Source of the DNA: Limimonas halophila
GTDB lineage: Bacteria; Pseudomonadota; Alphaproteobacteria; Kiloniellales; Rhodovibrionaceae
Assembly: GCF_900100655.1 (NCBI RefSeq)
Contig: NZ_FNCE01000004.1
Span: forward strand, 157,577-211,990
Length of the DNA: 54,414 nucleotides
Direction of reading: 5' to 3'
Positions 1 to 54,414 of this stretch are shown piece after piece; the stretch's first letter is position 1, and each line of letters starts with the position of its first letter. Position numbers and translations under genes: made by a program. Under the pieces are notes generated by a model. It was not told where the DNA came from. It saw only the letters and a program-made list of their open reading frames with translations, and did not search any database.

Positions 1-105
1 GTCGGAACGTGCCACGCCAGGACAAGATTGACGCTGAGGGGGAACCCGCCGGGCGTCCACCGGCATGACTGGTGGCGTCAAACTGCCGACAGTTCGGGGT
101 GAGTC

Positions 106-1458
106 GTGAACGTCGTCTTTTTCGCGCTGGTCGCTATTGCGTTTGCGGTGGCGGCGTACCGTCACGTTACCTGGGCGCCGCCGGAAGGCGCCGAGGACCC
201 CACGCCCCCGATGGAGGTGCTGGGGACGGGCATCATCGACGCCTCCAAGGGCGCGGTCGAACTGGCGATCGGCTTGGTGGGCGTGATGGCGCTCTTCCTG
301 GGGCTGATGAAGGTGGCGGAGCGCGGCGGCCTGCTGCGCATCGTCGCCAAGGCGCTGCGGCCGGTGATGGTGCGGCTGTTCCCCGAAGTGCCGACGGATC
401 ACCCGGCCATGGGCGCGATGATCCTGAACCTCTCGGCGAATGTGCTGGGCCTGGGGAACGCGGCGACGCCCTTCGGCATCCGCGCCATGCAGCAGCTCGA
501 CAAGCTGAACCCGGCGAAGGGCAGCGCCAGCAACCCCATGGTGCTGTTTCTGGCGCTGAACACCTCCTCGGTGACGCTGCTGCCCACGGGGATCATCGCG
601 CTGCGCGCCTCCGCCGGGTCGGCCGACCCCGCGGGGATCGTGCCGACGACGCTGTTCGCCACGCTGTGCTCGACCACCGTGGCGATCGTCACGGCGAAGA
701 CGCTGCAGCGCGTCTGGAGCCCGCCGCAGCCCGTTCCCGGCATCGCGGATCAGGAACCCGACGTCGTCGATCCGGCCCAGGATTCGCCCCAGCGCACGCC
801 CCTGGACGAGGACGAGGCGGAGACCACCTACGCCGACGAGCTGAAAGGGGCGGAGCAGGGCTATCCCGCCTGGATCTCCATGCTGGTGCTCGGCGGCGTG
901 CTGGCGCTGATCCCGACGACCGTGGTGTACGGCCAGGAACTGGCGCCGTGGATCATTCCGGGGCTGATCCTGCTGCTGCTGGGCTTCGGCTTCGCCAAGC
1001 GCGTGCCGGTGTACGAGGTCTTCGTTGAGGGCGCGCGCGACGGCTTTCAGGTGGCGCTGCGCATCATCCCGTATCTGGTCGCGATCCTGGTCGCAGTGGG
1101 GATGCTGCGCGACAGCGGGGCGCTGCAACTGATCATCGCGCCCCTGAGCGAGGTCACGCGCCTCATCGGCCTGCCGGGGGACGCGTTGCCGATGGCGCTG
1201 CTGCGCCCGCTGTCGGGGTCGGGGGCCTACGGCGTCGTGGCATCGACGATCCAGGACCCGGCGATCGGCCCGGACAGCTACGTCGGCTACCTCGTCTCCA
1301 CGATGCAGGGCTCGACGGAGACGACCTTCTACGTCCTGGCGGTGTATTTCGGGGCGGTGCAGGTGCGGCGCTCGCGCCACGCCCTGGTGACGGGGCTGAC
1401 CGCGGACGTGGCGGGCGTGATGGGCGCCGTGGCGGCGGTGTCCTACCTGTACGGCTGA
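106..1458 (+). CDS. SpmA/SpmB-type nucleoside-recognition (Gate domain) membrane protein, fused
   Basis: 450-residue polytopic membrane protein that starts at a GTG. The N-terminal half carries the SpmA-like core (residues about 95-150, with an NLSANVLGLGNAATPFG stretch). The C-terminal half carries the SpmB-like core (about 300-420, with RPLSGSGAYG and STMQGSTETTFYVLAVYFG). In Bacillus these are separate spore maturation proteins A and B; here they are one chain joined by an acidic hydrophilic linker around residues 205-245. Gate-domain proteins are thought to be transporters or pores, but the substrate is not known. Nothing suggests sporulation. The 3' end overlaps the convergent FadR-type gene by 16 bases. 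Confidence 0.85.
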   Translation: MNVVFFALVAIAFAVAAYRHVTWAPPEGAEDPTPPMEVLGTGIIDASKGAVELAIGLVGVMALFLGLMKVAERGGLLRIVAKALRPVMVRLFPEVPTDHPAMGAMILNLSANVLGLGNAATPFGIRAMQQLDKLNPAKGSASNPMVLFLALNTSSVTLLPTGIIALRASAGSADPAGIVPTTLFATLCSTTVAIVTAKTLQRVWSPPQPVPGIADQEPDVVDPAQDSPQRTPLDEDEAETTYADELKGAEQGYPAWISMLVLGGVLALIPTTVVYGQELAPWIIPGLILLLLGFGFAKRVPVYEVFVEGARDGFQVALRIIPYLVAILVAVGMLRDSGALQLIIAPLSEVTRLIGLPGDALPMALLRPLSGSGAYGVVASTIQDPAIGPDSYVGYLVSTMQGSTETTFYVLAVYFGAVQVRRSRHALVTGLTADVAGVMGAVAAVSYLYG

Positions 1459-2213
1459 GCCGCGGGGGCCTCGTCGTCGCGGTCGTCCGCGACGGCGCCC
1501 TGCGGGCCGAAGAGCGTCAGCATGCTCTGCAGGTGGTCGTGCATGGCGGCGGCGGCCTCGTCGGCGTCGCCGCGACGGATGGCGTCGAGGATGCGGCGGT
1601 GCTGCTCCACCAGATTCTGGCGCGCGTCCTCGGCCTGGAGCGCGGAGCGGTGGTAGCCGATGCTGCGCCCGAACACCCCGCCAAGCATGTCCAGCATGTG
1701 CGTGTAGACGGGGCTTTTGGCGGCCTTGCCGATGGCCATGTGGAAGGCGTGGTCGGCCTCCGCGCGCTCGGCGGGGTCGACCGCGCAATCGGCCATCGTG
1801 GCCAGGGCGTTCTCGATGGCGGCGATGTCCGCGTCGTCCGCGCGCTCGGCGGCGCGGCGGGCGGCCCAGACCTCCACGTTGTCGCGGATTTCGGCGAGGT
1901 CGCGCAGGTTGCCCACGTCGGCGGAGACGAGGCGGACGAGCGGGGTGTCCTGCTGGTCCACCGTGCTGATGACGCGCGTGCCGCCGCCCTGCAGCGCCAC
2001 CACGTAGCCCTCGTCCTTGAGCTGCTGAAGGGCCGCGCGCACGGACACGCGGGAGACGTTCATCATCTCGGCCAGATGGCGCTCGCCGGGCAGGCGCTCA
2101 CCGGGCGAGAGCGTGCCGGCGCGGATCAGCTTGAGCAGCTCTTGCGCGACGCGGTCGGCCACGCGCTCGCGCGGGATGGGGCGGAAACGGGGATCGGTCT
2201 GTTCGGCGCTCAC
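1443..2213 (-). CDS. FadR-subfamily GntR transcriptional regulator
   Basis: One-component DNA-binding repressor or activator. An N-terminal GntR winged helix (about residues 14-80, with the typical LPGERHLAEMMNVSRVSVRAAL recognition region, given here only as a landmark in part) is followed by an alpha-helical FCD effector domain (about 95-230). FadR-type proteins usually respond to carboxylic or amino acids; the ligand cannot be told here. The frame extends to a TTG at 2225, but the GTG at 2213 has a better-spaced GAGG upstream, so I chose it. The gene converges on and overlaps the SpmA/B-like gene by 16 bases. It could control that gene or the antiporter upstream. Confidence 0.85.
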   Translation of the reverse strand: MSAEQTDPRFRPIPRERVADRVAQELLKLIRAGTLSPGERLPGERHLAEMMNVSRVSVRAALQQLKDEGYVVALQGGGTRVISTVDQQDTPLVRLVSADVGNLRDLAEIRDNVEVWAARRAAERADDADIAAIENALATMADCAVDPAERAEADHAFHMAIGKAAKSPVYTHMLDMLGGVFGRSIGYHRSALQAEDARQNLVEQHRRILDAIRRGDADEAAAAMHDHLQSMLTLFGPQGAVADDRDDEAPAAQPYR

Positions 2214-2387
2214 GGTTGGCCTCAACCTCGGGCGTGTCTGGCGGCGCCGGGGCGAAGGTTATGCCGGCGAACCGCGGCTCTTCGCGGCGCAGCATGCTGA
2301 CCCAGAACGAGAGGTCAAGCCGTGCGGCCCGCGCGCGGGGCCGCGTGCGCCCTGGCATGCGTCGGGCGCAACCCGTCCGGGGGAGGC

Positions 2388-3584
2388 TCACGCCTCGCCG
2401 ACACGACCGGTGCCCTTGCCGGCTTCGCCCGCCTGCACGAGGGCCAGCCGGGTGAGGATGGGGCCGGACAGCTCGAACACGACGGTCGAGGCCACGACCA
2501 GCGACAGAATGGACTCGCGCAGCGCCGGAAAGGCGTTGCCGGCCACCAGCGCCATGCCGAGCGCCACGCCGGCCTGCGGCATGATGGCCGCGCCGAGCCA
2601 GCGTCGCGCGCTTTTGCTGGTGCCCGCGGCGAAGCCGCCGGCATAGGCGCCGGTGAACAGCCCGACGGCGCGCAGCGCGATGTAGGCGAGAACGATCGGC
2701 CCCACGGACGAGAGCGCGTCCAGGTGCAGCGACGCCCCGGCCAGCACGAAAAAGAGCACCATGAAGGGCCACTCGATGTTCTCGATCTCGTGGAAGGGGC
2801 GCTCGTGGTGGCTGGCCAGGTTGGCGACGGTCGCGCCCACCAGCATGGCCGCCAGCAGGAAGGACGCTTCCAGCCACATGGCGAGTCCGCCGGCCAGGAG
2901 GACCACACCCAGCGCCTCGGCCTGCGTGGGCTCGCCCGGTTGCAGGCGGCCCGTCAGGAACGCCGCCGGCACGCCCACCACGATCCCCACCACCAGGGCG
3001 CCGCCCAGTTCGCGCGCGCCGTGTTCCAGCGCCGCCCAGCCCCCGGCGTCGCCGGTCAGCCCCTGCGCCGTGGCGAGCAGGGCGGAGAAGACGATCAGGC
3101 CCCAGGCGTCGTCGATGGCGACCACGCCCAGCAGCGTGTCCGTCATGTCGCCGCCGGCGCGCAGCTCCTGCACCACGTTGGTCACGGCCGCGGGCGCGCT
3201 CGCGGGCGCGATGGCGGCGAGGACCAGCGCGAGTTCGGGGCGCACGCCGAGCGCGGCCAGCCCGGCGGCCACGAGCACGACCGTGGCGACGACCTCGAAG
3301 ACGGATATCACCAGGACCGGTTTGCCGACGCGGCCCAGGGTGTCGCGCGACAACTTGCCGCCCAGCAGGAAGCCCACCATCAAGAGCGCCAGGTTGCTGA
3401 TGAAGGGGTACCAGTCCTGCGCCTGCGCGGGCAGCGTGTCGGTCACGGCCGGGCCGAGGACCAGCCCCGCGACCACCAGCAGCGTGACGCGCGGAATCGG
3501 CAGCCGCGCGGAGACCAGATCGCCCAGCATGCCCAGCAGCAGCAGCGCGCCCAGCGTGGTGATGATGAGGCTCAGGTCGTCCAT
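2388..3584 (-). CDS. CPA2-type monovalent cation:proton antiporter
   Basis: 398-residue integral membrane protein with about 12 hydrophobic segments across its full length, matching the Na+/H+ exchanger (PF00999) fold. Landmarks are an early PIPRVTLLVVAGLVLGP helix and the VVAIDDAWGLIVFSALL segment, which is the family's ion-binding helix with paired acidic residues. It exchanges Na+ or K+ for protons across the inner membrane. There is no C-terminal TrkA-N nucleotide-binding domain, so it is a short form. It starts at an ATG 56 bases from the divergent amidohydrolase gene, and the two probably share a promoter region. Confidence 0.85.
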   Translation of the reverse strand: MDDLSLIITTLGALLLLGMLGDLVSARLPIPRVTLLVVAGLVLGPAVTDTLPAQAQDWYPFISNLALLMVGFLLGGKLSRDTLGRVGKPVLVISVFEVVATVVLVAAGLAALGVRPELALVLAAIAPASAPAAVTNVVQELRAGGDMTDTLLGVVAIDDAWGLIVFSALLATAQGLTGDAGGWAALEHGARELGGALVVGIVVGVPAAFLTGRLQPGEPTQAEALGVVLLAGGLAMWLEASFLLAAMLVGATVANLASHHERPFHEIENIEWPFMVLFFVLAGASLHLDALSSVGPIVLAYIALRAVGLFTGAYAGGFAAGTSKSARRWLGAAIMPQAGVALGMALVAGNAFPALRESILSLVVASTVVFELSGPILTRLALVQAGEAGKGTGRVGEA

Positions 3585-3640
3585 GGCCGTGCCAGCTCCG
3601 CATTTCGCCGCCCAGCGAAGTTCTCTACCATGCCGCCACC

Positions 3641-4453
3641 ATGAATGACGTCACCCCGCATCCGCATTACAGCCATTCGCTGCTGGCGCCGGACGAGCCC
3701 GCGCCCTGGTGGGTTCACAACCCCGAGGGCCGCGCGCCCGTGCTGGTGGTATGCGACCACGCCAGCGCCTTCGTCCCGCGCGCCTTCGGCAGTCTGGGGT
3801 TGGAGTCGCGCCACTTCGAGCGCCACATCGCCTACGATCCGGGCGCGGCGGCGGTGGCGCGGCGGCTGGCGGGGCACCTGGACGCGGCGTGCGTGCTCTC
3901 CCACTTCTCGCGCCTGGTGATCGACCCCAACCGCCAGCTGGACGACCCGACGCTGGTGCCCACGGTGGCGGAGAACACCGTCATCCCCGGCAACCGCGGG
4001 CTGAGCGAAAGCGCGGTTCAGCGGCGCGTGGACACCTTCTTCCACCCCTATCACGGCGAGATCGAGCGCCGCCTGGACGCGCTGGACGCGCGCGGGCCGG
4101 CGCCGGTGCTGATCTCGGTGCATTCCTTCACGCCGGTCATGCACGGCCAGGAGCGCCCCTGGGAGATCGGCGTGCTGTGGGACGAGGACACGCGCCTCGC
4201 CGCGCCCTTCATGGACGCCATGGCCGAACGCGGCCACGTCGTCGGCGACAACGAGCCCTATTCGGGCCGGCACGGCCACGGCTACACGGCCAACGTGCAC
4301 GGCGACGGGCGTGGGCTGGCGAACCTGCTGCTGGAACTGCGCCAGGACCTGCTGCGCACCACCGGCCAGCAGCAGGCGTGGGCGGACACGCTCGCCAACG
4401 ACCTGAAGGCGCTGCTGAAGGATCCGGCCTTGTATTCGTCTCGACGGACGTAA
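3641..4453 (+). CDS. N-formylglutamate amidohydrolase family protein
   Basis: 270 residues spanning the whole N-formylglutamate amidohydrolase family (PF05013), a zinc hydrolase fold. Family landmarks are VVCDHAS near residue 38, the GRIAxD-like HIAYDPGAAAVARRL, HFSRLVIDPNR, and VLISVHSFTP followed by the C-terminal NEPYSGR and HG repeats. The named reaction releases formate from N-formylglutamate in histidine breakdown. No hut genes are nearby, however, and many members act on other substrates. It lies 13 bases upstream of a YbdK-type ligase in the same direction, so the pair is probably an operon handling one glutamyl or amide compound. Confidence 0.85.
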   Translation: MNDVTPHPHYSHSLLAPDEPAPWWVHNPEGRAPVLVVCDHASAFVPRAFGSLGLESRHFERHIAYDPGAAAVARRLAGHLDAACVLSHFSRLVIDPNRQLDDPTLVPTVAENTVIPGNRGLSESAVQRRVDTFFHPYHGEIERRLDALDARGPAPVLISVHSFTPVMHGQERPWEIGVLWDEDTRLAAPFMDAMAERGHVVGDNEPYSGRHGHGYTANVHGDGRGLANLLLELRQDLLRTTGQQQAWADTLANDLKALLKDPALYSSRRT

Positions 4454-4466
4454 CGGCGGAGGCGCG

Positions 4467-5603
4467 ATGATCGCCAGCGAGCCGTCCTTCTCCCTGGGCA
4501 TGGAAGAGGAATACCTGCTCGTCGATCCGGCGACGCGGGATCTCGTAAGCGAGGCGCCCGAGGGGCTGATGCCCGCCTGCGAGGCGCGCCTGGGCGAGCG
4601 CGTCAGCCCCGAGTTCCTGCGCTGTCAGGTGGAGGTCGGCACGCGCATCTGCCGCGACATCCACGAGCTGCGCGGCGAGATCGCCCACCTGCGCCGCTCG
4701 GTGGCGGAGATCGCGGGCGACTACGGCCTTGCGCCCATCGCGGCGTCCACCCATCCCTACGCCGCCTGGACCAGCCAGAAGCACACCGACAAGGAGCGCT
4801 ACAACGTCCTCGCCCGCGACATGCAGGCGGTGGCGCGGCGCATGATCATTTGTGCCATGCACGTCCACGTCGGCATCGAGGACGACGAACTGCGCATGGA
4901 CCTGATGGGGCAGGCGACGTACTTCCTGCCGCACCTGCTGGCGCTGTCCACCTCCTCGCCGTTCTGGCGCGGCGAGCACACGGGGCTGAAATCCTACCGC
5001 CTGGCGGTGTTCGACGAGCTGCCGCGCACCGGCCTGCCCGAGCAGTTCGATTCCTGGGCCACCTACGCCCGGCACCTGGAGACGATGAAACGCGCCGGGG
5101 TGCTGGAGGACGGCACCAAGATCTGGTGGGACATCCGCCCCTCCGCGCGCTTCCCCACGCTGGAAATGCGCATCACCGACGTGTGCACGCGCCTGGAGGA
5201 CGGCATCTGCATCGCCGCGATCTTCCAGTGCCTGCTGAAGCTGCTCTATCGCCTGAAGCGCAACAACCAGCGCTGGCGGCGTTACGCCAACATGCTGATC
5301 CAGGAAAACCGCTGGCGTGCGCAGCGCTACGGCATCGACGAGGGGCTGGTGGATTTCGGCCGCGGCGAGATCGTGCCCTACGCGACCCTGCTGGAAGAAC
5401 TGATCGGCCACATCCACTCGGACGCCGAAGAGGCGGGCTGCCTGCGCGAGGTGCTGCACGCCCGCGAGATCCTGCGCCGCGGCACCTCGGCGCACTGGCA
5501 GCTCGGCACCTATGAACAGGGCCTCACCGACGGCCTGGAACCCACCGAGGCCCTGCGCCGCGTCGTCGACATGCTGCGGCGGGAGACGGTGGCGGACGTT
5601 TGA
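4467..5603 (+). CDS. YbdK-type carboxylate-amine ligase (glutamate-cysteine ligase 2 family)
   Basis: 378 residues, the usual YbdK length. The N-terminal SLGMEEEYLLVD is the diagnostic GCS2 glutamate-binding/metal segment, MHVHVGI near residue 132 is a second family landmark, and the C-terminal AHWQL motif closes the fold. YbdK has weak gamma-glutamylcysteine ligase activity in E. coli; related proteins join glutamate to diverse amines in an ATP-dependent reaction. The start ATG has a GGAGGCG ribosome site and follows the amidohydrolase gene by 13 bases. The true product is unknown; co-expression with an amidohydrolase suggests a made-and-broken gamma-glutamyl compound. Confidence 0.85.
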   Translation: MIASEPSFSLGMEEEYLLVDPATRDLVSEAPEGLMPACEARLGERVSPEFLRCQVEVGTRICRDIHELRGEIAHLRRSVAEIAGDYGLAPIAASTHPYAAWTSQKHTDKERYNVLARDMQAVARRMIICAMHVHVGIEDDELRMDLMGQATYFLPHLLALSTSSPFWRGEHTGLKSYRLAVFDELPRTGLPEQFDSWATYARHLETMKRAGVLEDGTKIWWDIRPSARFPTLEMRITDVCTRLEDGICIAAIFQCLLKLLYRLKRNNQRWRRYANMLIQENRWRAQRYGIDEGLVDFGRGEIVPYATLLEELIGHIHSDAEEAGCLREVLHAREILRRGTSAHWQLGTYEQGLTDGLEPTEALRRVVDMLRRETVADV

Positions 5604-5648
5604 TACCGCCAAGTTAAAGAAAGTATCGACCCCAACCCCCTCTATAAT

Positions 5649-5679
5649 CTCCCCCTTCCCCTTGCAGGGGAAGGGGGAG
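5649..5679. repeat. Perfect 14-bp-stem palindrome, probable dispersed extragenic repeat
   Basis: CTCCCCCTTCCCCT and its exact complement AGGGGAAGGGGGAG are separated by a three-base loop. The palindrome is flanked by imperfectly complementary C-rich (about 5630-5640) and G-rich (about 5681-5690) runs. It sits 45 bases after the YbdK-type gene and could terminate that operon. No T-run follows, and similar short hairpins occur at 29320 and 34099, so a dispersed repeat is the better reading. Confidence 0.75.
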
Positions 5680-5837
5680 ACGGGTTTGGGGCGACGGCCC
5701 GAAACCCAGAGGGGGATGGGGCTATCTATGCACTCGAAGCTTATGAATTGACTGGCTCGCTGATATGAGAATGGCCCCGGCCGCCGGTTCGCGGCGGCCC
5801 ACTCCGCGCCGCGCGACAATCCGGATCGGGAGACGTG

Positions 5838-6512
5838 ATGCTGGACGGAAGCTTGGCCGTGCTGGCCGGGGCGATCGGGCTCGGCCTGCTGCACGGGATC
5901 GAGCCGGGCCACGGCTGGCCGCTGGCGGCGAGCTACGGCGTGGCGCGGCGCAACCGCTACGCGGCGGGGTTCGCGGCGGGCGCGATCCTGGGCACCGGGC
6001 ACCTGATCAGCAGCATTGCCGTGGTGCTGGTGTTCTTCGGCGCCAAGGCGTGGCTGTCGCTGGGCGAGCTGTGGTGGATGCATTATGCCGCCGGCGCGCT
6101 GCTGATCGCGCTCGGCCTGTGGGAGCTGCGCCATGTCGTGCGGGGCGGGCACGGGCACAGCCACGCGCACGGGCATCACCACCACCATCATCACGATCAC
6201 GATGACGGCGAGACGGCCGGCGAGGGCGGCACGACGCTCTGGGGCCTGGCGGGTGCGGCCTTCGCGCTCGGCTTCGCGCACGAGGAGGAGTTCGAGATCA
6301 TCGGGCTATGCGCCGGCTCGAACCTGTGCCTGGAGCTGATGCTGGTCTACGCGCTGACGGTGATCGCCGCGATCACGGGGCTGACGCTGGCGCTGATCGC
6401 GGGCTACCAGCGCTGGCAGCACCGCCTGGAACACCTGGCCCCGCACCTGCCCAAACTCTCCGCCGCCATCCTCATCCTCATGGGCGCCGGCTTCATGGCC
6501 GGGGTGTTGTGA
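5838..6512 (+). CDS. Nickel/cobalt transporter-like membrane protein with His-rich loop
   Basis: About 224 residues with six likely membrane helices. An early HGIEPGHGWPLA is the counterpart of the metal-binding HX4DH motif of the NiCoT/RcnA/UreH superfamily. A cytosolic or periplasmic loop at about residues 124-145 is almost pure His/Asp/Gly (a run of seven His), typical of Ni2+/Co2+ efflux or uptake carriers. A second conserved HEEEFE follows. Cobalt handling would fit an organism with a B12-dependent ribonucleotide reductase 2.5 kb away, but that link is inference. Start choice lies between GTG 5835 and ATG 5838; a GGGAGA site precedes both. Confidence 0.75.
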   Translation: MLDGSLAVLAGAIGLGLLHGIEPGHGWPLAASYGVARRNRYAAGFAAGAILGTGHLISSIAVVLVFFGAKAWLSLGELWWMHYAAGALLIALGLWELRHVVRGGHGHSHAHGHHHHHHHDHDDGETAGEGGTTLWGLAGAAFALGFAHEEEFEIIGLCAGSNLCLELMLVYALTVIAAITGLTLALIAGYQRWQHRLEHLAPHLPKLSAAILILMGAGFMAGVL

Positions 6513-6550
6513 GGTGGTCCCCAGGCTGAATGTAGCATGCGCCGTTTCAC

Positions 6551-7228
6551 CTAACTATTGTTTGCATGGGTGCAATCACGATATTGATCGCCGTTGAGCG
6601 CCATTCGTTCTAAAATGTTCGTATCGTTTGCATCAAAAATCGTCTGACGCCCCATTATATCGATATTATCACTTTTTAAAACTATTGTATGAATAGTCCA
6701 GTGCTCGCTTTCAATGCTGCTATCTGCAATAAAAACGTGGTCCCCCAAGCTCGAAATTAGATGTCCTCGAATGATACTATTCTTCTCCCCGCGTTTAAAA
6801 GCGAAACAATATTCATTATAAACAGCTTTGGTAACCGAAGGCGTGCCGTGGAAAAACCAGACAAAAACAAGTCCAATAATAAGTCCAATAAAGGAACCTA
6901 TTGCCCGAGATCTGTAACCTTTGTTTATTTTTTTAGCCATAAGCCCGCACAAGTAAAAAATTCCTATGGAGATAACGAGTATGCCGACATTGCGAAAGGG
7001 AGCAAACACTAAATCACTAACTGTTGCATAATAAGCAAAATTTATACCATAAGATTGTAACTTAATATATTCAAGAACGCCACCATATATGGCGACAATA
7101 AAATAAAATAAGGGTGCGACTGTAGCGCCTTTTTCCAGTATTATAGATCTTATAGAAAACGTCTTGGGTTGACCTTCGTTGTCCTCATCACCGGTACGAT
7201 TGAATCGTCCGCCGTTGCCTTGGCTCAT
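6551..7228 (-). CDS. Unknown membrane protein in AT-rich island
   Basis: I do not recognise this protein. The likely start is the ATG at 7228 after GGAGAGG, giving about 225 residues; GTG 7255 or TTG 7252 behind a GGAGG are alternatives. A short polar N-terminus is followed by three predicted membrane helices (about residues 35-55, 70-97 and 108-127) and a soluble C-terminal part of about 95 residues rich in beta-type sequence. Base composition is far below the surrounding DNA (many AAA, TTT, ATA codons), which points to recent transfer. It has no obvious operon partner. Confidence 0.65.
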   Translation of the reverse strand: MSQGNGGRFNRTGDEDNEGQPKTFSIRSIILEKGATVAPLFYFIVAIYGGVLEYIKLQSYGINFAYYATVSDLVFAPFRNVGILVISIGIFYLCGLMAKKINKGYRSRAIGSFIGLIIGLVFVWFFHGTPSVTKAVYNEYCFAFKRGEKNSIIRGHLISSLGDHVFIADSSIESEHWTIHTIVLKSDNIDIMGRQTIFDANDTNILERMALNGDQYRDCTHANNS

Positions 7229-7255
7229 TTCGCATTCTACCTCTCCAGTCAACAC

Positions 7256-7528
7256 ATACCTCCGAACGCTAAACTGCTCACGTTATGCTAATAGCATATT
7301 TAATACTAACTTCTTCTAAACCTTTATCTATATCTCGTCAAACGTTTTTTGCTTTGCATGTATTAACACATATCATTTTTTATAATCTATATTATTCAAA
7401 AACGTTGCAACATATATGCTTAAATACGGAAGTATATTTATTCATGGCACGGTGGCGAGTTTGTATATTATAATAATATCGGTTTTCAGAAGTAAAACTA
7501 CTGACAATCCGATGCTAATTCTCGGTGA
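7256..7528. other. AT-rich gap without a credible gene
   Basis: This 273-base stretch is strongly AT-rich. Short open frames here (for example 7285-7473 on the plus strand) have no ribosome site or domain. It probably holds the promoter of the leftward membrane-protein gene, since TATAAT-like hexamers are abundant, but no single site stands out. Confidence 0.5.
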
Positions 7529-7753
7529 TTACAATGTCTCTATTTCTGGCGGCACGACGCCGCCGTTGTCGAGGAAGGTGACGCCGGCGGCCTCGAAGGT
7601 GGATTTGAGCAGGAAGAGGGTGCCGGGGTTGGTGTTTTCGCCGCGTTCGATGCGGCGGACGGTGTTTTCGTGAACGCCCGCGCGCTCGGCCGTGACGCGC
7701 AGGCTCCAGTCCAGCGCGGCGCGCGCCATGCGGATTTGCCGCCCGGTCAACAT
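7529..7753 (-). CDS. Small XRE-type helix-turn-helix protein
   Basis: 74 residues starting at an ATG preceded by GCGAGG. Residues about 3-55 form a Cro/C1 helix-turn-helix: TGRQIRMARAALDWSL, then AGVHENTVRRIERGENTNP. This single-domain form often occurs beside or within mobile DNA or as an antitoxin, with a C-terminal tail of about 15 residues (VTFLDNGGVVPPEIE) seen in many alphaproteobacterial copies. The frame extends upstream to 7909, but the extension looks non-coding. GC content matches the host better than its neighbours. The target is not known. Confidence 0.75.
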   Translation of the reverse strand: MLTGRQIRMARAALDWSLRVTAERAGVHENTVRRIERGENTNPGTLFLLKSTFEAAGVTFLDNGGVVPPEIETL

Positions 7754-7870
7754 GCGGCCTCGCGTAGCCGGGGCGGCGCGTGGTGTCAAAGCGACAACGA
7801 CGGCCTGACGGCGCTGTACGAGCGGGCCGCCACGATGCCGGCCGTGCCGTGGCAGGGCGATGGAAACGAA

Positions 7871-7913
7871 CCTTACCATGTAAGGCGGATTTGCCGCCGA
7901 AGGCGGCAATCCG
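7871..7913. repeat. Palindromic non-coding element
   Basis: Two adjacent inverted repeats occur here: CCTTA/TAAGG around a five-base centre at 7871-7885, then a stem of CGGAT and TGCCGCC pairing with GGCGGCA and ATCCG (7886-7913, one bulged T, GAA loop). They lie in the gap between the HTH gene and the split nuclease gene. They could be a terminator for the leftward nuclease gene or an extragenic repeat. Confidence 0.55.
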
Positions 7914-8031
7914 ACATGACCGCACGCGCCGAACCACCGGTGCGGAAAGGCGGCTTGCCCGCCGCGCGCCGTCTATGGAGCGCGTGGCGGGCGAAGCCGC
8001 CGCACGGTCGCTTTTCCGCTGCCTTATGCGT

Positions 8032-8900
8032 TCAGATACGTAAGTTCTTTACGGGAACAAAAGGGGAGTTGGTCTCGGCACTGTATCGAACTTTTTCCTC
8101 AATGATCGTTTTCAGATTCATCCGATTCTCTAAGCATTGTTCAATGTCAGTTCCGTCCATGCACACAAATTTTGTCGGGCGTCCGCTAGATATAGCTTCT
8201 AGACTTCCGCTCGCAAAACCTGAATAGCTTACAAAAATTCCTCTTGCCCAATCTGGTCGTCCTATAAGCTTAGAATGGAACTTTTGGAGCTCTTCGACCC
8301 CAATTTTTTTGTATGCCACTTGGCTTCGAGCAAATATGGCGTATGTCCTAGGACAAAGCTCCCGTCGATTTCTTCGTTTTTTAGGCGAAAAGCTGGATTT
8401 GGCGAAAGCCGAAAAAAGTCAAAAAGCTCATTTAAGAATTGCTCAAACTCGCGCCCGCGGCGAATGCTCTCCATTTTGTCCATGTCATGGAGCCATTTAA
8501 TGAAGTATTCATTCTCGTCCTGATTCTGCGGAATTTGTTCTATAATTTTATCAGATTTTAAAGTTTTTATGCGTATGCCAATTCTTTCACATTGTTCGAC
8601 GACCTTTAAGACTTGATCTTGCGTGATTTGCCCCCTGTTTTTTGGCTTCTCTAGACCGCGAAGAACAATATTGGTGACGAGGTTTGCAAATATTGCTTTG
8701 TCCGTTTGTATTGCGTTAGAAAGCAGAAGAAATAGTCCATAAGACTTGCTGTGGACGTCAGGAATAAGATGACGGGCGCTGAGGTCTTCAGCGACAGCAG
8801 GAATGGTGTAATAATATTTACCCTTTGGGTGTTTGGTCCAAGGGAGAAAATCATAGAGCGTATAGACAAGTGAATCCATATCGCGCTTTCTGTACACCAT
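8032..8900 (-). pseudogene. Restriction-endonuclease-like gene split by a -1 frameshift at an A7 run
   Basis: Two overlapping minus-strand frames (8900 to 8262, and 8319 to 8032) read as one protein of about 289 residues if the frame changes by -1 at 8304-8310. Frame one ends EAKWHTKK then runs into a 12-residue nonsense tail; frame two continues IGVEELQKFHSKLIGRP. The join restores a PD-(D/E)xK nuclease-like core: an EFEQFLNELF helix, then EEIDGSF, then YLLEAKW (Asp and Glu-x-Lys), then a GIFVSYSGF strand as in Mrr-type domains. Composition is AT-rich like the island. It may be a decayed gene, a read error, or true programmed frameshifting. Confidence 0.7.
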
Positions 8901-8949
8901 ATGTCAATACTCTCTATAAGATAATATGTTTTGAGTTCCTCATATAAGG

Positions 8950-8998
8950 ATTATCGTAGGCGATGCGGTGGTTTGCAACCACCGCATCGCTGATAATC
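8950..8998 (-). terminator. Long hairpin abutting the nrdJ stop codon
   Basis: A 14-bp perfect stem (GCGATGCGGTGGTT at 8960-8973 with its complement at 8977-8990, TGC loop) is extended by a further 7-bp stem (GATTATC at 8950 with GATAATC at 8992) across a small bulge. It begins one base after the nrdJ stop and marks the sharp switch from AT-rich island to host-like DNA. Transcription termination is likely, although no clean T-run follows on the nrdJ strand. Confidence 0.7.
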
Positions 8999-8999
8999 G

Positions 9000-11900
9000 T
9001 CAACTACACCCGGTCGTGCTCCCGCAGGTGACGCACTTCAGGCAGGTGCCGTTGCGGACGAGGGTGAAGTTGCCGCAGGAATCGCAGGCGTCGCCCTCGT
9101 AGCCCTTGAGGCGGGCTTCCGCCATCGCGCGGTCGCGCCCCGAGCCGCCGGTGGACGTGCCGCCGGACGGGCGGGTGGTCGTGCTCACCGTGGCCGTGCC
9201 CGCGCTGGCGGCCGCCGAGCCGCCAACCGGGCCGCCGCCACCGCCGGCGGCGCGGGCGGTCGTCTCGCCGCCCTGGTTGCCGTGATAGACCGTCAGGGCG
9301 TTGCGCACGTAGCCGGTGGAGGCGTAGCGGCGCACCGTTTCCTGCACCTCGTCCTCGCCGAGCGCCGACTGCTCGCCCTCGCCGACGGCGTCCGGCCAGG
9401 TGTCGCTGGGCGAGACGTGGGCGAGGTCGTCGCGGCCCAGGTAGCTCACCGCCAGCTCGCGGAAGATGTAGTCGAGCAGCGAGGTCGCCATCTTGATGGT
9501 GTCGTTGCCCTCGACCATCCCCGAGGGCTCGAAGCGCGTGAACGTAAACGCGTCCACGTACTCCTCCAGCGGCACGCCGTACTGCAGCCCGATCGAGATG
9601 GCGATGGCGAAGTTGTTCATCAGCGAGCGGAAGGCCGCGCCCTCCTTGTGCATGTCGATGAAGATCTCGCCCAGATCGCCGTCCTCGTACTCGCCCGTGC
9701 GCAGATACACCTTGTGGCCGCCCACGTTGGCCTTCTGCGTGTAGCCCTTGCGCCGGCCGGGCAGGCGACGGCGCTCGGCCCGCTTCTCGATCACGCGCTC
9801 GACCACGCGCTCAGTGATCATCTGCGCGCGCTCCTGGGCCGGGGCCTCGGCCACCGCGTCCGCGACCTCCTCGGCGTCCTCGTCCTCGTCGTCCGCGATC
9901 AGCGAGGCCGCCAGCGGCTGCGACAGCTTGGAGCCGTCGCGGTACAGGGCGTTGGCCTTGAGGCCGAGACGCCAGGACAGCTTGTAGGCGTCCTTGCAGT
10001 CCTCGACCGTCGCCGCCTTGGGCATGTTGATCGTCTTGGAGATCGCGCCCGAGATGAACGGCTGCGCCGCCGCCATCATGCGGATGTGGCTCTCCACCGA
10101 CAGCGAGCGCGTGCCCTTGCGCCCGCAGGCGATGGCGCAGTCGAACACCGGCAGGTGCTCGGCCTTCAGGTAGGGCGCGCCCTCGACCGTCATGGCGCCG
10201 CAGCAGTAGGTGTTGGCGGCGTCGATGGCCTCCTCGCTGAAGCCGAGCGCGGCCAGCATGTCGAAGCCGATGTCGTTCAGCTGGGCGTCGGTGAAGCCGA
10301 GCGTCTGCTTGCAGAACACCTCGCCCAGCGTCCACTTGTTGAAGGCGAAGCGGATGTCGAAGGCGCTGCCCAGCGCGCCCTCCAGGTTCGCCAGCGCCTC
10401 CTCGGTGAAGCCGACCTTGCGCAGGGCGTCGTGGTTCACGCCGGGCGCGTTCTCCAGCGTGCCGTTGCCGACGGCGTGGCGGACGATGGCCTCGACCTGA
10501 TCCTCCGGATAGCCGAGCTTCGCCAGCGCCTCCGGCACGGTGCGGTTGATGATCTTGAAGTAGCCGCCGCCGGCCAGCTTCTTGAACTTCACCAGGGCGA
10601 AGTCGGGCTCGATGCCGGTGGTGTCGCAGTCCATCACCATGCCGATCGTGCCCGTGGGCGCGATCACCGTGGCCTGCGCGTTGCGGTAGCCGTGCTCCTC
10701 ACCAAGCTCCAGCGCGCGGTCCCAGGCGGCCTTGGCGGCCTCGCCCAGGTTGCGGTCGGGCAGGTTGGCGTGGTCCAGCGCCACCGGCGCGTGGGTCAGG
10801 CCCTCGTAGCCCGCCTCGGCGCCGTGGGCCGCGCGGGTGTGGTTGCGCATCACCGCCAGCATGGGCTCGCGGTTCTCCGCGAAGCCGGGGAAGGCGCCCA
10901 GCTCGCTCGCCATCTCGGCGGAGGCGGCGTAGGACTCACCCGTCATCACAGCCGAGATCGCGCCGGCCATGGCGCGGCCCTGCTCGCTGTCGTAGGGCAG
11001 GCCCTCGGCCATCAGCAGGCCGCCCAGGTTGGCGTAGCCCAGGCCCAGCGTGCGGAAGCGGTAGGACAGGCGCGCGATCGCCTCGGAGGGGAACTGCGCC
11101 ATCATCACCGAGATTTCGAGCGCCACCGTCCACAGCCGCGTGGCGTGGCGGAAGCCCTCCACGTCGAACCCGGCCTCGCCGCGGAACGGCATGAGGTTGA
11201 TCGAGGCCAGGTTGCACGCGGTGTCGTCCAGGAACATGTACTCCGAGCACGGGTTGCTGGCGTTGATCCGCCCGGAGTTGGGGCAGGTGTGCCAGGCGTT
11301 GATCGTGCTGTCGTACTGGATGCCCGGATCGGCGCAGGCCCAGGCGGCGTAGCCGATCTTATCCCACAGCTCGCTGGCGTTGACCGTGCCGGCGCGGCTG
11401 CCGTCCACGCGGTTGATCAGCGGCCAGTCCTCGCCGTTCTCCACGGCCCGCAGGAAGGCGTCGCTGACGCGCACCGAGTTGTTGGAGTTCTGGCCCGAGA
11501 CGGTGTTGTAGGCCTCGCTGTCCCAGTCCGTGTCGTACTCGGGGAACACCATCTCGGTGTAGCCCTGGCGCGCGAACTGGATGACGCGCTGGACGTAGTT
11601 CTCCGGCACCTGGGCGGCGCGGGCGTCCTTGATGGCCCCCTTCAGGTCCGGGTTCTGCTTGGGATCGAAGGCGGCCTCGCCGGACTCCCGCCACGCGTTA
11701 CAGGCGGCCATGACGGCGTGCATGTGCTGCTTGCACTGCTTGGAGCCGGTGACGAGCGCGGCGACCTTCTGCTCCTCGACCACCTTCCAGTCGATGTAGT
11801 CCTCGATGTCGGGGTGGTCGACGTCGACCGTGACCATCTTGGCCGCGCGGCGCGTCGTGCCGCCGGACTTGATCGCGCCCGCCGCGCGGTCGCCGATCTT

Positions 11901-12674
11901 GAGGAAGGACATCAGCCCGGACGAGCGCCCGCCGCCGGCGAGCTTCTCGCCGGCCCCGCGCACGGAGGAGAAGTTGGTGCCCGTGCCCGAGCCGTACTTG
12001 AACAGCCGCGCCTCACGGACCCACAGGTCCATGATGCCGTTGTCGTTCACCAGGTCGTCGTTGACCGACTGGATGAAGCAGGCGTGCGGCTGGGGGTGCT
12101 CGTAGGCGCTCTTGGACTCCGTCATCTCCCCGGTGAAGGGGTCGACGTAGTAGTGGCCCTGGCTCGGCCCGTCGATGCCGTAGGCCCAGTGCAGCCCGGT
12201 GTTGAACCACTGGGGGGAGTTGGGCGCCGCCATCTGCGTGGCGAGCATGTAGCGCATCTCGTCATAGAATGCGCGCGCGTCGGCCTCGGTGTCGAAGTAG
12301 CCGCCCTTCCAGCCCCAGTAGGTCCAGGTGCCGGCCATGCGGTTGAAGACCTGCTTGGCGCTGGTCTCGCTGCCGTCGCGCTCGGCGTCCGGCTCGCTGG
12401 CGAGCGCGTCCTCGTCGGGGACGGAACGCCACAGCCAGCTCGGCACGTCGTTCTCCTCGACGCGCTTCAGGTGCGAGGCCACGCCGCGCTTGCGCAGGTA
12501 CTTCTGGGCCAGGATGTCGCTGGCGACCTGGCTCCAGTCGGCCGGCACCTCCAGGCCCTCCTGGCGGAAGACGAGCGAGCCGTCCGGGTTGCGGATCTCG
12601 CTCGTCGTCGCCCGGAAGGGCATGTCCTCGAACACCTCGCGGTCGGCGCGCGTGTAGCGTCGCTCGATCTTCAT
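9000..12674 (-). CDS. nrdJ: Adenosylcobalamin-dependent (class II) ribonucleoside-diphosphate reductase
   Basis: 1224 residues, the usual length of the long alphaproteobacterial NrdJ. It reduces ribonucleotides to deoxyribonucleotides using a cobalamin-generated thiyl radical and needs no oxygen. Landmarks are [14 protein letters not shown] near residue 145, [13 protein letters not shown], the active-site [16 protein letters not shown] near residue 475, [21 protein letters not shown], and the C-terminal CDSCGN...CLKCVTCG cysteine cluster that relays electrons or binds zinc. An acidic insert lies near residues 920-950. It starts at an ATG with GGGGGA upstream. The long plus-strand frame over it is an antisense shadow. 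Confidence 0.95.
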
Positions 12675-12854
12675 GACTCCCCCTCTGCGTCACGGGCGCG
12701 GCCGGGCTGCTCGCGCCCGCTGTGAGATGCGCTCGTCCGGTTGAGGCGCCGTATCCCCGCACCCATGCGAATGCGCGGACCGCACGGCCTCATTCCCTCA
12801 AAGGTATATCCCGTCGAATCGCAAATGGACGGCGTTTGAAACCAATAAAATCCG

Positions 12855-12870
12855 AATCAAACGATTGATT
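12855..12870. promoter_or_regulatory. Inverted repeat, candidate operator for nrdJ
   Basis: AATCAA and TTGATT flank a four-base centre ACGA, about 180 bases upstream of the nrdJ start, in the only AT-rich patch of the gap. The size and symmetry suit a dimeric regulator. The regulator is unknown. Confidence 0.4.
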
Positions 12871-12995
12871 GTGGGTGGTCGCGAATGGCGTGGGCGGCTG
12901 CCTGGCCGGCGTGTGAGCCCCCGCCGTCCGCTGCCACGATCTACTAAACATGGTAGGCGGCTGGGTGTAAAGCCCTAATTCTGGACATCCCGGCC

Positions 12996-13067
12996 GGGGA
13001 CAGCCTGTGGATAACCTGGCGGCCTGGGGACAGGCTGTGGATTTGTCGCTGTGGATGGTGTGGACAA
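12996..13067 (+). promoter_or_regulatory. Cluster of DnaA-box-like repeats
   Basis: Two copies of GGGGACAGSCTGTGGAT (S is C, then G) begin at 12996 and 13026, exactly 30 bases apart. Four TGTGGA-type nonamers follow one orientation: TGTGGATAA at 13006 (perfect reverse of the TTATCCACA DnaA box), TGTGGATTT at 13036, TGTGGATGG at 13050 and TGTGGACAA at 13059. DnaA control of ribonucleotide reductase is established for E. coli nrdAB; applying it here is inference. Confidence 0.6.
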
Positions 13068-13422
13068 AAATTCCGCCGATTCAATTTCAAATCGACCTTG
13101 ACCGCGGCGACGCGGCGTGTGACGCGCGTTTCACGTTTCCGCCCCGGTGCGGCGGCCGCGCGTCCATGCCGGCCGGCCGATGCAGCGCGCGCAAACCTGA
13201 TCCGAGCCGCGCGGGGCGGTGCCGTGCCAGCGTGCGCATGTGCCGGTTGGGCGTCCGTTTGGCCACGACATCTTGGGCCGGGGTCGGGCGTGCGGGTCCA
13301 GGGCCGGCGCCGCGCCGGCTTTGCGGCAGGTCATGGCGCGGGCCGGCCATCGCGTGCACGCGGTTGCTTTCCGCGTGTTTATGAATCAAACGGGGACCAG
13401 CCTGCAGCCCAGGGAGGGAACG

Positions 13423-14673
13423 ATGCGCGTCCGGGACTCGGTTTTCACGGCGATCGCCGCGCTGGCGCTCTTCGGCACGATCGCGAACGTCCTTCTGGTC
13501 GTCACGGTCTGGTTCCAGTACCAGGCGGCCACGTCGGAAACGGCCGTCATCAAGCTCGTTGGCGCGCTCGTGCTCGCCGTCGTTTCGGGCATCACGCTCA
13601 TCGTGTCCTGGCGGATGGTCCATTCCCGCATCACGCAGCCGGCCGAATCCCTGACAGCCGTCATGGGCGAATTGGCGAACGGCAAGCACGACGTCGACGT
13701 CCCCTACACGGATGCGCCGCACGAATTCGGCGACATGGCGCGCGCCGTCCAGGTCTTCCGCGACAACGCGCGCGAGGCCGAAAGCCTGCGCCACGACCGC
13801 GCGGAGAAGGAGGCGCACGAGGAAAAGCGCCGCGCCATGAACCAGTTGGCCGACCGCTTCCAGCACGAGGTGGGCGAGATCACCCAGCACCTGGACAACG
13901 CCAGCGGCCGCCTGAAGCCCACGGCGCAGAGCATGTCGGAGGTCGCCAACGACACCGAGCAAAAGGCCCAGGCCGTCGCCTCCGCGGCCGAGCAGGCCAG
14001 CACGAATGTGGAAACCGTGGCCTCGGCGGCGCAGGAGCTGACCCAGTCCATCGAAGAGGTCTCGGGCCGCATCACTCAGGCCTCCGAAACTGCCCAGACT
14101 GCCCGCGGCGAGGCCGACCGCGCCAACGAGCGCGTGCAGGCGCTGCGCGACGCCGCCAACCAGATCGGCGACGTCATCCAGCAGATCCAGGACATCGCGG
14201 AGAAGACGAACCTGCTTGCCCTCAACGCCACGATCGAGGCCGCGCGCGCGGGCGAGGCCGGCAAGGGCTTCGCCGTCGTCGCCGACGAGGTCAAGAACCT
14301 CGCCAACCAGACGCACAAGGCGACCGAGGACATCGCCGGCCGCATCACGCGCGTGCAGAACGAGACGCAGGAGGCCGTCCAGGCGATCGAGGCCATCACC
14401 GGCAGCGTGAAGGAGATCGACGAGGCCGCGTCCTCCATCGCCTCCGCCATGGAGCAGCAGAACGCCTCGACCCAGGAGATCGCGCGCAACATCGAGGAGG
14501 CCTCGAAGGGCGCGAAGGAGGTGACCGAGACGATCGCCCAGGTCACGGATGCGGCCAACCGGACCGGCTCCTACGCGACCGACGTGCTCTCCACCGCCAA
14601 GGATCTGGATACGCAGTCCTCCACGCTCCAGACCAAGGTGGAGGGGTTCGTCGGCGACATCCGCTCGGCGTGA
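13423..14673 (+). CDS. Methyl-accepting chemotaxis protein with minimal sensor region
   Basis: 416 residues starting at an ATG after AGGGAGGG. Two membrane helices (about residues 7-30 and 43-64) are joined by only a dozen residues, so there is no real periplasmic ligand domain. A HAMP linker follows (about 62-118, with [21 protein letters not shown] in part) and then the cytoplasmic signalling helical hairpin, whose tip carries [20 protein letters not shown]. It should form trimers of dimers with CheA/CheW. Lacking a sensor domain, it may read membrane state, redox or energy. The frame extends upstream to 13219, but the ribosome site fixes the later start. Confidence 0.9.
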
Positions 14674-14811
14674 TCGGTTTTACCGGGGCGGGGCCGTGTG
14701 AGGCCGGTCCGGCCCCGGATTGACGTCGATCAAATCGTCCCCGCCCGCGTGCGGGTAGGTTCCCGCTCACGAAATCGTGAGGACACCACCAAGCGGGATG
14801 TGAAGGGGACC

Positions 14812-15465
14812 ATGCAGATGAAGCGTATCGCTGTCGGCGCGCTGGCCGCGGCGGCCATGCTGGCGCCGGTGACCGCCGCCGCGCAGAATTTCGAGCCCAA
14901 GACGGCCGGCGACATCATGGTGCGCGGGCGCGCCATTGGCATTCTGCCGGACGAGGGCGCGTCCATCTCGCCCGGCGGCGGCGACATCGACATCGAGGAC
15001 AAGGTCGTCCCGGAACTGGACGTCACCTACTTTGTCACCGACCACATCGCGGCCGAGCTGATCGCGGCCACCGCCAGGCACGACGTCTCCGTCGACGGCA
15101 ACGCGGCCCTGGGTGACGCCAGCCTCGGCGACGTGCGCCTGCTGCCGCCCACGCTGACGGCGCAGTACCACTTCCGCCCGAGCGAGCGCATCAGCCCCTA
15201 CGTCGGCGCTGGCGTCAACTACACGGCTTTCTTCGACGAAAGCCCCGGCGCCCTCGATTCCGTCGACTACGACAACAGCTTCGGCGCCGCGTTGCAGGCG
15301 GGCGTGGACGTCGCCATCAGCGGCGGCTGGTTCGTCAACGCCGACGTGAAGAAGCTGTTCCTGGACACCGACGTCAGCGGCTCGGTCGGCGGTACGGCCG
15401 TCGATGCCGGTGAAGTGGACGTCGATCCGTGGATTGTCGGCGTCGGCCTGGGCTACCGTTTCTGA
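14812..15465 (+). CDS. OmpW-family outer-membrane protein
   Basis: 217 residues starting at an ATG after GAAGGGGA. Residues 1-23 form a signal peptide ending ...TAAAQ. The rest fits the eight-stranded OmpW/AlkL barrel: GDIMVRGRAIGILPDEG near the start, ELDVTYFVTDHIAAELIAAT, LPPTLTAQYHFRP, ISPYVGAGVNYT, and a terminal strand ending in GVGLGYRF with the C-terminal Phe required for barrel insertion. OmpW proteins pass small hydrophobic molecules into the periplasm. The gene lies between two chemoreceptor genes in the same direction but has its own terminator. Confidence 0.88.
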   Translation: MQMKRIAVGALAAAAMLAPVTAAAQNFEPKTAGDIMVRGRAIGILPDEGASISPGGGDIDIEDKVVPELDVTYFVTDHIAAELIAATARHDVSVDGNAALGDASLGDVRLLPPTLTAQYHFRPSERISPYVGAGVNYTAFFDESPGALDSVDYDNSFGAALQAGVDVAISGGWFVNADVKKLFLDTDVSGSVGGTAVDAGEVDVDPWIVGVGLGYRF

Positions 15466-15790
15466 GGTCCAAAGCGCCGGCGCGCGCCGGAAGAACCGAC
15501 GCGCCGTCAAAACCGCCCCGGCCGACGCTGGGGCGGTTGTGTTGTGAGCGCCCAATGCGGTATCCCCAACGGATCACACTCGCCTTAGGTGCAAAAACGA
15601 CCGGTTGGTTGCGCGTTGAACGCTGAATGTCGAACAGGTCACAGCCTGGACGCGTGGGCTCGCCGGACGGACCGATCAGCTGATTTGCTGTTCAAAATTA
15701 TTCGGGTTCACAACTCCGTAACGGGATTTTTACGCGCAGCCGTTTAGAACCACTTGAAAACATGCCCGGGCTGGACGGGGGACGCTCGCG
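15466..15790. other. 325-base gap with terminator and likely promoter
   Basis: The first part holds the OmpW-type gene's terminator (15511-15538). The second part, from about 15680, is less GC-rich, with an ATTCGGGTTCACAACTCC stretch and TTTTTACGC, and probably carries the promoter of the globin chemoreceptor. No gene is evident. Confidence 0.5.
15511..15538 (+). terminator. Rho-independent-like terminator after the OmpW-type gene
   Basis: A 9-bp perfect stem, AACCGCCCC at 15511-15519 with GGGGCGGTT at 15530-15538, encloses a ten-base loop. It is followed by the T/G-rich GTGTTGTG, 45 bases past the stop codon. Confidence 0.75.
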
Positions 15791-17140
15791 ATGACGCAAA
15801 CCGCGTCTGCGGATGACAAGCTGGCTTTCTGGTGCATGGACGCCACCAAGCGCCAGTGTCTGGCTGAGGTCGGCAAGGCTCTGGAGCCGGAGCTGCCGGA
15901 CATCCTGGACCGCTTCTACGACCACCTGCGCGCGTGGCCGGGCATGCGCCAGATGTTCGACGGTGAGGACGGGATGAAGCGCGCCCGCGACCGGCAGCTC
16001 GATCACTGGCGCCAGCTGCTGTCCGGCCGCTTCGACGAGTCCTTCTTCCGGTCGGTCCGCAAGGTCGGCGAGGCGCACCAGCGTCTGGGCCTGGAGCCGT
16101 CGTGGTACATGGGCGGCTACGCCTTTGTCCTCGGGGAGATGTGCGCCGCCATCGCGCGCCGTTTCGGCGACGGCTGGGCGCGGTCCAACACCGAGAAGCG
16201 CGCCGAGGCGCAGCGCGCCGTGGTCCAGGCGGCGCTGCTCGATATGGACCTCGCGCTCAGCGTTTACCACGAGGAAAACGCGAACGCGAAAGAGCGGCTG
16301 GTCGCCGACATCGCGCAGCAGTTCGACCAGAGCATCGGCGAGGTGGCCGGGCAGGTGGCCCACGCCGCCGACGGCATGAGCAAGACGGCCCACTCGCTCT
16401 CCGCCAGCGCCAGCCAGGCCGCGCACGGTGTCGCCGGCGCACAGGACGGCGCGGAGGCCGCGGCCACGCACGTTCAGCAGGTGGCCGACGGCGTCGAGAA
16501 CCTGCGCGCGGCCATCGACGACATCAGCCGGCAGGCCGTGGAATCCACGCGCGTCGCGGGCGAGGCGCGCAGCGAGGCGGAGACGGCGTCGGAAAAGATG
16601 CAGGGCCTCGAGGACGCCGCCCGCAAGATCGGCGAGGCCGTGACGCTCATTCACGACATCGCGGACAAGACGAATCTCCTGGCGCTCAACGCCACGATCG
16701 AGGCGGCGCGCGCGGGCGAGGCCGGGAAGGGCTTCGCCGTCGTGGCCGACGAGGTCAAGTCGCTGGCCAAGCAGACGACGAAGGCCACGAAGGAGATCGA
16801 GGAGCAGATCAAGCAGGTGCAGCAGGGCACGCAGGACGCCGTCTCGGCAATCCAGCGCGTCACGGGCTCGATCCAAAAGGTCGATGAGGTCGCCAGTTCC
16901 ATCTCCTCGGCCGTGGAGGAGCAAAGCAGCGCCTCGCACGAGATGGCCGGCAGCGTCAGCCAGGCCTCGAACGAGGTGCAAAAGGCGGCGGACGCGGTGT
17001 CGGAAGCCAACGCCGCCGTGGAGTCCGTGGACGGGTCCTCCAACGAACTGGTTTCGGCCGCCGATGAGCTCCAGCAGCAGGCCGACCGCCTGCGCAGCGA
17101 TGCGCCCGCGTTCCTGGATCGCCTGCGCCAAAGCGCGTAA
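15791..17140 (+). CDS. Globin-coupled (HemAT-like) soluble chemoreceptor
   Basis: 449 residues with no membrane helix. Residues about 10-160 form a protoglobin/sensor-globin domain, with [16 protein letters not shown] and [20 protein letters not shown], in which His96 is the expected proximal haem ligand. A coiled-coil linker leads into an MCP signalling domain whose hairpin tip is [20 protein letters not shown]. It should sense oxygen or another haem ligand in the cytoplasm and drive aerotaxis through CheA/CheW. The ATG start lacks a strong ribosome site (GGACGGGGGACG upstream). Confidence 0.92.
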
Positions 17141-17246
17141 TCCCGGTGCGGGCTGGGCTCTGGACGCCCCCGGGGCTCATTGCCATAGTCGCGTTCCAGC
17201 CGGGCGCGCGGTCGGGCGCGCCGTGACACCCACACCCGAAGGCGGG

Positions 17247-17636
17247 ATGAGCCGGATGCGCAACAACGTGGCGACGCTGCTGTGGACGCGCCTGCGCGGC
17301 GAGCGCGTGGGCGAGGACGAATTCGGCAACGTCTACTACCGCGACCGCCGTCCGCGCCTGCGCAAGGGCAGCCTCGCCGACAGCGACAAGCGCTGGGTGA
17401 TCTTCAACGGCGAGGTGGAGGCCAGCCGCATCCCACCGCGCTGGCACGCCTGGCTGCACCACACCATCGACACTCCGCCGGACGAGGGCGGTGTGCGGCC
17501 GCGACAGGCGTGGGAAAAGCCGCACCAGCCCAACCAGACGATGACCGCGGCCGCCTACCGGCCGCCGGGCCACATCCTGCGCGGCGGCAAGCGCGCCCGC
17601 GGCACCGGAGATTACGAGCCCTGGAAGCCGTCCTGA
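17247..17636 (+). CDS. NDUFA12-like complex I accessory subunit
   Basis: 129 residues of the NDUFA12/B17.2 family, a supernumerary subunit of alphaproteobacterial and mitochondrial NADH:ubiquinone oxidoreductase. The signature is GEDEFGNVYYRDR, then RWVIFNGEVEASRIPPRWHAWLHH and a C-terminal DYEPWKP. The ATG at 17247 follows GAAGGCGGG. The stop overlaps the start of the mlaD-like gene by one base (TGATG), so the two are translationally coupled. The neighbouring order with mlaD and DUF2155 recurs in alphaproteobacteria. Confidence 0.92.
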   Translation: MSRMRNNVATLLWTRLRGERVGEDEFGNVYYRDRRPRLRKGSLADSDKRWVIFNGEVEASRIPPRWHAWLHHTIDTPPDEGGVRPRQAWEKPHQPNQTMTAAAYRPPGHILRGGKRARGTGDYEPWKPS

Positions 17637-18148
17637 TGCGGCGCAACGTTATCGAAACCGTCATGGGCGCGGCCGTGCTGCTGGTGGCCATCGTGTTCGT
17701 GGTGATGGCCTTCAGCGCCACCGGCGTGTCCACCACCAACGGCTACCGCGTCACCGCGACCTTCGACAACGCAGCCGGCCTGACCAACGGGACGCCGGTG
17801 CGCATGGCCGGCGTGAAGATCGGCAGCGTGGTCAAGCAGCGGCTCGATCCCGAGACCTACTTCGCCAAGGTCGCGCTCCAGATCGATTCCGACGTCAAGC
17901 TGCCGCAGGACACCTCGGCGCGCGTCGTTCCCGACGGTCTGCTGGGCAGCAACTTCGTCCTGCTGGAGCCGGGCGGCGCCCGCGAGATGATCGAGCCGGG
18001 CGGCGCGATCACGCACACCCAGGGCGCCGTGAACATTGTGGACATGGTCACGCGCATGTTCTTCTCGAACCAGGGCGGCGGCTCCGGTGGCGCCAAGCAG
18101 CAGGGCGGCGGTGACTCGGGCGGGGACAACCCCTTCCTGAGCGAGTAA
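17636..18148 (+). CDS. mlaD: MlaD-type MCE-domain lipid-transport protein
   Basis: 170 residues. An N-terminal membrane anchor (about 6-28) is followed by one MCE domain (about 35-112: YRVTATFDNAAGLTNGTPVRMAGVKIG, in part, to GSNFVLLEPGG) and a Gly/Ser/Asp-rich tail. MlaD forms the periplasmic hexamer of the Mla ABC system that returns phospholipids from the outer membrane. Its partners MlaE and MlaF are not in this window, which is common for this conserved alphaproteobacterial block. The start is set by the one-base overlap with the upstream stop codon. Confidence 0.92.
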   Translation: MRRNVIETVMGAAVLLVAIVFVVMAFSATGVSTTNGYRVTATFDNAAGLTNGTPVRMAGVKIGSVVKQRLDPETYFAKVALQIDSDVKLPQDTSARVVPDGLLGSNFVLLEPGGAREMIEPGGAITHTQGAVNIVDMVTRMFFSNQGGGSGGAKQQGGGDSGGDNPFLSE

Positions 18149-18222
18149 GGTGCGCGCTTGCTGCGCGCCCCGGCGCCGCCCATATGCCGGCGGAGAACCA
18201 TGCCGGGAGGTGGCCCGCCGCC

Positions 18223-18468
18223 ATGGCCGATCAGTCCGCGTATCCGACCTGGCGCCAGCCGGACGGACAGCCCGTCTCGTGCCGCGACAAGATCCAGGTG
18301 CTGAACGAAAACCTGGACGAAATCCGCGAGATGGCGCAGGAAGCCCTGGAGGATGCGATCCTCATGGGCTGTGACGAAGGGCAGGTGCGTTCCGTGCTGC
18401 ACGGGCTGATGGACTCGCTGGAAAACCCCTACACCGGGCGGCCGACCGGCGGCGGAGGCGGCGAATGA
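18223..18468 (+). CDS. Small conserved-looking hypothetical protein
   Basis: 81 residues from an ATG with GGGAGG upstream (an ATG at 18184 extends the frame by 13). I recognise no named domain. The sequence is soluble, with an N-terminal WRQPDGQPVSCRDKIQVLNEN stretch and an acidic amphipathic helix (LDEIREMAQEALEDAILMG), then a Gly-rich tail. The last bases overlap the start of the DUF2155 gene by four bases, so it is coupled to it and probably part of the same cell-envelope operon. Confidence 0.75.
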   Translation: MADQSAYPTWRQPDGQPVSCRDKIQVLNENLDEIREMAQEALEDAILMGCDEGQVRSVLHGLMDSLENPYTGRPTGGGGGE

Positions 18469-18884
18469 TCCGCCCCGCCCGCGCGGTCGCCGGCATCGCG
18501 GCGGCGCTGCTCGTGGCCGCGGCCGCGCCCGCCGCCGCGATCGAGGCCGACGTCGTCGTGCTGAAGGGATTGGACAAGATCACCGCGCGCACTTCGACCT
18601 TCAAGGTGCCGGTGGGCGGCACGCGCACCTTCGGCACGCTCAAGATCACCGCGCGCCACTGCTGGAAGACGCCGCCGGAAAAGCCGCCGCAGCGCAAGGC
18701 CTTCCTGGAGATCGTGGACAACCGCCCGGACCAGCCCGCCGAAGAGGTTTTCAGCGGCTGGATGTTCTCCACCAAGCCCGCGCTCTCGGCGCTGGAGCAC
18801 CCGGTTTACGACGTCTGGGTGATCGACTGCACCGTGACCGATGGAAGCAACGGCGCCGCCCCAGAGAAGGGCAGCGCCGGGTGA
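18465..18884 (+). CDS. DUF2155 family periplasmic protein
   Basis: 139 residues. Residues 1-25 form a signal peptide ending APAAA. The body matches DUF2155: ADVVVLKGLDKITART near the N-terminus, then FGTLKITARHCWKTPPE and FSGWMFSTKPALSALEHPVYDVWVIDC, with two conserved cysteines that could form a disulphide. The function is unknown. The family is restricted largely to alphaproteobacteria and travels with the NDUFA12-like and MlaD genes, as here. The ATG overlaps the upstream gene by four bases. Confidence 0.88.
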   Translation: MIRPARAVAGIAAALLVAAAAPAAAIEADVVVLKGLDKITARTSTFKVPVGGTRTFGTLKITARHCWKTPPEKPPQRKAFLEIVDNRPDQPAEEVFSGWMFSTKPALSALEHPVYDVWVIDCTVTDGSNGAAPEKGSAG

Positions 18885-18893
18885 TCAACCCCA

Positions 18894-18941
18894 GGGCATG
18901 ATGAGGTCGGGCCGGAACGGCCCGGGCGTTGCATCATGCCC
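18894..18941. terminator. Bidirectional terminator between convergent genes
   Basis: A nested hairpin has an outer 10-bp stem, GGGCATGATG at 18894-18903 with CATCATGCCC at 18932-18941, and an inner 7-bp stem, CGGGCCG/CGGCCCG, around GAA. It sits between the DUF2155 gene and the convergent yciB-like gene and could serve both. Confidence 0.65.
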
Positions 18942-19004
18942 GCGCATGAATCAGATAGAGCGCGATCAGGCTCGTCAGGGGATTCGCCGTCGTCTCATCG
19001 CGAT

Positions 19005-19577
19005 CTAGGCTTCCTGCTCGTCCTCGACGCGGTAGCGGGTGAGCAGCGGCACCTGCAGCACGGCGAAACCGAGCGTCAGCGCCAGCAGGCCGAAGACCTT
19101 GAAGGTCACCCAGACGTCCGTGGGCTGGGTGCGCCAGACGATCTCGTTCAGCACCGCCAGCGAGGCGAAGAACGCCGCCCAGCGCGCCGTCAGCACCGTC
19201 CAGCCGCGGTGGGTGAGGCTCCACGGCAGCGCCATACCCAGCACGGGGCGCAGCAGCGGCTTGTCGAACACCAGCCCGCCGGCCAGCACGCTGGCGAACA
19301 GGGCCTCCACGATCGTCGGCTTCATCTTGATGAAGGCGGGATCGTTGAGCCACAGCGTCAGGCCGCCGAAAACCGTGACGATCACGGCAGTGATGAGCGG
19401 CAGCGTGGGCACGGTGCGCGTCGTCGCCACCGACAGGCCCAGCCCGGCCACGGTGACAGCCACGATGACGGCGGTGGCCACAAACAGCCCGTGCGTCATG
19501 TAGGCGGCGAAGAAGGCCACGAGCGGGCCGTAATCCACCACCGGCCGCACCCACGCGGGGCCCCGGGACTGTTGCAT
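19005..19577 (-). CDS. yciB: YciB/IspZ inner-membrane septation protein
   Basis: 190 residues with about five membrane helices. Family landmarks are the N-terminal DYGPLVAFFAAYM, the central LNDPAFIKMKPTIVEALFA stretch and LNEIVWR. YciB (intracellular septation protein A, IspZ) is an inner-membrane protein linked to envelope synthesis and division; its biochemical role is unsettled. The start is the ATG at 19577 after GGGCGAG. It is the last gene of a leftward run aroQ-accB-accC-aat-yciB. Confidence 0.92.
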   Translation of the reverse strand: MQQSRGPAWVRPVVDYGPLVAFFAAYMTHGLFVATAVIVAVTVAGLGLSVATTRTVPTLPLITAVIVTVFGGLTLWLNDPAFIKMKPTIVEALFASVLAGGLVFDKPLLRPVLGMALPWSLTHRGWTVLTARWAAFFASLAVLNEIVWRTQPTDVWVTFKVFGLLALTLGFAVLQVPLLTRYRVEDEQEA

Positions 19578-19653
19578 CGTCTCGCCCTTTATCCTGTGCG
19601 CGTGCCTGGCGCCGGGGCTTGCCACGGCGCGCGTGCCGCCCGCAACCGCAGCC

Positions 19654-20334
19654 TCATCCGCCGGGCACCGTGCGCACGGCGCCGAAGCGTTCGTTGCCGT
19701 GGCGCCCCGCGAGGAAGGCCTCGACGTCCGCCTGCCGGATCGCGCGCGGGAAGGTCGCGGGCACCGGCACCGCCTTCGCCAGCAGGTGCCGGTACTGGTC
19801 GCGGCGGATTTCCACCGCGCCGAACTGCGACAGGTGGGGCGTGTTGAACTGCGTGTCCAGCAGCACGAAGCGCCCCTTGCACAAGCGGATGACGAGGTGG
19901 ACAAGCGCAACCTTGCTGGCCTCGCTGACGGTGGCGAACATCGACTCGCCGAAGAACGCCCCGCCGAGCGCGACGCCGTAGAGGCCGCCCACCAACTCCC
20001 CGTCGCGCCAGCATTCGACGGAATGGGCGAAGCCCATCTCCGCCAGTTCGGAGTAGAGGCGCTCGATCGTTGGGTTGATCCAGGTGTCGGGGCGCTCCGG
20101 GCCGGGCGCGGCGCAGCCCGCGATGACCCGGTCGAAGGCGGTGTCGGCAGTGACGGTGAATTCCCCCCGGCGCACGCGCCGCCGCAGGCGCCGGGGCACG
20201 TGAAAGCTCTCCAGCGGAATGACGCCGCGCAACTCCGGATCAATCCAATGGACGTCCGGGTCGCGGCGGCTTTCCGCCATGGGGAAGATGCCGACCGCGT
20301 AGGCCCGAAGCAGGAGGTCCGGTGTCAGCTCCAT
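19654..20334 (-). CDS. aat: Leucyl/phenylalanyl-tRNA--protein transferase
   Basis: 226 residues, full length for Aat. The enzyme adds Leu or Phe from aminoacyl-tRNA to proteins with N-terminal Lys or Arg, marking them for ClpS/ClpAP. Landmarks are [12 protein letters not shown], the [14 protein letters not shown] segment, the [21 protein letters not shown] core and [16 protein letters not shown]. Genes upstream and downstream run in the same direction. Confidence 0.95.
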
Positions 20335-20428
20335 CGCCCGCCAAAGGTTCCGCGTCTCACCCTTCGATCCTATCGGAGATGGGGATTGCGGGCGAGAGGC
20401 GCAAACGCTTTCTCGCGCCGGGCGACGC

Positions 20429-21775
<1,347 letters not shown>

Positions 21776-21784
21776 GGCCGGCCG

Positions 21785-22246
21785 CTACTCGATCACCAGG
21801 AGCGGTTCGCCGAATTCCACGGGCTGGCCGTCTTGGACGATGACACGGCGAACCGTGCCCGAGCGCGGCGCGGGCAGCGGGTTCATCACCTTCATCGCCT
21901 CGACGATCAGCAGGGTCTGGCCCTCCTGCACCTGATCGCCCTCGCGCACGAAGGGGTCGGCCCCTGGTTCGGGCGCCACGTAGACCGTCCCCACCATCGG
22001 CGCGGTCACCGCGCCCTCCGGCACGGGCTCGCTGCTCTCCGCCGGCTGCGGCGGCGCGCCGCCGGACTCGGCCTGGCCGGGCGCAGCGGGCGCCGCAGGC
22101 TGGGCGGGCGCCGCGGCAACCTGGACGGTGCGCGCCACGCGCACGCGTTGATCGCCGCTCTCGAACTCGATCTCGCTGAGATCCGCTTCCTGGAGCAGGT
22201 GCGACAGCCGCCGCACGAACTCCTCGTCCAACTCGGAATTCGCCAT
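21785..22246 (-). CDS. accB: Acetyl-CoA carboxylase biotin carboxyl carrier protein
   Basis: 153 residues. An N-terminal helical region (1-38) is followed by an Ala/Pro linker (about 43-76) and a C-terminal biotinyl domain, with the biotinylation site EAMKVMN (Lys119) and the protruding-thumb region before it. It carries biotin between AccC and the carboxyltransferase. The start ATG overlaps the aroQ stop by one base and has AAAGGA upstream. Confidence 0.97.
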   Translation of the reverse strand: MANSELDEEFVRRLSHLLQEADLSEIEFESGDQRVRVARTVQVAAAPAQPAAPAAPGQAESGGAPPQPAESSEPVPEGAVTAPMVGTVYVAPEPGADPFVREGDQVQEGQTLLIVEAMKVMNPLPAPRSGTVRRVIVQDGQPVEFGEPLLVIE

Positions 22247-22704
22247 CAGGTGTTCCTTTCCTCGCGCGTGCGCGCCGCGAGCGCGTCGATCGCGAAGGCG
22301 TAGCCGTCCTTGCCGAAGCCGCTGATCACGCCGAGCGCGACGGGCGCGATGTAGGAGTGGTGCCGGAAGCTCTCGCGCTGGAAGACGTTGGACAGGTGAA
22401 CCTCCACCACCGGCAGCCGCACCGCGCGGAGCGCGTCCAGCAGCGCCACCGAGGTGTGGGTGTAGGCGCCGGCGTTGACGACGATGCCGCGGCACCGTGC
22501 GCCGGCCGCGTGCACCAGCTCGACCAACTCGCCTTCGTGGTTCGACTGGTGGAAGTCCACCGCGAGCCCGTGCGCCCGCGCCCGGTCGTGGCACAGCGCC
22601 TCGATCGTCGCCAGGGTGTCGCCGCCGTAGACACCCGGCTCGCGCTGACCCAAGAGGTTCAGATTGGGTCCATTGAGGACCATGAGTCGGTCGGTCGTGG
22701 GCAT
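22246..22704 (-). CDS. aroQ: Type II 3-dehydroquinate dehydratase
   Basis: 152 residues from the ATG at 22704, matching the compact type II enzyme. It converts 3-dehydroquinate to 3-dehydroshikimate in the shikimate pathway. Landmarks are LNGPNLNLLGQREPGVYG (with the catalytic Tyr), NAGAYTHTSVALLDAL, and EVHLSNVFQRESFRHHS with the conserved His and Arg. The frame extends to 22755 but the extension looks unrelated. It is the first gene of the aroQ-accB-accC-aat-yciB run. Confidence 0.95.
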   Translation of the reverse strand: MPTTDRLMVLNGPNLNLLGQREPGVYGGDTLATIEALCHDRARAHGLAVDFHQSNHEGELVELVHAAGARCRGIVVNAGAYTHTSVALLDALRAVRLPVVEVHLSNVFQRESFRHHSYIAPVALGVISGFGKDGYAFAIDALAARTREERNT

Positions 22705-22945
22705 TTCCGAGCCTTCGGACGACGATCGAACGGCCGGCGCGCCGGGCGCATCCATCCGGTGCCGGCGCGCGGAGAGGATCCGCGCGAGTGCTCGCCGGCC
22801 GCATGCACGCCCTTATTTACCGCCGTCAACGGTGCAAAAGACGGCTAGCATAGCCCAGCGGCAACGTGCAACGCGCTTGCCGTACGCGTACGGATTTTGC
22901 GGTGTTCGACTGAGGGATGGGCGTGGTCGTTCAGGGAATGCGCCC

Positions 22946-24325
22946 TCAGCCGTTCGAGTTCTCGAGCTGGCGTTCCGCCTCGTGGGCGATGTCGCGGGCG
23001 CGCAGCCAGGGTCGCGAGTGTTCCTCCAGGCGCTGCTGGGCCCGCTTCGCCTGCCGGCGCGCCGTTTGCGGGTCGCCCTTGGCCAGCGCCGATTCCGCCA
23101 ACGCCACGGCGGTCATGCCCTTGTCGCCCAGGCGGCCGTGGGCGATGGCGGCCAGCCGCCAGGCGAAGGCGTTGCGCGGCTCGGCGTCCAGCACCTGATT
23201 CACGTTGTCCAGCGCCTTGCGCGTCAGCTCGCTCTCGTTGAGCTGCAGCTGCACCTCGGCCAGCCCCAGCCGGATGAGCTGCGAATTCGGCCGCAGTTCG
23301 CTGGCCCGGCGATACGGCTCGAGCGCGCGCCGGATACGGCCGTTTTCGAACAGCATCTGGCCCTTGAGCTCGTGGAAATAGGGGTCGTCCGGATGGTCGG
23401 CGATCAGGCCGTCCACCAGCTCCAGGGCCTTGTCCAGGTCCGGCTCGCGGTAGTGCGCGATGGCGCGGGCGTAGCGCGCGGCCACGGTGTCCTTGCCCGC
23501 GTAGTCGCGCAGCGTGCCTTCGGGCGCGCTCAGGAAGGCGTCCAGCTTCGCCTGCATGCGCTTGTGCATGCGCCGCAGCTTCAGCGGGGCGGGCTCGCCG
23601 TGGTGCGGCGAGGTCTCGACGGCCTGTTGCAGGAACTTGATGCGGTCGCGCGTGAGCGGGTGCGTTTGCAGGAACGGTTCCTGGTTGTCCGACAGCAGCG
23701 CCGTCTGCCCCTCCAGCTTCTTCATGAAGGTCATCAGCCCGCGCGGCGAGTAGCCCGCCTCGTTCAGATAGCTCACCGCCGCCTGGTCGGCGGTGCCTTC
23801 CTGGGCGCGCGTGTAGGCCAGGAGATTGCTAACGATGGCCCCCTGGCCGAGCTGTGTGACTGCCAGGCCGACGTCGCTCTGGCCCGTCAGCACCGCCGCG
23901 CCGACACCAAGCACCATCGAGGCGATCGCGCCGACGCTGGAATCCTGCTGGGCCATTCGCCGGCCCGCGATGTCGCCGCTGGCGATGTGGCCCGCCTCGT
24001 GCGCCACCACGCCCATGACTTCCAGCGGTGTCTCCGCCGTCAGCAGCAGGCCGGTGTGGAAGAACATGTGCCGGCCCGGCGTGACGAAGGCGTTCAGGCT
24101 GTCTTTGTTGACCAGGTGGATCTTGATCGAGCGCGGCTGCAGTCCCGCGGCCTCGAAGATCGAATCGGAGTAGGCCCGCAGGGTGTGCTCGATCTCGGCG
24201 TCGCGGATGAGCGGCAGCCCGCCCTGCTGCGCTTGCGCCCGCCCGGGTGCCAGCGGCAGCAGCATCGCCACGGCGAGCGTCACCGTGGCCGCGAGGACGG
24301 CGAAACGGGATCTGATCTTGCGCAC
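22946..24325 (-). CDS. M48 metalloprotease with TPR repeats (BepA-like)
   Basis: 459 residues from the GTG at 24325, which has AGAGG at good spacing; a GTG at 24346 gives a longer form. A signal peptide (about 1-33) is followed by an M48 zinc protease domain, with HEAGH at residues 109-113 and a downstream Glu in EGTADQAAV, then a C-terminal TPR superhelix (about 250-440). BepA-type proteins work in the periplasm on outer-membrane protein assembly and quality control. It faces away from the gamma-glutamyltranspeptidase-like gene across a 72-base gap. Confidence 0.9.
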   Translation of the reverse strand: MRKIRSRFAVLAATVTLAVAMLLPLAPGRAQAQQGGLPLIRDAEIEHTLRAYSDSIFEAAGLQPRSIKIHLVNKDSLNAFVTPGRHMFFHTGLLLTAETPLEVMGVVAHEAGHIASGDIAGRRMAQQDSSVGAIASMVLGVGAAVLTGQSDVGLAVTQLGQGAIVSNLLAYTRAQEGTADQAAVSYLNEAGYSPRGLMTFMKKLEGQTALLSDNQEPFLQTHPLTRDRIKFLQQAVETSPHHGEPAPLKLRRMHKRMQAKLDAFLSAPEGTLRDYAGKDTVAARYARAIAHYREPDLDKALELVDGLIADHPDDPYFHELKGQMLFENGRIRRALEPYRRASELRPNSQLIRLGLAEVQLQLNESELTRKALDNVNQVLDAEPRNAFAWRLAAIAHGRLGDKGMTAVALAESALAKGDPQTARRQAKRAQQRLEEHSRPWLRARDIAHEAERQLENSNG

Positions 24326-24397
24326 GACTGTGCCTCTGTGCTTCACCGCTGCAAGCTAGGCGGCTCGCCCATTCGTTTCAATCGAAGCCGGGGGCTC

Positions 24398-25996
24398 ATG
24401 GTGCGCCGGACAACGATGCTGCGCGCCGCGGTCGCACTCGCGGCCGCGACGGGACTGGCTGCGTGCCAGTCCGAGCCGCGCGGGCCTCAGACCGAGCCCG
24501 AAACCCTCGAAGCCAACCGCGTGTCCGGGTTCGCCGGGCTGAGCGCCGCGCAGGCGCCCGCCGTGGCGGAAACCGGCCGCGCCATCCTGGCGCGCAACGG
24601 CACGGTCGCCGACGCCGCGGTGGCGATGGCCTTCACCGCCTCGGTCACGGTGCCATCCCGCGCCGGGCTGGGCGGCGGCGGTGTGTGCATGATCCACCGC
24701 CGCAAGGCCGGGACCACCACGGTGCTGACGTTCCCGCCCGGCCGCGGCGGCGACGGCGCGGCGGCGCCCGCCCTGGTGCGCGGCATGGCGGTGCTGCACG
24801 ACGCGCACGGCCGCAGCTCTTGGGGGGCGTTGGTCAGGCCCGCCCGTCGGCTGGCGCGCGACGGCTTCCAGGTCAGCCGGGTGCTGGCGAACGATTTCGA
24901 CGCGGCCGGCGAGCGGTTGAGCGAGCACGCGCGCCGGGCGTTTGCGCGTTGGGACCGCCGCCTGCCGAGCGCGGGCGATCGGATCACGCAGCCGGGGCTG
25001 GCCGCGACGCTCAACGGTCTGCGCGAGCAGGGGCCCGGTTATGCCTACACGACTCCTTTCGTGCCGCGCTTCCTTCAAGCCGCGGCGGACACCGGATACG
25101 ATCTGAACGCTGGCGCGCTGCGCGGCGTGCGCACGCACACGGCGGACACCCTGGTGCTGACCGTGGGTGAGCGCCGCCTGCATCTGCCGCCCCCGCCGGC
25201 GCTCGGTGGCCTCGCGGCGGCCCAGACGCTGCGGCTCATGGACGCCACCGCGGGCTTGGGCGCGACCACGGGGGCCGACCGCGCCCACGCGGTCATCGAG
25301 GCACTCAAGCGCACCTGGTCGCAGCAGCGCCTGTGGACCGAGAGCACGGGCGTCGAGCCGGGGGCTTTCCTGTCCGACGCCCGCATCCGGGCACTGACGC
25401 GCGGCTGGTCCAGCCAGACACCCACACCGGCCGGCGATCTCGCGCCCGCGCCGATGGACGCGGACCGCGTGCCGCCCGGGACCGGCTTCGTCGTGGCGGA
25501 CCGCTTCGGCAACGTCGTCACCTGCGGGCTGACGATGAACGGCCTGTTCGGCACCGGCGATCTGGCGCAGGGCACGGGCATCCTGCTGGCGTCGGCCGGC
25601 GACGAGGAGACCAGCCTGGGCGGCCTCGTCCCGGCACTGTTCACGACCGCGGACGGCTCGCGCGCCACCGGCGGCCTGGTGGCGGCCGACGGCGGCACCG
25701 CGCCGGGCACGCTGGCGCAGGTGCTGGACCGCTTGGCGGGCGGCGCCAAGATCGCCGACGCCGTGGCCACGCCGCGCGTCCATCATCCGGGCCAACCCGA
25801 TGCGGCGCGCGTGGCGCGGGCGATGCCGTGGCAGGAAATGCAGGATTTGCGCGAGATGGGCCACGACGTGCGCATCCGCGACCATTTGGGCACGATTTCC
25901 GCCGTGGTCTGCCCGGCCTCGGGCGACGGCGCCATGGCGTCCTGTCGGGCGGCCAGCGACGCGCGCGGCAGCGGCGTGGCGCTGCGGGCGGAGTAG
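24398..25996 (+). CDS. Gamma-glutamyltranspeptidase-like lipoprotein, probably inactive
   Basis: 532 residues. A lipoprotein signal ends TGLAAC (Cys23). The remainder follows the GGT fold in outline: AGLGGGGVCMIH corresponds to the GIGGGGF loop, the WGALVRPARRLARDGF stretch to the large-subunit helix, and FGTGDLAQGTGILL to the post-nucleophile region. The catalytic motif TTHxSVVD reads GTGFVVAD, so the nucleophilic Thr position is Gly. The substrate-binding RExAP segment is also missing. It may be a pseudoenzyme or have another activity. It is probably anchored to the outer membrane. Confidence 0.75.
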   Translation: MVRRTTMLRAAVALAAATGLAACQSEPRGPQTEPETLEANRVSGFAGLSAAQAPAVAETGRAILARNGTVADAAVAMAFTASVTVPSRAGLGGGGVCMIHRRKAGTTTVLTFPPGRGGDGAAAPALVRGMAVLHDAHGRSSWGALVRPARRLARDGFQVSRVLANDFDAAGERLSEHARRAFARWDRRLPSAGDRITQPGLAATLNGLREQGPGYAYTTPFVPRFLQAAADTGYDLNAGALRGVRTHTADTLVLTVGERRLHLPPPPALGGLAAAQTLRLMDATAGLGATTGADRAHAVIEALKRTWSQQRLWTESTGVEPGAFLSDARIRALTRGWSSQTPTPAGDLAPAPMDADRVPPGTGFVVADRFGNVVTCGLTMNGLFGTGDLAQGTGILLASAGDEETSLGGLVPALFTTADGSRATGGLVAADGGTAPGTLAQVLDRLAGGAKIADAVATPRVHHPGQPDAARVARAMPWQEMQDLREMGHDVRIRDHLGTISAVVCPASGDGAMASCRAASDARGSGVALRAE

Positions 25997-26135
25997 CGCG
26001 TTCCGGTCCGGCCCGCCCGCTCGGGGTGTCGCGGTGAACGGGGCTTCCGGTTAGACTGCTCACGTGCGGGCATGGTGGCGCGCGCCGCCACGGCCCGGGT
26101 TCGCCGAGCGGCTGCTGGTGTGGGAGGCGCCGCGC

Positions 26136-27059
26136 ATGGGTCAGGGCGTCGACCCGCTCGCCCCCGCCGAGGCCGTCCACTGGGACGGCCGCTCGTTTCA
26201 CTGGGCGGCCCGCGTCATGCCGGCGGCCACGGCGCGCGACGCCGCCGCGCTCTACGCCTTCTGCCGGCGCATCGACGATCTGGGCGACACCACCGACCCG
26301 GCAACGGCCGGGCCCACGCTGGACGCCGTGCTGGCCGCGCTTTCCGGCGGGCTGGCGCCCGATCCCGAAACGGAACGCTTCCTCCAGTTGGCGCAGCGGC
26401 GGGGCGTGTCGCTGGACGCGGCGCGGACGCTTGTCCGCACGGTGCGCGGCGACCTGGAGGCGCCGCGGTTTGCCTGTCCCGACGCCTTGATCCGCTACGC
26501 GCACGGGGTTGCCGGCACGGTGGGCGTGATGATGTGCCCGCTGCTGGGCGTGCGCGACCGGCGGGCATGGCCGTTCGCGGTGGACCTCGGCATCGCCATG
26601 CAGCTCACCAACATCGCGCGCGACGTGGGCGAGGACGCCGCCAAGGGCCGGCGCTACCTGCCGGCGGCGTGGCTCGGGCGTTCGGTGCCGCCGGCCGAGC
26701 TGCTCGCGCCGGACAGGGAGGTGGATGCGCGCGTGCGCCAGGCGCTGGCCGCGAACCTGGATCTGGCCGAGCGCTACTACGCCAGCGCGGGGCGCGGCAT
26801 GCGCTTCATCCCGGCGCGCACGCGGCTGGCGATGCTGGCGGCGCGGCACGTCTACGCCGCGATCGGGCCGCGGGTCCGCGCGACGCACGATTGGCGCCAG
26901 CGCGTGAGCCTGCCGCCGGGGCGCAAGGCGCTGTGCTCGCTGGCGGCGGTGGCGGCGTTCGCGCGGCCGGGAAGCTGGGCCGTGGGCCCGCCGCCCGCGC
27001 ACGATCCCGAATTGCACCGTGCCATCGCCGGCCGCGTGGGCGCCGATCCCACGGCGTGA
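26136..27059 (+). CDS. Phytoene/squalene synthase family protein
   Basis: 307 residues from the ATG at 26136, which has GGGAGG eight bases upstream; a GTG at 26064 adds 24 residues without a ribosome site. It has the trans-isoprenyl diphosphate synthase head-to-head fold. The first Asp-rich motif is in LYAFCRRIDDLGD and the second is NIARDVGED, followed by RRYLP. It condenses two prenyl diphosphates (geranylgeranyl for phytoene, farnesyl for squalene-type products). No desaturase or hopanoid genes are adjacent, so the product is uncertain. It converges on the next gene with only three bases between. Confidence 0.85.
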   Translation: MGQGVDPLAPAEAVHWDGRSFHWAARVMPAATARDAAALYAFCRRIDDLGDTTDPATAGPTLDAVLAALSGGLAPDPETERFLQLAQRRGVSLDAARTLVRTVRGDLEAPRFACPDALIRYAHGVAGTVGVMMCPLLGVRDRRAWPFAVDLGIAMQLTNIARDVGEDAAKGRRYLPAAWLGRSVPPAELLAPDREVDARVRQALAANLDLAERYYASAGRGMRFIPARTRLAMLAARHVYAAIGPRVRATHDWRQRVSLPPGRKALCSLAAVAAFARPGSWAVGPPPAHDPELHRAIAGRVGADPTA

Positions 27060-27062
27060 GCC

Positions 27063-27488
27063 TCACCACGTCAGCACGATCGCGGCGACGCCGGCGCGCG
27101 TCGTCAGCGTCACCAGCGCGCCCAGCAGCAGGACCGCCAGGGAGACGGGCCGCAGCACCACGCGCGCCAGCCACTCGCGCACGGGCAGGAAGCGGGCCGG
27201 GGCGGTTCGGCCGCGCAGGCGTTCCAGCTCCTTGCGGGCGCGGCGGGGCGAGACGGCGAACCACTCGGAATTGGGCATGCGCCTGGGAGCGAGGCGGTGG
27301 TGCAGCGCCGTTTCCAGCCCGCGCCAGTCGCGCGTGTGCGCGGCGTGGTGGAGGCGGAAGGGCTCGGGCAGCGCGGCCGTGCTCAGCTCCGCGACGCGAC
27401 GTTCGGGCGTGCGCGCCGTGCCGCCGATCTTCACCGCGCGCCCCATGCGCGGATGGCTGATGATGTAGACCCATCCACCTGCCGCCAC
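27063..27488 (-). CDS. GIY-YIG (T5orf172-type) domain protein with C-terminal membrane helix
   Basis: 141 residues from a GTG. Residues 6-90 match the T5orf172/MUG113 branch of the GIY-YIG nuclease superfamily: WVYIISHP, VKIGGTARTPERRVAEL, then ETALHHRLAPRRMPNSEWF with the family Glu and Asn. A basic stretch and a predicted membrane helix (about residues 114-138) follow, so the domain would face the cytoplasm from the inner membrane. That architecture is unusual for a nuclease. No ribosome site is evident. The function is unknown. Confidence 0.75.
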   Translation of the reverse strand: MAAGGWVYIISHPRMGRAVKIGGTARTPERRVAELSTAALPEPFRLHHAAHTRDWRGLETALHHRLAPRRMPNSEWFAVSPRRARKELERLRGRTAPARFLPVREWLARVVLRPVSLAVLLLGALVTLTTRAGVAAIVLTW

Positions 27489-27693
27489 GCGTGTTCAACT
27501 CCCCGTTCGCTTGCTGCGCAACCACTGGGCAAATCCTGCCCATAATTTCGCGCATCGCGGAGTCGCCGGCAAGGCCGAACCGGCGGAAACCGGCGGCACA
27601 CGGGGATTCAGGCCAGGTGAAGGGGGGTCCGGGGCACCGCTTGTCCGGCGCAGCGGACGGACGGGATGGGGCCGTGCCCGCGCGAGGACGCGC

Positions 27694-28041
27694 TCAGGCC
27701 TCCGAATCAGGCTCCGCGCCCTCGCCGCCGGTGTAGAGCACGTAGGCCGCGGCCTGGAGCGCCGTGCGCACGGCCTCGGTGTCGTCCTCGGCGGCGAGCA
27801 GGCCGTCGGTCGCGGCCTCGACCAGCTCCTGGTCGGGGTCGAGCAGGCGCGCGAGCTGGGTTTCCGCCGCCTCCGCGCGCTCGCTTTCCAGCTGCGTGCG
27901 GCCCTGGGCGTCGGCGATGTCGTGGATGAGGTCGTCGCGCTCGCGCTGAAGCTGACGGATGGCCGCGATCAACCGCGGCACAGCCTCGGCGTCGGGCTGG
28001 GCTTCCAGCGCGGCGAGCGTGGCGTCGTCGATCTCGGCCAT
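27694..28041 (-). CDS. Hypothetical acidic coiled-coil protein
   Basis: 115 residues from the ATG at 28041, preceded by CGGAGG. I recognise no family. The protein is acidic and helical, with a likely coiled coil at about residues 20-75 (RLIAAIRQLQRERDDLIHDI, then an E/A/Q-rich stretch). The C-terminal part is a helical VEAATDGLLAAEDDTEAVR region. It has no signal peptide or membrane segment. It lies alone between the GIY-YIG and Mrr-like genes on the same strand. Confidence 0.65.
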   Translation of the reverse strand: MAEIDDATLAALEAQPDAEAVPRLIAAIRQLQRERDDLIHDIADAQGRTQLESERAEAAETQLARLLDPDQELVEAATDGLLAAEDDTEAVRTALQAAAYVLYTGGEGAEPDSEA

Positions 28042-28116
28042 GGCGGTGCCTCCGGGCGGTGATGTCCGCCAACCCATGCCCGAGCCCGCGCGCGGCTGCA
28101 AGGTGGGAACGCGGCG

Positions 28117-29130
28117 CTACGACTCTTCGCGCCCCTGATCGGGGATGTAGACGCGTTTGAGCGGGATCAGCGCCTTGTAGTGCATGTCGAAGCGGTCGTA
28201 GTGCTCCAGGATCAGGTTGATCAACTCCTGGCCGTCGATCAGGCGCAGGTTGTTCTTGTTGTGGGCGAAGGCCTTGGCTTGGCTGGTGTAGCTGCCCATG
28301 GAGACGAAGAGGCCGTATTCATCCTGGTCCACCTGGCCGTAGAGTGCGGAGACGTCGTGGTTGCCGACGTTCTGCTCGCTGCTCTTCACCTGCACCTTGA
28401 TGATGGGCGGCTCGAAGCCCAGCGCGTCCTTGTGCGCCACGATGTCGACGCCGCGATCGGGGCCGGGCGGGGCGACGCGCGCCCGGTAGCCCATGCATTC
28501 CAGCAGATGACCGACGAGCGCCGCGAGGCCGTGGCCCTTCGCGTGCGTCGTCAGCGTCTTCACGATGTGGTCGCGCGTCGTCTCCTCGATCTGGTGGACG
28601 ACCTGGCCGATCGTGCCGCCGTCGTCGTCCTCCACCACCGGCGGGACTTCGCCGCGCAGCGCGTTCAGGAATTCCTCGGCGAAGTTCTTCACCTGGAAGA
28701 GCGTGAGCGCGGAGCCGATCTCGTACAACGCGCCCTGGCTGAAGTGGGTGCGTGGCAGGGTCTGCTTCCAGCTCACCCGGCGCCGGTTGGGATTGTGTGA
28801 CTCCCGTTCGGGGGCGTGTTCGTACTCGCCCTCGACGAGGCCGATGTTCACCTGGCGGTCGTGCTTGGACGGGTGGATGACGACGTCGCCCACCTTCATC
28901 TCGTGCACGAAGCGGTAGAGCACGCCCGCCTGGACCGGCAGCGCGCCCGCCTTGGCGTCCGGGTAGGTGCGCTGCATGGCCGCCTTGAAGGCGGCGCGCG
29001 AGGCCTTGAGCGCCGAGAGGTCCCCGACCTCCGGCCAGCCGATGGCGATCACGCCCTCTTTGCGGAAGAGATCCTGGGCATCCACCCCCGGATTGGCGTG
29101 AATGCCCCAGACCGTCGTTTTGGTGGACAT
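28117..29130 (-). CDS. Mrr-type restriction endonuclease-like protein
   Basis: 337 residues from the ATG at 29130. The N-terminal part (1-130) resembles the small-molecule or DNA-sensing domain often fused to Mrr nucleases (VWGIHANPG, GVIAIGWPEVGDL, VGDVVIHPSK). The C-terminal part (about 195-315) is an Mrr_cat PD-(D/E)xK nuclease: LVGHLLECMGYRARV, then DRGVDIVAH and IKVQVKSSE, giving Asp...Gln-x-Lys, then GLFVSMGSYT. Such enzymes cut modified DNA or act as solitary restriction nucleases. No methyltransferase is coupled to it; a type IIL enzyme lies 2 kb upstream. Confidence 0.85.
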   Translation of the reverse strand: MSTKTTVWGIHANPGVDAQDLFRKEGVIAIGWPEVGDLSALKASRAAFKAAMQRTYPDAKAGALPVQAGVLYRFVHEMKVGDVVIHPSKHDRQVNIGLVEGEYEHAPERESHNPNRRRVSWKQTLPRTHFSQGALYEIGSALTLFQVKNFAEEFLNALRGEVPPVVEDDDGGTIGQVVHQIEETTRDHIVKTLTTHAKGHGLAALVGHLLECMGYRARVAPPGPDRGVDIVAHKDALGFEPPIIKVQVKSSEQNVGNHDVSALYGQVDQDEYGLFVSMGSYTSQAKAFAHNKNNLRLIDGQELINLILEHYDRFDMHYKALIPLKRVYIPDQGREES

Positions 29131-29319
29131 GCGCGGAGCCTCGCCGACGTTCGATCCGACGATGAGGAATGAAGCCCACGCCGCCTGGATGCAACCGGAG
29201 CGCACAAACGCGCCGAACTGCACAGCCGCCGATCAGCCGAACGAGGTGTCGCCGCCGTAGGAAGTGGTGTGCCGGTGCGCGTGGGGCTGCCCCGGCCCGT
29301 TCGCGCTCCGTACCCCAAG

Positions 29320-29365
29320 CCCTCTCCTTCAGGAGAGGGCCGGCAGCCGCATGGGCGGCTGCCGG
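29320..29365. repeat. Paired extragenic hairpins
   Basis: CCCTCTCCT/AGGAGAGGG (29320-29328 with 29331-29339) is immediately followed by CCGGCAGCCGC/GCGGCTGCCGG (29340-29350 with 29355-29365, ATGG loop). Both stems are perfect. The arrangement is typical of dispersed bacterial extragenic palindromes. Confidence 0.7.
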
Positions 29366-29698
29366 GGTGAGGCGGTGACGGTTCGGCTGCGAGGCCATTT
29401 GATGAAAGTTGCCGCCGCCGGCGCCGCACGTCCTTGCTGTTTGGCGCGCTGGGACCGGCACTGCCTCATCCCGATGACGCTGGCGCGTCATCGACCTTGC
29501 GCGCCTGGGGCTCGCGAGGCGAGCAAAGCTCCCCTGTCCGCCTGAAGGGAAGGTTCGGATGGGCGAAACGAGCTGCCCCGTCCTGCGTGAAGCCGGATGG
29601 CACGGGAGCCGCCCCTACGCGTCATTGCCCGGCGCCGACCGGGCAATCCCGCCCAGCTCGGATACCCCCGAGATCGCGGGGCGCTCGCGCTGGGTGAG

Positions 29699-29722
29699 AT
29701 CACCGGCTCGGGGGCCGGTGAT
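29699..29722. repeat. Extragenic palindrome
   Basis: ATCACCGGC and GCCGGTGAT form a perfect 9-bp stem around a six-base loop. It lies in non-coding DNA, 170 bases beyond the end of the pentapeptide-repeat gene. Confidence 0.6.
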
Positions 29723-29889
29723 GACGAGGGCGGGTAACAGCGTGGTGGCTACGCGGTCCCCACCCGTCATTTCCTGGCTGTCCGGGCAATCCGGGCGTCG
29801 GTTGGCGGCTTGCCGCTGCGCGGCGGCGCCGAAGGCGGGCCACCGGCCTAGCCGCCCTACGCTGGCCATCGTTTGCCGCACCGTTGAAA

Positions 29890-31089
29890 TTATGATGACA
29901 ACCGAATGCCCATCCTATCCTGGTCTATATCATCGATACCATCTAATTTGCACTCTCGAAAAATGTTCCGGTCACCATGACACTCCTCAAACTCAGAATC
30001 AGACAAATTAGAGTAATAAAATTCGGATTTATAGAATTTAGATTCTCTAAATGATGCCCCCCGAAAACTGGACCTTTGTATTCCCGTTTTATGAAAATTG
30101 CAATTTTGCATACGGGCGGCGTCAAAATTTATATCTAAAAAGATCGTTCTATCTATTTCCGCATAGTTGAATGTTGCCCCAATCGTATCCCAGTCACGGA
30201 ATTTGCAATCCATGAATAATGCGTTGTCGAAGCAGGGGTTCATCTGGTTACCGCCTGTGAACAAGCACCTATCAAAATCTACGTTGTGTTCCAGCATCAT
30301 CCTTGAAAAATCACAATCTTCAAAATAGCAATTACTATAACTTGATGACCACTGGTGAGACTTATGAAAGTAAGATTTCAAAATTCTAGTATTGGATAAA
30401 TTCGTCAAGGGTCCTATATGAGTAAAAGTAAAGTCGCATTGTTCTATATATACGTCATCAATTCTGCAATTTTGAAAATAAGATTCTCTGAAAGAAGATC
30501 GAAACAACGTTGTTTGTTCAAAACGAACGTTGGAAAATGTTGCCTTTGAAAGATTCAGATTTTGGAGTGTTATATATCTAAGATCAACTTCCGGCATCAA
30601 ATCTAAAAGGAGTAATCGTGTGGATCTCGGGAACAATGCGTCGGAGGTCGGTGCCTTGCGCAGGAATAAAAAGTCGGCAATCGATTGTATCTCGGTATCC
30701 AGTTTGGTCTGTTCTGTGTCAGGCTTATCCATTCGGTGATTTGCGAGTTCTCGCATCTGTACCCTGAGAACACGGTGGACTTCGTGCAAATCACGTTCGC
30801 TGTCGATAGCTACCCGTTGCATCAAGGCATAACCGGCTAAACGGGAAGCTGAGTCTTCTTGCTTTATAAGTTCTGCTGCACTTGTGAACTGGTTTATAAG
30901 GTCATTTCGCGTGGAGGTTTGCGCTTGTTCCGCTGCAGCTTCTGATTGGATGTTTGCAACTTTGAGCCGTTTGTACGCGAAACCAAGACCGATGGCGCCG
31001 GCCACAATCAAGAAGATATTGCGCAGTTGGCGCGGAGAGGCGCAAGTCAACGTGCATTCGTATAACTGGTACAGACTGTTTTCAGGCAT
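29890..31089 (-). CDS. Membrane-anchored pentapeptide-repeat protein
   Basis: 399 residues. A membrane helix (about 23-41) is followed by a helical, likely coiled-coil stretch (45-125) and then a pentapeptide-repeat beta-helix from about residue 165 to 385. Repeats of A/C-x-[LF]-x-x type are visible, such as LSKATFSNVRFEQTTLF, SYFQNCRIDDVYIEQCDF and NFHKTGIQRSSFRGASF. The start ATG overlaps the stop of the type IIL gene by eight bases, so the two are translationally coupled. Base use is AT-rich, unlike its partner. Pentapeptide helices can mimic DNA or act as scaffolds; the role here is unknown. Confidence 0.8.
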   Translation of the reverse strand: MPENSLYQLYECTLTCASPRQLRNIFLIVAGAIGLGFAYKRLKVANIQSEAAAEQAQTSTRNDLINQFTSAAELIKQEDSASRLAGYALMQRVAIDSERDLHEVHRVLRVQMRELANHRMDKPDTEQTKLDTEIQSIADFLFLRKAPTSDALFPRSTRLLLLDLMPEVDLRYITLQNLNLSKATFSNVRFEQTTLFRSSFRESYFQNCRIDDVYIEQCDFTFTHIGPLTNLSNTRILKSYFHKSHQWSSSYSNCYFEDCDFSRMMLEHNVDFDRCLFTGGNQMNPCFDNALFMDCKFRDWDTIGATFNYAEIDRTIFLDINFDAARMQNCNFHKTGIQRSSFRGASFRESKFYKSEFYYSNLSDSEFEECHGDRNIFRECKLDGIDDIDQDRMGIRLSS

Positions 31090-33946
31090 TGCGCTTCACC
31101 TGGGGCGCTGCCCGCTCCCGGTTGAGGGTCATGAGGCGGGTGAGGGCGTCTTCGTCGGGGATGTCGTGGGGCCAGCCGTAGGCGGCGGCGACGGCGGCGT
31201 CGAGGTCCGCGTGGGCGTCGGCGAGCCATTGGGGGCGGTCGTTGTAGAGTTTGGTGAGGGTGCGTTTCTTCAGCTCCTTCGCCGCCTTGTCGCTGACGGG
31301 CACGAGGCGGTCGGGGTAGCCGGGGACGACCTCGGGCTCGCGGCGGACGAGGTCGGGCGGGTTGAGCCAGTTCTCCCGCAGCTGGTTGAGACGGCGCGCG
31401 GCCTCGCCGATGGCGCGCGCCAGCGGGTTCGCGGCCTCGTCCACCGGCAGGTCCGGCGGCGTCAGGCCGGGCGGGAAGGGGAAGGTTTCGAAGGTCGTGC
31501 CGATGGTGTAGCGCGAGTCATTTCCTACGCCGTGCCATGATCCAAGACCAAGCGCCCAGCGTTTGTGAAAGCGTGATTCAAGAATACCAAATGTTACGTC
31601 GTTGTCCTGTGCGATAACCTGAAGTTTATGATCCGGCAATACGGATGAATCAATCCAGACAAAGAACCGATGCTTAGACACCTCGGGCGTTGCTATGTAC
31701 CGACTTAAATGCTGAAGCGAGCGCCGGAGGCCGGGGCGTGGTTCAACGTGGCGCCACCAGTAGTCCCGATAGGCCTTGCGTTTGTTTTGTTGGCGTACTG
31801 GCAGGACATGCTTTTGAATGTATGCGAACGGGGCTTCGTAAAGGCTGGCTTCGCGCTCGCTCATCGTGGTGCCGAAGTCGACAATCCATTTGTCGCCAGG
31901 GCGGTCGGCCACATCGCGGCCGTTCATCCACGGGCGCACAACGTCGCTGTTCGGGCGCCCGTTCGGGTTGGTCGGGGCTTCTAGCCATTCGCGGGCTTGG
32001 TCGCCGGAGATGTCGAACGGCCCTCCCTTGGTGTCGCCCATGAACGCCGTGTTCGCATTCTCCGGCAGCCGTGCGGCCTGGGTCACGTCCACGGCGCCGG
32101 CGGAGAGGTCGGCGTGGATCGCGTCCACGGGCGCGCCGTCGAGGTGGGGCGTGTGGCGCTCGTCGCGCGCGGCGAAGCAGACGATGGCGACGCGCACGGC
32201 CGCGCCCTCGACCACCCAGGGCTCGTCGTCCCACGCCTCGTAGATGGCGCCCGCGCCCGCGATGGGCTGGAGAACGCGGCGGTTGGCGCCGCCGCGAATG
32301 CTGTTCGTCGCCACCAGCCCGGCGCGGCGCAGCGTGCCGGCGGCCACCAAATCCCATGCCTTGGCGAACCAGTAGGTGACGAGGTCGGCCTCCGCCGGCA
32401 CGCGGTCGCGGTAGCGGCGGAACAGGCCCTCGACGTAGGCGTCGCCCAGATAGTCGCGCAGCCGCTTGCCCCCCAGAAACGGCGGGTTGCCGATCACCAC
32501 GTCCGCCTCGGGCCACGTGGGCTCGCTGCCGTCCGGGTTCAGCACGGCGTCGCGGCATTCGATGGTGTCCAGCGGCTTGAGGATGGGCCGGCGCGAGACG
32601 TTGTAGTTGTGGCGCAGCATCCACTGGATTTCGCCGATCCAGATGGTCACGCGCGCCAGCTCGGCGGCATAGAGGTTGTGCTCCACCCCCTTCACGGCGT
32701 GCGGGCCGACGCCCGGCAGCTCCGCCTGGAGCCCGAGCGCCTCGGCGTCCAGCGTGGCGCGGTGCTCGATGTCCTTGAGCGCCTGGAGCGCCAGGTACAG
32801 GAAGTTGCCCGAGCCGCACGCGGGGTCGAGCACGCGGAAGGCGCGCAGCCGCTCCAGAAAGTCGCTGTAGAGCGCCTGCGCCCGGTCGCGCTTCTTGGTG
32901 CGCGTCTGCTTCTGCTTCGACCGCTCGGCCGCGTCCAGCAGGCCCTCGATCTCGCCGCGCACGCGCTGCCAGTCGTCTCGCCAGGGGCGGGCGACCACCG
33001 GCTCCACGATGAGCATGATCTTGTGGTGGTCGGTGTAGTGGGCGCCGAGCTGGCTGCGCTTGTCCGGGTCCAGGCCGCGTTCGAAGAGCGTGCCGAAGAT
33101 CGTGGGGTCGATCTGCGACCAGTCCTGCTTCGCCGCGCGCAGGGCGGCCTCGATCTCTCGCTTGCGCAGGGGCAGGGCGGTGTCGTCGTCGAACAGGCCG
33201 CCGTTGAACCAGTCCACGCGCTCGAAGCCGACGCGCCCGCCGTCCTTCATCGCGGCGAAGAGGGCCTCGGCGTTGGCCTGGAAGCCCTCGGGGTCGGTGA
33301 GCGAGGCGCCGAGCATGCGCGTGAACATCTCGCCCGGCAGCAGGCCGATGTCCTCCGCGAACATGCAGAAGACCAGGCGGTTGACGAAGTGCGCCACGGT
33401 CTGCCCGTCGTGGCCGCGGTCGCGCAGGTTGGTCGCCAGGATGGCGAATTCGCCCGCGATTTCCTCGGTGAGCTGGCTGCGCGTCTTGTCCGGGCGCAGC
33501 TTGTCCGGGTCGGAAAAGACGTGCTTGAGCTTGCGGCGGACCTTGGCGTCGCGCAGGTCCGTCAGCGCGATCTCGTGGACCTCGCTGACGGTGTTGGTCC
33601 AGTTGGTGTGGATGCAAAAGCGCTCCAGGTCGGAGACGACGAGGAGCGGCGGGTTCTCCAGCGCCAGGGCGTATTGCTGAAGCTGGCCGAAGGCGGCGCG
33701 GAGGTCCTTGCCGGGGCTCTTGTACTCCCAGGCGAAGTGGCCGCGCTTCCACACGTCCGCCCAGCCGCGCCCGCCCGAGCTTTTGCGCGCGCCGCGCTCG
33801 AAGCAGTACCAGGTGCCGTCGGGGTCGGCGTCGGCGGGCTTGGGCTCCTCCAGCAGCTCGCACAGATCGAGGAACTGCTGATGCGCCGCCTGGTTCTCGC
33901 GCAGGCTGGCGTCCTGCCACTTGGCGATGAAGTGCTCGGGGGTCAC
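31082..33946 (-). CDS. Type IIL single-chain restriction-modification enzyme (MmeI-like)
   Basis: 954 residues from a GTG with CGGAG upstream. The N-terminal domain has the nuclease signature GWADVWKRGHFAWEYKSPGKD (shown in part; Asp then Glu-x-Lys near residues 63-77), a helical spacer, then a gamma-class adenine-N6 methyltransferase with motif I DPACGSGNFLYLAL near 368 and motif IV NPPFLGG near 484. The C-terminal 350 residues hold the target-recognition region. MmeI-family enzymes methylate one strand and cut some 20 bases from the site with the same chain, so no partner is needed. It is coupled to the pentapeptide-repeat gene. Confidence 0.88.
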   Translation of the reverse strand: MTPEHFIAKWQDASLRENQAAHQQFLDLCELLEEPKPADADPDGTWYCFERGARKSSGGRGWADVWKRGHFAWEYKSPGKDLRAAFGQLQQYALALENPPLLVVSDLERFCIHTNWTNTVSEVHEIALTDLRDAKVRRKLKHVFSDPDKLRPDKTRSQLTEEIAGEFAILATNLRDRGHDGQTVAHFVNRLVFCMFAEDIGLLPGEMFTRMLGASLTDPEGFQANAEALFAAMKDGGRVGFERVDWFNGGLFDDDTALPLRKREIEAALRAAKQDWSQIDPTIFGTLFERGLDPDKRSQLGAHYTDHHKIMLIVEPVVARPWRDDWQRVRGEIEGLLDAAERSKQKQTRTKKRDRAQALYSDFLERLRAFRVLDPACGSGNFLYLALQALKDIEHRATLDAEALGLQAELPGVGPHAVKGVEHNLYAAELARVTIWIGEIQWMLRHNYNVSRRPILKPLDTIECRDAVLNPDGSEPTWPEADVVIGNPPFLGGKRLRDYLGDAYVEGLFRRYRDRVPAEADLVTYWFAKAWDLVAAGTLRRAGLVATNSIRGGANRRVLQPIAGAGAIYEAWDDEPWVVEGAAVRVAIVCFAARDERHTPHLDGAPVDAIHADLSAGAVDVTQAARLPENANTAFMGDTKGGPFDISGDQAREWLEAPTNPNGRPNSDVVRPWMNGRDVADRPGDKWIVDFGTTMSEREASLYEAPFAYIQKHVLPVRQQNKRKAYRDYWWRHVEPRPGLRRSLQHLSRYIATPEVSKHRFFVWIDSSVLPDHKLQVIAQDNDVTFGILESRFHKRWALGLGSWHGVGNDSRYTIGTTFETFPFPPGLTPPDLPVDEAANPLARAIGEAARRLNQLRENWLNPPDLVRREPEVVPGYPDRLVPVSDKAAKELKKRTLTKLYNDRPQWLADAHADLDAAVAAAYGWPHDIPDEDALTRLMTLNRERAAPQVKRNA

Positions 33947-34098
33947 GCGGGGGCGACTCCGGGTGGTGGGTGAGCGGACACGCGGCGCGCGAGGGTAGGC
34001 CAGCGGCGCACGCGTTCAATAGGGGATGGCGGCGAGGTCGGCTGCCGAGACATGCATCTCGGAAGCTACCGATTTTCGGGGACATGGCCTCATTCTGT

Positions 34099-34118
34099 CT
34101 TTCTCCCAAGGGAGAAAG
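34099..34118. repeat. Extragenic hairpin
   Basis: CTTTCTCCC and GGGAGAAAG form a perfect 9-bp stem with a minimal loop. It lies in the 228-base gap between the type IIL gene and the EamA transporter gene. It resembles the element at 29320 in its C-rich then G-rich plan. Confidence 0.6.
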
Positions 34119-34174
34119 GACCCTGCCCAGATGCCGCAGCTACCTCGTGGATGTGTGAAACGGTCCAGCAGTTC

Positions 34175-35104
34175 TCACACCGTCCGGCGTGTGGCGCGTT
34201 CGGTGCGGGGCGGGGCCGGGGCCTTGAAGACGAGGGCGACGCCGACGGCCGTGACGATGACGCCCGCGATGCCGGTGGGGCCAAGGGTTTCGCCGAACAT
34301 CAGGTAGGCGATGAGCGCGGTGCTGGGCGGGACGAGGTAGAAGAGGCTGGCGGTGCGCGAGGCCTCGCCCTGGCGGATCAGCAGCATGAGCAGGCTGATC
34401 GCGCCGATGGAGAGCACCAACGTCAACCACGACAGGGCGAAGACAAACTCGCCCGTCCACTCGATCCGCATGGTTTCCGTCAGCCATGCGCCCGCGCCCG
34501 TCGCCACCCCGGCGGCGACGTACTGGATGACGGTGCTGGCGCGCAGGTCCAGGTCGGCGGCGAAGCGCTTCTGGTAGATCGTCCCGGCCGTGATGCCGGC
34601 GAGCGCCGCCACCGCGCACAGCACCGCGCCGGGGCCGAAGCCCTGGAACGCCAGGAGCGCGCCCGGATCGGCGCTCATCTTGCTGGTCAGCACCGTGACC
34701 ACGCCGGCCAGGCCGAGCACGAAGCCCAAAGCCTGCCGCTTCGTCACGCGCTCGCCCAGGATCGGGCCGACCACCACGGCCGTCACCAGCGGCTGCAGCG
34801 CCACGATCAGCGCCGCCACGCCCGCCGGCAACCCGCGGTCGATCGCCGAGAACACCCCGCCCAGGTAGGTCGCGTGCACCAGCAGCCCCACGACCGCCAC
34901 GTGGCCCGTCTGCTTCAGCCCGCGCGGCCATTTGGCGCCCGTCAGCAGCGCCACCGGCAGCAGGATGGCCGTGACGATGACGAAGCGCGTGGCCAGGAAG
35001 GTCAGGGGCTCGACGTAGGGCAGGCCGTACTTGGCGCCGATGAAGCCGGTGCTCCACAGGAAGACGAAGAGCAGCGGCATGGCGCGGACGAAGAGCGGGT
35101 GCAT
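34175..35104 (-). CDS. EamA/DMT-family transporter
   Basis: 309 residues with ten predicted membrane helices arranged as two EamA repeats (about 8-140 and 155-292). Typical landmarks are LLFVFLWSTGFIGAKYGL in the first helix, ALIVALQPLVTAVVVGPILGE closing repeat one, and SLFYLVPPSTALIAYLMFGETL in repeat two. Members export amino acids, nucleobases and other metabolites; the substrate cannot be set from sequence. The ATG start is divergent from the phosphorylase gene. Confidence 0.88.
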   Translation of the reverse strand: MHPLFVRAMPLLFVFLWSTGFIGAKYGLPYVEPLTFLATRFVIVTAILLPVALLTGAKWPRGLKQTGHVAVVGLLVHATYLGGVFSAIDRGLPAGVAALIVALQPLVTAVVVGPILGERVTKRQALGFVLGLAGVVTVLTSKMSADPGALLAFQGFGPGAVLCAVAALAGITAGTIYQKRFAADLDLRASTVIQYVAAGVATGAGAWLTETMRIEWTGEFVFALSWLTLVLSIGAISLLMLLIRQGEASRTASLFYLVPPSTALIAYLMFGETLGPTGIAGVIVTAVGVALVFKAPAPPRTERATRRTV

Positions 35105-35235
35105 GCGCCCGGCATAGCGGCATGCGGCGGTGCCGTGAAGCCCCCGTTGTGCGGTGCAGGGACGGGCGGAGATGACTCGGCGGGCGCGCGGCGGCAGGAT
35201 CGCGGGCCGTTGTCCGCCGCAAGGGAAGGCCAGCC

Positions 35236-36042
35236 ATGCCGCGCGAGACCGATCCGCCCATCCTGCGCGCCAAGCACCCGGATCAACCGTCGCAGTTCAC
35301 CGCCGACGGCCTGCTGCGCGAGGCGCGGCGGCAGAAGGGTGTGCCGGATGCGCCGATCCCGCGCGTGTGCGTGCTCGACCCCGACGGCGACGTGGTGCGG
35401 CGGCTGCGCGCCGAGGGGCGTGCCGAACCGGAGCCGGCGTGGGCCTGCTACCACAGCGAGATGGACCGCTTCACGCTGGCGGGCGAGCCGTGTGGCATCG
35501 TCGGCTGCGCCGTGGGCGCGCCCTACGCCGTCCTGGTGGCGGAGCAGATGGCGGCTTCAGGGTGCGAGCTGGTGCTGAGCGTGACCTCGGCGGGGCAGCT
35601 CTCGGCCGTGCAGGACCCGCCGTACCACGTCCTCATCGACCGGGCGCTGCGGGACGAAGGCACGAGCTACCACTACCTGCCGGCGGACGCGGAAAGCGCG
35701 GCCGATCCCGCGCTCGTGGAGATGGCGGGCGGCGCGCTGGCGGAGATGGCGCCCCCGGTGCTGCGCGGCGCGACCTGGACCACGGACGCGCCCTTCCGCG
35801 AAACCGAGCCCGCGATCGCGGCGGCGCAGGCGCGCGGCGTCATGGCCGTGGAGATGGAGGCGGCGGGCCTCTACGCCTTCGCGCGGGCGACGGGGACGCC
35901 CGTGCTCTGCTTCGCCCACGTCACCAACCAGATGGCCCAGGTCGAGGGCGACTTCGAGAAGGGCGAGGCCGAGGGCACCAGCGCGACGCTGAACCTGCTG
36001 GCGCGCGTGGTGGCCGCGTGGGCGCGGGCGCGACAGCGGTGA
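35236..36042 (+). CDS. Nucleoside phosphorylase family protein
   Basis: 268 residues of the PNP/UDP superfamily, which cleaves nucleosides with phosphate. Landmarks are IVGCAVGAPYAVLVAEQM, LVLSVTSAGQL, the DAPFRET loop and the substrate-binding VMAVEMEAAGLYAFAR, where the Met-Glu-Met-Glu-type segment contacts ribose. The sequence looks closest to uridine-phosphorylase-like members, with the specificity not set. An AAGGGAAGG site precedes the ATG. Confidence 0.82.
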   Translation: MPRETDPPILRAKHPDQPSQFTADGLLREARRQKGVPDAPIPRVCVLDPDGDVVRRLRAEGRAEPEPAWACYHSEMDRFTLAGEPCGIVGCAVGAPYAVLVAEQMAASGCELVLSVTSAGQLSAVQDPPYHVLIDRALRDEGTSYHYLPADAESAADPALVEMAGGALAEMAPPVLRGATWTTDAPFRETEPAIAAAQARGVMAVEMEAAGLYAFARATGTPVLCFAHVTNQMAQVEGDFEKGEAEGTSATLNLLARVVAAWARARQR

Positions 36043-36189
36043 ATGCGGCGGTGGTGGTGCGGCGGCGCCGCCTCACGTGATCGGCGTGGGCTGAGCCGCG
36101 TTCCCGGGTGCCGGTGCGGATTGCGACTGTCCCCAAGACAGACGCAAACATCGCGTTTCTCGGGCGTCCGTCAGCCTGACTGCCGCGAT

Positions 36190-36207
36190 TAAACGAGCTT
36201 TCGTTTA
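36190..36207 (-). terminator. Hairpin directly after the glutamine-synthetase-family stop codon
   Basis: TAAACGA and TCGTTTA form a perfect 7-bp stem with a GCTT loop, abutting the TAA stop at 36208-36210. No T-run follows, so termination is only probable. Confidence 0.45.
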
Positions 36208-37587
36208 TTAGACGTTGAGGAGCAGGTGCTCGCGTTCCCAGGAGGAGATGACGCGCTGGTAGGCGTCCAGCTCGGCGTCCTTCACGGCGGCGACGGTGCC
36301 GACGAAGTCCTCGCCGAGGACGCGCTTGAGGCCGCGCGAGCGGGCGAAGCGGTCGAGCGCGTCGTAGAGCGTGCGCGGCAGGGTGTGGGCGAGGCGGTAG
36401 CCGCTGCCCTCGACGGGCTTGGTGGGCTCCAGGGCTTCCACCATGCCCAGGTAGCCGCAGGCCAGCGAGGCGGCGATGGCGAGGTAGGGGTTGGAGTCCG
36501 CCCCGGCGCAGCGGTTTTCCACGCGCCGCGCATCGGCGCCGGAGACGGGCACGCGGAAGCCGACCGTGCGGTTGTCGCGCCCCCAGTGGGTGTTGATGGG
36601 GGCGTCGGAGTGCTTCATCAGCCGGCGGTAGGAGTTCACGTTGGGCGCGAACAGCGGCATCACCGCCGGCAGGTACTTCTGCAGCCCGGCGATGTGGGAG
36701 AGGAAGAGCTCGCTGTCGGTGCCCTCGGCGTCGGCGAAGAGGTTCTCGCCGGTTTCCGCGCTCGCCACCGACTGGTGGATGTGCATCGAGCTGCCGGGCT
36801 CGCGCTCCATGGGCTTGGCCATGAAGGTGGCGTAGACGTTGTGGCGCAGCGCGGTTTCGCGGACGGTGCGCTTGAACAGGAAGGTCTGGTCCGCGAGTTC
36901 CAGCGGGTCGCCGTGGTTGAAGTTCATCTCCATCTGGGCGGCGCCGGACTCGTGGGTCAGGGTGTCGATGTCGATGCCCTGGGCCTCGCAGAAGTCGTAG
37001 ACTTCCTCGAACAGCGGGTCGAATTCGTTGACGGCGTCGACGCCGTAGGACTGCCGGGCGGTTTCGCGCCGGCCGGAACGGCCGATGGGCGGCTCCAGCG
37101 GGTAGTCCGGGTCGGTGTTCGTCTCCACCAGGAAGAATTCGAGTTCCGGGGCGATGACCGGGCGCCAGCCGTTCGCCTGGAACTGCCGCAGCACGCGCTT
37201 CAGCGTCTGGCGCGGCGCGATTTCCACGGGCGTGCCGTCGAAGTAGTAGGTGTCGCAGATGACCTGGGCCGTGGGGTCCGCGTACCACGGCACGGTGCGC
37301 ATCGTGGACACGTCCGGTCGCATGTAGACGTCGATGGCCGCCGGCGAGGTGACGGGATCGTTGCTGGCGTAGTCGCCGTTGACCGTCTGGATGAAGATCT
37401 GCTCGGGGATGCGCAGGCCGTGCTCGCGCATGCCCTTGAGGAACTTTTCCGCCGGCAGGATCTTGCCGCGCGCGATCCCGGCCATGTCGGGGACGAGGCA
37501 CTCGACCTCGTCGATGTTGTGGCGCTTGAGGAACTCGGCGGCCGTTTCCAGCTCCGCCGATGAGACGTCGCCGCTGTCGTCGGTCAT
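36208..37587 (-). CDS. Glutamine synthetase family protein, probable gamma-glutamylpolyamine synthetase
   Basis: 459 residues from the ATG at 37587, the length of PuuA/GlnT-type proteins. The N-terminal beta-grasp domain (about 20-110) is followed by the catalytic barrel, with PVIAPELEFFLVE, the QMEMNFNHGDPLELAD segment, MHIHQSVAS and the APNVNSYRR and GRDNRTVGFRVP ATP and glutamate sites. It ligates glutamate to ammonia or an amine. A divergently placed FAD oxidase of the PuuB type 130 bases away argues for gamma-glutamylputrescine-like chemistry rather than assimilation of ammonia. The symbol puuA is plausible but unproven. Confidence 0.85.
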   Translation of the reverse strand: MTDDSGDVSSAELETAAEFLKRHNIDEVECLVPDMAGIARGKILPAEKFLKGMREHGLRIPEQIFIQTVNGDYASNDPVTSPAAIDVYMRPDVSTMRTVPWYADPTAQVICDTYYFDGTPVEIAPRQTLKRVLRQFQANGWRPVIAPELEFFLVETNTDPDYPLEPPIGRSGRRETARQSYGVDAVNEFDPLFEEVYDFCEAQGIDIDTLTHESGAAQMEMNFNHGDPLELADQTFLFKRTVRETALRHNVYATFMAKPMEREPGSSMHIHQSVASAETGENLFADAEGTDSELFLSHIAGLQKYLPAVMPLFAPNVNSYRRLMKHSDAPINTHWGRDNRTVGFRVPVSGADARRVENRCAGADSNPYLAIAASLACGYLGMVEALEPTKPVEGSGYRLAHTLPRTLYDALDRFARSRGLKRVLGEDFVGTVAAVKDAELDAYQRVISSWEREHLLLNV

Positions 37588-37716
37588 GCTGACTCGCTGT
37601 GCGCGATCGGAGCAAGCGCACGATAGGGCCGGGGTCGGCGACAGGCAAGCGGGGGCGCTTTTCGGCGGCGCACGCGTCTGGCACATACCGGCGGGTTCCA
37701 GCTTCGGGGTGCCACG

Positions 37717-39003
37717 GTGACGGACGCCATCGACCGCCTGACCTCCTACTACGCCGCCACCGCGAACGCCGCGCCCGAGCGCACCACGCTGGACGGCGAG
37801 GCGCGGGCGGACGTGTGCGTCGTCGGCGGCGGCTTCACCGGGATCTCGGCGGCGCTGAACCTGGCCGAGCGCGGGTATGATGTCGTGGTGCTGGAGGCCG
37901 AGCGCGTCGGCTGGGGCGCGTCGGGGCGCAACGGCGGGCAGGCGGGGTCGGCCTACGCCGCCGACATGAGCGCCATCCGCCGCTGGGTGGGCGAAGAGGA
38001 CGCAAAGCGGCTATGGGCGATTGCGGAAGAGTCCAAGGCCATCATCCGCGAGCGCGTCGCCCGCCACGGCATCCAGTGCGACCTGCGCGACGGCCAGTTC
38101 CACGCCGCCAACAAGCCGCGCCACCTGCGCGACCTGCGCCAGATGCAGGCGGACTGGGCCCAAACCTACGGCTACACCGACACCGAGCTGGTGGACCGCG
38201 ACGGCCTCGGCCGCCACGTCGCGACGGACGCTTACGTGGGCGGGCTGTACGATTCCGGCAGCCTGCACCTGCACCCGCTGAATTACTGCCTGGGGCTGGC
38301 GCGGGCGGCGGAGGAAGCCGGCGCGCGGATCTTCGAGGGAAGCCGCGTCGAAAGCCTGACGTACGGCGAGCCGGCGGTCGTCCACACCACGGACGGCTGC
38401 GTGCGTGCCGACCATGTGATCCTGTGCGCCAACGCCTATCTGGGCGAGCTGGTGCCGGCCGTTCGGCGGGCAATCATGCCGGTAGGCACCTACATGGGCG
38501 CCACGCCGCCGCTGGGGCGCGAGCGGGCGCTGGCGCTGCTGCCGTCCAACGCGGGCGTGACGGACAGCAATTTCGTGCTCGACTACTTCCGCCTGTCCGC
38601 CGACTGGCGGCTGCTGTACGGCGGGCGGGTGAGCTATTCCACCATCCCGCCGCGCGACCTGGCGGCCAGCCTGGGCGCGCGCATGCGCCACGTGTTTCCG
38701 TCGCTTTCGGACGTGGGCTTCGAGTACACCTGGGGCGGCTACGTCGCCATCACCGCGGAGCGCACGCCGGACCTCGGGCGGGTGACGGGCAACGTGCTGT
38801 GCTGCCAGGGCTTTTCGGGGCACGGCGTGGCCCTGACGGGCGTCGCGGGCAAGCTGGCGGCCGAGGCCGTCGCCGGACAGGCCGAGCGCTTCGACGTCAT
38901 GGCGCGCCTGCCGCACACGCCGTTTCCGGGCGGGCGGCGCCTGCGCACGCCGCTGCTGGTTGCGGCGATGGCGTATTACCGCCTGCGCGACCTGCTGCCC
39001 TGA
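37717..39003 (+). CDS. FAD-dependent oxidoreductase, PuuB-like (DAO family)
   Basis: 428 residues. The N-terminal dinucleotide-binding motif is CVVGGGFTGISAALNLAERG (about residues 30-49), followed by the family's WGASGRNGGQAG and, at the C-terminus, the FAD-contacting CCQGFSGHGVALTG. In the Puu pathway this enzyme oxidises gamma-glutamylputrescine to its aldehyde with H2O2 release. It starts at a GTG. Divergence from the glutamine-synthetase-like gene suggests joint control; other amine substrates are possible. Confidence 0.85.
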   Translation: MTDAIDRLTSYYAATANAAPERTTLDGEARADVCVVGGGFTGISAALNLAERGYDVVVLEAERVGWGASGRNGGQAGSAYAADMSAIRRWVGEEDAKRLWAIAEESKAIIRERVARHGIQCDLRDGQFHAANKPRHLRDLRQMQADWAQTYGYTDTELVDRDGLGRHVATDAYVGGLYDSGSLHLHPLNYCLGLARAAEEAGARIFEGSRVESLTYGEPAVVHTTDGCVRADHVILCANAYLGELVPAVRRAIMPVGTYMGATPPLGRERALALLPSNAGVTDSNFVLDYFRLSADWRLLYGGRVSYSTIPPRDLAASLGARMRHVFPSLSDVGFEYTWGGYVAITAERTPDLGRVTGNVLCCQGFSGHGVALTGVAGKLAAEAVAGQAERFDVMARLPHTPFPGGRRLRTPLLVAAMAYYRLRDLLP

Positions 39004-39161
39004 GTGGCGGCACCCAGCGTTTCGCCCGTTCGCGGTTTCGGGCACACTGGACGTACAGGGCCGTGCGTCCGCCGGCGCGTTGGAGGTGGACGGCGCATGT
39101 GCTACACGATCGCACCACCGGGCGTGAACCGGCGACCGGGGTGAAAGGCCACGGAGGAACA

Positions 39162-39914
39162 GTGCGCGCGCTTGCCGGGGTTCTTTGTGCGGTTGCGGTG
39201 TGCGTCATCGGCCTCCGCCCGGCCCCCGTGCGTGCGCAGCCCCTGGTCGCCGATCTGTCCGAACATCTTCTCGCCATCACCACCGGCTTCACCGGGGCTC
39301 GCGTGCTGCTGTTCGGCGCCGTTGAGGAGCCGGGCGAGGTGGTGGTGGTCGTGCGGGGGCCGTCGGACACGGTCACGATGCGCCGGAAATCCCGCGTGGC
39401 CGGGATCTGGATGAACACCTCGAAGGTGACCTTCCCCGGCGTGCCCACTTTCTACGCGGTGAGCACCAGTGGCCCGCTGCACCAGATCACCACGCCGGCC
39501 GTGCGCTCGCGCAACCGCATCGGCGTGTCGCAGCTGGACCTGCGGCCGAAGGAACGCGATCTGGCGGGGCCGGAGCTGGTGGCGTGGCAGGAAGGGCTGA
39601 TCCGCGCCAAGCAGCGCAAGGGGCATTACGCGCGCGAAGCGGGCCGCGTCGTCTTCCTGGGGCGGACGCTCTTCCGCACGGAGCTCTTCTTTCCCGCCAC
39701 CGTGCCCACGGGGCACTATCAGGTCGAGGTCTACCTGCTGGACGAGGGCGAGGTGGTGAGCGCGCAGACCACGCCCCTGATCGTCAGCAAGGCGGGGCTG
39801 GAGGCCGAGATCTTCCAGTTCGCCCACAATCGGGGCGCGCTCTACGGCATCCTGGCGGTGATGGTCGCGGCGCTGGCGGGGTGGCTGGCCTCGGTCATCT
39901 TCCGGCGCGACTGA
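39162..39914 (+). CDS. TIGR02186-type membrane protein
   Basis: 250 residues from a GTG after GGAGGA. An N-terminal signal peptide or anchor (about 1-25) is followed by a periplasmic domain, with LVADLSEHLLAITTGFTGARVLLFGAV and TMRRKSRVAGIWMNT, and a C-terminal membrane helix (about 222-245). This matches a conserved alphaproteobacterial family annotated as TIGR02186. In many genomes it neighbours a sulphite-exporter-type (TauE/TSUP) permease, which is not present here. The role is not established. Confidence 0.8.
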   Translation: MRALAGVLCAVAVCVIGLRPAPVRAQPLVADLSEHLLAITTGFTGARVLLFGAVEEPGEVVVVVRGPSDTVTMRRKSRVAGIWMNTSKVTFPGVPTFYAVSTSGPLHQITTPAVRSRNRIGVSQLDLRPKERDLAGPELVAWQEGLIRAKQRKGHYAREAGRVVFLGRTLFRTELFFPATVPTGHYQVEVYLLDEGEVVSAQTTPLIVSKAGLEAEIFQFAHNRGALYGILAVMVAALAGWLASVIFRRD

Positions 39915-39924
39915 CGACCGCCGC

Positions 39925-40356
39925 TTACCAGTGCAGCCATTTGCGGGCGGAGGTACGGCACATCTCCGCCAGTGTCTCGCGGTCCAGCCGCGACGGCCGG
40001 CGGCGGCGCACCCGGCTGGGGGAGGTCAGCGTCACGCGGACGTGGCGCGGGCGATGCTTCTTGCCGTGGAAGGCCGGAAAGGCGAAGGCGACCTTGTGGA
40101 ACACCTCCGCCTGGACCTTGAACCAGAAGCCGGAGCTGTCGTCGGCGGGGACGATGAGCGTCACCTCGCCGTCGTGGTGTTCGATCGTGGGGTCGTAGCC
40201 GGCCGCGGCCAGTTCCTCGCGCACCGTCTGCAAGGCCGGTTCGGCCACGGTGCGCATGAACGTGGCGGCGCGCTGCTTGGCTTCCGCTTCGCTGAGATCG
40301 GGCTCCGGCAACACCAGGCCGCTGACCCGGTCCCAGAGGTCGCTCACGACGGACAT
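39925..40356 (-). CDS. Hypothetical soluble protein downstream of the BCCT carrier
   Basis: 143 residues from the ATG at 40356. I recognise no named family. The N-terminal half is helical (SEAEAKQRAATFMRTVAEPA), the middle alternates strands (DGEVTLIVPADDSSGFWFKV, AFAFPAF), and the C-terminus is very basic (RVRRRRPSRL) and ends KWLHW. No signal peptide or membrane helix is evident. It begins five bases after the BCCT stop on the same strand, so it is probably co-transcribed and may modulate or accompany the carrier. Confidence 0.65.
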   Translation of the reverse strand: MSVVSDLWDRVSGLVLPEPDLSEAEAKQRAATFMRTVAEPALQTVREELAAAGYDPTIEHHDGEVTLIVPADDSSGFWFKVQAEVFHKVAFAFPAFHGKKHRPRHVRVTLTSPSRVRRRRPSRLDRETLAEMCRTSARKWLHW

Positions 40357-40360
40357 GACT

Positions 40361-41983
<1,623 letters not shown>

Positions 41984-42041
41984 GCGGGCATGCTCCGGGA
42001 GCGCTCTGCGGACGGTCGTGGCTGTGTCGGCTTGGCGGGGA

Positions 42042-43160
42042 TCAGATCCCCAGCACCTCCTGCGGCGGGGTATAGCGCGCGTCCAGGCTTTCGGCCACCG
42101 GCCGGTTGGTCACCTTACCGTCCGCGACGTTCAGCCCGGCCATGAGGTGCGGGTCGTCGTGCAGGGCCTGTCGGTAGCCCTTGTCGGCCAGCGCCAGGAC
42201 GAAACGCATCGTCGCGTTGGTGAGCGCGAAGGTGGAGGTGCGCGCCACCGCGCCCGGCATGTTGGTGACGCAGTAGTGCACCACGCCCTCGTCCACGTAG
42301 GTCGGCTCGGCGTGCGTGGTGGGGCGCGAGGTCTCGAAGCAGCCGCCCTGGTCGATGGCGACGTCCACCATCACCGAGCCGGGGCGCATGGCCCGCACCA
42401 TCTCGCGCGAGACCAGCTTGGGCGCGGTGGCCCCGGGCAGCAGCACGCAGCCGATCACCAGATCGGCGTTCGCCACCGCCTTTTCGATGTGGTCGACCGT
42501 GGAGTAGAGCGTGTCCAGCTCGCGGCCGAAGGCGATGTCCAGCTCGTTCAAGCGGTCGATGTTCTTGTCCACCACGAACACCTTCGCCTGCATGCCCATC
42601 GCCATGCGCGCGGCGTTCATCCCGGCCACGCCGCCGCCCAGCACGACCACGTTGGCGGGCAGGACGCCGGGAACCCCGCCCAGCAGGATGCCGCTGCCGC
42701 CGCGCTCCTTTTCCAGGCAGTGGGCGCCCACCTGCACCGCCATGCGCCCCGCCACCTCGCTCATCGGCGCGAGCAGGGGCAGGCGCCCGTGCGCGTCGGT
42801 GACCGTCTCGTAGGCGATGGCGGTGCAGCCACTGTCGCGCAGGCCCTGCGTCAACGCGGGCTCGGCGGCGAGGTGGAGGTAGGTGAACAGCAGGTGGTCG
42901 GGCCGCAGGCGGGCGACCTCCGCCGGCTGCGGCTCCTTCACCTTCACGATCATCTCGGCGTTGGCGAAGACGGCGTCCGCGTCCGCTACGATCTCGCCGC
43001 CGGCGGCCTGATACTCGCCGTCGTTCAGGCCGATGCCCGCGCCGGCGCCGCTTTCCACGTAGACGGTGTGGCCGTGGTGGACCAGCTCGCGCACCCCGGC
43101 GGGCACGAGGCCGACACGGTACTCGTGGACCTTCGTCTCCTTGGGCACACCGATGCGCAT
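42042..43160 (-). CDS. ald: Alanine dehydrogenase
   Basis: 372 residues, full length. It interconverts L-alanine and pyruvate plus ammonia using NAD. Landmarks are the N-terminal [24 protein letters not shown] with the substrate Lys, the NAD-binding [19 protein letters not shown], and [19 protein letters not shown] near the active site. A GGGAGGAG site precedes the ATG, 23 bases after the transaminase gene. The pairing suggests that alanine made by the transaminase is returned to pyruvate. Confidence 0.96.
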
Positions 43161-43183
43161 GACGCGCTCCTCCCGGTTCCGGG

Positions 43184-44554
43184 TCAGGCGATCTCGTCCA
43201 GCGTCTCGCGGATCGTCGCCGTGATCGTCTCCAGATGATGCCGCTCGGCGATCAGGGGCGGCGACAGCTCGATGGTGTCGCCGGCGAGGCGCACCAGGAC
43301 GCCCTTGTCGAAGCAGCGCGCGAACAGCTCGTAGCCCAGTTCGCCGGGCCGGCCCGGCCAGGGCTTCAGGTCGATCGCCGCCATCATGCCCAGGTTGCGC
43401 ACGTCGCTCACCCTGGGGTGATCGTCGAAGGCGTGGACCAACTCCTCCAGCACGGGCGCCATCGCGGCGGCGCGGGCGAAGAGGTCCTCTTCCTTGTAGA
43501 CCTCCAGCGTTGCCAGCGCGGCGGCGCATGCCAGCGGGTGGCCGCCGAAGGTGTAGCCGTGGAAGAACTCGATCGTGCCGCCCTGGCGCTCGGCGTCGGC
43601 CATGAGGGCGTCGTAGATGCCCTGGCGGCAGAGCACCGCGCCCATGGGCACGGCGGCGTTGCTGATCCCCTTGGCGAGCGTGATGAGGTCCGGCGTCACG
43701 CCGAAGTGCTCGGCGGCGAAGCTGCTGCCAAGCCGCCCGAAGCCGGTGATGACCTCGTCGAAGATCAGCAGGATGCCGTGCTTGTCGCAGATCTCGCGCA
43801 GGCGCTGCAGGTAGCCCTTCGGCGGCACCAGCACGCCGGTCGAGCCCGCCACCGGCTCCACGATCACGGCGGCGATCGTCTCCGGCCCGTGCAGCGCGCA
43901 CAGCCGCTCCAGGTCGTCGGCGAGGTGCGCGCCCCACTCGGGCTGGCCGCGCGAGAACGCCTGGTGCTCGAGGTCGTGGGTGTGGGGCAGGTGGTCGACG
44001 TCGGGCAGCTGCGTGAAGGTGCGGCGGTTGTTGACGATGCCGCCCACCGAGATGCCGCCGAAGTTGACGCCGTGGTAGCCGCGCTCGCGCCCGATCAGGC
44101 GGCGGCGCTGCGGCTCGCCGTTGGCGCGGTGGTAGGCCAGCGCGATCTTGAGCGCGCTGTCCACGGATTCCGAGCCGGAGTTGGTGAAAAAGGCGTGGTC
44201 GAACGCGCCGTGCGGCGCCATCGCCGTCAACTGGTTGGCGAGCTGGAACGCCGCCGGGTGGCTGTACTGGAAGGAAGCGGCGTAATCCATCTCCGCCGCG
44301 GCCTGTTGGATCGCCGTGGTGATGCGCTCGCGGTTGTGGCCCGCGTTCACGCACCACAGCCCGGCCATGGAGTCCAGTACGGCGCCGCCCTCGGGCGTGC
44401 GGTAGTGCATGCCGTCCGCGCCGGCGACCAGCTTGGGGGCCTGCTTGAACCGCCGGTTCCAGGTGAAGGGCATCCAGTAGGGTTCGAGCGTGTTGGGCGC
44501 GGCGTGAACACCGCCCCCCTCGTTTGCACCGTGCATGTCGTCCGCGCCGTGCAT
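43184..44554 (-). CDS. Class III omega-amino acid--pyruvate transaminase
   Basis: 456 residues, PLP-dependent fold type I. The N-terminal [20 protein letters not shown] and [11 protein letters not shown] match beta-alanine:pyruvate-type transaminases. [18 protein letters not shown] binds the PLP phosphate, [14 protein letters not shown] carries the Asp, and [14 protein letters not shown] carries the Schiff-base Lys. The likely donor is beta-alanine or another omega-amino compound, with pyruvate as acceptor giving alanine for the adjacent Ald. The start ATG follows AAGGAGG, which settles the N-terminus. Confidence 0.9.
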
Positions 44555-44678
44555 GCGTCCTCCTTGGCCGGGCCCGTTCCTAACCTGGGATGTTCGCTCT
44601 CAAGACTACCGCGCGCACGATAGCACGGGGCCGGTGCCCGACAACCCCGCGGGCGGCGGCGCCCGCCGGGCGGCTGCT

Positions 44679-44720
44679 GTTTACGGCGTTTACGCTGTAA
44701 AGGCTTAAGAACACGTAAAC
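44679..44720 (+). promoter_or_regulatory. GTTTACG repeat cluster, candidate enhancer sites
   Basis: GTTTACG occurs at 44679 and 44688 in direct orientation, TGTAAA at 44696, and the reverse complement CGTAAAC at 44714. The cluster ends 72 bases upstream of the sigma-54-like -24 element, a normal distance for an enhancer-binding activator. A similar palindrome stands upstream of the activator gene at 51183. Confidence 0.55.
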
Positions 44721-44791
44721 GACAACGCACTTCAGGGCGCCGAAGTTCCAAAAAAATAAGATTTCTCAGATTTTTAGATCCTTTCTCATTG

Positions 44792-44808
44792 TTGGCATCC
44801 ATTTTGCT
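44792..44808 (+). promoter_or_regulatory. Sigma-54 (RpoN) -24/-12 promoter
   Basis: TTGGCATCCATTTTGCT matches the YTGGCAYRNNNNTTGCW consensus at every specified position except the R (C here). The invariant GG and GC are separated by exactly ten bases. It lies 127 bases upstream of the repeat-protein ATG. An RpoN activator with a GAFTGA loop is encoded at the other end of the locus. Confidence 0.75.
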
Positions 44809-44935
44809 TTCAAGGGCCTGACGCCGCGCCGCGACAGTCGGAAAGCGCCCAGCGCACCGACCGGGCGGCGCGGTCGCACGGCGGGGGTTGGTGAGCCCGC
44901 CACACCGCAGGCAAAGCAAAACGGAGCCTAGTGCC

Positions 44936-46675
44936 ATGCAGTATCGCAGTCTTCTTCTGGCCGGTGTCGCGGCCTTCGCGCTCGGCGTAACCGGGCCCAT
45001 GGCGGCAAATGCCGAGGTTAACGGGCCCTTTCCGCCGCCGTTCGGCGGTCAGGGCGACGAGAACATCGTCCGCGACAACGCCAAGAACGCCAACAACAGC
45101 GGCAACGGCAACGACGCCAACAGCGGCCGCGACAACGTCGGCCTGACCAACAGCCAGAACGTTGAGACGGACAGCAGCACCAGTCTGCGCAACAGCCGCA
45201 ACAACAACGGCAACAACCGCGGGAACACGGACGTCGACCGTGCCAACGGGAACAACCGCGGGAACACGGAGAACGTGGGCAACACCGCGGATTCCAACAA
45301 CCGCGCGAACGGGAACAATCGCGGGAACACGGATATCGACCGCGCGAACGGGAACAATCGCGGGAACACGGATATCGACCGCGCGAACGGCGACAATCGC
45401 GGCAACACCGAGAACGTCGGCAACACCACCAATTCCAACAACAACAACGGCGACGACCGCAACAACCGCATTTCCGGCAACAACAACACCGACGGCAACC
45501 GCTCCAACGACGGGCACGAGAACAACCACCTGGAGAACTACAAGTCGTCGGGCAGCGCCAATGTCGTCGGCAACAGCAACAGCCTGAACCTGTCCGGCAT
45601 GACCAACGTGAAGATGGTCAACGAGACGGACCTTCAGCAGACCAACGGCGGGCTGAGCCTCTACGTCGGCGGCACCGGCGGCGACGGCGGCTACGCCTCG
45701 CAGTCCGCCGGGAACAAGGCCTACAACGACGGCGAGGGCGGTGACGCCAGCAACGACATCAAGGGCGATGTCTCGTCCAAGGCCGAAAGCGAGACCGATC
45801 TGGAGCAGGACGCCGGCGACGGCGACTACGGCGAGGCCAGCGCCGACGCGACCGGCGGCAACAAGATCAAGGACGGCAACGAGGGCGACGCGTCCGGCAA
45901 GCAGTACACCCAGTCGGGCAGCAAGTCGGCCAGCTACACCAAGGGTGGGCAGGATCCGAACTCCACCGCCCGGTCCAACGGCAACGCGGACAGCGATTCC
46001 ACGGCCCACAACCAAAGCCCGACCACCTCGACCGCCAACGCCAACGGGAACGCCACTGGCGGCAGCAACGACACAGCGAACGCGCGCGGGGGCGGCAACC
46101 GTGATCGGGCCAGTGCCAACGACACGGCGACCGGCCGTGGCGGCGGCGCGACCGCCAGCCCCGGTGGCAACGGCAACGCCAAGAGCGGGTCCGGCGCGGA
46201 TTCCAGTCCCGGTTCTGACTCCGTCGCGCGCGCCGACCAGGGCGTGAACGGCGGCTCCAACTCGGCCCCGTCCAACGCCCAGGCGGACGCGGATTCCGAC
46301 GTCAACGCCGATCAAAGCCAGTCCGGCGGCAACGCCAGCAGCGGCGACGGCACGGCCGGTGTCGGCGGCGACGGCGGCAGCAACAGCGGCTTCGCCAGTG
46401 CCGGGTCGGGTGCGGGCGACACCAACGCCAGTGCCAGCGGCAACGGCGGCGACGGCAGTGCCAGCAACCGGCAAACCGCCAGCAATGCCAGCAACGGTGG
46501 TGCCAACGGCGGCGACCAGACCAGCGTCCTGCGCTCCGGCAGCGTCAGCTCGATCAGCATGAGCAACCTGCGCGGCGTGCAGGCCCAGAACGTCAACACC
46601 GGCGTGGGCAACAACATGACGCAGAGCGTCAACATCAACGCCCACACCTCCTTCAACAACACGCCGGGCCAGTAA
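44936..46675 (+). CDS. Secreted Asn/Gly/Ser-rich repeat protein, putative fibre subunit
   Basis: 579 residues from the ATG at 44936. Residues 1-26 form a signal peptide ending MAANA. Residues 45-190 are dominated by Asn, Gly, Arg and Asp, with tandem 13-residue units GNNRGNTD[VI]DRAN (92-104, 126-138, 139-151) and longer GNxRGNTENVGNT variants (105-125, from 152). A middle part has alternating strands (SANVVGNSNSLNLSGM), then a long Gly/Ser/Asn/Asp/Ala stretch without Cys. The C-terminus (554-570) carries NTGVGNNMTQSVNINAH, resembling an amyloid-type repeat. I infer an extracellular fibre or matrix protein; no orthologue is recognised. Confidence 0.75.
   Translation: MQYRSLLLAGVAAFALGVTGPMAANAEVNGPFPPPFGGQGDENIVRDNAKNANNSGNGNDANSGRDNVGLTNSQNVETDSSTSLRNSRNNNGNNRGNTDVDRANGNNRGNTENVGNTADSNNRANGNNRGNTDIDRANGNNRGNTDIDRANGDNRGNTENVGNTTNSNNNNGDDRNNRISGNNNTDGNRSNDGHENNHLENYKSSGSANVVGNSNSLNLSGMTNVKMVNETDLQQTNGGLSLYVGGTGGDGGYASQSAGNKAYNDGEGGDASNDIKGDVSSKAESETDLEQDAGDGDYGEASADATGGNKIKDGNEGDASGKQYTQSGSKSASYTKGGQDPNSTARSNGNADSDSTAHNQSPTTSTANANGNATGGSNDTANARGGGNRDRASANDTATGRGGGATASPGGNGNAKSGSGADSSPGSDSVARADQGVNGGSNSAPSNAQADADSDVNADQSQSGGNASSGDGTAGVGGDGGSNSGFASAGSGAGDTNASASGNGGDGSASNRQTASNASNGGANGGDQTSVLRSGSVSSISMSNLRGVQAQNVNTGVGNNMTQSVNINAHTSFNNTPGQ
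45311..45388 (+). repeat. Perfect 39-bp tandem duplication inside the fibre-like gene
   Basis: 45311-45349 and 45350-45388 are identical base for base and each encodes GNNRGNTDIDRAN. Identity at synonymous positions, when the neighbouring units at about 45209 and 45248 have diverged codons, indicates recent duplication. Confidence 0.9.
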
Positions 46676-46696
46676 CCGCGGCGACCCATCGGTGGA

Positions 46697-46723
46697 CCGG
46701 CGGGGCGTTTCCGGCCCCGCCGG
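46697..46723 (+). terminator. Strong GC hairpin between fibre-like gene and next gene
   Basis: CCGGCGGGGC (46697-46706) and GCCCCGCCGG (46714-46723) form a perfect 10-bp stem with a seven-base loop, 21 bases after the stop codon. No T-run follows. It may partly terminate or protect the upstream message so that the first protein is made in excess. Confidence 0.55.
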
Positions 46724-46759
46724 CTTTCCGCCGAACCAGATCAAAGGAGGACGTGCGGG

Positions 46760-47128
46760 ATGATTCGTGTGGCGTTATGGGCCTGGGCGCTGGCCGTCGG
46801 AACGGGGCTCGCCGCCGCGTCCGGTCCGGTCCAGGCAGGCGACGCGGACAGCACCTTCGCCGGGCTGACCGAGATGAAGACCGGCGAAATGGCGGCCTCG
46901 ACGGGGCGCGCCGACAGCGGTCCCATCGCGCTCGACCAGCGCAACCTCACCGACCAGCTCGGTCAGAACCTCAACAACGAGAAAGTCAACATCGGCGGTG
47001 TGTCGGTCAGCGGCAGCATCGGGGACACGACCATCGACAACACGCGCGGAACGACCTCGGTGATGTCGAACACCGGCGACTTCGTGAACATGAACTACAG
47101 CGCGAGCTACAACATCCACCTCCAGTGA
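46760..47128 (+). CDS. Small secreted protein with leader-like and fibre-like motifs
   Basis: 122 residues from an ATG with AAAGGAGG. A signal peptide ends near residue 26 (GPVQA). Residues 33-49, FAGLTEMKTGEMAASTG, align with the post-signal motif of the 397-residue protein downstream. The body alternates polar and hydrophobic residues (VNIGGVSVSGSIGDTTI) and the C-terminus, NTGDFVNMNYSASYNIH (104-120), aligns without gaps to the C-terminal motif of the large repeat protein. There is no Cys. I infer a minor subunit or nucleator. Confidence 0.75.
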   Translation: MIRVALWAWALAVGTGLAAASGPVQAGDADSTFAGLTEMKTGEMAASTGRADSGPIALDQRNLTDQLGQNLNNEKVNIGGVSVSGSIGDTTIDNTRGTTSVMSNTGDFVNMNYSASYNIHLQ

Positions 47129-47156
47129 CGGACCGGAGACCGGACCGGGACAGCGC

Positions 47157-47876
47157 ATGCGGGGCGCGGCAAGCATGAAGGGCAGCATAACGGCAGCCGC
47201 CATCGTGGCGTTCGGCCTCGTCGCCACTGCGCTCAACGGAGCGCAAGCGGGCGGGGTGCGGATCGTCACCGGCAGCGGGCTTTCGGTTACCAAGCAGGTC
47301 ACGAGCTGGAAGGAGGCCAAGTTCAAGAACGTCGTTCCGCAGCAATACGACTACAGCTGCGGCTCGGCGGCGATCGCGACCCTCTTGACCTACCACTACG
47401 ACCGGCCGACCGACGAGCGCCAGGCGTTCAAGCAGATGTTCCGCAGCGGCGACCGCGAAGCGATCCGTGAGCACGGCTTCTCGCTGCTGGACATGAAGGC
47501 CTATCTCAAGTCGCGCGGCCTGAATGCGGACGGCTTCCGCATGTCGCTGTCCCAGCTCCGCGACATCGGCGTGCCCGCGATCACGCTCGTCACCACCAAG
47601 GGCTACCGGCACTTCGTCGTGGTGAAGGGCGTTCGCGAGGACGACGTGCTGGTCGGCGACCCGGCGCTCGGGCTGAGGACGCTGACCCACGCCCGCTTCA
47701 AGGAGATCTGGAACGGCGTGACCTTCGTCGTCCGCGACGACGTGAAGCTCGCGCGCAAGCATTTCAACCGCGTCACGGAGTGGCGGCTGCGGCCCAAGAC
47801 CCCGTACCAGTCCACGGTGGACCGGTACGGGCTGTCGACCTTCTCGCTGCTGCATCCGGGGCGCAACGAGTTCTAA
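47157..47876 (+). CDS. Exported C39-family cysteine peptidase
   Basis: 239 residues. A signal peptide (about 1-31) is followed by a C39-type papain-like domain with QQYDYSCGSAAIATLL (Cys68, with oxyanion Gln62/63), GYRHFVVVKGV (His152) and VGDPALG (Asp168). It has no ABC-transporter domain, unlike bacteriocin exporters, and should act in the periplasm. FapD in the Pseudomonas functional-amyloid operon is also a stand-alone C39-like protease. Neighbouring secreted proteins with leader-like motifs are its probable substrates. The start may be ATG 47157 or 47175. Confidence 0.85.
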   Translation: MRGAASMKGSITAAAIVAFGLVATALNGAQAGGVRIVTGSGLSVTKQVTSWKEAKFKNVVPQQYDYSCGSAAIATLLTYHYDRPTDERQAFKQMFRSGDREAIREHGFSLLDMKAYLKSRGLNADGFRMSLSQLRDIGVPAITLVTTKGYRHFVVVKGVREDDVLVGDPALGLRTLTHARFKEIWNGVTFVVRDDVKLARKHFNRVTEWRLRPKTPYQSTVDRYGLSTFSLLHPGRNEF

Positions 47877-47913
47877 CGCCGGCCGGCCCCAGACCGGCGG
47901 CCAGGAGGATGGA

Positions 47914-49107
47914 ATGCGTGCCATGGCAACCACGTTCGTGCGGCCTCGCGGCCGCCGACTTCCCCGCAGAACCCGGCTCGCGGCGACGGCTGTTATGGCC
48001 GCCGTCATCGCGGGGCCGGCCGCGCACGCCGCCGCGCCGGACGACGCTTTCAACGGGCTGGACCCGATGTCCCCGCGGGAGCTGTCCGGCCACCGCGCGG
48101 GCATGAAGGTGGGGGGCCTTGAATTCGAGTTCTCGGTGAACGTGACCACCACCGTGGCTGAAAACGGGCAGGAACTCGGCGGCTTGTCCACACAGATCTC
48201 GCGCGACGTGCAAGGGCAGGTGCAGAAAACGGTGTCGCAGGTGGAAAGCCAGGTGAGCGAGGTTCAGGAGTCCGTTCAGGACGCCGTTTCCGGCATCCAG
48301 GACCGGGTGAGCGAGGCAACCGGCGGCGCCGCCCAGTCGGGCGACACGGCGAGCGACGCCACGGGCGGCAGCGGCGGGACCACAACCAGCCCGACGTCGC
48401 CCACACCCGGCGCCTCCGGAACCACGAGCCCGACCACGGGCGCGAGCGGTTCCACGGATGTCGCCTCGGGCACGACGGGCGCCACCAATCCGTCGACGGA
48501 CACGCCCTCGTCGCCGGGCACATCCCCCTCGACCTCGCCATCGACACCATCGACGCCGTCATCGCCGACACCGTCGACGCCCACGGCCGGCGGTTCGACG
48601 CCCGCCGGGGGCTCGGGGTCGGCGTCCGCCGGCGGCACCGGGACGGCCACGCAGCCCACCGATGTCGCCGGAACCACGCCGACCGCCGGCGAAACCGGAA
48701 CGGCGCCGAGCGGAGGAACAACGCCTTCGCCCGGATCGGGCGATACTGGCGCCACCGGCACGGGCGCGGCGGGGTCGTCAGCCGGATCGGGGACGCCGAC
48801 CGGCGAGCAGACCATCCAGCAGGCTGCCGCGAAGGTCGCGGAATCGCTGCCCTCCTCGCTCGAGGTCGAGGAAACCGGATCGGGGGCGGTCGCGCAGCTC
48901 GGCGACGGCAGCACGCGGATCGTGCAGAATGTCACCGACGAGCATGTCGGCGCGCTCGTCCAGAACACGGCGGACAACCGCACGATCAGCACAAACGTCG
49001 AGACGACGATCCGCGTCATGAACTTCAAGCAGCGGATGGCCGACTTCAACGTATCGCGCCAGGCGGCACGCATCGCTGACGCCGTGGCCCAGATGCGGTT
49101 GCGGTGA
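47914..49107 (+). CDS. Secreted protein with leader-like motif and Ser/Thr/Pro/Gly linker
   Basis: 397 residues from an ATG after AGGAGG. A basic N-terminus and signal peptide (about 1-40) precede FNGLDPMSPRELSGHRAG (46-63), which resembles a double-glycine-type leader and is followed by VGG (66-68). Next come a beta-type stretch (FEFSVNVTTTVAENG), a helical or coiled-coil part (VQKTVSQVESQVSEVQESVQ), and a low-complexity linker of S, T, P, G and A (about 140-300). A C-terminal domain has TRIVQNVTDEHVGALVQNTADN and a basic helix. The family is not recognised. It may be an adhesin-like or linker component of the matrix. Confidence 0.75.
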   Translation: MRAMATTFVRPRGRRLPRRTRLAATAVMAAVIAGPAAHAAAPDDAFNGLDPMSPRELSGHRAGMKVGGLEFEFSVNVTTTVAENGQELGGLSTQISRDVQGQVQKTVSQVESQVSEVQESVQDAVSGIQDRVSEATGGAAQSGDTASDATGGSGGTTTSPTSPTPGASGTTSPTTGASGSTDVASGTTGATNPSTDTPSSPGTSPSTSPSTPSTPSSPTPSTPTAGGSTPAGGSGSASAGGTGTATQPTDVAGTTPTAGETGTAPSGGTTPSPGSGDTGATGTGAAGSSAGSGTPTGEQTIQQAAAKVAESLPSSLEVEETGSGAVAQLGDGSTRIVQNVTDEHVGALVQNTADNRTISTNVETTIRVMNFKQRMADFNVSRQAARIADAVAQMRLR

Positions 49108-49114
49108 GCGAGCC

Positions 49115-49495
49115 ATGCAGCCGTGGCGGCCCACCACATTCCCCGGCATCCGGCGTGCTTGCGCGGGCCTGCGTGCGCCCCGGCCGGGGGTGCTGGCGGC
49201 CGCCGTGTTCATCGGGGGGCTCGCTGTCCCCGGTCCCGCCTCCGCCGGGGACGGCGAGAGCTTGTCCCTGGCCGGCATGGAAGCCGGCCCGGAGCGCCTC
49301 ACGGCGTCGGAATTGCGCGCAAGCCGGGCAGGCAGCCCGATTGCGCGGCCGGTCGCGCCCAACCTCGCGCCCGACGGGACGGCCGTGGCGGTCGTCCTCT
49401 GGGACGAACTGGGGCCGGTGAAAAGCGGCCAATCGGCGCAATCGTCCAGGCGCACCGGCAATCGCGCCTCCCTGACCGTCCGCGTCACGCGCTGA
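49115..49495 (+). CDS. Small secreted protein of the matrix locus
   Basis: 126 residues, starting seven bases after the preceding stop. A long basic N-terminus and signal peptide end near residue 44 (GPASA). The mature part begins with SLAGMEAGPE, then LTASELRASRAG (62-73), matching the ELxxxRAG element of the 397-residue protein. A short C-terminal region (VAVVLWDELGPV, NRASLTVRVTR) looks beta-type. There is no Cys and no recognised domain. It probably belongs to the same operon, and is a candidate C39 substrate or minor subunit. Confidence 0.65.
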   Translation: MQPWRPTTFPGIRRACAGLRAPRPGVLAAAVFIGGLAVPGPASAGDGESLSLAGMEAGPERLTASELRASRAGSPIARPVAPNLAPDGTAVAVVLWDELGPVKSGQSAQSSRRTGNRASLTVRVTR

Positions 49496-49669
49496 CGTCC
49501 GCGCCCGCCGCGCGGGCTCGCCCGAGGCTTCGTACCCCTTTCGAGGCGAATTGACCACGGTCTCGGTGACGGGCACGCTTTTCAAAATTCGGGTGAAAAA
49601 GACTGGCCGTGCCGCGCACGCGTCGGTGGGCCGCGACGGCAGGAGCGCAAGATTGCACCAGGAGGGCTT

Positions 49670-50887
49670 ATGATCGGGGGGACGACGGCTGCGCACACGA
49701 GTGTTGTGGCCCTGCTCGCCACGACGATCCTCACCGCACCCGCGGCGGCGCAAAGCGGCGACACCGCCAGCCGCTTGGCGTTGAACCACGAGCTGTCCTG
49801 GCGGGAGATGGTCGCACCGGGCTTCCGGGACAGCCTCGATCTGGATCCGGCGCCCGGCGACCGCCAGCTTGCCCAGGCCACCAACGGGGCCAGCCAACAG
49901 GCCGCGGGCCAGACCGGCGGTCAGTCCGGACAGGAAAAGCGGCCCGACGTGCCCACCATCCGGGAGCGCGGCGGCGTCCTGACCTCGCCCGGGGCGCTGG
50001 TCATCGAGCCGTCGGTGGAGTTCCAGAACGACAACGTCTCGCGCTTCATCGCCAACGGCGTGCAGATCATCGACACGGCTTTCCTGGGCGTCATCGAGGC
50101 GACCGAGGTGGACCGCAACGCCATCACAAGTTCCATCACCGCCCGCTACGGTGTCACCAGCCGCTTCGAGGTCGAGGTCAAGGTCCCTTTCGTCTACCGC
50201 GACGAGGAACAGACCAACACCGTCGTGGAGCAGAACTCGGAAACCGTGACGACGAGCAATCTGAGCCAAGGCGATCTGGGCGACATCGAGTTCGCCGGCC
50301 ACTACCAGCTCACCTCCGGAACCGGCTTCCTGCCCGTAACGGTCGCCAACCTGCGGGTGAAGAGCACCACGGGTGAAGGCCCGTTCGAGGTCCCGCGCGA
50401 CGCCAACGGCGTGGAGACGGAGCCGACCACGGGCTCGGGCTTCTGGGCGGTCGAGCCCAGCCTGACGATGCTGGTTCCCTCCGACCCCGTGGTTTTCTAC
50501 GGCAACGTCGGCTACCTGTTCAATTTCGAGCGCGACGTCAACGAAACCTTCGGGAATCAGCAGGGCCAGCAGGGCGGACAAACGACGATCGGGGAGGTGG
50601 ACCCCGGCGACACCGTCCGCCTGGGCTTCGGCATGGCCTTCGGCCTGAACCAGCGGACCTCGCTCTCGCTCGGCTATCAGCACGATTTCATCCGCCAGAC
50701 CGACACCGAGGTCAACCAGCAGTCCCAGACGTCGGAATCGCTCCAGGTCGGCTCGCTGACCCTCGGGACGAACTACCAAGCCAGTGAGAGCACCGCGATC
50801 AACGTCAACATCCAGGCGGGCGTGACCGAGGAAGCCCCCGACGTGCGCCTGCTGGTCCGCGTGCCCATCCAGTTCCAGGTCTTCTGA
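49670..50887 (+). CDS. Outer-membrane beta-barrel protein, candidate fibre export porin
   Basis: 405 residues from an ATG after AGGAGG. A signal peptide ends ILTAPAAAQ (about residue 28). An N-terminal extension includes LSWREMVAPG (42-51) and a Gln/Gly/Ala-rich stretch (65-90). From about residue 105 to the end the sequence is a run of amphipathic strands (ALVIEPSVEFQND, SITARYGVTSRFEVEVKVPFVYR, RTSLSLGYQHDF), ending VPIQFQVF with the terminal Phe of barrels. It resembles the MetA-pathway/phenol-degradation type barrel. By position it could play the part of FapF, the Fap secretion pore; that is inference. Confidence 0.8.
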   Translation: MIGGTTAAHTSVVALLATTILTAPAAAQSGDTASRLALNHELSWREMVAPGFRDSLDLDPAPGDRQLAQATNGASQQAAGQTGGQSGQEKRPDVPTIRERGGVLTSPGALVIEPSVEFQNDNVSRFIANGVQIIDTAFLGVIEATEVDRNAITSSITARYGVTSRFEVEVKVPFVYRDEEQTNTVVEQNSETVTTSNLSQGDLGDIEFAGHYQLTSGTGFLPVTVANLRVKSTTGEGPFEVPRDANGVETEPTTGSGFWAVEPSLTMLVPSDPVVFYGNVGYLFNFERDVNETFGNQQGQQGGQTTIGEVDPGDTVRLGFGMAFGLNQRTSLSLGYQHDFIRQTDTEVNQQSQTSESLQVGSLTLGTNYQASESTAINVNIQAGVTEEAPDVRLLVRVPIQFQVF

Positions 50888-50991
50888 ACGGCCCGTCCCC
50901 TTCGGCACGGCTGCGCCGATGACCCGGCACGACTCTTGCGAGAGCCGGGCCGGGCTTAACAGAGGCTGTGTACGAGGGGGCACGTACCGGC

Positions 50992-51186
50992 ATGAGCGAG
51001 ATGCAGGACCGCAGGGGCGACCGGCACCGCGATACCGTGCTTGTCAGCCCGTACCTGTGCCAGCGGTTGCGCACGCTGGAGGAGGCGATGCGCGACCGCG
51101 AGCGGCGGCGCCAGCAAATGGGGGACGCGCATCCGGGCCCCGCGCATGCCGGTGCGCCGGGGGTTGCCCGCCGGTCGGAATCGTAA
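50992..51186 (+). CDS. Small charged cytoplasmic protein beside the activator gene
   Basis: 64 residues from an ATG (a GTG at 50968 adds eight). It lacks a signal peptide. The middle, VLVSPYLCQRLRTLEEAMRD, predicts a helix followed by a basic helix (RERRRQQM). I recognise no family. It is followed immediately by the GTAAAC/GTTTAC palindrome and then the sigma-54 activator gene, so it may modulate that activator. The ribosome site (GAGGGGG) is rather far from the ATG. Confidence 0.5.
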   Translation: MSEMQDRRGDRHRDTVLVSPYLCQRLRTLEEAMRDRERRRQQMGDAHPGPAHAGAPGVARRSES

Positions 51187-51197
51187 ACCCCGTTTAC
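51183..51197. promoter_or_regulatory. GTAAAC-CCC-GTTTAC palindrome upstream of the activator gene
   Basis: Perfect 6-base arms flank a three-base centre. The hexamer is the one repeated upstream of the sigma-54 promoter at 44679-44720. It overlaps the stop codon of the small upstream gene and lies about 270 bases before the activator start, suggesting autoregulation. Confidence 0.5.
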
Positions 51198-51465
51198 CGG
51201 GCAGTGTTTGCCGTTGTTAACCAGACGGATTTGCGTGGCATTCGGATGATCCGCAGGAGGCGGTAGCCGCGTGGCCCGTGGGTGCAAGCCGCCTCATCCC
51301 CTCGACCGGGTTTTGGTCCGTTCGTGGCGCCCTGCTACCGCCTGTCCACCGTGGCTGGCCGCTGGCGCTTGCACCTATGATCGTTCCCATGGACGAGGCG
51401 GCAGCCGGCACGGACCGGGACGGCCGCCCCACACGCCATGGGAACCACGGCACAGGGTGGTACGC

Positions 51466-52638
51466 GTGACGGTTTCGCGGTCACGCCTCAAAGCGCTCGG
51501 GATGGACCGGCTGGCCGACTTGGTGCTCACCGTCGTGCACGAGCATCCGGCCGTGCTCACGACGGTGGAGGCGCACCTGGCGGCGGCAACGGCGGGGTCG
51601 GGTGCGGCAGACGCGCACGCCGCGCCGGATGGCCCGGAGGACGCCCACATGGTGGGGTCCGGGCCAGCCATGCGGCAGGTGTTCGACACCATCCGCCGCT
51701 GCGCGCGGTGCGACGCGCCGGTCCTGGTCACCGGCGAGAGCGGCACCGGCAAGGAGTTGGCCGCACTCGCCATCCATGAGCGCTCCGCAGCGGCCGAGGG
51801 CCCGTTCGTCGCCGTCAACTGCGGCGGGCTGCCGAGCGAACTGGTGTCGGCGGAGCTGTTCGGCCACGAGAAGGGGGCGTTCACCGGGGCGGTGTCGCAG
51901 CGCATCGGCCGGGTGGAGGAAGCCAACGGCGGTACCCTCTTCCTGGACGAAATCGGTGACCTGCCGCTGGATCTCCAGGCGCACCTGCTGCGGTTCCTGC
52001 AAAACGGCGTGATTCAGCGCGTGGGCGGCAACAGCAGCATTCGCGTTGACTGCCGGGTGGTCGCGGCGACCAACGTCGACCTGGAGCGCGCCGTCGCCGA
52101 GGGCCGTTTCCGCGAGGACCTCTTCTACCGCCTCGACGTGCTGCGCATCTGCATCCCCGCGCTGCGCGAGCGTCCCGAGGACATCCCGCAGCTGGCGCGC
52201 TACTTCACCGACCGCCTGGCGCGCGAGATGCAGCTGGGCGAGCGCCATCTCGCCCCGGACGCCGTAGATGCGCTGATGCAGCACACCTGGCCCGGCAACG
52301 TGCGCGAACTGATCAGCACGCTGCGCCGCGCCCTGGTCATGGCGGACGCGCAGACGCTGCACGCCGAGGACATTCAGCCGTACTGGAACGGCACCGGAAA
52401 TGGCGGTGGCCGTTCGCTCGGCGCGCCCGGCCATGCGGCGGCGAGCGGCAACGGGGTCGCGGCTGGAGCTGACGGGCCACCGCCAACCGACGAAGCCGCG
52501 TGCCTGCAGGCCGCGCTCGCCGAAACCGGCGGCAACGTCACGCGCACGGCCGAGCGGCTGGGCGTTTCCCGCGTCACCGTTTACAAGCTGATGCGCCGCC
52601 ACAACGTCAGCCGAGCCGGCGCCATGAACGGGTCCTGA
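51466..52638 (+). CDS. Sigma-54-dependent activator with Fis-type DNA-binding domain
   Basis: 390 residues from a GTG at 51466 (GTG 51457 also possible). The first 60 residues are not a receiver, PAS or GAF domain. The AAA+ domain follows: Walker A GESGTGKE (90-97), the sigma-54-contacting loop GAFTGA (137-142), Walker B GGTLFLDEIGD (about 155-165) and the arginine-finger region FREDLFYRLDV. A C-terminal Fis-type helix-turn-helix has GGNVTRTAERLGVSRVTVYKLM. With no input domain it may be controlled by amount or by a partner. It probably drives the promoter at 44792. Confidence 0.9.
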   Translation: MTVSRSRLKALGMDRLADLVLTVVHEHPAVLTTVEAHLAAATAGSGAADAHAAPDGPEDAHMVGSGPAMRQVFDTIRRCARCDAPVLVTGESGTGKELAALAIHERSAAAEGPFVAVNCGGLPSELVSAELFGHEKGAFTGAVSQRIGRVEEANGGTLFLDEIGDLPLDLQAHLLRFLQNGVIQRVGGNSSIRVDCRVVAATNVDLERAVAEGRFREDLFYRLDVLRICIPALRERPEDIPQLARYFTDRLAREMQLGERHLAPDAVDALMQHTWPGNVRELISTLRRALVMADAQTLHAEDIQPYWNGTGNGGGRSLGAPGHAAASGNGVAAGADGPPPTDEAACLQAALAETGGNVTRTAERLGVSRVTVYKLMRRHNVSRAGAMNGS

Positions 52639-52647
52639 TGGGCCGGC

Positions 52648-53469
52648 TCAGGCGTCCGGCGGTGCTGTGTTGCCGGGCCGGCCGATGACTTCGTACAGGG
52701 CGATCGCCGCGGCGTTCGACACGTTGAGGTCGGGCAGGGGGCCGTGGGCCGGAATGCGCACCAGCTGGTCCACGCGCTCGCGTGTCAACCGGCGCAAGCC
52801 CGTGCCCTCGGCGCCCATGACCAGGCCCGTCCGCGTCTCCCCGGCTTCGGCGGGCAGATCCGCCGCCGCGTCGCCCGCCAGGCCCAGCAGGTGAAACCCG
52901 GCGTCCTGCAGCTCCGTGATCGAACGGGCGAGGTTGACCTCGCGCGGCATGGCAACGTGCTCCAGCGCGCCGGAGGCCGCCTTGGCCAGCGCGCCCGTCT
53001 CCGGCGGTGCGTTGCGCTGGGTGGTCACCACCGCCGCCGCGCCGAAGGCCGCCGCCGAACGCAGGACCGCGCCCACGTTCTGCGGGTCGGTGACGTGGTC
53101 GAGCAACACCACCGCCGCCCGCGTTTCGGCCGGCAGCCCGTCCACCACGTCGGCCAGGGCCGGTTGCGTGAGCGGGGCGACCCGCGCGGCAATGTCCTGG
53201 TGGACCGCGCCTTCGGGCAACAGGCGCGCCAGCTCGCGCCGCTCGGGGAACTCCGGGTCGGGAAGACTCAGCGCGCCGGCCGGGCGCGCATTGCCGGCGT
53301 GCGCAACCGCATCCGCCCAGCGCGTCCGGGATTCCGCCGCCAGCACGAGCCGCTCGCAGGTGCGCGCGGGGTTGGCGAGCGCGGCCAGCACGGCGTGGCC
53401 GCCGTAGAGCCACACCCGGTCGGGCGCGCCGCGGCGCTGCTTGGTCGGTGCGGACTTGCGTTTGGCCAT
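52648..53469 (-). CDS. rlmB: 23S rRNA (guanosine-2'-O-)-methyltransferase, TrmH/SpoU family
   Basis: 273 residues from the ATG at 53469. The N-terminal substrate-binding domain (about 20-100, WLYGGHAVLAALANPAR) is followed by a knotted SPOUT domain with LDHVTDPQNVGAVLRSAAAFG, GALEHVAMPREVNLARSI, LVMGAEGTGLRRLT and DLNVSNAAAIALYE, the three TrmH motifs. RlmB methylates G2251 of 23S rRNA. Its place just upstream of tRNA-Tyr, tRNA-Gly and tuf on the opposite strand is the common arrangement. Confidence 0.92.
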   Translation of the reverse strand: MAKRKSAPTKQRRGAPDRVWLYGGHAVLAALANPARTCERLVLAAESRTRWADAVAHAGNARPAGALSLPDPEFPERRELARLLPEGAVHQDIAARVAPLTQPALADVVDGLPAETRAAVVLLDHVTDPQNVGAVLRSAAAFGAAAVVTTQRNAPPETGALAKAASGALEHVAMPREVNLARSITELQDAGFHLLGLAGDAAADLPAEAGETRTGLVMGAEGTGLRRLTRERVDQLVRIPAHGPLPDLNVSNAAAIALYEVIGRPGNTAPPDA

Positions 53470-53639
53470 GACAGGCGCCACGTTGTGAACGTCCGCATGC
53501 GCTGGCGCAAGCGGCGTCCCCACGCCGCCGAAGCCGCCGGATTTCGCGACACGCTCGGATCGCTGCGCTGCGTTGACACGGCCCGTCGAATCAGTCTATG
53601 CGGCGGATACCGTGTTGGGCGTCGGGAACCCGTGCCCGT

Positions 53640-53725
53640 GGAGGGGTACCCAAGCGGCCAAAGGGGGCGGACTGTAAATCCGCTGGCATTCGCCTTCGTG
53701 GGTTCGAATCCTACCCCCTCCACCA
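53640..53725 (+). tRNA. tRNA-Tyr (GTA)
   Basis: An 86-base class II tRNA with encoded CCA. The acceptor stem GGAGGGG pairs with CCCCTCC, the anticodon loop reads CTGTAAA (GTA), a long variable arm follows, and the T loop is TTCGAAT. The discriminator base is A. Confidence 0.97.
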
Positions 53726-53802
53726 CTTTCCCGCGTTCCTGAGACGGACTGACGACGAGCACCGACGACCAAAACGAGCGCGCACGCGGCGCGACGGCAT
53801 CG

Positions 53803-53877
53803 GCGGGTGTAGCTCAGTGGTTAGAGCACCAGCCTTCCAAGCTGGGCGCGTGGGTTCGATTCCCATCACCCGCTCCA
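53803..53877 (+). tRNA. tRNA-Gly (TCC)
   Basis: A 75-base tRNA with encoded CCA. The acceptor stem GCGGGTG pairs with CACCCGC, the D arm reads AGCTCAGTGGTTAGAGC, the anticodon loop CTTCCAA gives TCC, and the T loop is TTCGATT. The discriminator is T. Confidence 0.97.
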
Positions 53878-53991
53878 TGCGCCGCAGCCGATGCCCGGAT
53901 GCGCCGTGCGCGCCGCCAGCCCCAGTGCCCGCGACCGGGCCGTGCCGCGCACCCCGCGGCGCCGAATGTCATTCAAAGCAGGACGACCGCC

Positions 53992-54414
<423 letters not shown>

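Follow-up and report, generated by a model that had tools for sequence, protein, structure and literature searches.

Three exported proteins encoded in a Fap-like functional-amyloid operon of Limimonas halophila (44936-50887 of the window, i.e., the whole 54,414-nucleotide stretch of DNA analyzed) carry, behind their Sec signals, a segment in the classical register of double-glycine leaders, L(-12)xxxE(-8)L(-7)xxx[RT](-3)[GA](-2)[GRK](-1). This motif is conserved in register across related loci and is linked to the presence of a C39 peptidase. We consider it highly probable that a stand-alone, Sec-exported C39 peptidase of the FapD type cuts this leader in the periplasm and that the fibril subunit is not among its substrates.

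A Fap-like operon with a stand-alone C39 peptidase

The operon encodes, in this order, an Asn-rich repeat protein, a 122-aa protein, a C39 peptidase, a 397-aa protein, a 126-aa protein, and a FapF-like barrel (Table 1). The proteins, signal peptides, and strings named in a preliminary description of this DNA lie where it had placed them. The barrel matches the NCBIfam FapF model at 1.7e-46 over residues 65 to 402, with a score of 158.9 against a cutoff of 700. The repeat protein, a candidate for a FapB/FapC-like fibril subunit, matched no family in Pfam or NCBIfam. No named Fap family of NCBIfam was matched by this protein, by P0001, by P0004, or by P0003 (FapE included), and a scan of seven window proteins returned no FapA match.

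A possible promoter precedes the operon. The sigma-54 (-24/-12) pattern has 2 matches in the window versus 0.07 expected, the other one (46490-46505, minus strand) being inside a gene. An upstream screen for this pattern returned 25 sites on the coding strand and 17 on the opposite strand, with 1.35 expected; since both strands are enriched, the screen proves little.

Table 1. Features of the Fap-like operon and its surroundings (positions in the window)
Feature	Positions	Strand	Basis or remark
Possible sigma-54 (-24/-12) promoter, TGGCATCCATTTTGCT	44793-44808	+	5' of operon; pattern match
Asn-rich repeat protein	44936-46675	+	Candidate for the fibril subunit; has a Sec signal; regular expressions find no C39 leader
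122-aa exported accessory protein, P0001	46760-47128	+	ORF; phmmer relatives in L193, L091, and L089
Leader core MKTGEMAASTGR, aa 39-50 of P0001	46874-46909	+	Double-glycine type; predicted cleavage C-terminal to aa 50, leaving 72 aa
FapD-type C39 peptidase with Sec signal, P0002	47157-47876	+	Pfam C39 and NCBIfam FapD matches
GFSLLDMK signature of the FapD-type family	47475-47498	+	Sequence alignment to PCAT1
397-aa FapE-type exported protein with low-complexity middle, P0003	47914-49107	+	FapE-position profile
Leader core MSPRELSGHRAG, aa 52-63 of P0003	48067-48102	+	Predicted cut after aa 63
126-aa exported small protein, "LWDE" family, P0004	49115-49495	+	Ten-member family alignment
Leader core LTASELRASRAG, aa 62-73 of P0004	49298-49333	+	Predicted mature part 53 aa
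FapF-like outer-membrane barrel, P0005	49670-50887	+	NCBIfam FapF, below cutoff
Sigma-54 activator, AAA+ and Fis-type HTH	51271-52638	+	Possible regulator; true start uncertain

We then analyzed the sequence of the peptidase. P0002 matches Pfam C39 (4.8e-22) and NCBIfam FapD (3.7e-45, score 153.9 against a cutoff of 330), and a search for ABC-transporter domains found none in it. The catalytic residues Q62, C68, H152, and D168 do not vary among P0002 and 34 relatives. Among solved sequences, the one closest to the family profile belongs to LahT147, a double-glycine protease (7.1e-16), and the best profile match is 6mpz. By sequence alignment only, the GFSLLDMK signature aligns with the PCAT1 leader-binding residues A55 and I59; the hydrophobic I59 corresponds in this alignment to a near-invariant Lys of the FapD family, which counts against the leader reading. 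An AlphaFold model of P0002 computed from two sequences had a mean pLDDT of 35.5.

Leader register in the window proteins

The preliminary description had proposed that the 122-, 397-, and 126-aa proteins and the barrel share the literal pattern [LM]-[ST]-x-x-E-[LM]-x(3-4)-G. Among P0001 to P0007, this pattern fits the barrel only; it occurs once among all window ORFs of at least 60 aa and in 0/524 control exported ORFs. The 122-aa protein has K where [ST] is required, and in the 397- and 126-aa proteins, the last G is preceded by five residues, not three or four. Three of the four motifs are nevertheless real and share another register, hydrophobic(-12) xxx E(-8) [LM](-7) xxx [RT](-3) [GA](-2) [GR](-1), which lies 12 to 17 residues C-terminal of the Sec signal. 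The barrel string, LSWREMVAPG (49793-49822), has no G or A at -2 and does not fit this register, and we rejected it as a leader.

The residues at -12/-8/-7 (M/E/L in P0003, L/E/L in P0004, and M/E/M in P0001) conform to L-12 xxx E-8 L-7. Positions -2/-1 hold AG, AG, and GR in the window and mostly GG, GR, or GK in relatives, the published form being GG and sometimes GA. A regular expression for the published C39 consensus (class A), whose residue classes were picked after the loci had been inspected, matches the 397- and 126-aa proteins, with a background of 10/524 control ORFs and 2/172 ORFs of the window's own genome; the 122-aa protein matches only when P1 is left free. With a position-specific scoring matrix (PSSM) built from other loci, 16/426, 39/426, and 23/426 controls scored as high as the 397-, 126-, and 122-aa proteins, respectively, and the best unrelated sites in the repeat protein and in a Gln/Gly stretch of the barrel reached 21/426 and 14/426. 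Since these moderate scores are equaled by unrelated sites in neighbors, the window evidence alone is weak; the strong evidence for a leader is homology, as judged from the register kept in relatives of all three proteins.

Relatives of the three proteins

The 397-aa protein is of the FapE type as judged by its sequence. A FapE-position profile that includes the leader recovered it at an E value of 3.2e-8 (best control, 3.6), a profile without the leader missed it, and phmmer found a 234-aa relative in L193 at 1.1e-20. The 122-aa protein has a 121-aa relative in L193 (phmmer, 2.3e-10) and 116-aa relatives in L091 and L089 (1.3e-4 to 4.0e-4), of which the one in L089 carries the comparable leader core MSADQLADSSGR. 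A profile of the upstream position did not recover P0001 significantly (E value of 0.47, with two controls better), so the case for this protein rests on its pairwise relatives. The "LWDE" family of the 126-aa protein has ten members with an invariant V-x-L-W-D-E, the best pairwise relative being at 2.3e-4. The FapE protein of Pseudomonas bears the same leader, LKDQELAQLRGK. The leader is common to families that have no detectable homology outside it. A lack of conservation in homologues was one of two outcomes that, according to the preliminary description, would refute its proposal; the opposite was observed, since each of the three proteins has relatives with the leader in the same register.

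In the barrel homologues, regular expressions found a leader-like string within 70 residues of the signal in 6/70 and within 150 residues in 7/70 (L056, L060, L064, L079, L093, L194, and L195); the control rate for the first 70 residues was 4/524, with a set of expressions slightly wider than that for the barrels. These strings are mostly at the coiled-coil end, and one of them, LSDDELGEARGG in L060, is perfect. With 7 such cases in 70, a minority of barrels elsewhere may carry a leader.

Conservation of the leader and linkage to the peptidase

De novo motif discovery on the exported neighbors of C39 genes recovered the leader as [LV][SD]Dx[EV]Lxx[LQ]R[GN][GR]F. The sample consisted of 100 exported neighbors of C39 genes from 32 clusters (defined at 60% and each represented by one peptidase, the window cluster being excluded), after removal of low-complexity proteins (19/119 neighbors and 98/524 controls). 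The log-likelihood gain was 490, versus 258 to 279 in ten control samples of the same size, and, held out by cluster, 39/100 proteins, belonging to 26/32 clusters, scored above the 1% control threshold. Signal peptides were called by a homemade heuristic that overlooks proteins with no K/R close to the start (such as the window barrel) and misplaced the P0001 cut, and the ORF lists include shadow ORFs in neighbors and controls alike.

A profile of mature FapE, 6/56 seeds of which still held leader residues, gave 61 rows from 57 loci, corresponding to 57 distinct proteins, and the leader was in register in 57/57. Matches were accepted by a filter on -7/-3/-2 (chance of the three columns, about 0.25% per position); positions -12 and -8, which were not used for acceptance, were L/V/I/M in 52 and E in 35 of these proteins. 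The data analyzed here also served to shape this filter and several of the regular expressions. Position -1 was G in 32, R in 15, K in 5, and another residue in 5. The R/K or G at -1 of FapE-type proteins tracks two peptidase clades, which we considered as a sign of coevolution and rejected; R or K occurs in upstream substrates of the G clade as well, so the pattern may only mirror descent.

Over 398 genomes, a profile of the FapE-type N terminus found 37 places in 33 genomes. All 33 fall among the 39 FapD-positive genomes, and all 37 places are within ∼1.1 kb of a peptidase gene. Conversely, 66/81 C39 genes have a leader neighbor by regular expressions that match 4/524 control ORFs, and 4 more by profile. 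For the other 11/81, our scripts found no leader neighbor: two are Fil-like, seven belong to the clades in which [FWH][DE] precedes the Cys, and the last are those of L102 and L108. A search of viral contigs gave 3 remote matches, and a search of genome contigs by protein gave 1 locus.

Probable cleavage in the periplasm and alternative explanations

Work on Pseudomonas Fap bears directly on the function of the leader. According to passages of PMC5557850, FapD acts in the periplasm and requires its active-site Cys, the C38A variant abolishes FapC secretion, and FapD with an OmpA signal rescues FapC secretion in the knockout. Mass spectrometry in the same passages indicated complete N-terminal processing in FapE alone, the unseen part running to about residue 70, past the predicted cut near residue 40. 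In passages of PMC5557850 and PMC6173800, the substrate of FapD is described as unclear or not yet determined, the former describing Fap proteins as being without canonical C39 sequences. The register derived from our loci equals, at -12, -8, -7, and -2, the PCAT consensus L-12 xxx E-8 L-7 xxxx G-2 G-1 quoted from PMC6959990. The core idea of the preliminary description, a C39-type leader that would be recognized in the periplasm once Sec export has taken place, has strong support from conservation in many loci, from the peptidase linkage, and from what these passages say of FapD; its barrel string has none.

The leader might instead bind FapD uncut, the latter serving as a chaperone or tether like the inactive C39-like domains of some type 1 systems. 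Such domains exist, according to passages of PMC5557850, PMC6173800, and PMC5135000, and position -1 is loose, but the Q, C, H, and D invariant in P0002 and its relatives, the effect of C38A, and the detection of FapE without its N terminus make binding without cleavage unlikely. Alternatively, the FapF barrel might read the segment as an outer-membrane secretion signal, in which case its likeness to C39 leaders would be coincidental. Curli CsgA has an N-terminal targeting segment that would play a comparable role, the segment is N-terminal in exported proteins, and these loci hold 70 FapF-like barrels. We nevertheless find this very improbable: the candidate fibril subunit of the window, which would be the expected passenger of the pore, does not have the segment, the register is that of the PCAT consensus, and motif flavor follows the peptidase clades (16 label changes versus 42.7 in shuffles), although common descent alone could suffice for the latter.

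Chance, or common descent of one family without function, could also be invoked for the resemblance within the window, where PSSM scores are modest and no better than those of unrelated sites in two neighbors, where the literal pattern fits the barrel only, and where the upstream-position profile misses P0001. This explanation is already disfavored by sequence conservation, since three families that show no detectable homology beyond the leader keep it in register in their relatives, and the FapE type is strictly linked to the peptidase; we regard it as most unlikely.

For cleavage by the FapD-type peptidase, we propose the following sequence of events. Signal peptidase would act first, taking off the Sec signal; the leader, 24 to 29 residues long in P0001, P0003, and P0004, would next settle into the C39 groove with its residues at -12, -8, -7, and -4. 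A cut after -1 would release three mature proteins, namely, the 397-aa (FapE-type), 122-aa, and 126-aa (LWDE) ones, and leave the fibril subunit uncut. The cut may give FapE and the accessory proteins access to export via FapF and to fiber assembly, and maturation could in this way act as the assembly trigger that the preliminary description had suggested. Against this reading, -1 is often R or K and not G, and two of the window copies carry A at -2 and the third R at -1. The moderate PSSM scores of these copies, the failure of the leaderless profile to recover P0003, the reach of the unseen FapE part past the predicted cut, and the 11 C39 genes for which no leader neighbor was found also count against it.

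An in-register leader names the likely FapD cut site to the residue and predicts which proteins are processed and which are not. FapD activity is needed for secretion of the Pseudomonas biofilm amyloid, and the leader supplies a testable candidate for its substrate signal. A leader type of cytosolic ABC exporters is here placed after Sec export, and the poorly annotated FilA/DUF6160 and LWDE mini-proteins become linked to a common maturation step. On balance, we favor the view that Fap, Fil, and related loci of Pseudomonadota use one periplasmic code, made of a Sec signal, a double-glycine leader, and a stand-alone C39 peptidase, with at least five substrate families and some barrel linkers. 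A bacteriocin maturation code would then have moved from the cytosol to control surface-fiber assembly and would be the missing substrate signal of FapD. The five families in this reading are FapE, the 122-aa type, the LWDE mini-proteins, FilA/DUF6160, and small LSxxELDxVTAG proteins.

Comparison with known systems

In curli (Csg), as in the system proposed here, an amyloid is secreted through an outer-membrane pore with the help of accessory factors; to our knowledge, curli has no C39 peptidase and no such leader. The Fil "putative pilus" (FilA/FilB/FilC) has a stand-alone exported C39 peptidase, the FilB model matching P0002 at 1.7e-37, and an exported FilA-type protein, matching Pfam DUF6160, that carries an analogous string (e.g., MDDSSLSSVTGQ). 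It differs by a separate peptidase clade and by other residues at -4 to -1, and no FapE-type protein was found beside Fil-type peptidases. With PCAT1, ComA, and LahT, the window system shares the leader register, hydrophobic residues at -12/-7, and C39 homology; its peptidase, however, is stand-alone and exported, without transporter domains, and its leader is behind a Sec signal instead of at the protein N terminus for a cytosolic C39 domain. Moreover, -1 of the Fap type may be R or K, and Arg dominates -3. Pseudomonas Fap (FapA-F) likewise has a FapD-type C39 peptidase, a FapE-type protein encoded directly downstream, with the same leader as in the window, and a FapF-like barrel. Compared to it, the window FapD and FapF score far under the NCBIfam cutoffs (153.9 of 330 and 158.9 of 700), the FapE-type protein has a low-complexity insert, and the operon adds the leader-bearing 122- and 126-aa proteins.

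The Fap-related operon and its peptidase

The six-gene run encodes exported or outer-membrane products, in the order Asn-rich repeat protein (579 aa), P0001 (122 aa), C39 peptidase P0002, P0003 (397 aa), P0004 (126 aa), and barrel P0005, and is followed by a sigma-54 activator gene (see the table). P0002 matches Pfam C39 (4.8e-22) and the NCBIfam models FapD (3.7e-45) and FilB (1.7e-37), and P0005 matches FapF (1.7e-46) and FilC (9.4e-20). Since these matches exist but all four NCBIfam scores lie under the family cut-offs, the sequence marks the operon as distantly related to the Fap functional-amyloid system. Alignment of P0002 with 34 relatives showed that Q62, C68, H152, and D168 are invariant, as are G107, F108, S109, L111, and D112. 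In a profile alignment, GFSLLDMK aligned with A55 to I59 of PCAT1, residues described in a passage of PMC6959990 as holding the leucines at -7 and -12 of the leader. The best solved match of the family profile was 6mpz, a double-glycine-motif protease domain (7.1e-16).

Features in the window and in loci around relatives of P0002 (L numbers)
Feature	Location	Coordinates	Strand	Remarks
possible sigma-54 (-24/-12) site	window	44793-44808		TGGCAY-N5-TTGCW, ~130 bases upstream of first operon gene
six-gene run	window	44936-50887	+	
39-base tandem repeats	window	45300-45494		in gene of Asn-rich protein
P0004 (LWDE family)	window	49115-49495		
sigma-54 activator gene	window	51271-52638		behind operon
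tRNA-Tyr and tRNA-Gly genes	window	53640-53877		ORFs listed over both doubtful
other LWDE family members	L057, L081, L097, L196-L200, L204, L205			
barrel with leader-like string	L060	from 4984	+	
barrel with leader-like string	L056	from 10185	+	
barrels with leader-like string	L064, L093, L194, L195, L079			
three small exported proteins	L073	8754-9949		in a row upstream of C39 gene
cassette, first copy	L089	6954-8503		
cassette, second copy	L089	9818-11367		

A C39-type leader behind the signal peptide

The preliminary description had proposed that P0001, P0003, P0004, and the barrel share the pattern [LM]-[ST]-x-x-E-[LM]-x(3-4)-G, resembling the leader cut by C39 peptidases. The strings are present, but the pattern as written matches the barrel only. 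P0001, P0003, and P0004 share a single register when counted back from the presumed cut: -12 is M or L, -8 is E, -7 is M or L, -3 is T or R, -2 is G or A, and -1 is R or G. The likeness to a C39 leader was borne out, as this register matches the consensus for PCAT substrates, L(-12)xxxE(-8)L(-7)xxxxG(-2)G(-1), given in a passage of PMC6959990, in which -7 and -12 join the peptidase in a hydrophobic knot and specificity likely comes from -4. We conclude that the motif is a predicted PCAT-substrate leader sited behind a Sec signal. LSWREMVAPG of the window barrel falls outside the register and no longer counts as a member.

The leader recurs in homologous loci, where the preliminary description had suggested looking for it. 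In L193, whose peptidase is 59-61% identical to P0002, a 121-aa protein (FAGLEPIGQSEMSEQRAM) corresponds to P0001 (FAGLTEMKTGEMAASTGR; phmmer, 2.3e-10) and a 234-aa protein (FMGLEPIEEAELANHRGGLSVAGMKFDF) to P0003 (FNGLDPMSPRELSGHRAGMKVGGLEFEF; phmmer, 1.1e-20). A profile of the proteins directly 3' of the peptidase, built with the window left out, retrieved P0003 with an E value of 3.2e-8, versus 3.6 for the best of 524 controls. A profile of the part behind the presumed cut missed P0003 even with an E value limit of 1, so its assignment to the FapE type leans on the leader, the following strand, and L193.

P0004, with a predicted mature part of only 53 aa, is one of ten small exported proteins that share an invariant V-x-L-W-D-E and an analogous leader (LWDE family). 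In 385 genomes, with scoring limited to 12 candidates in each, the LWDE model gave three matches below 1e-6 (the window's own included), all with the peptidase within ~5 kb; one of the three, in G184, had been absent from model building. Four further matches, at 0.01-0.05 and in genomes without a peptidase match in the class survey, look like chance. In L089, a cassette of a 116-aa protein, a C39 peptidase, and a FapE-type protein occurs twice, the copies being identical across all 1550 bases compared.

Enrichment and linkage of the leader

Relatives of the peptidase were found in 23/385 genomes of the class and 39/398 of the phylum, and in 16/58 and 16/61 genomes of close relatives; the four sets overlap, and every count takes in the window's genome. 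Neighborhoods were read around most relatives, wide flanks being absent for G071 and G157 (class set) and for G436, G509 (two matches), G596, and G665 (phylum set). Controls were 524 ORFs that look exported, drawn from 40 stretches of these genomes and a further 20 stretches of the window's genome. A regex following the literature consensus (class A) matched 23/239 neighbors and 10/524 controls (p 4.1e-6), 16/123 neighbors with one peptidase per 60% cluster (p 1.2e-6), and 14/119 once the window was also removed (p 1.0e-5). With class C, a regex fitted to the data, the matches were 42/239 neighbors and 5/524 controls.

Unseeded discovery on 100 neighbors from 32 peptidase clusters, the window's excluded, again yielded this motif (gain, 490, versus 258-279 in ten control samples), and leaving out one cluster at a time placed 39/100 proteins and 26/32 clusters above the 1% control threshold. 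On this matrix the window copies are moderate: 16, 39, and 23 of 426 controls score equally high for P0003, P0004, and P0001, which is no better than for the best sites in the repeat protein (21) and in another barrel stretch (14). The window alone would therefore not prove the case.

A profile of 33 FapE-type N-termini (window's included) matched 37 places in 33 of the 398 genomes. All 33 belong to the 39 genomes with a FapD-type C39 peptidase, and all 37 places lie, by coordinates, within ~1.1 kb of the peptidase gene. The profile matched nothing in six FapD-positive genomes (G387, G436, G442, G550, G619, and G728), three of which (G387, G550, and G619) have instead a Fil-type leader such as MDDSSLSSVTGQ. 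At least one leader-bearing neighbor was found by regex for 66/81 peptidase genes and by profile for four more (L057, L061, L065, and L086); these regexes, made after seeing the loci, match 4/524 controls. Neither screen found one for the other 11 (L067, L068, L074, L075, L090, L102, L108, L109, and L207-L209), although L067 and L207 show a plausible leader by eye. Each of the three small exported proteins of L073 has an LSxxELDxVTAG-type leader.

FapE, FapA-position proteins, and barrels

In true fap operons, the protein 3' of the peptidase is FapE by NCBIfam (L079, 2.2e-104). Pseudomonas FapE reads MKAIPLLAATCLAACLPAQA / ESLFRPIELKDQELAQLRGK / YVMPGRVISFG as signal peptide, leader, and mature start, with both cuts predicted. 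The FapE model reaches a 167-aa protein of L089, from the window's clade, over signal, leader, and first strand (1.2e-4). A mature-part profile gave 61 rows in 57 loci (58 ORFs, 57 distinct sequences), and all 57 sequences have [LM] at -7, [RTH] at -3, and [GA] at -2, no more than five residues off the expected register (chance, ~0.25% per position), a test not wholly independent because a related regex had served to trim the seeds, 6/56 of which retained leader residues. Conservation in columns outside this test is as expected from the C39 consensus (L/V/I/M at -12 in 52/57, E at -8 in 35/57); -1 is G in 32, R in 15, K in 5, and another residue in 5.

Among 70 barrel homologues of P0005, 6 carry a leader-like string no more than 70 residues past the signal, and 7 do when 150 residues are allowed, that of L060 being a perfect LSDDELGEARGG. 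FapA-position proteins of L076, L078, L084, and L110 carry an internal string, of the type LSDGDFASVASG or LGDADFARVSGG, that resembles a C39 site; it lacks the Gly in L085 and is absent in L080, L205, and L055. Published mass spectrometry saw peptides throughout FapA.

Proposed role and comparison with Fap

Signal peptidase would most likely act first, and the C39 peptidase would then remove the leader in the periplasm from FapE-type, 122-aa-type, and LWDE proteins, most likely sparing the fibril subunit. Accessory factors might be held inactive until the peptidase acts, which would prevent early periplasmic assembly. The accessible text of open-licence papers, supplements aside, yielded no description of the leader, its register, its spread, or the further substrates. 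A passage of PMC6173800 describes the substrate of FapD as still to be determined, and excerpts of the literature already propose FapE as a substrate. A 2017 paper (PMC5557850) suggested the FapF linker as another possible target of FapD cleavage, a suggestion of which the leader-like barrel strings are reminiscent.
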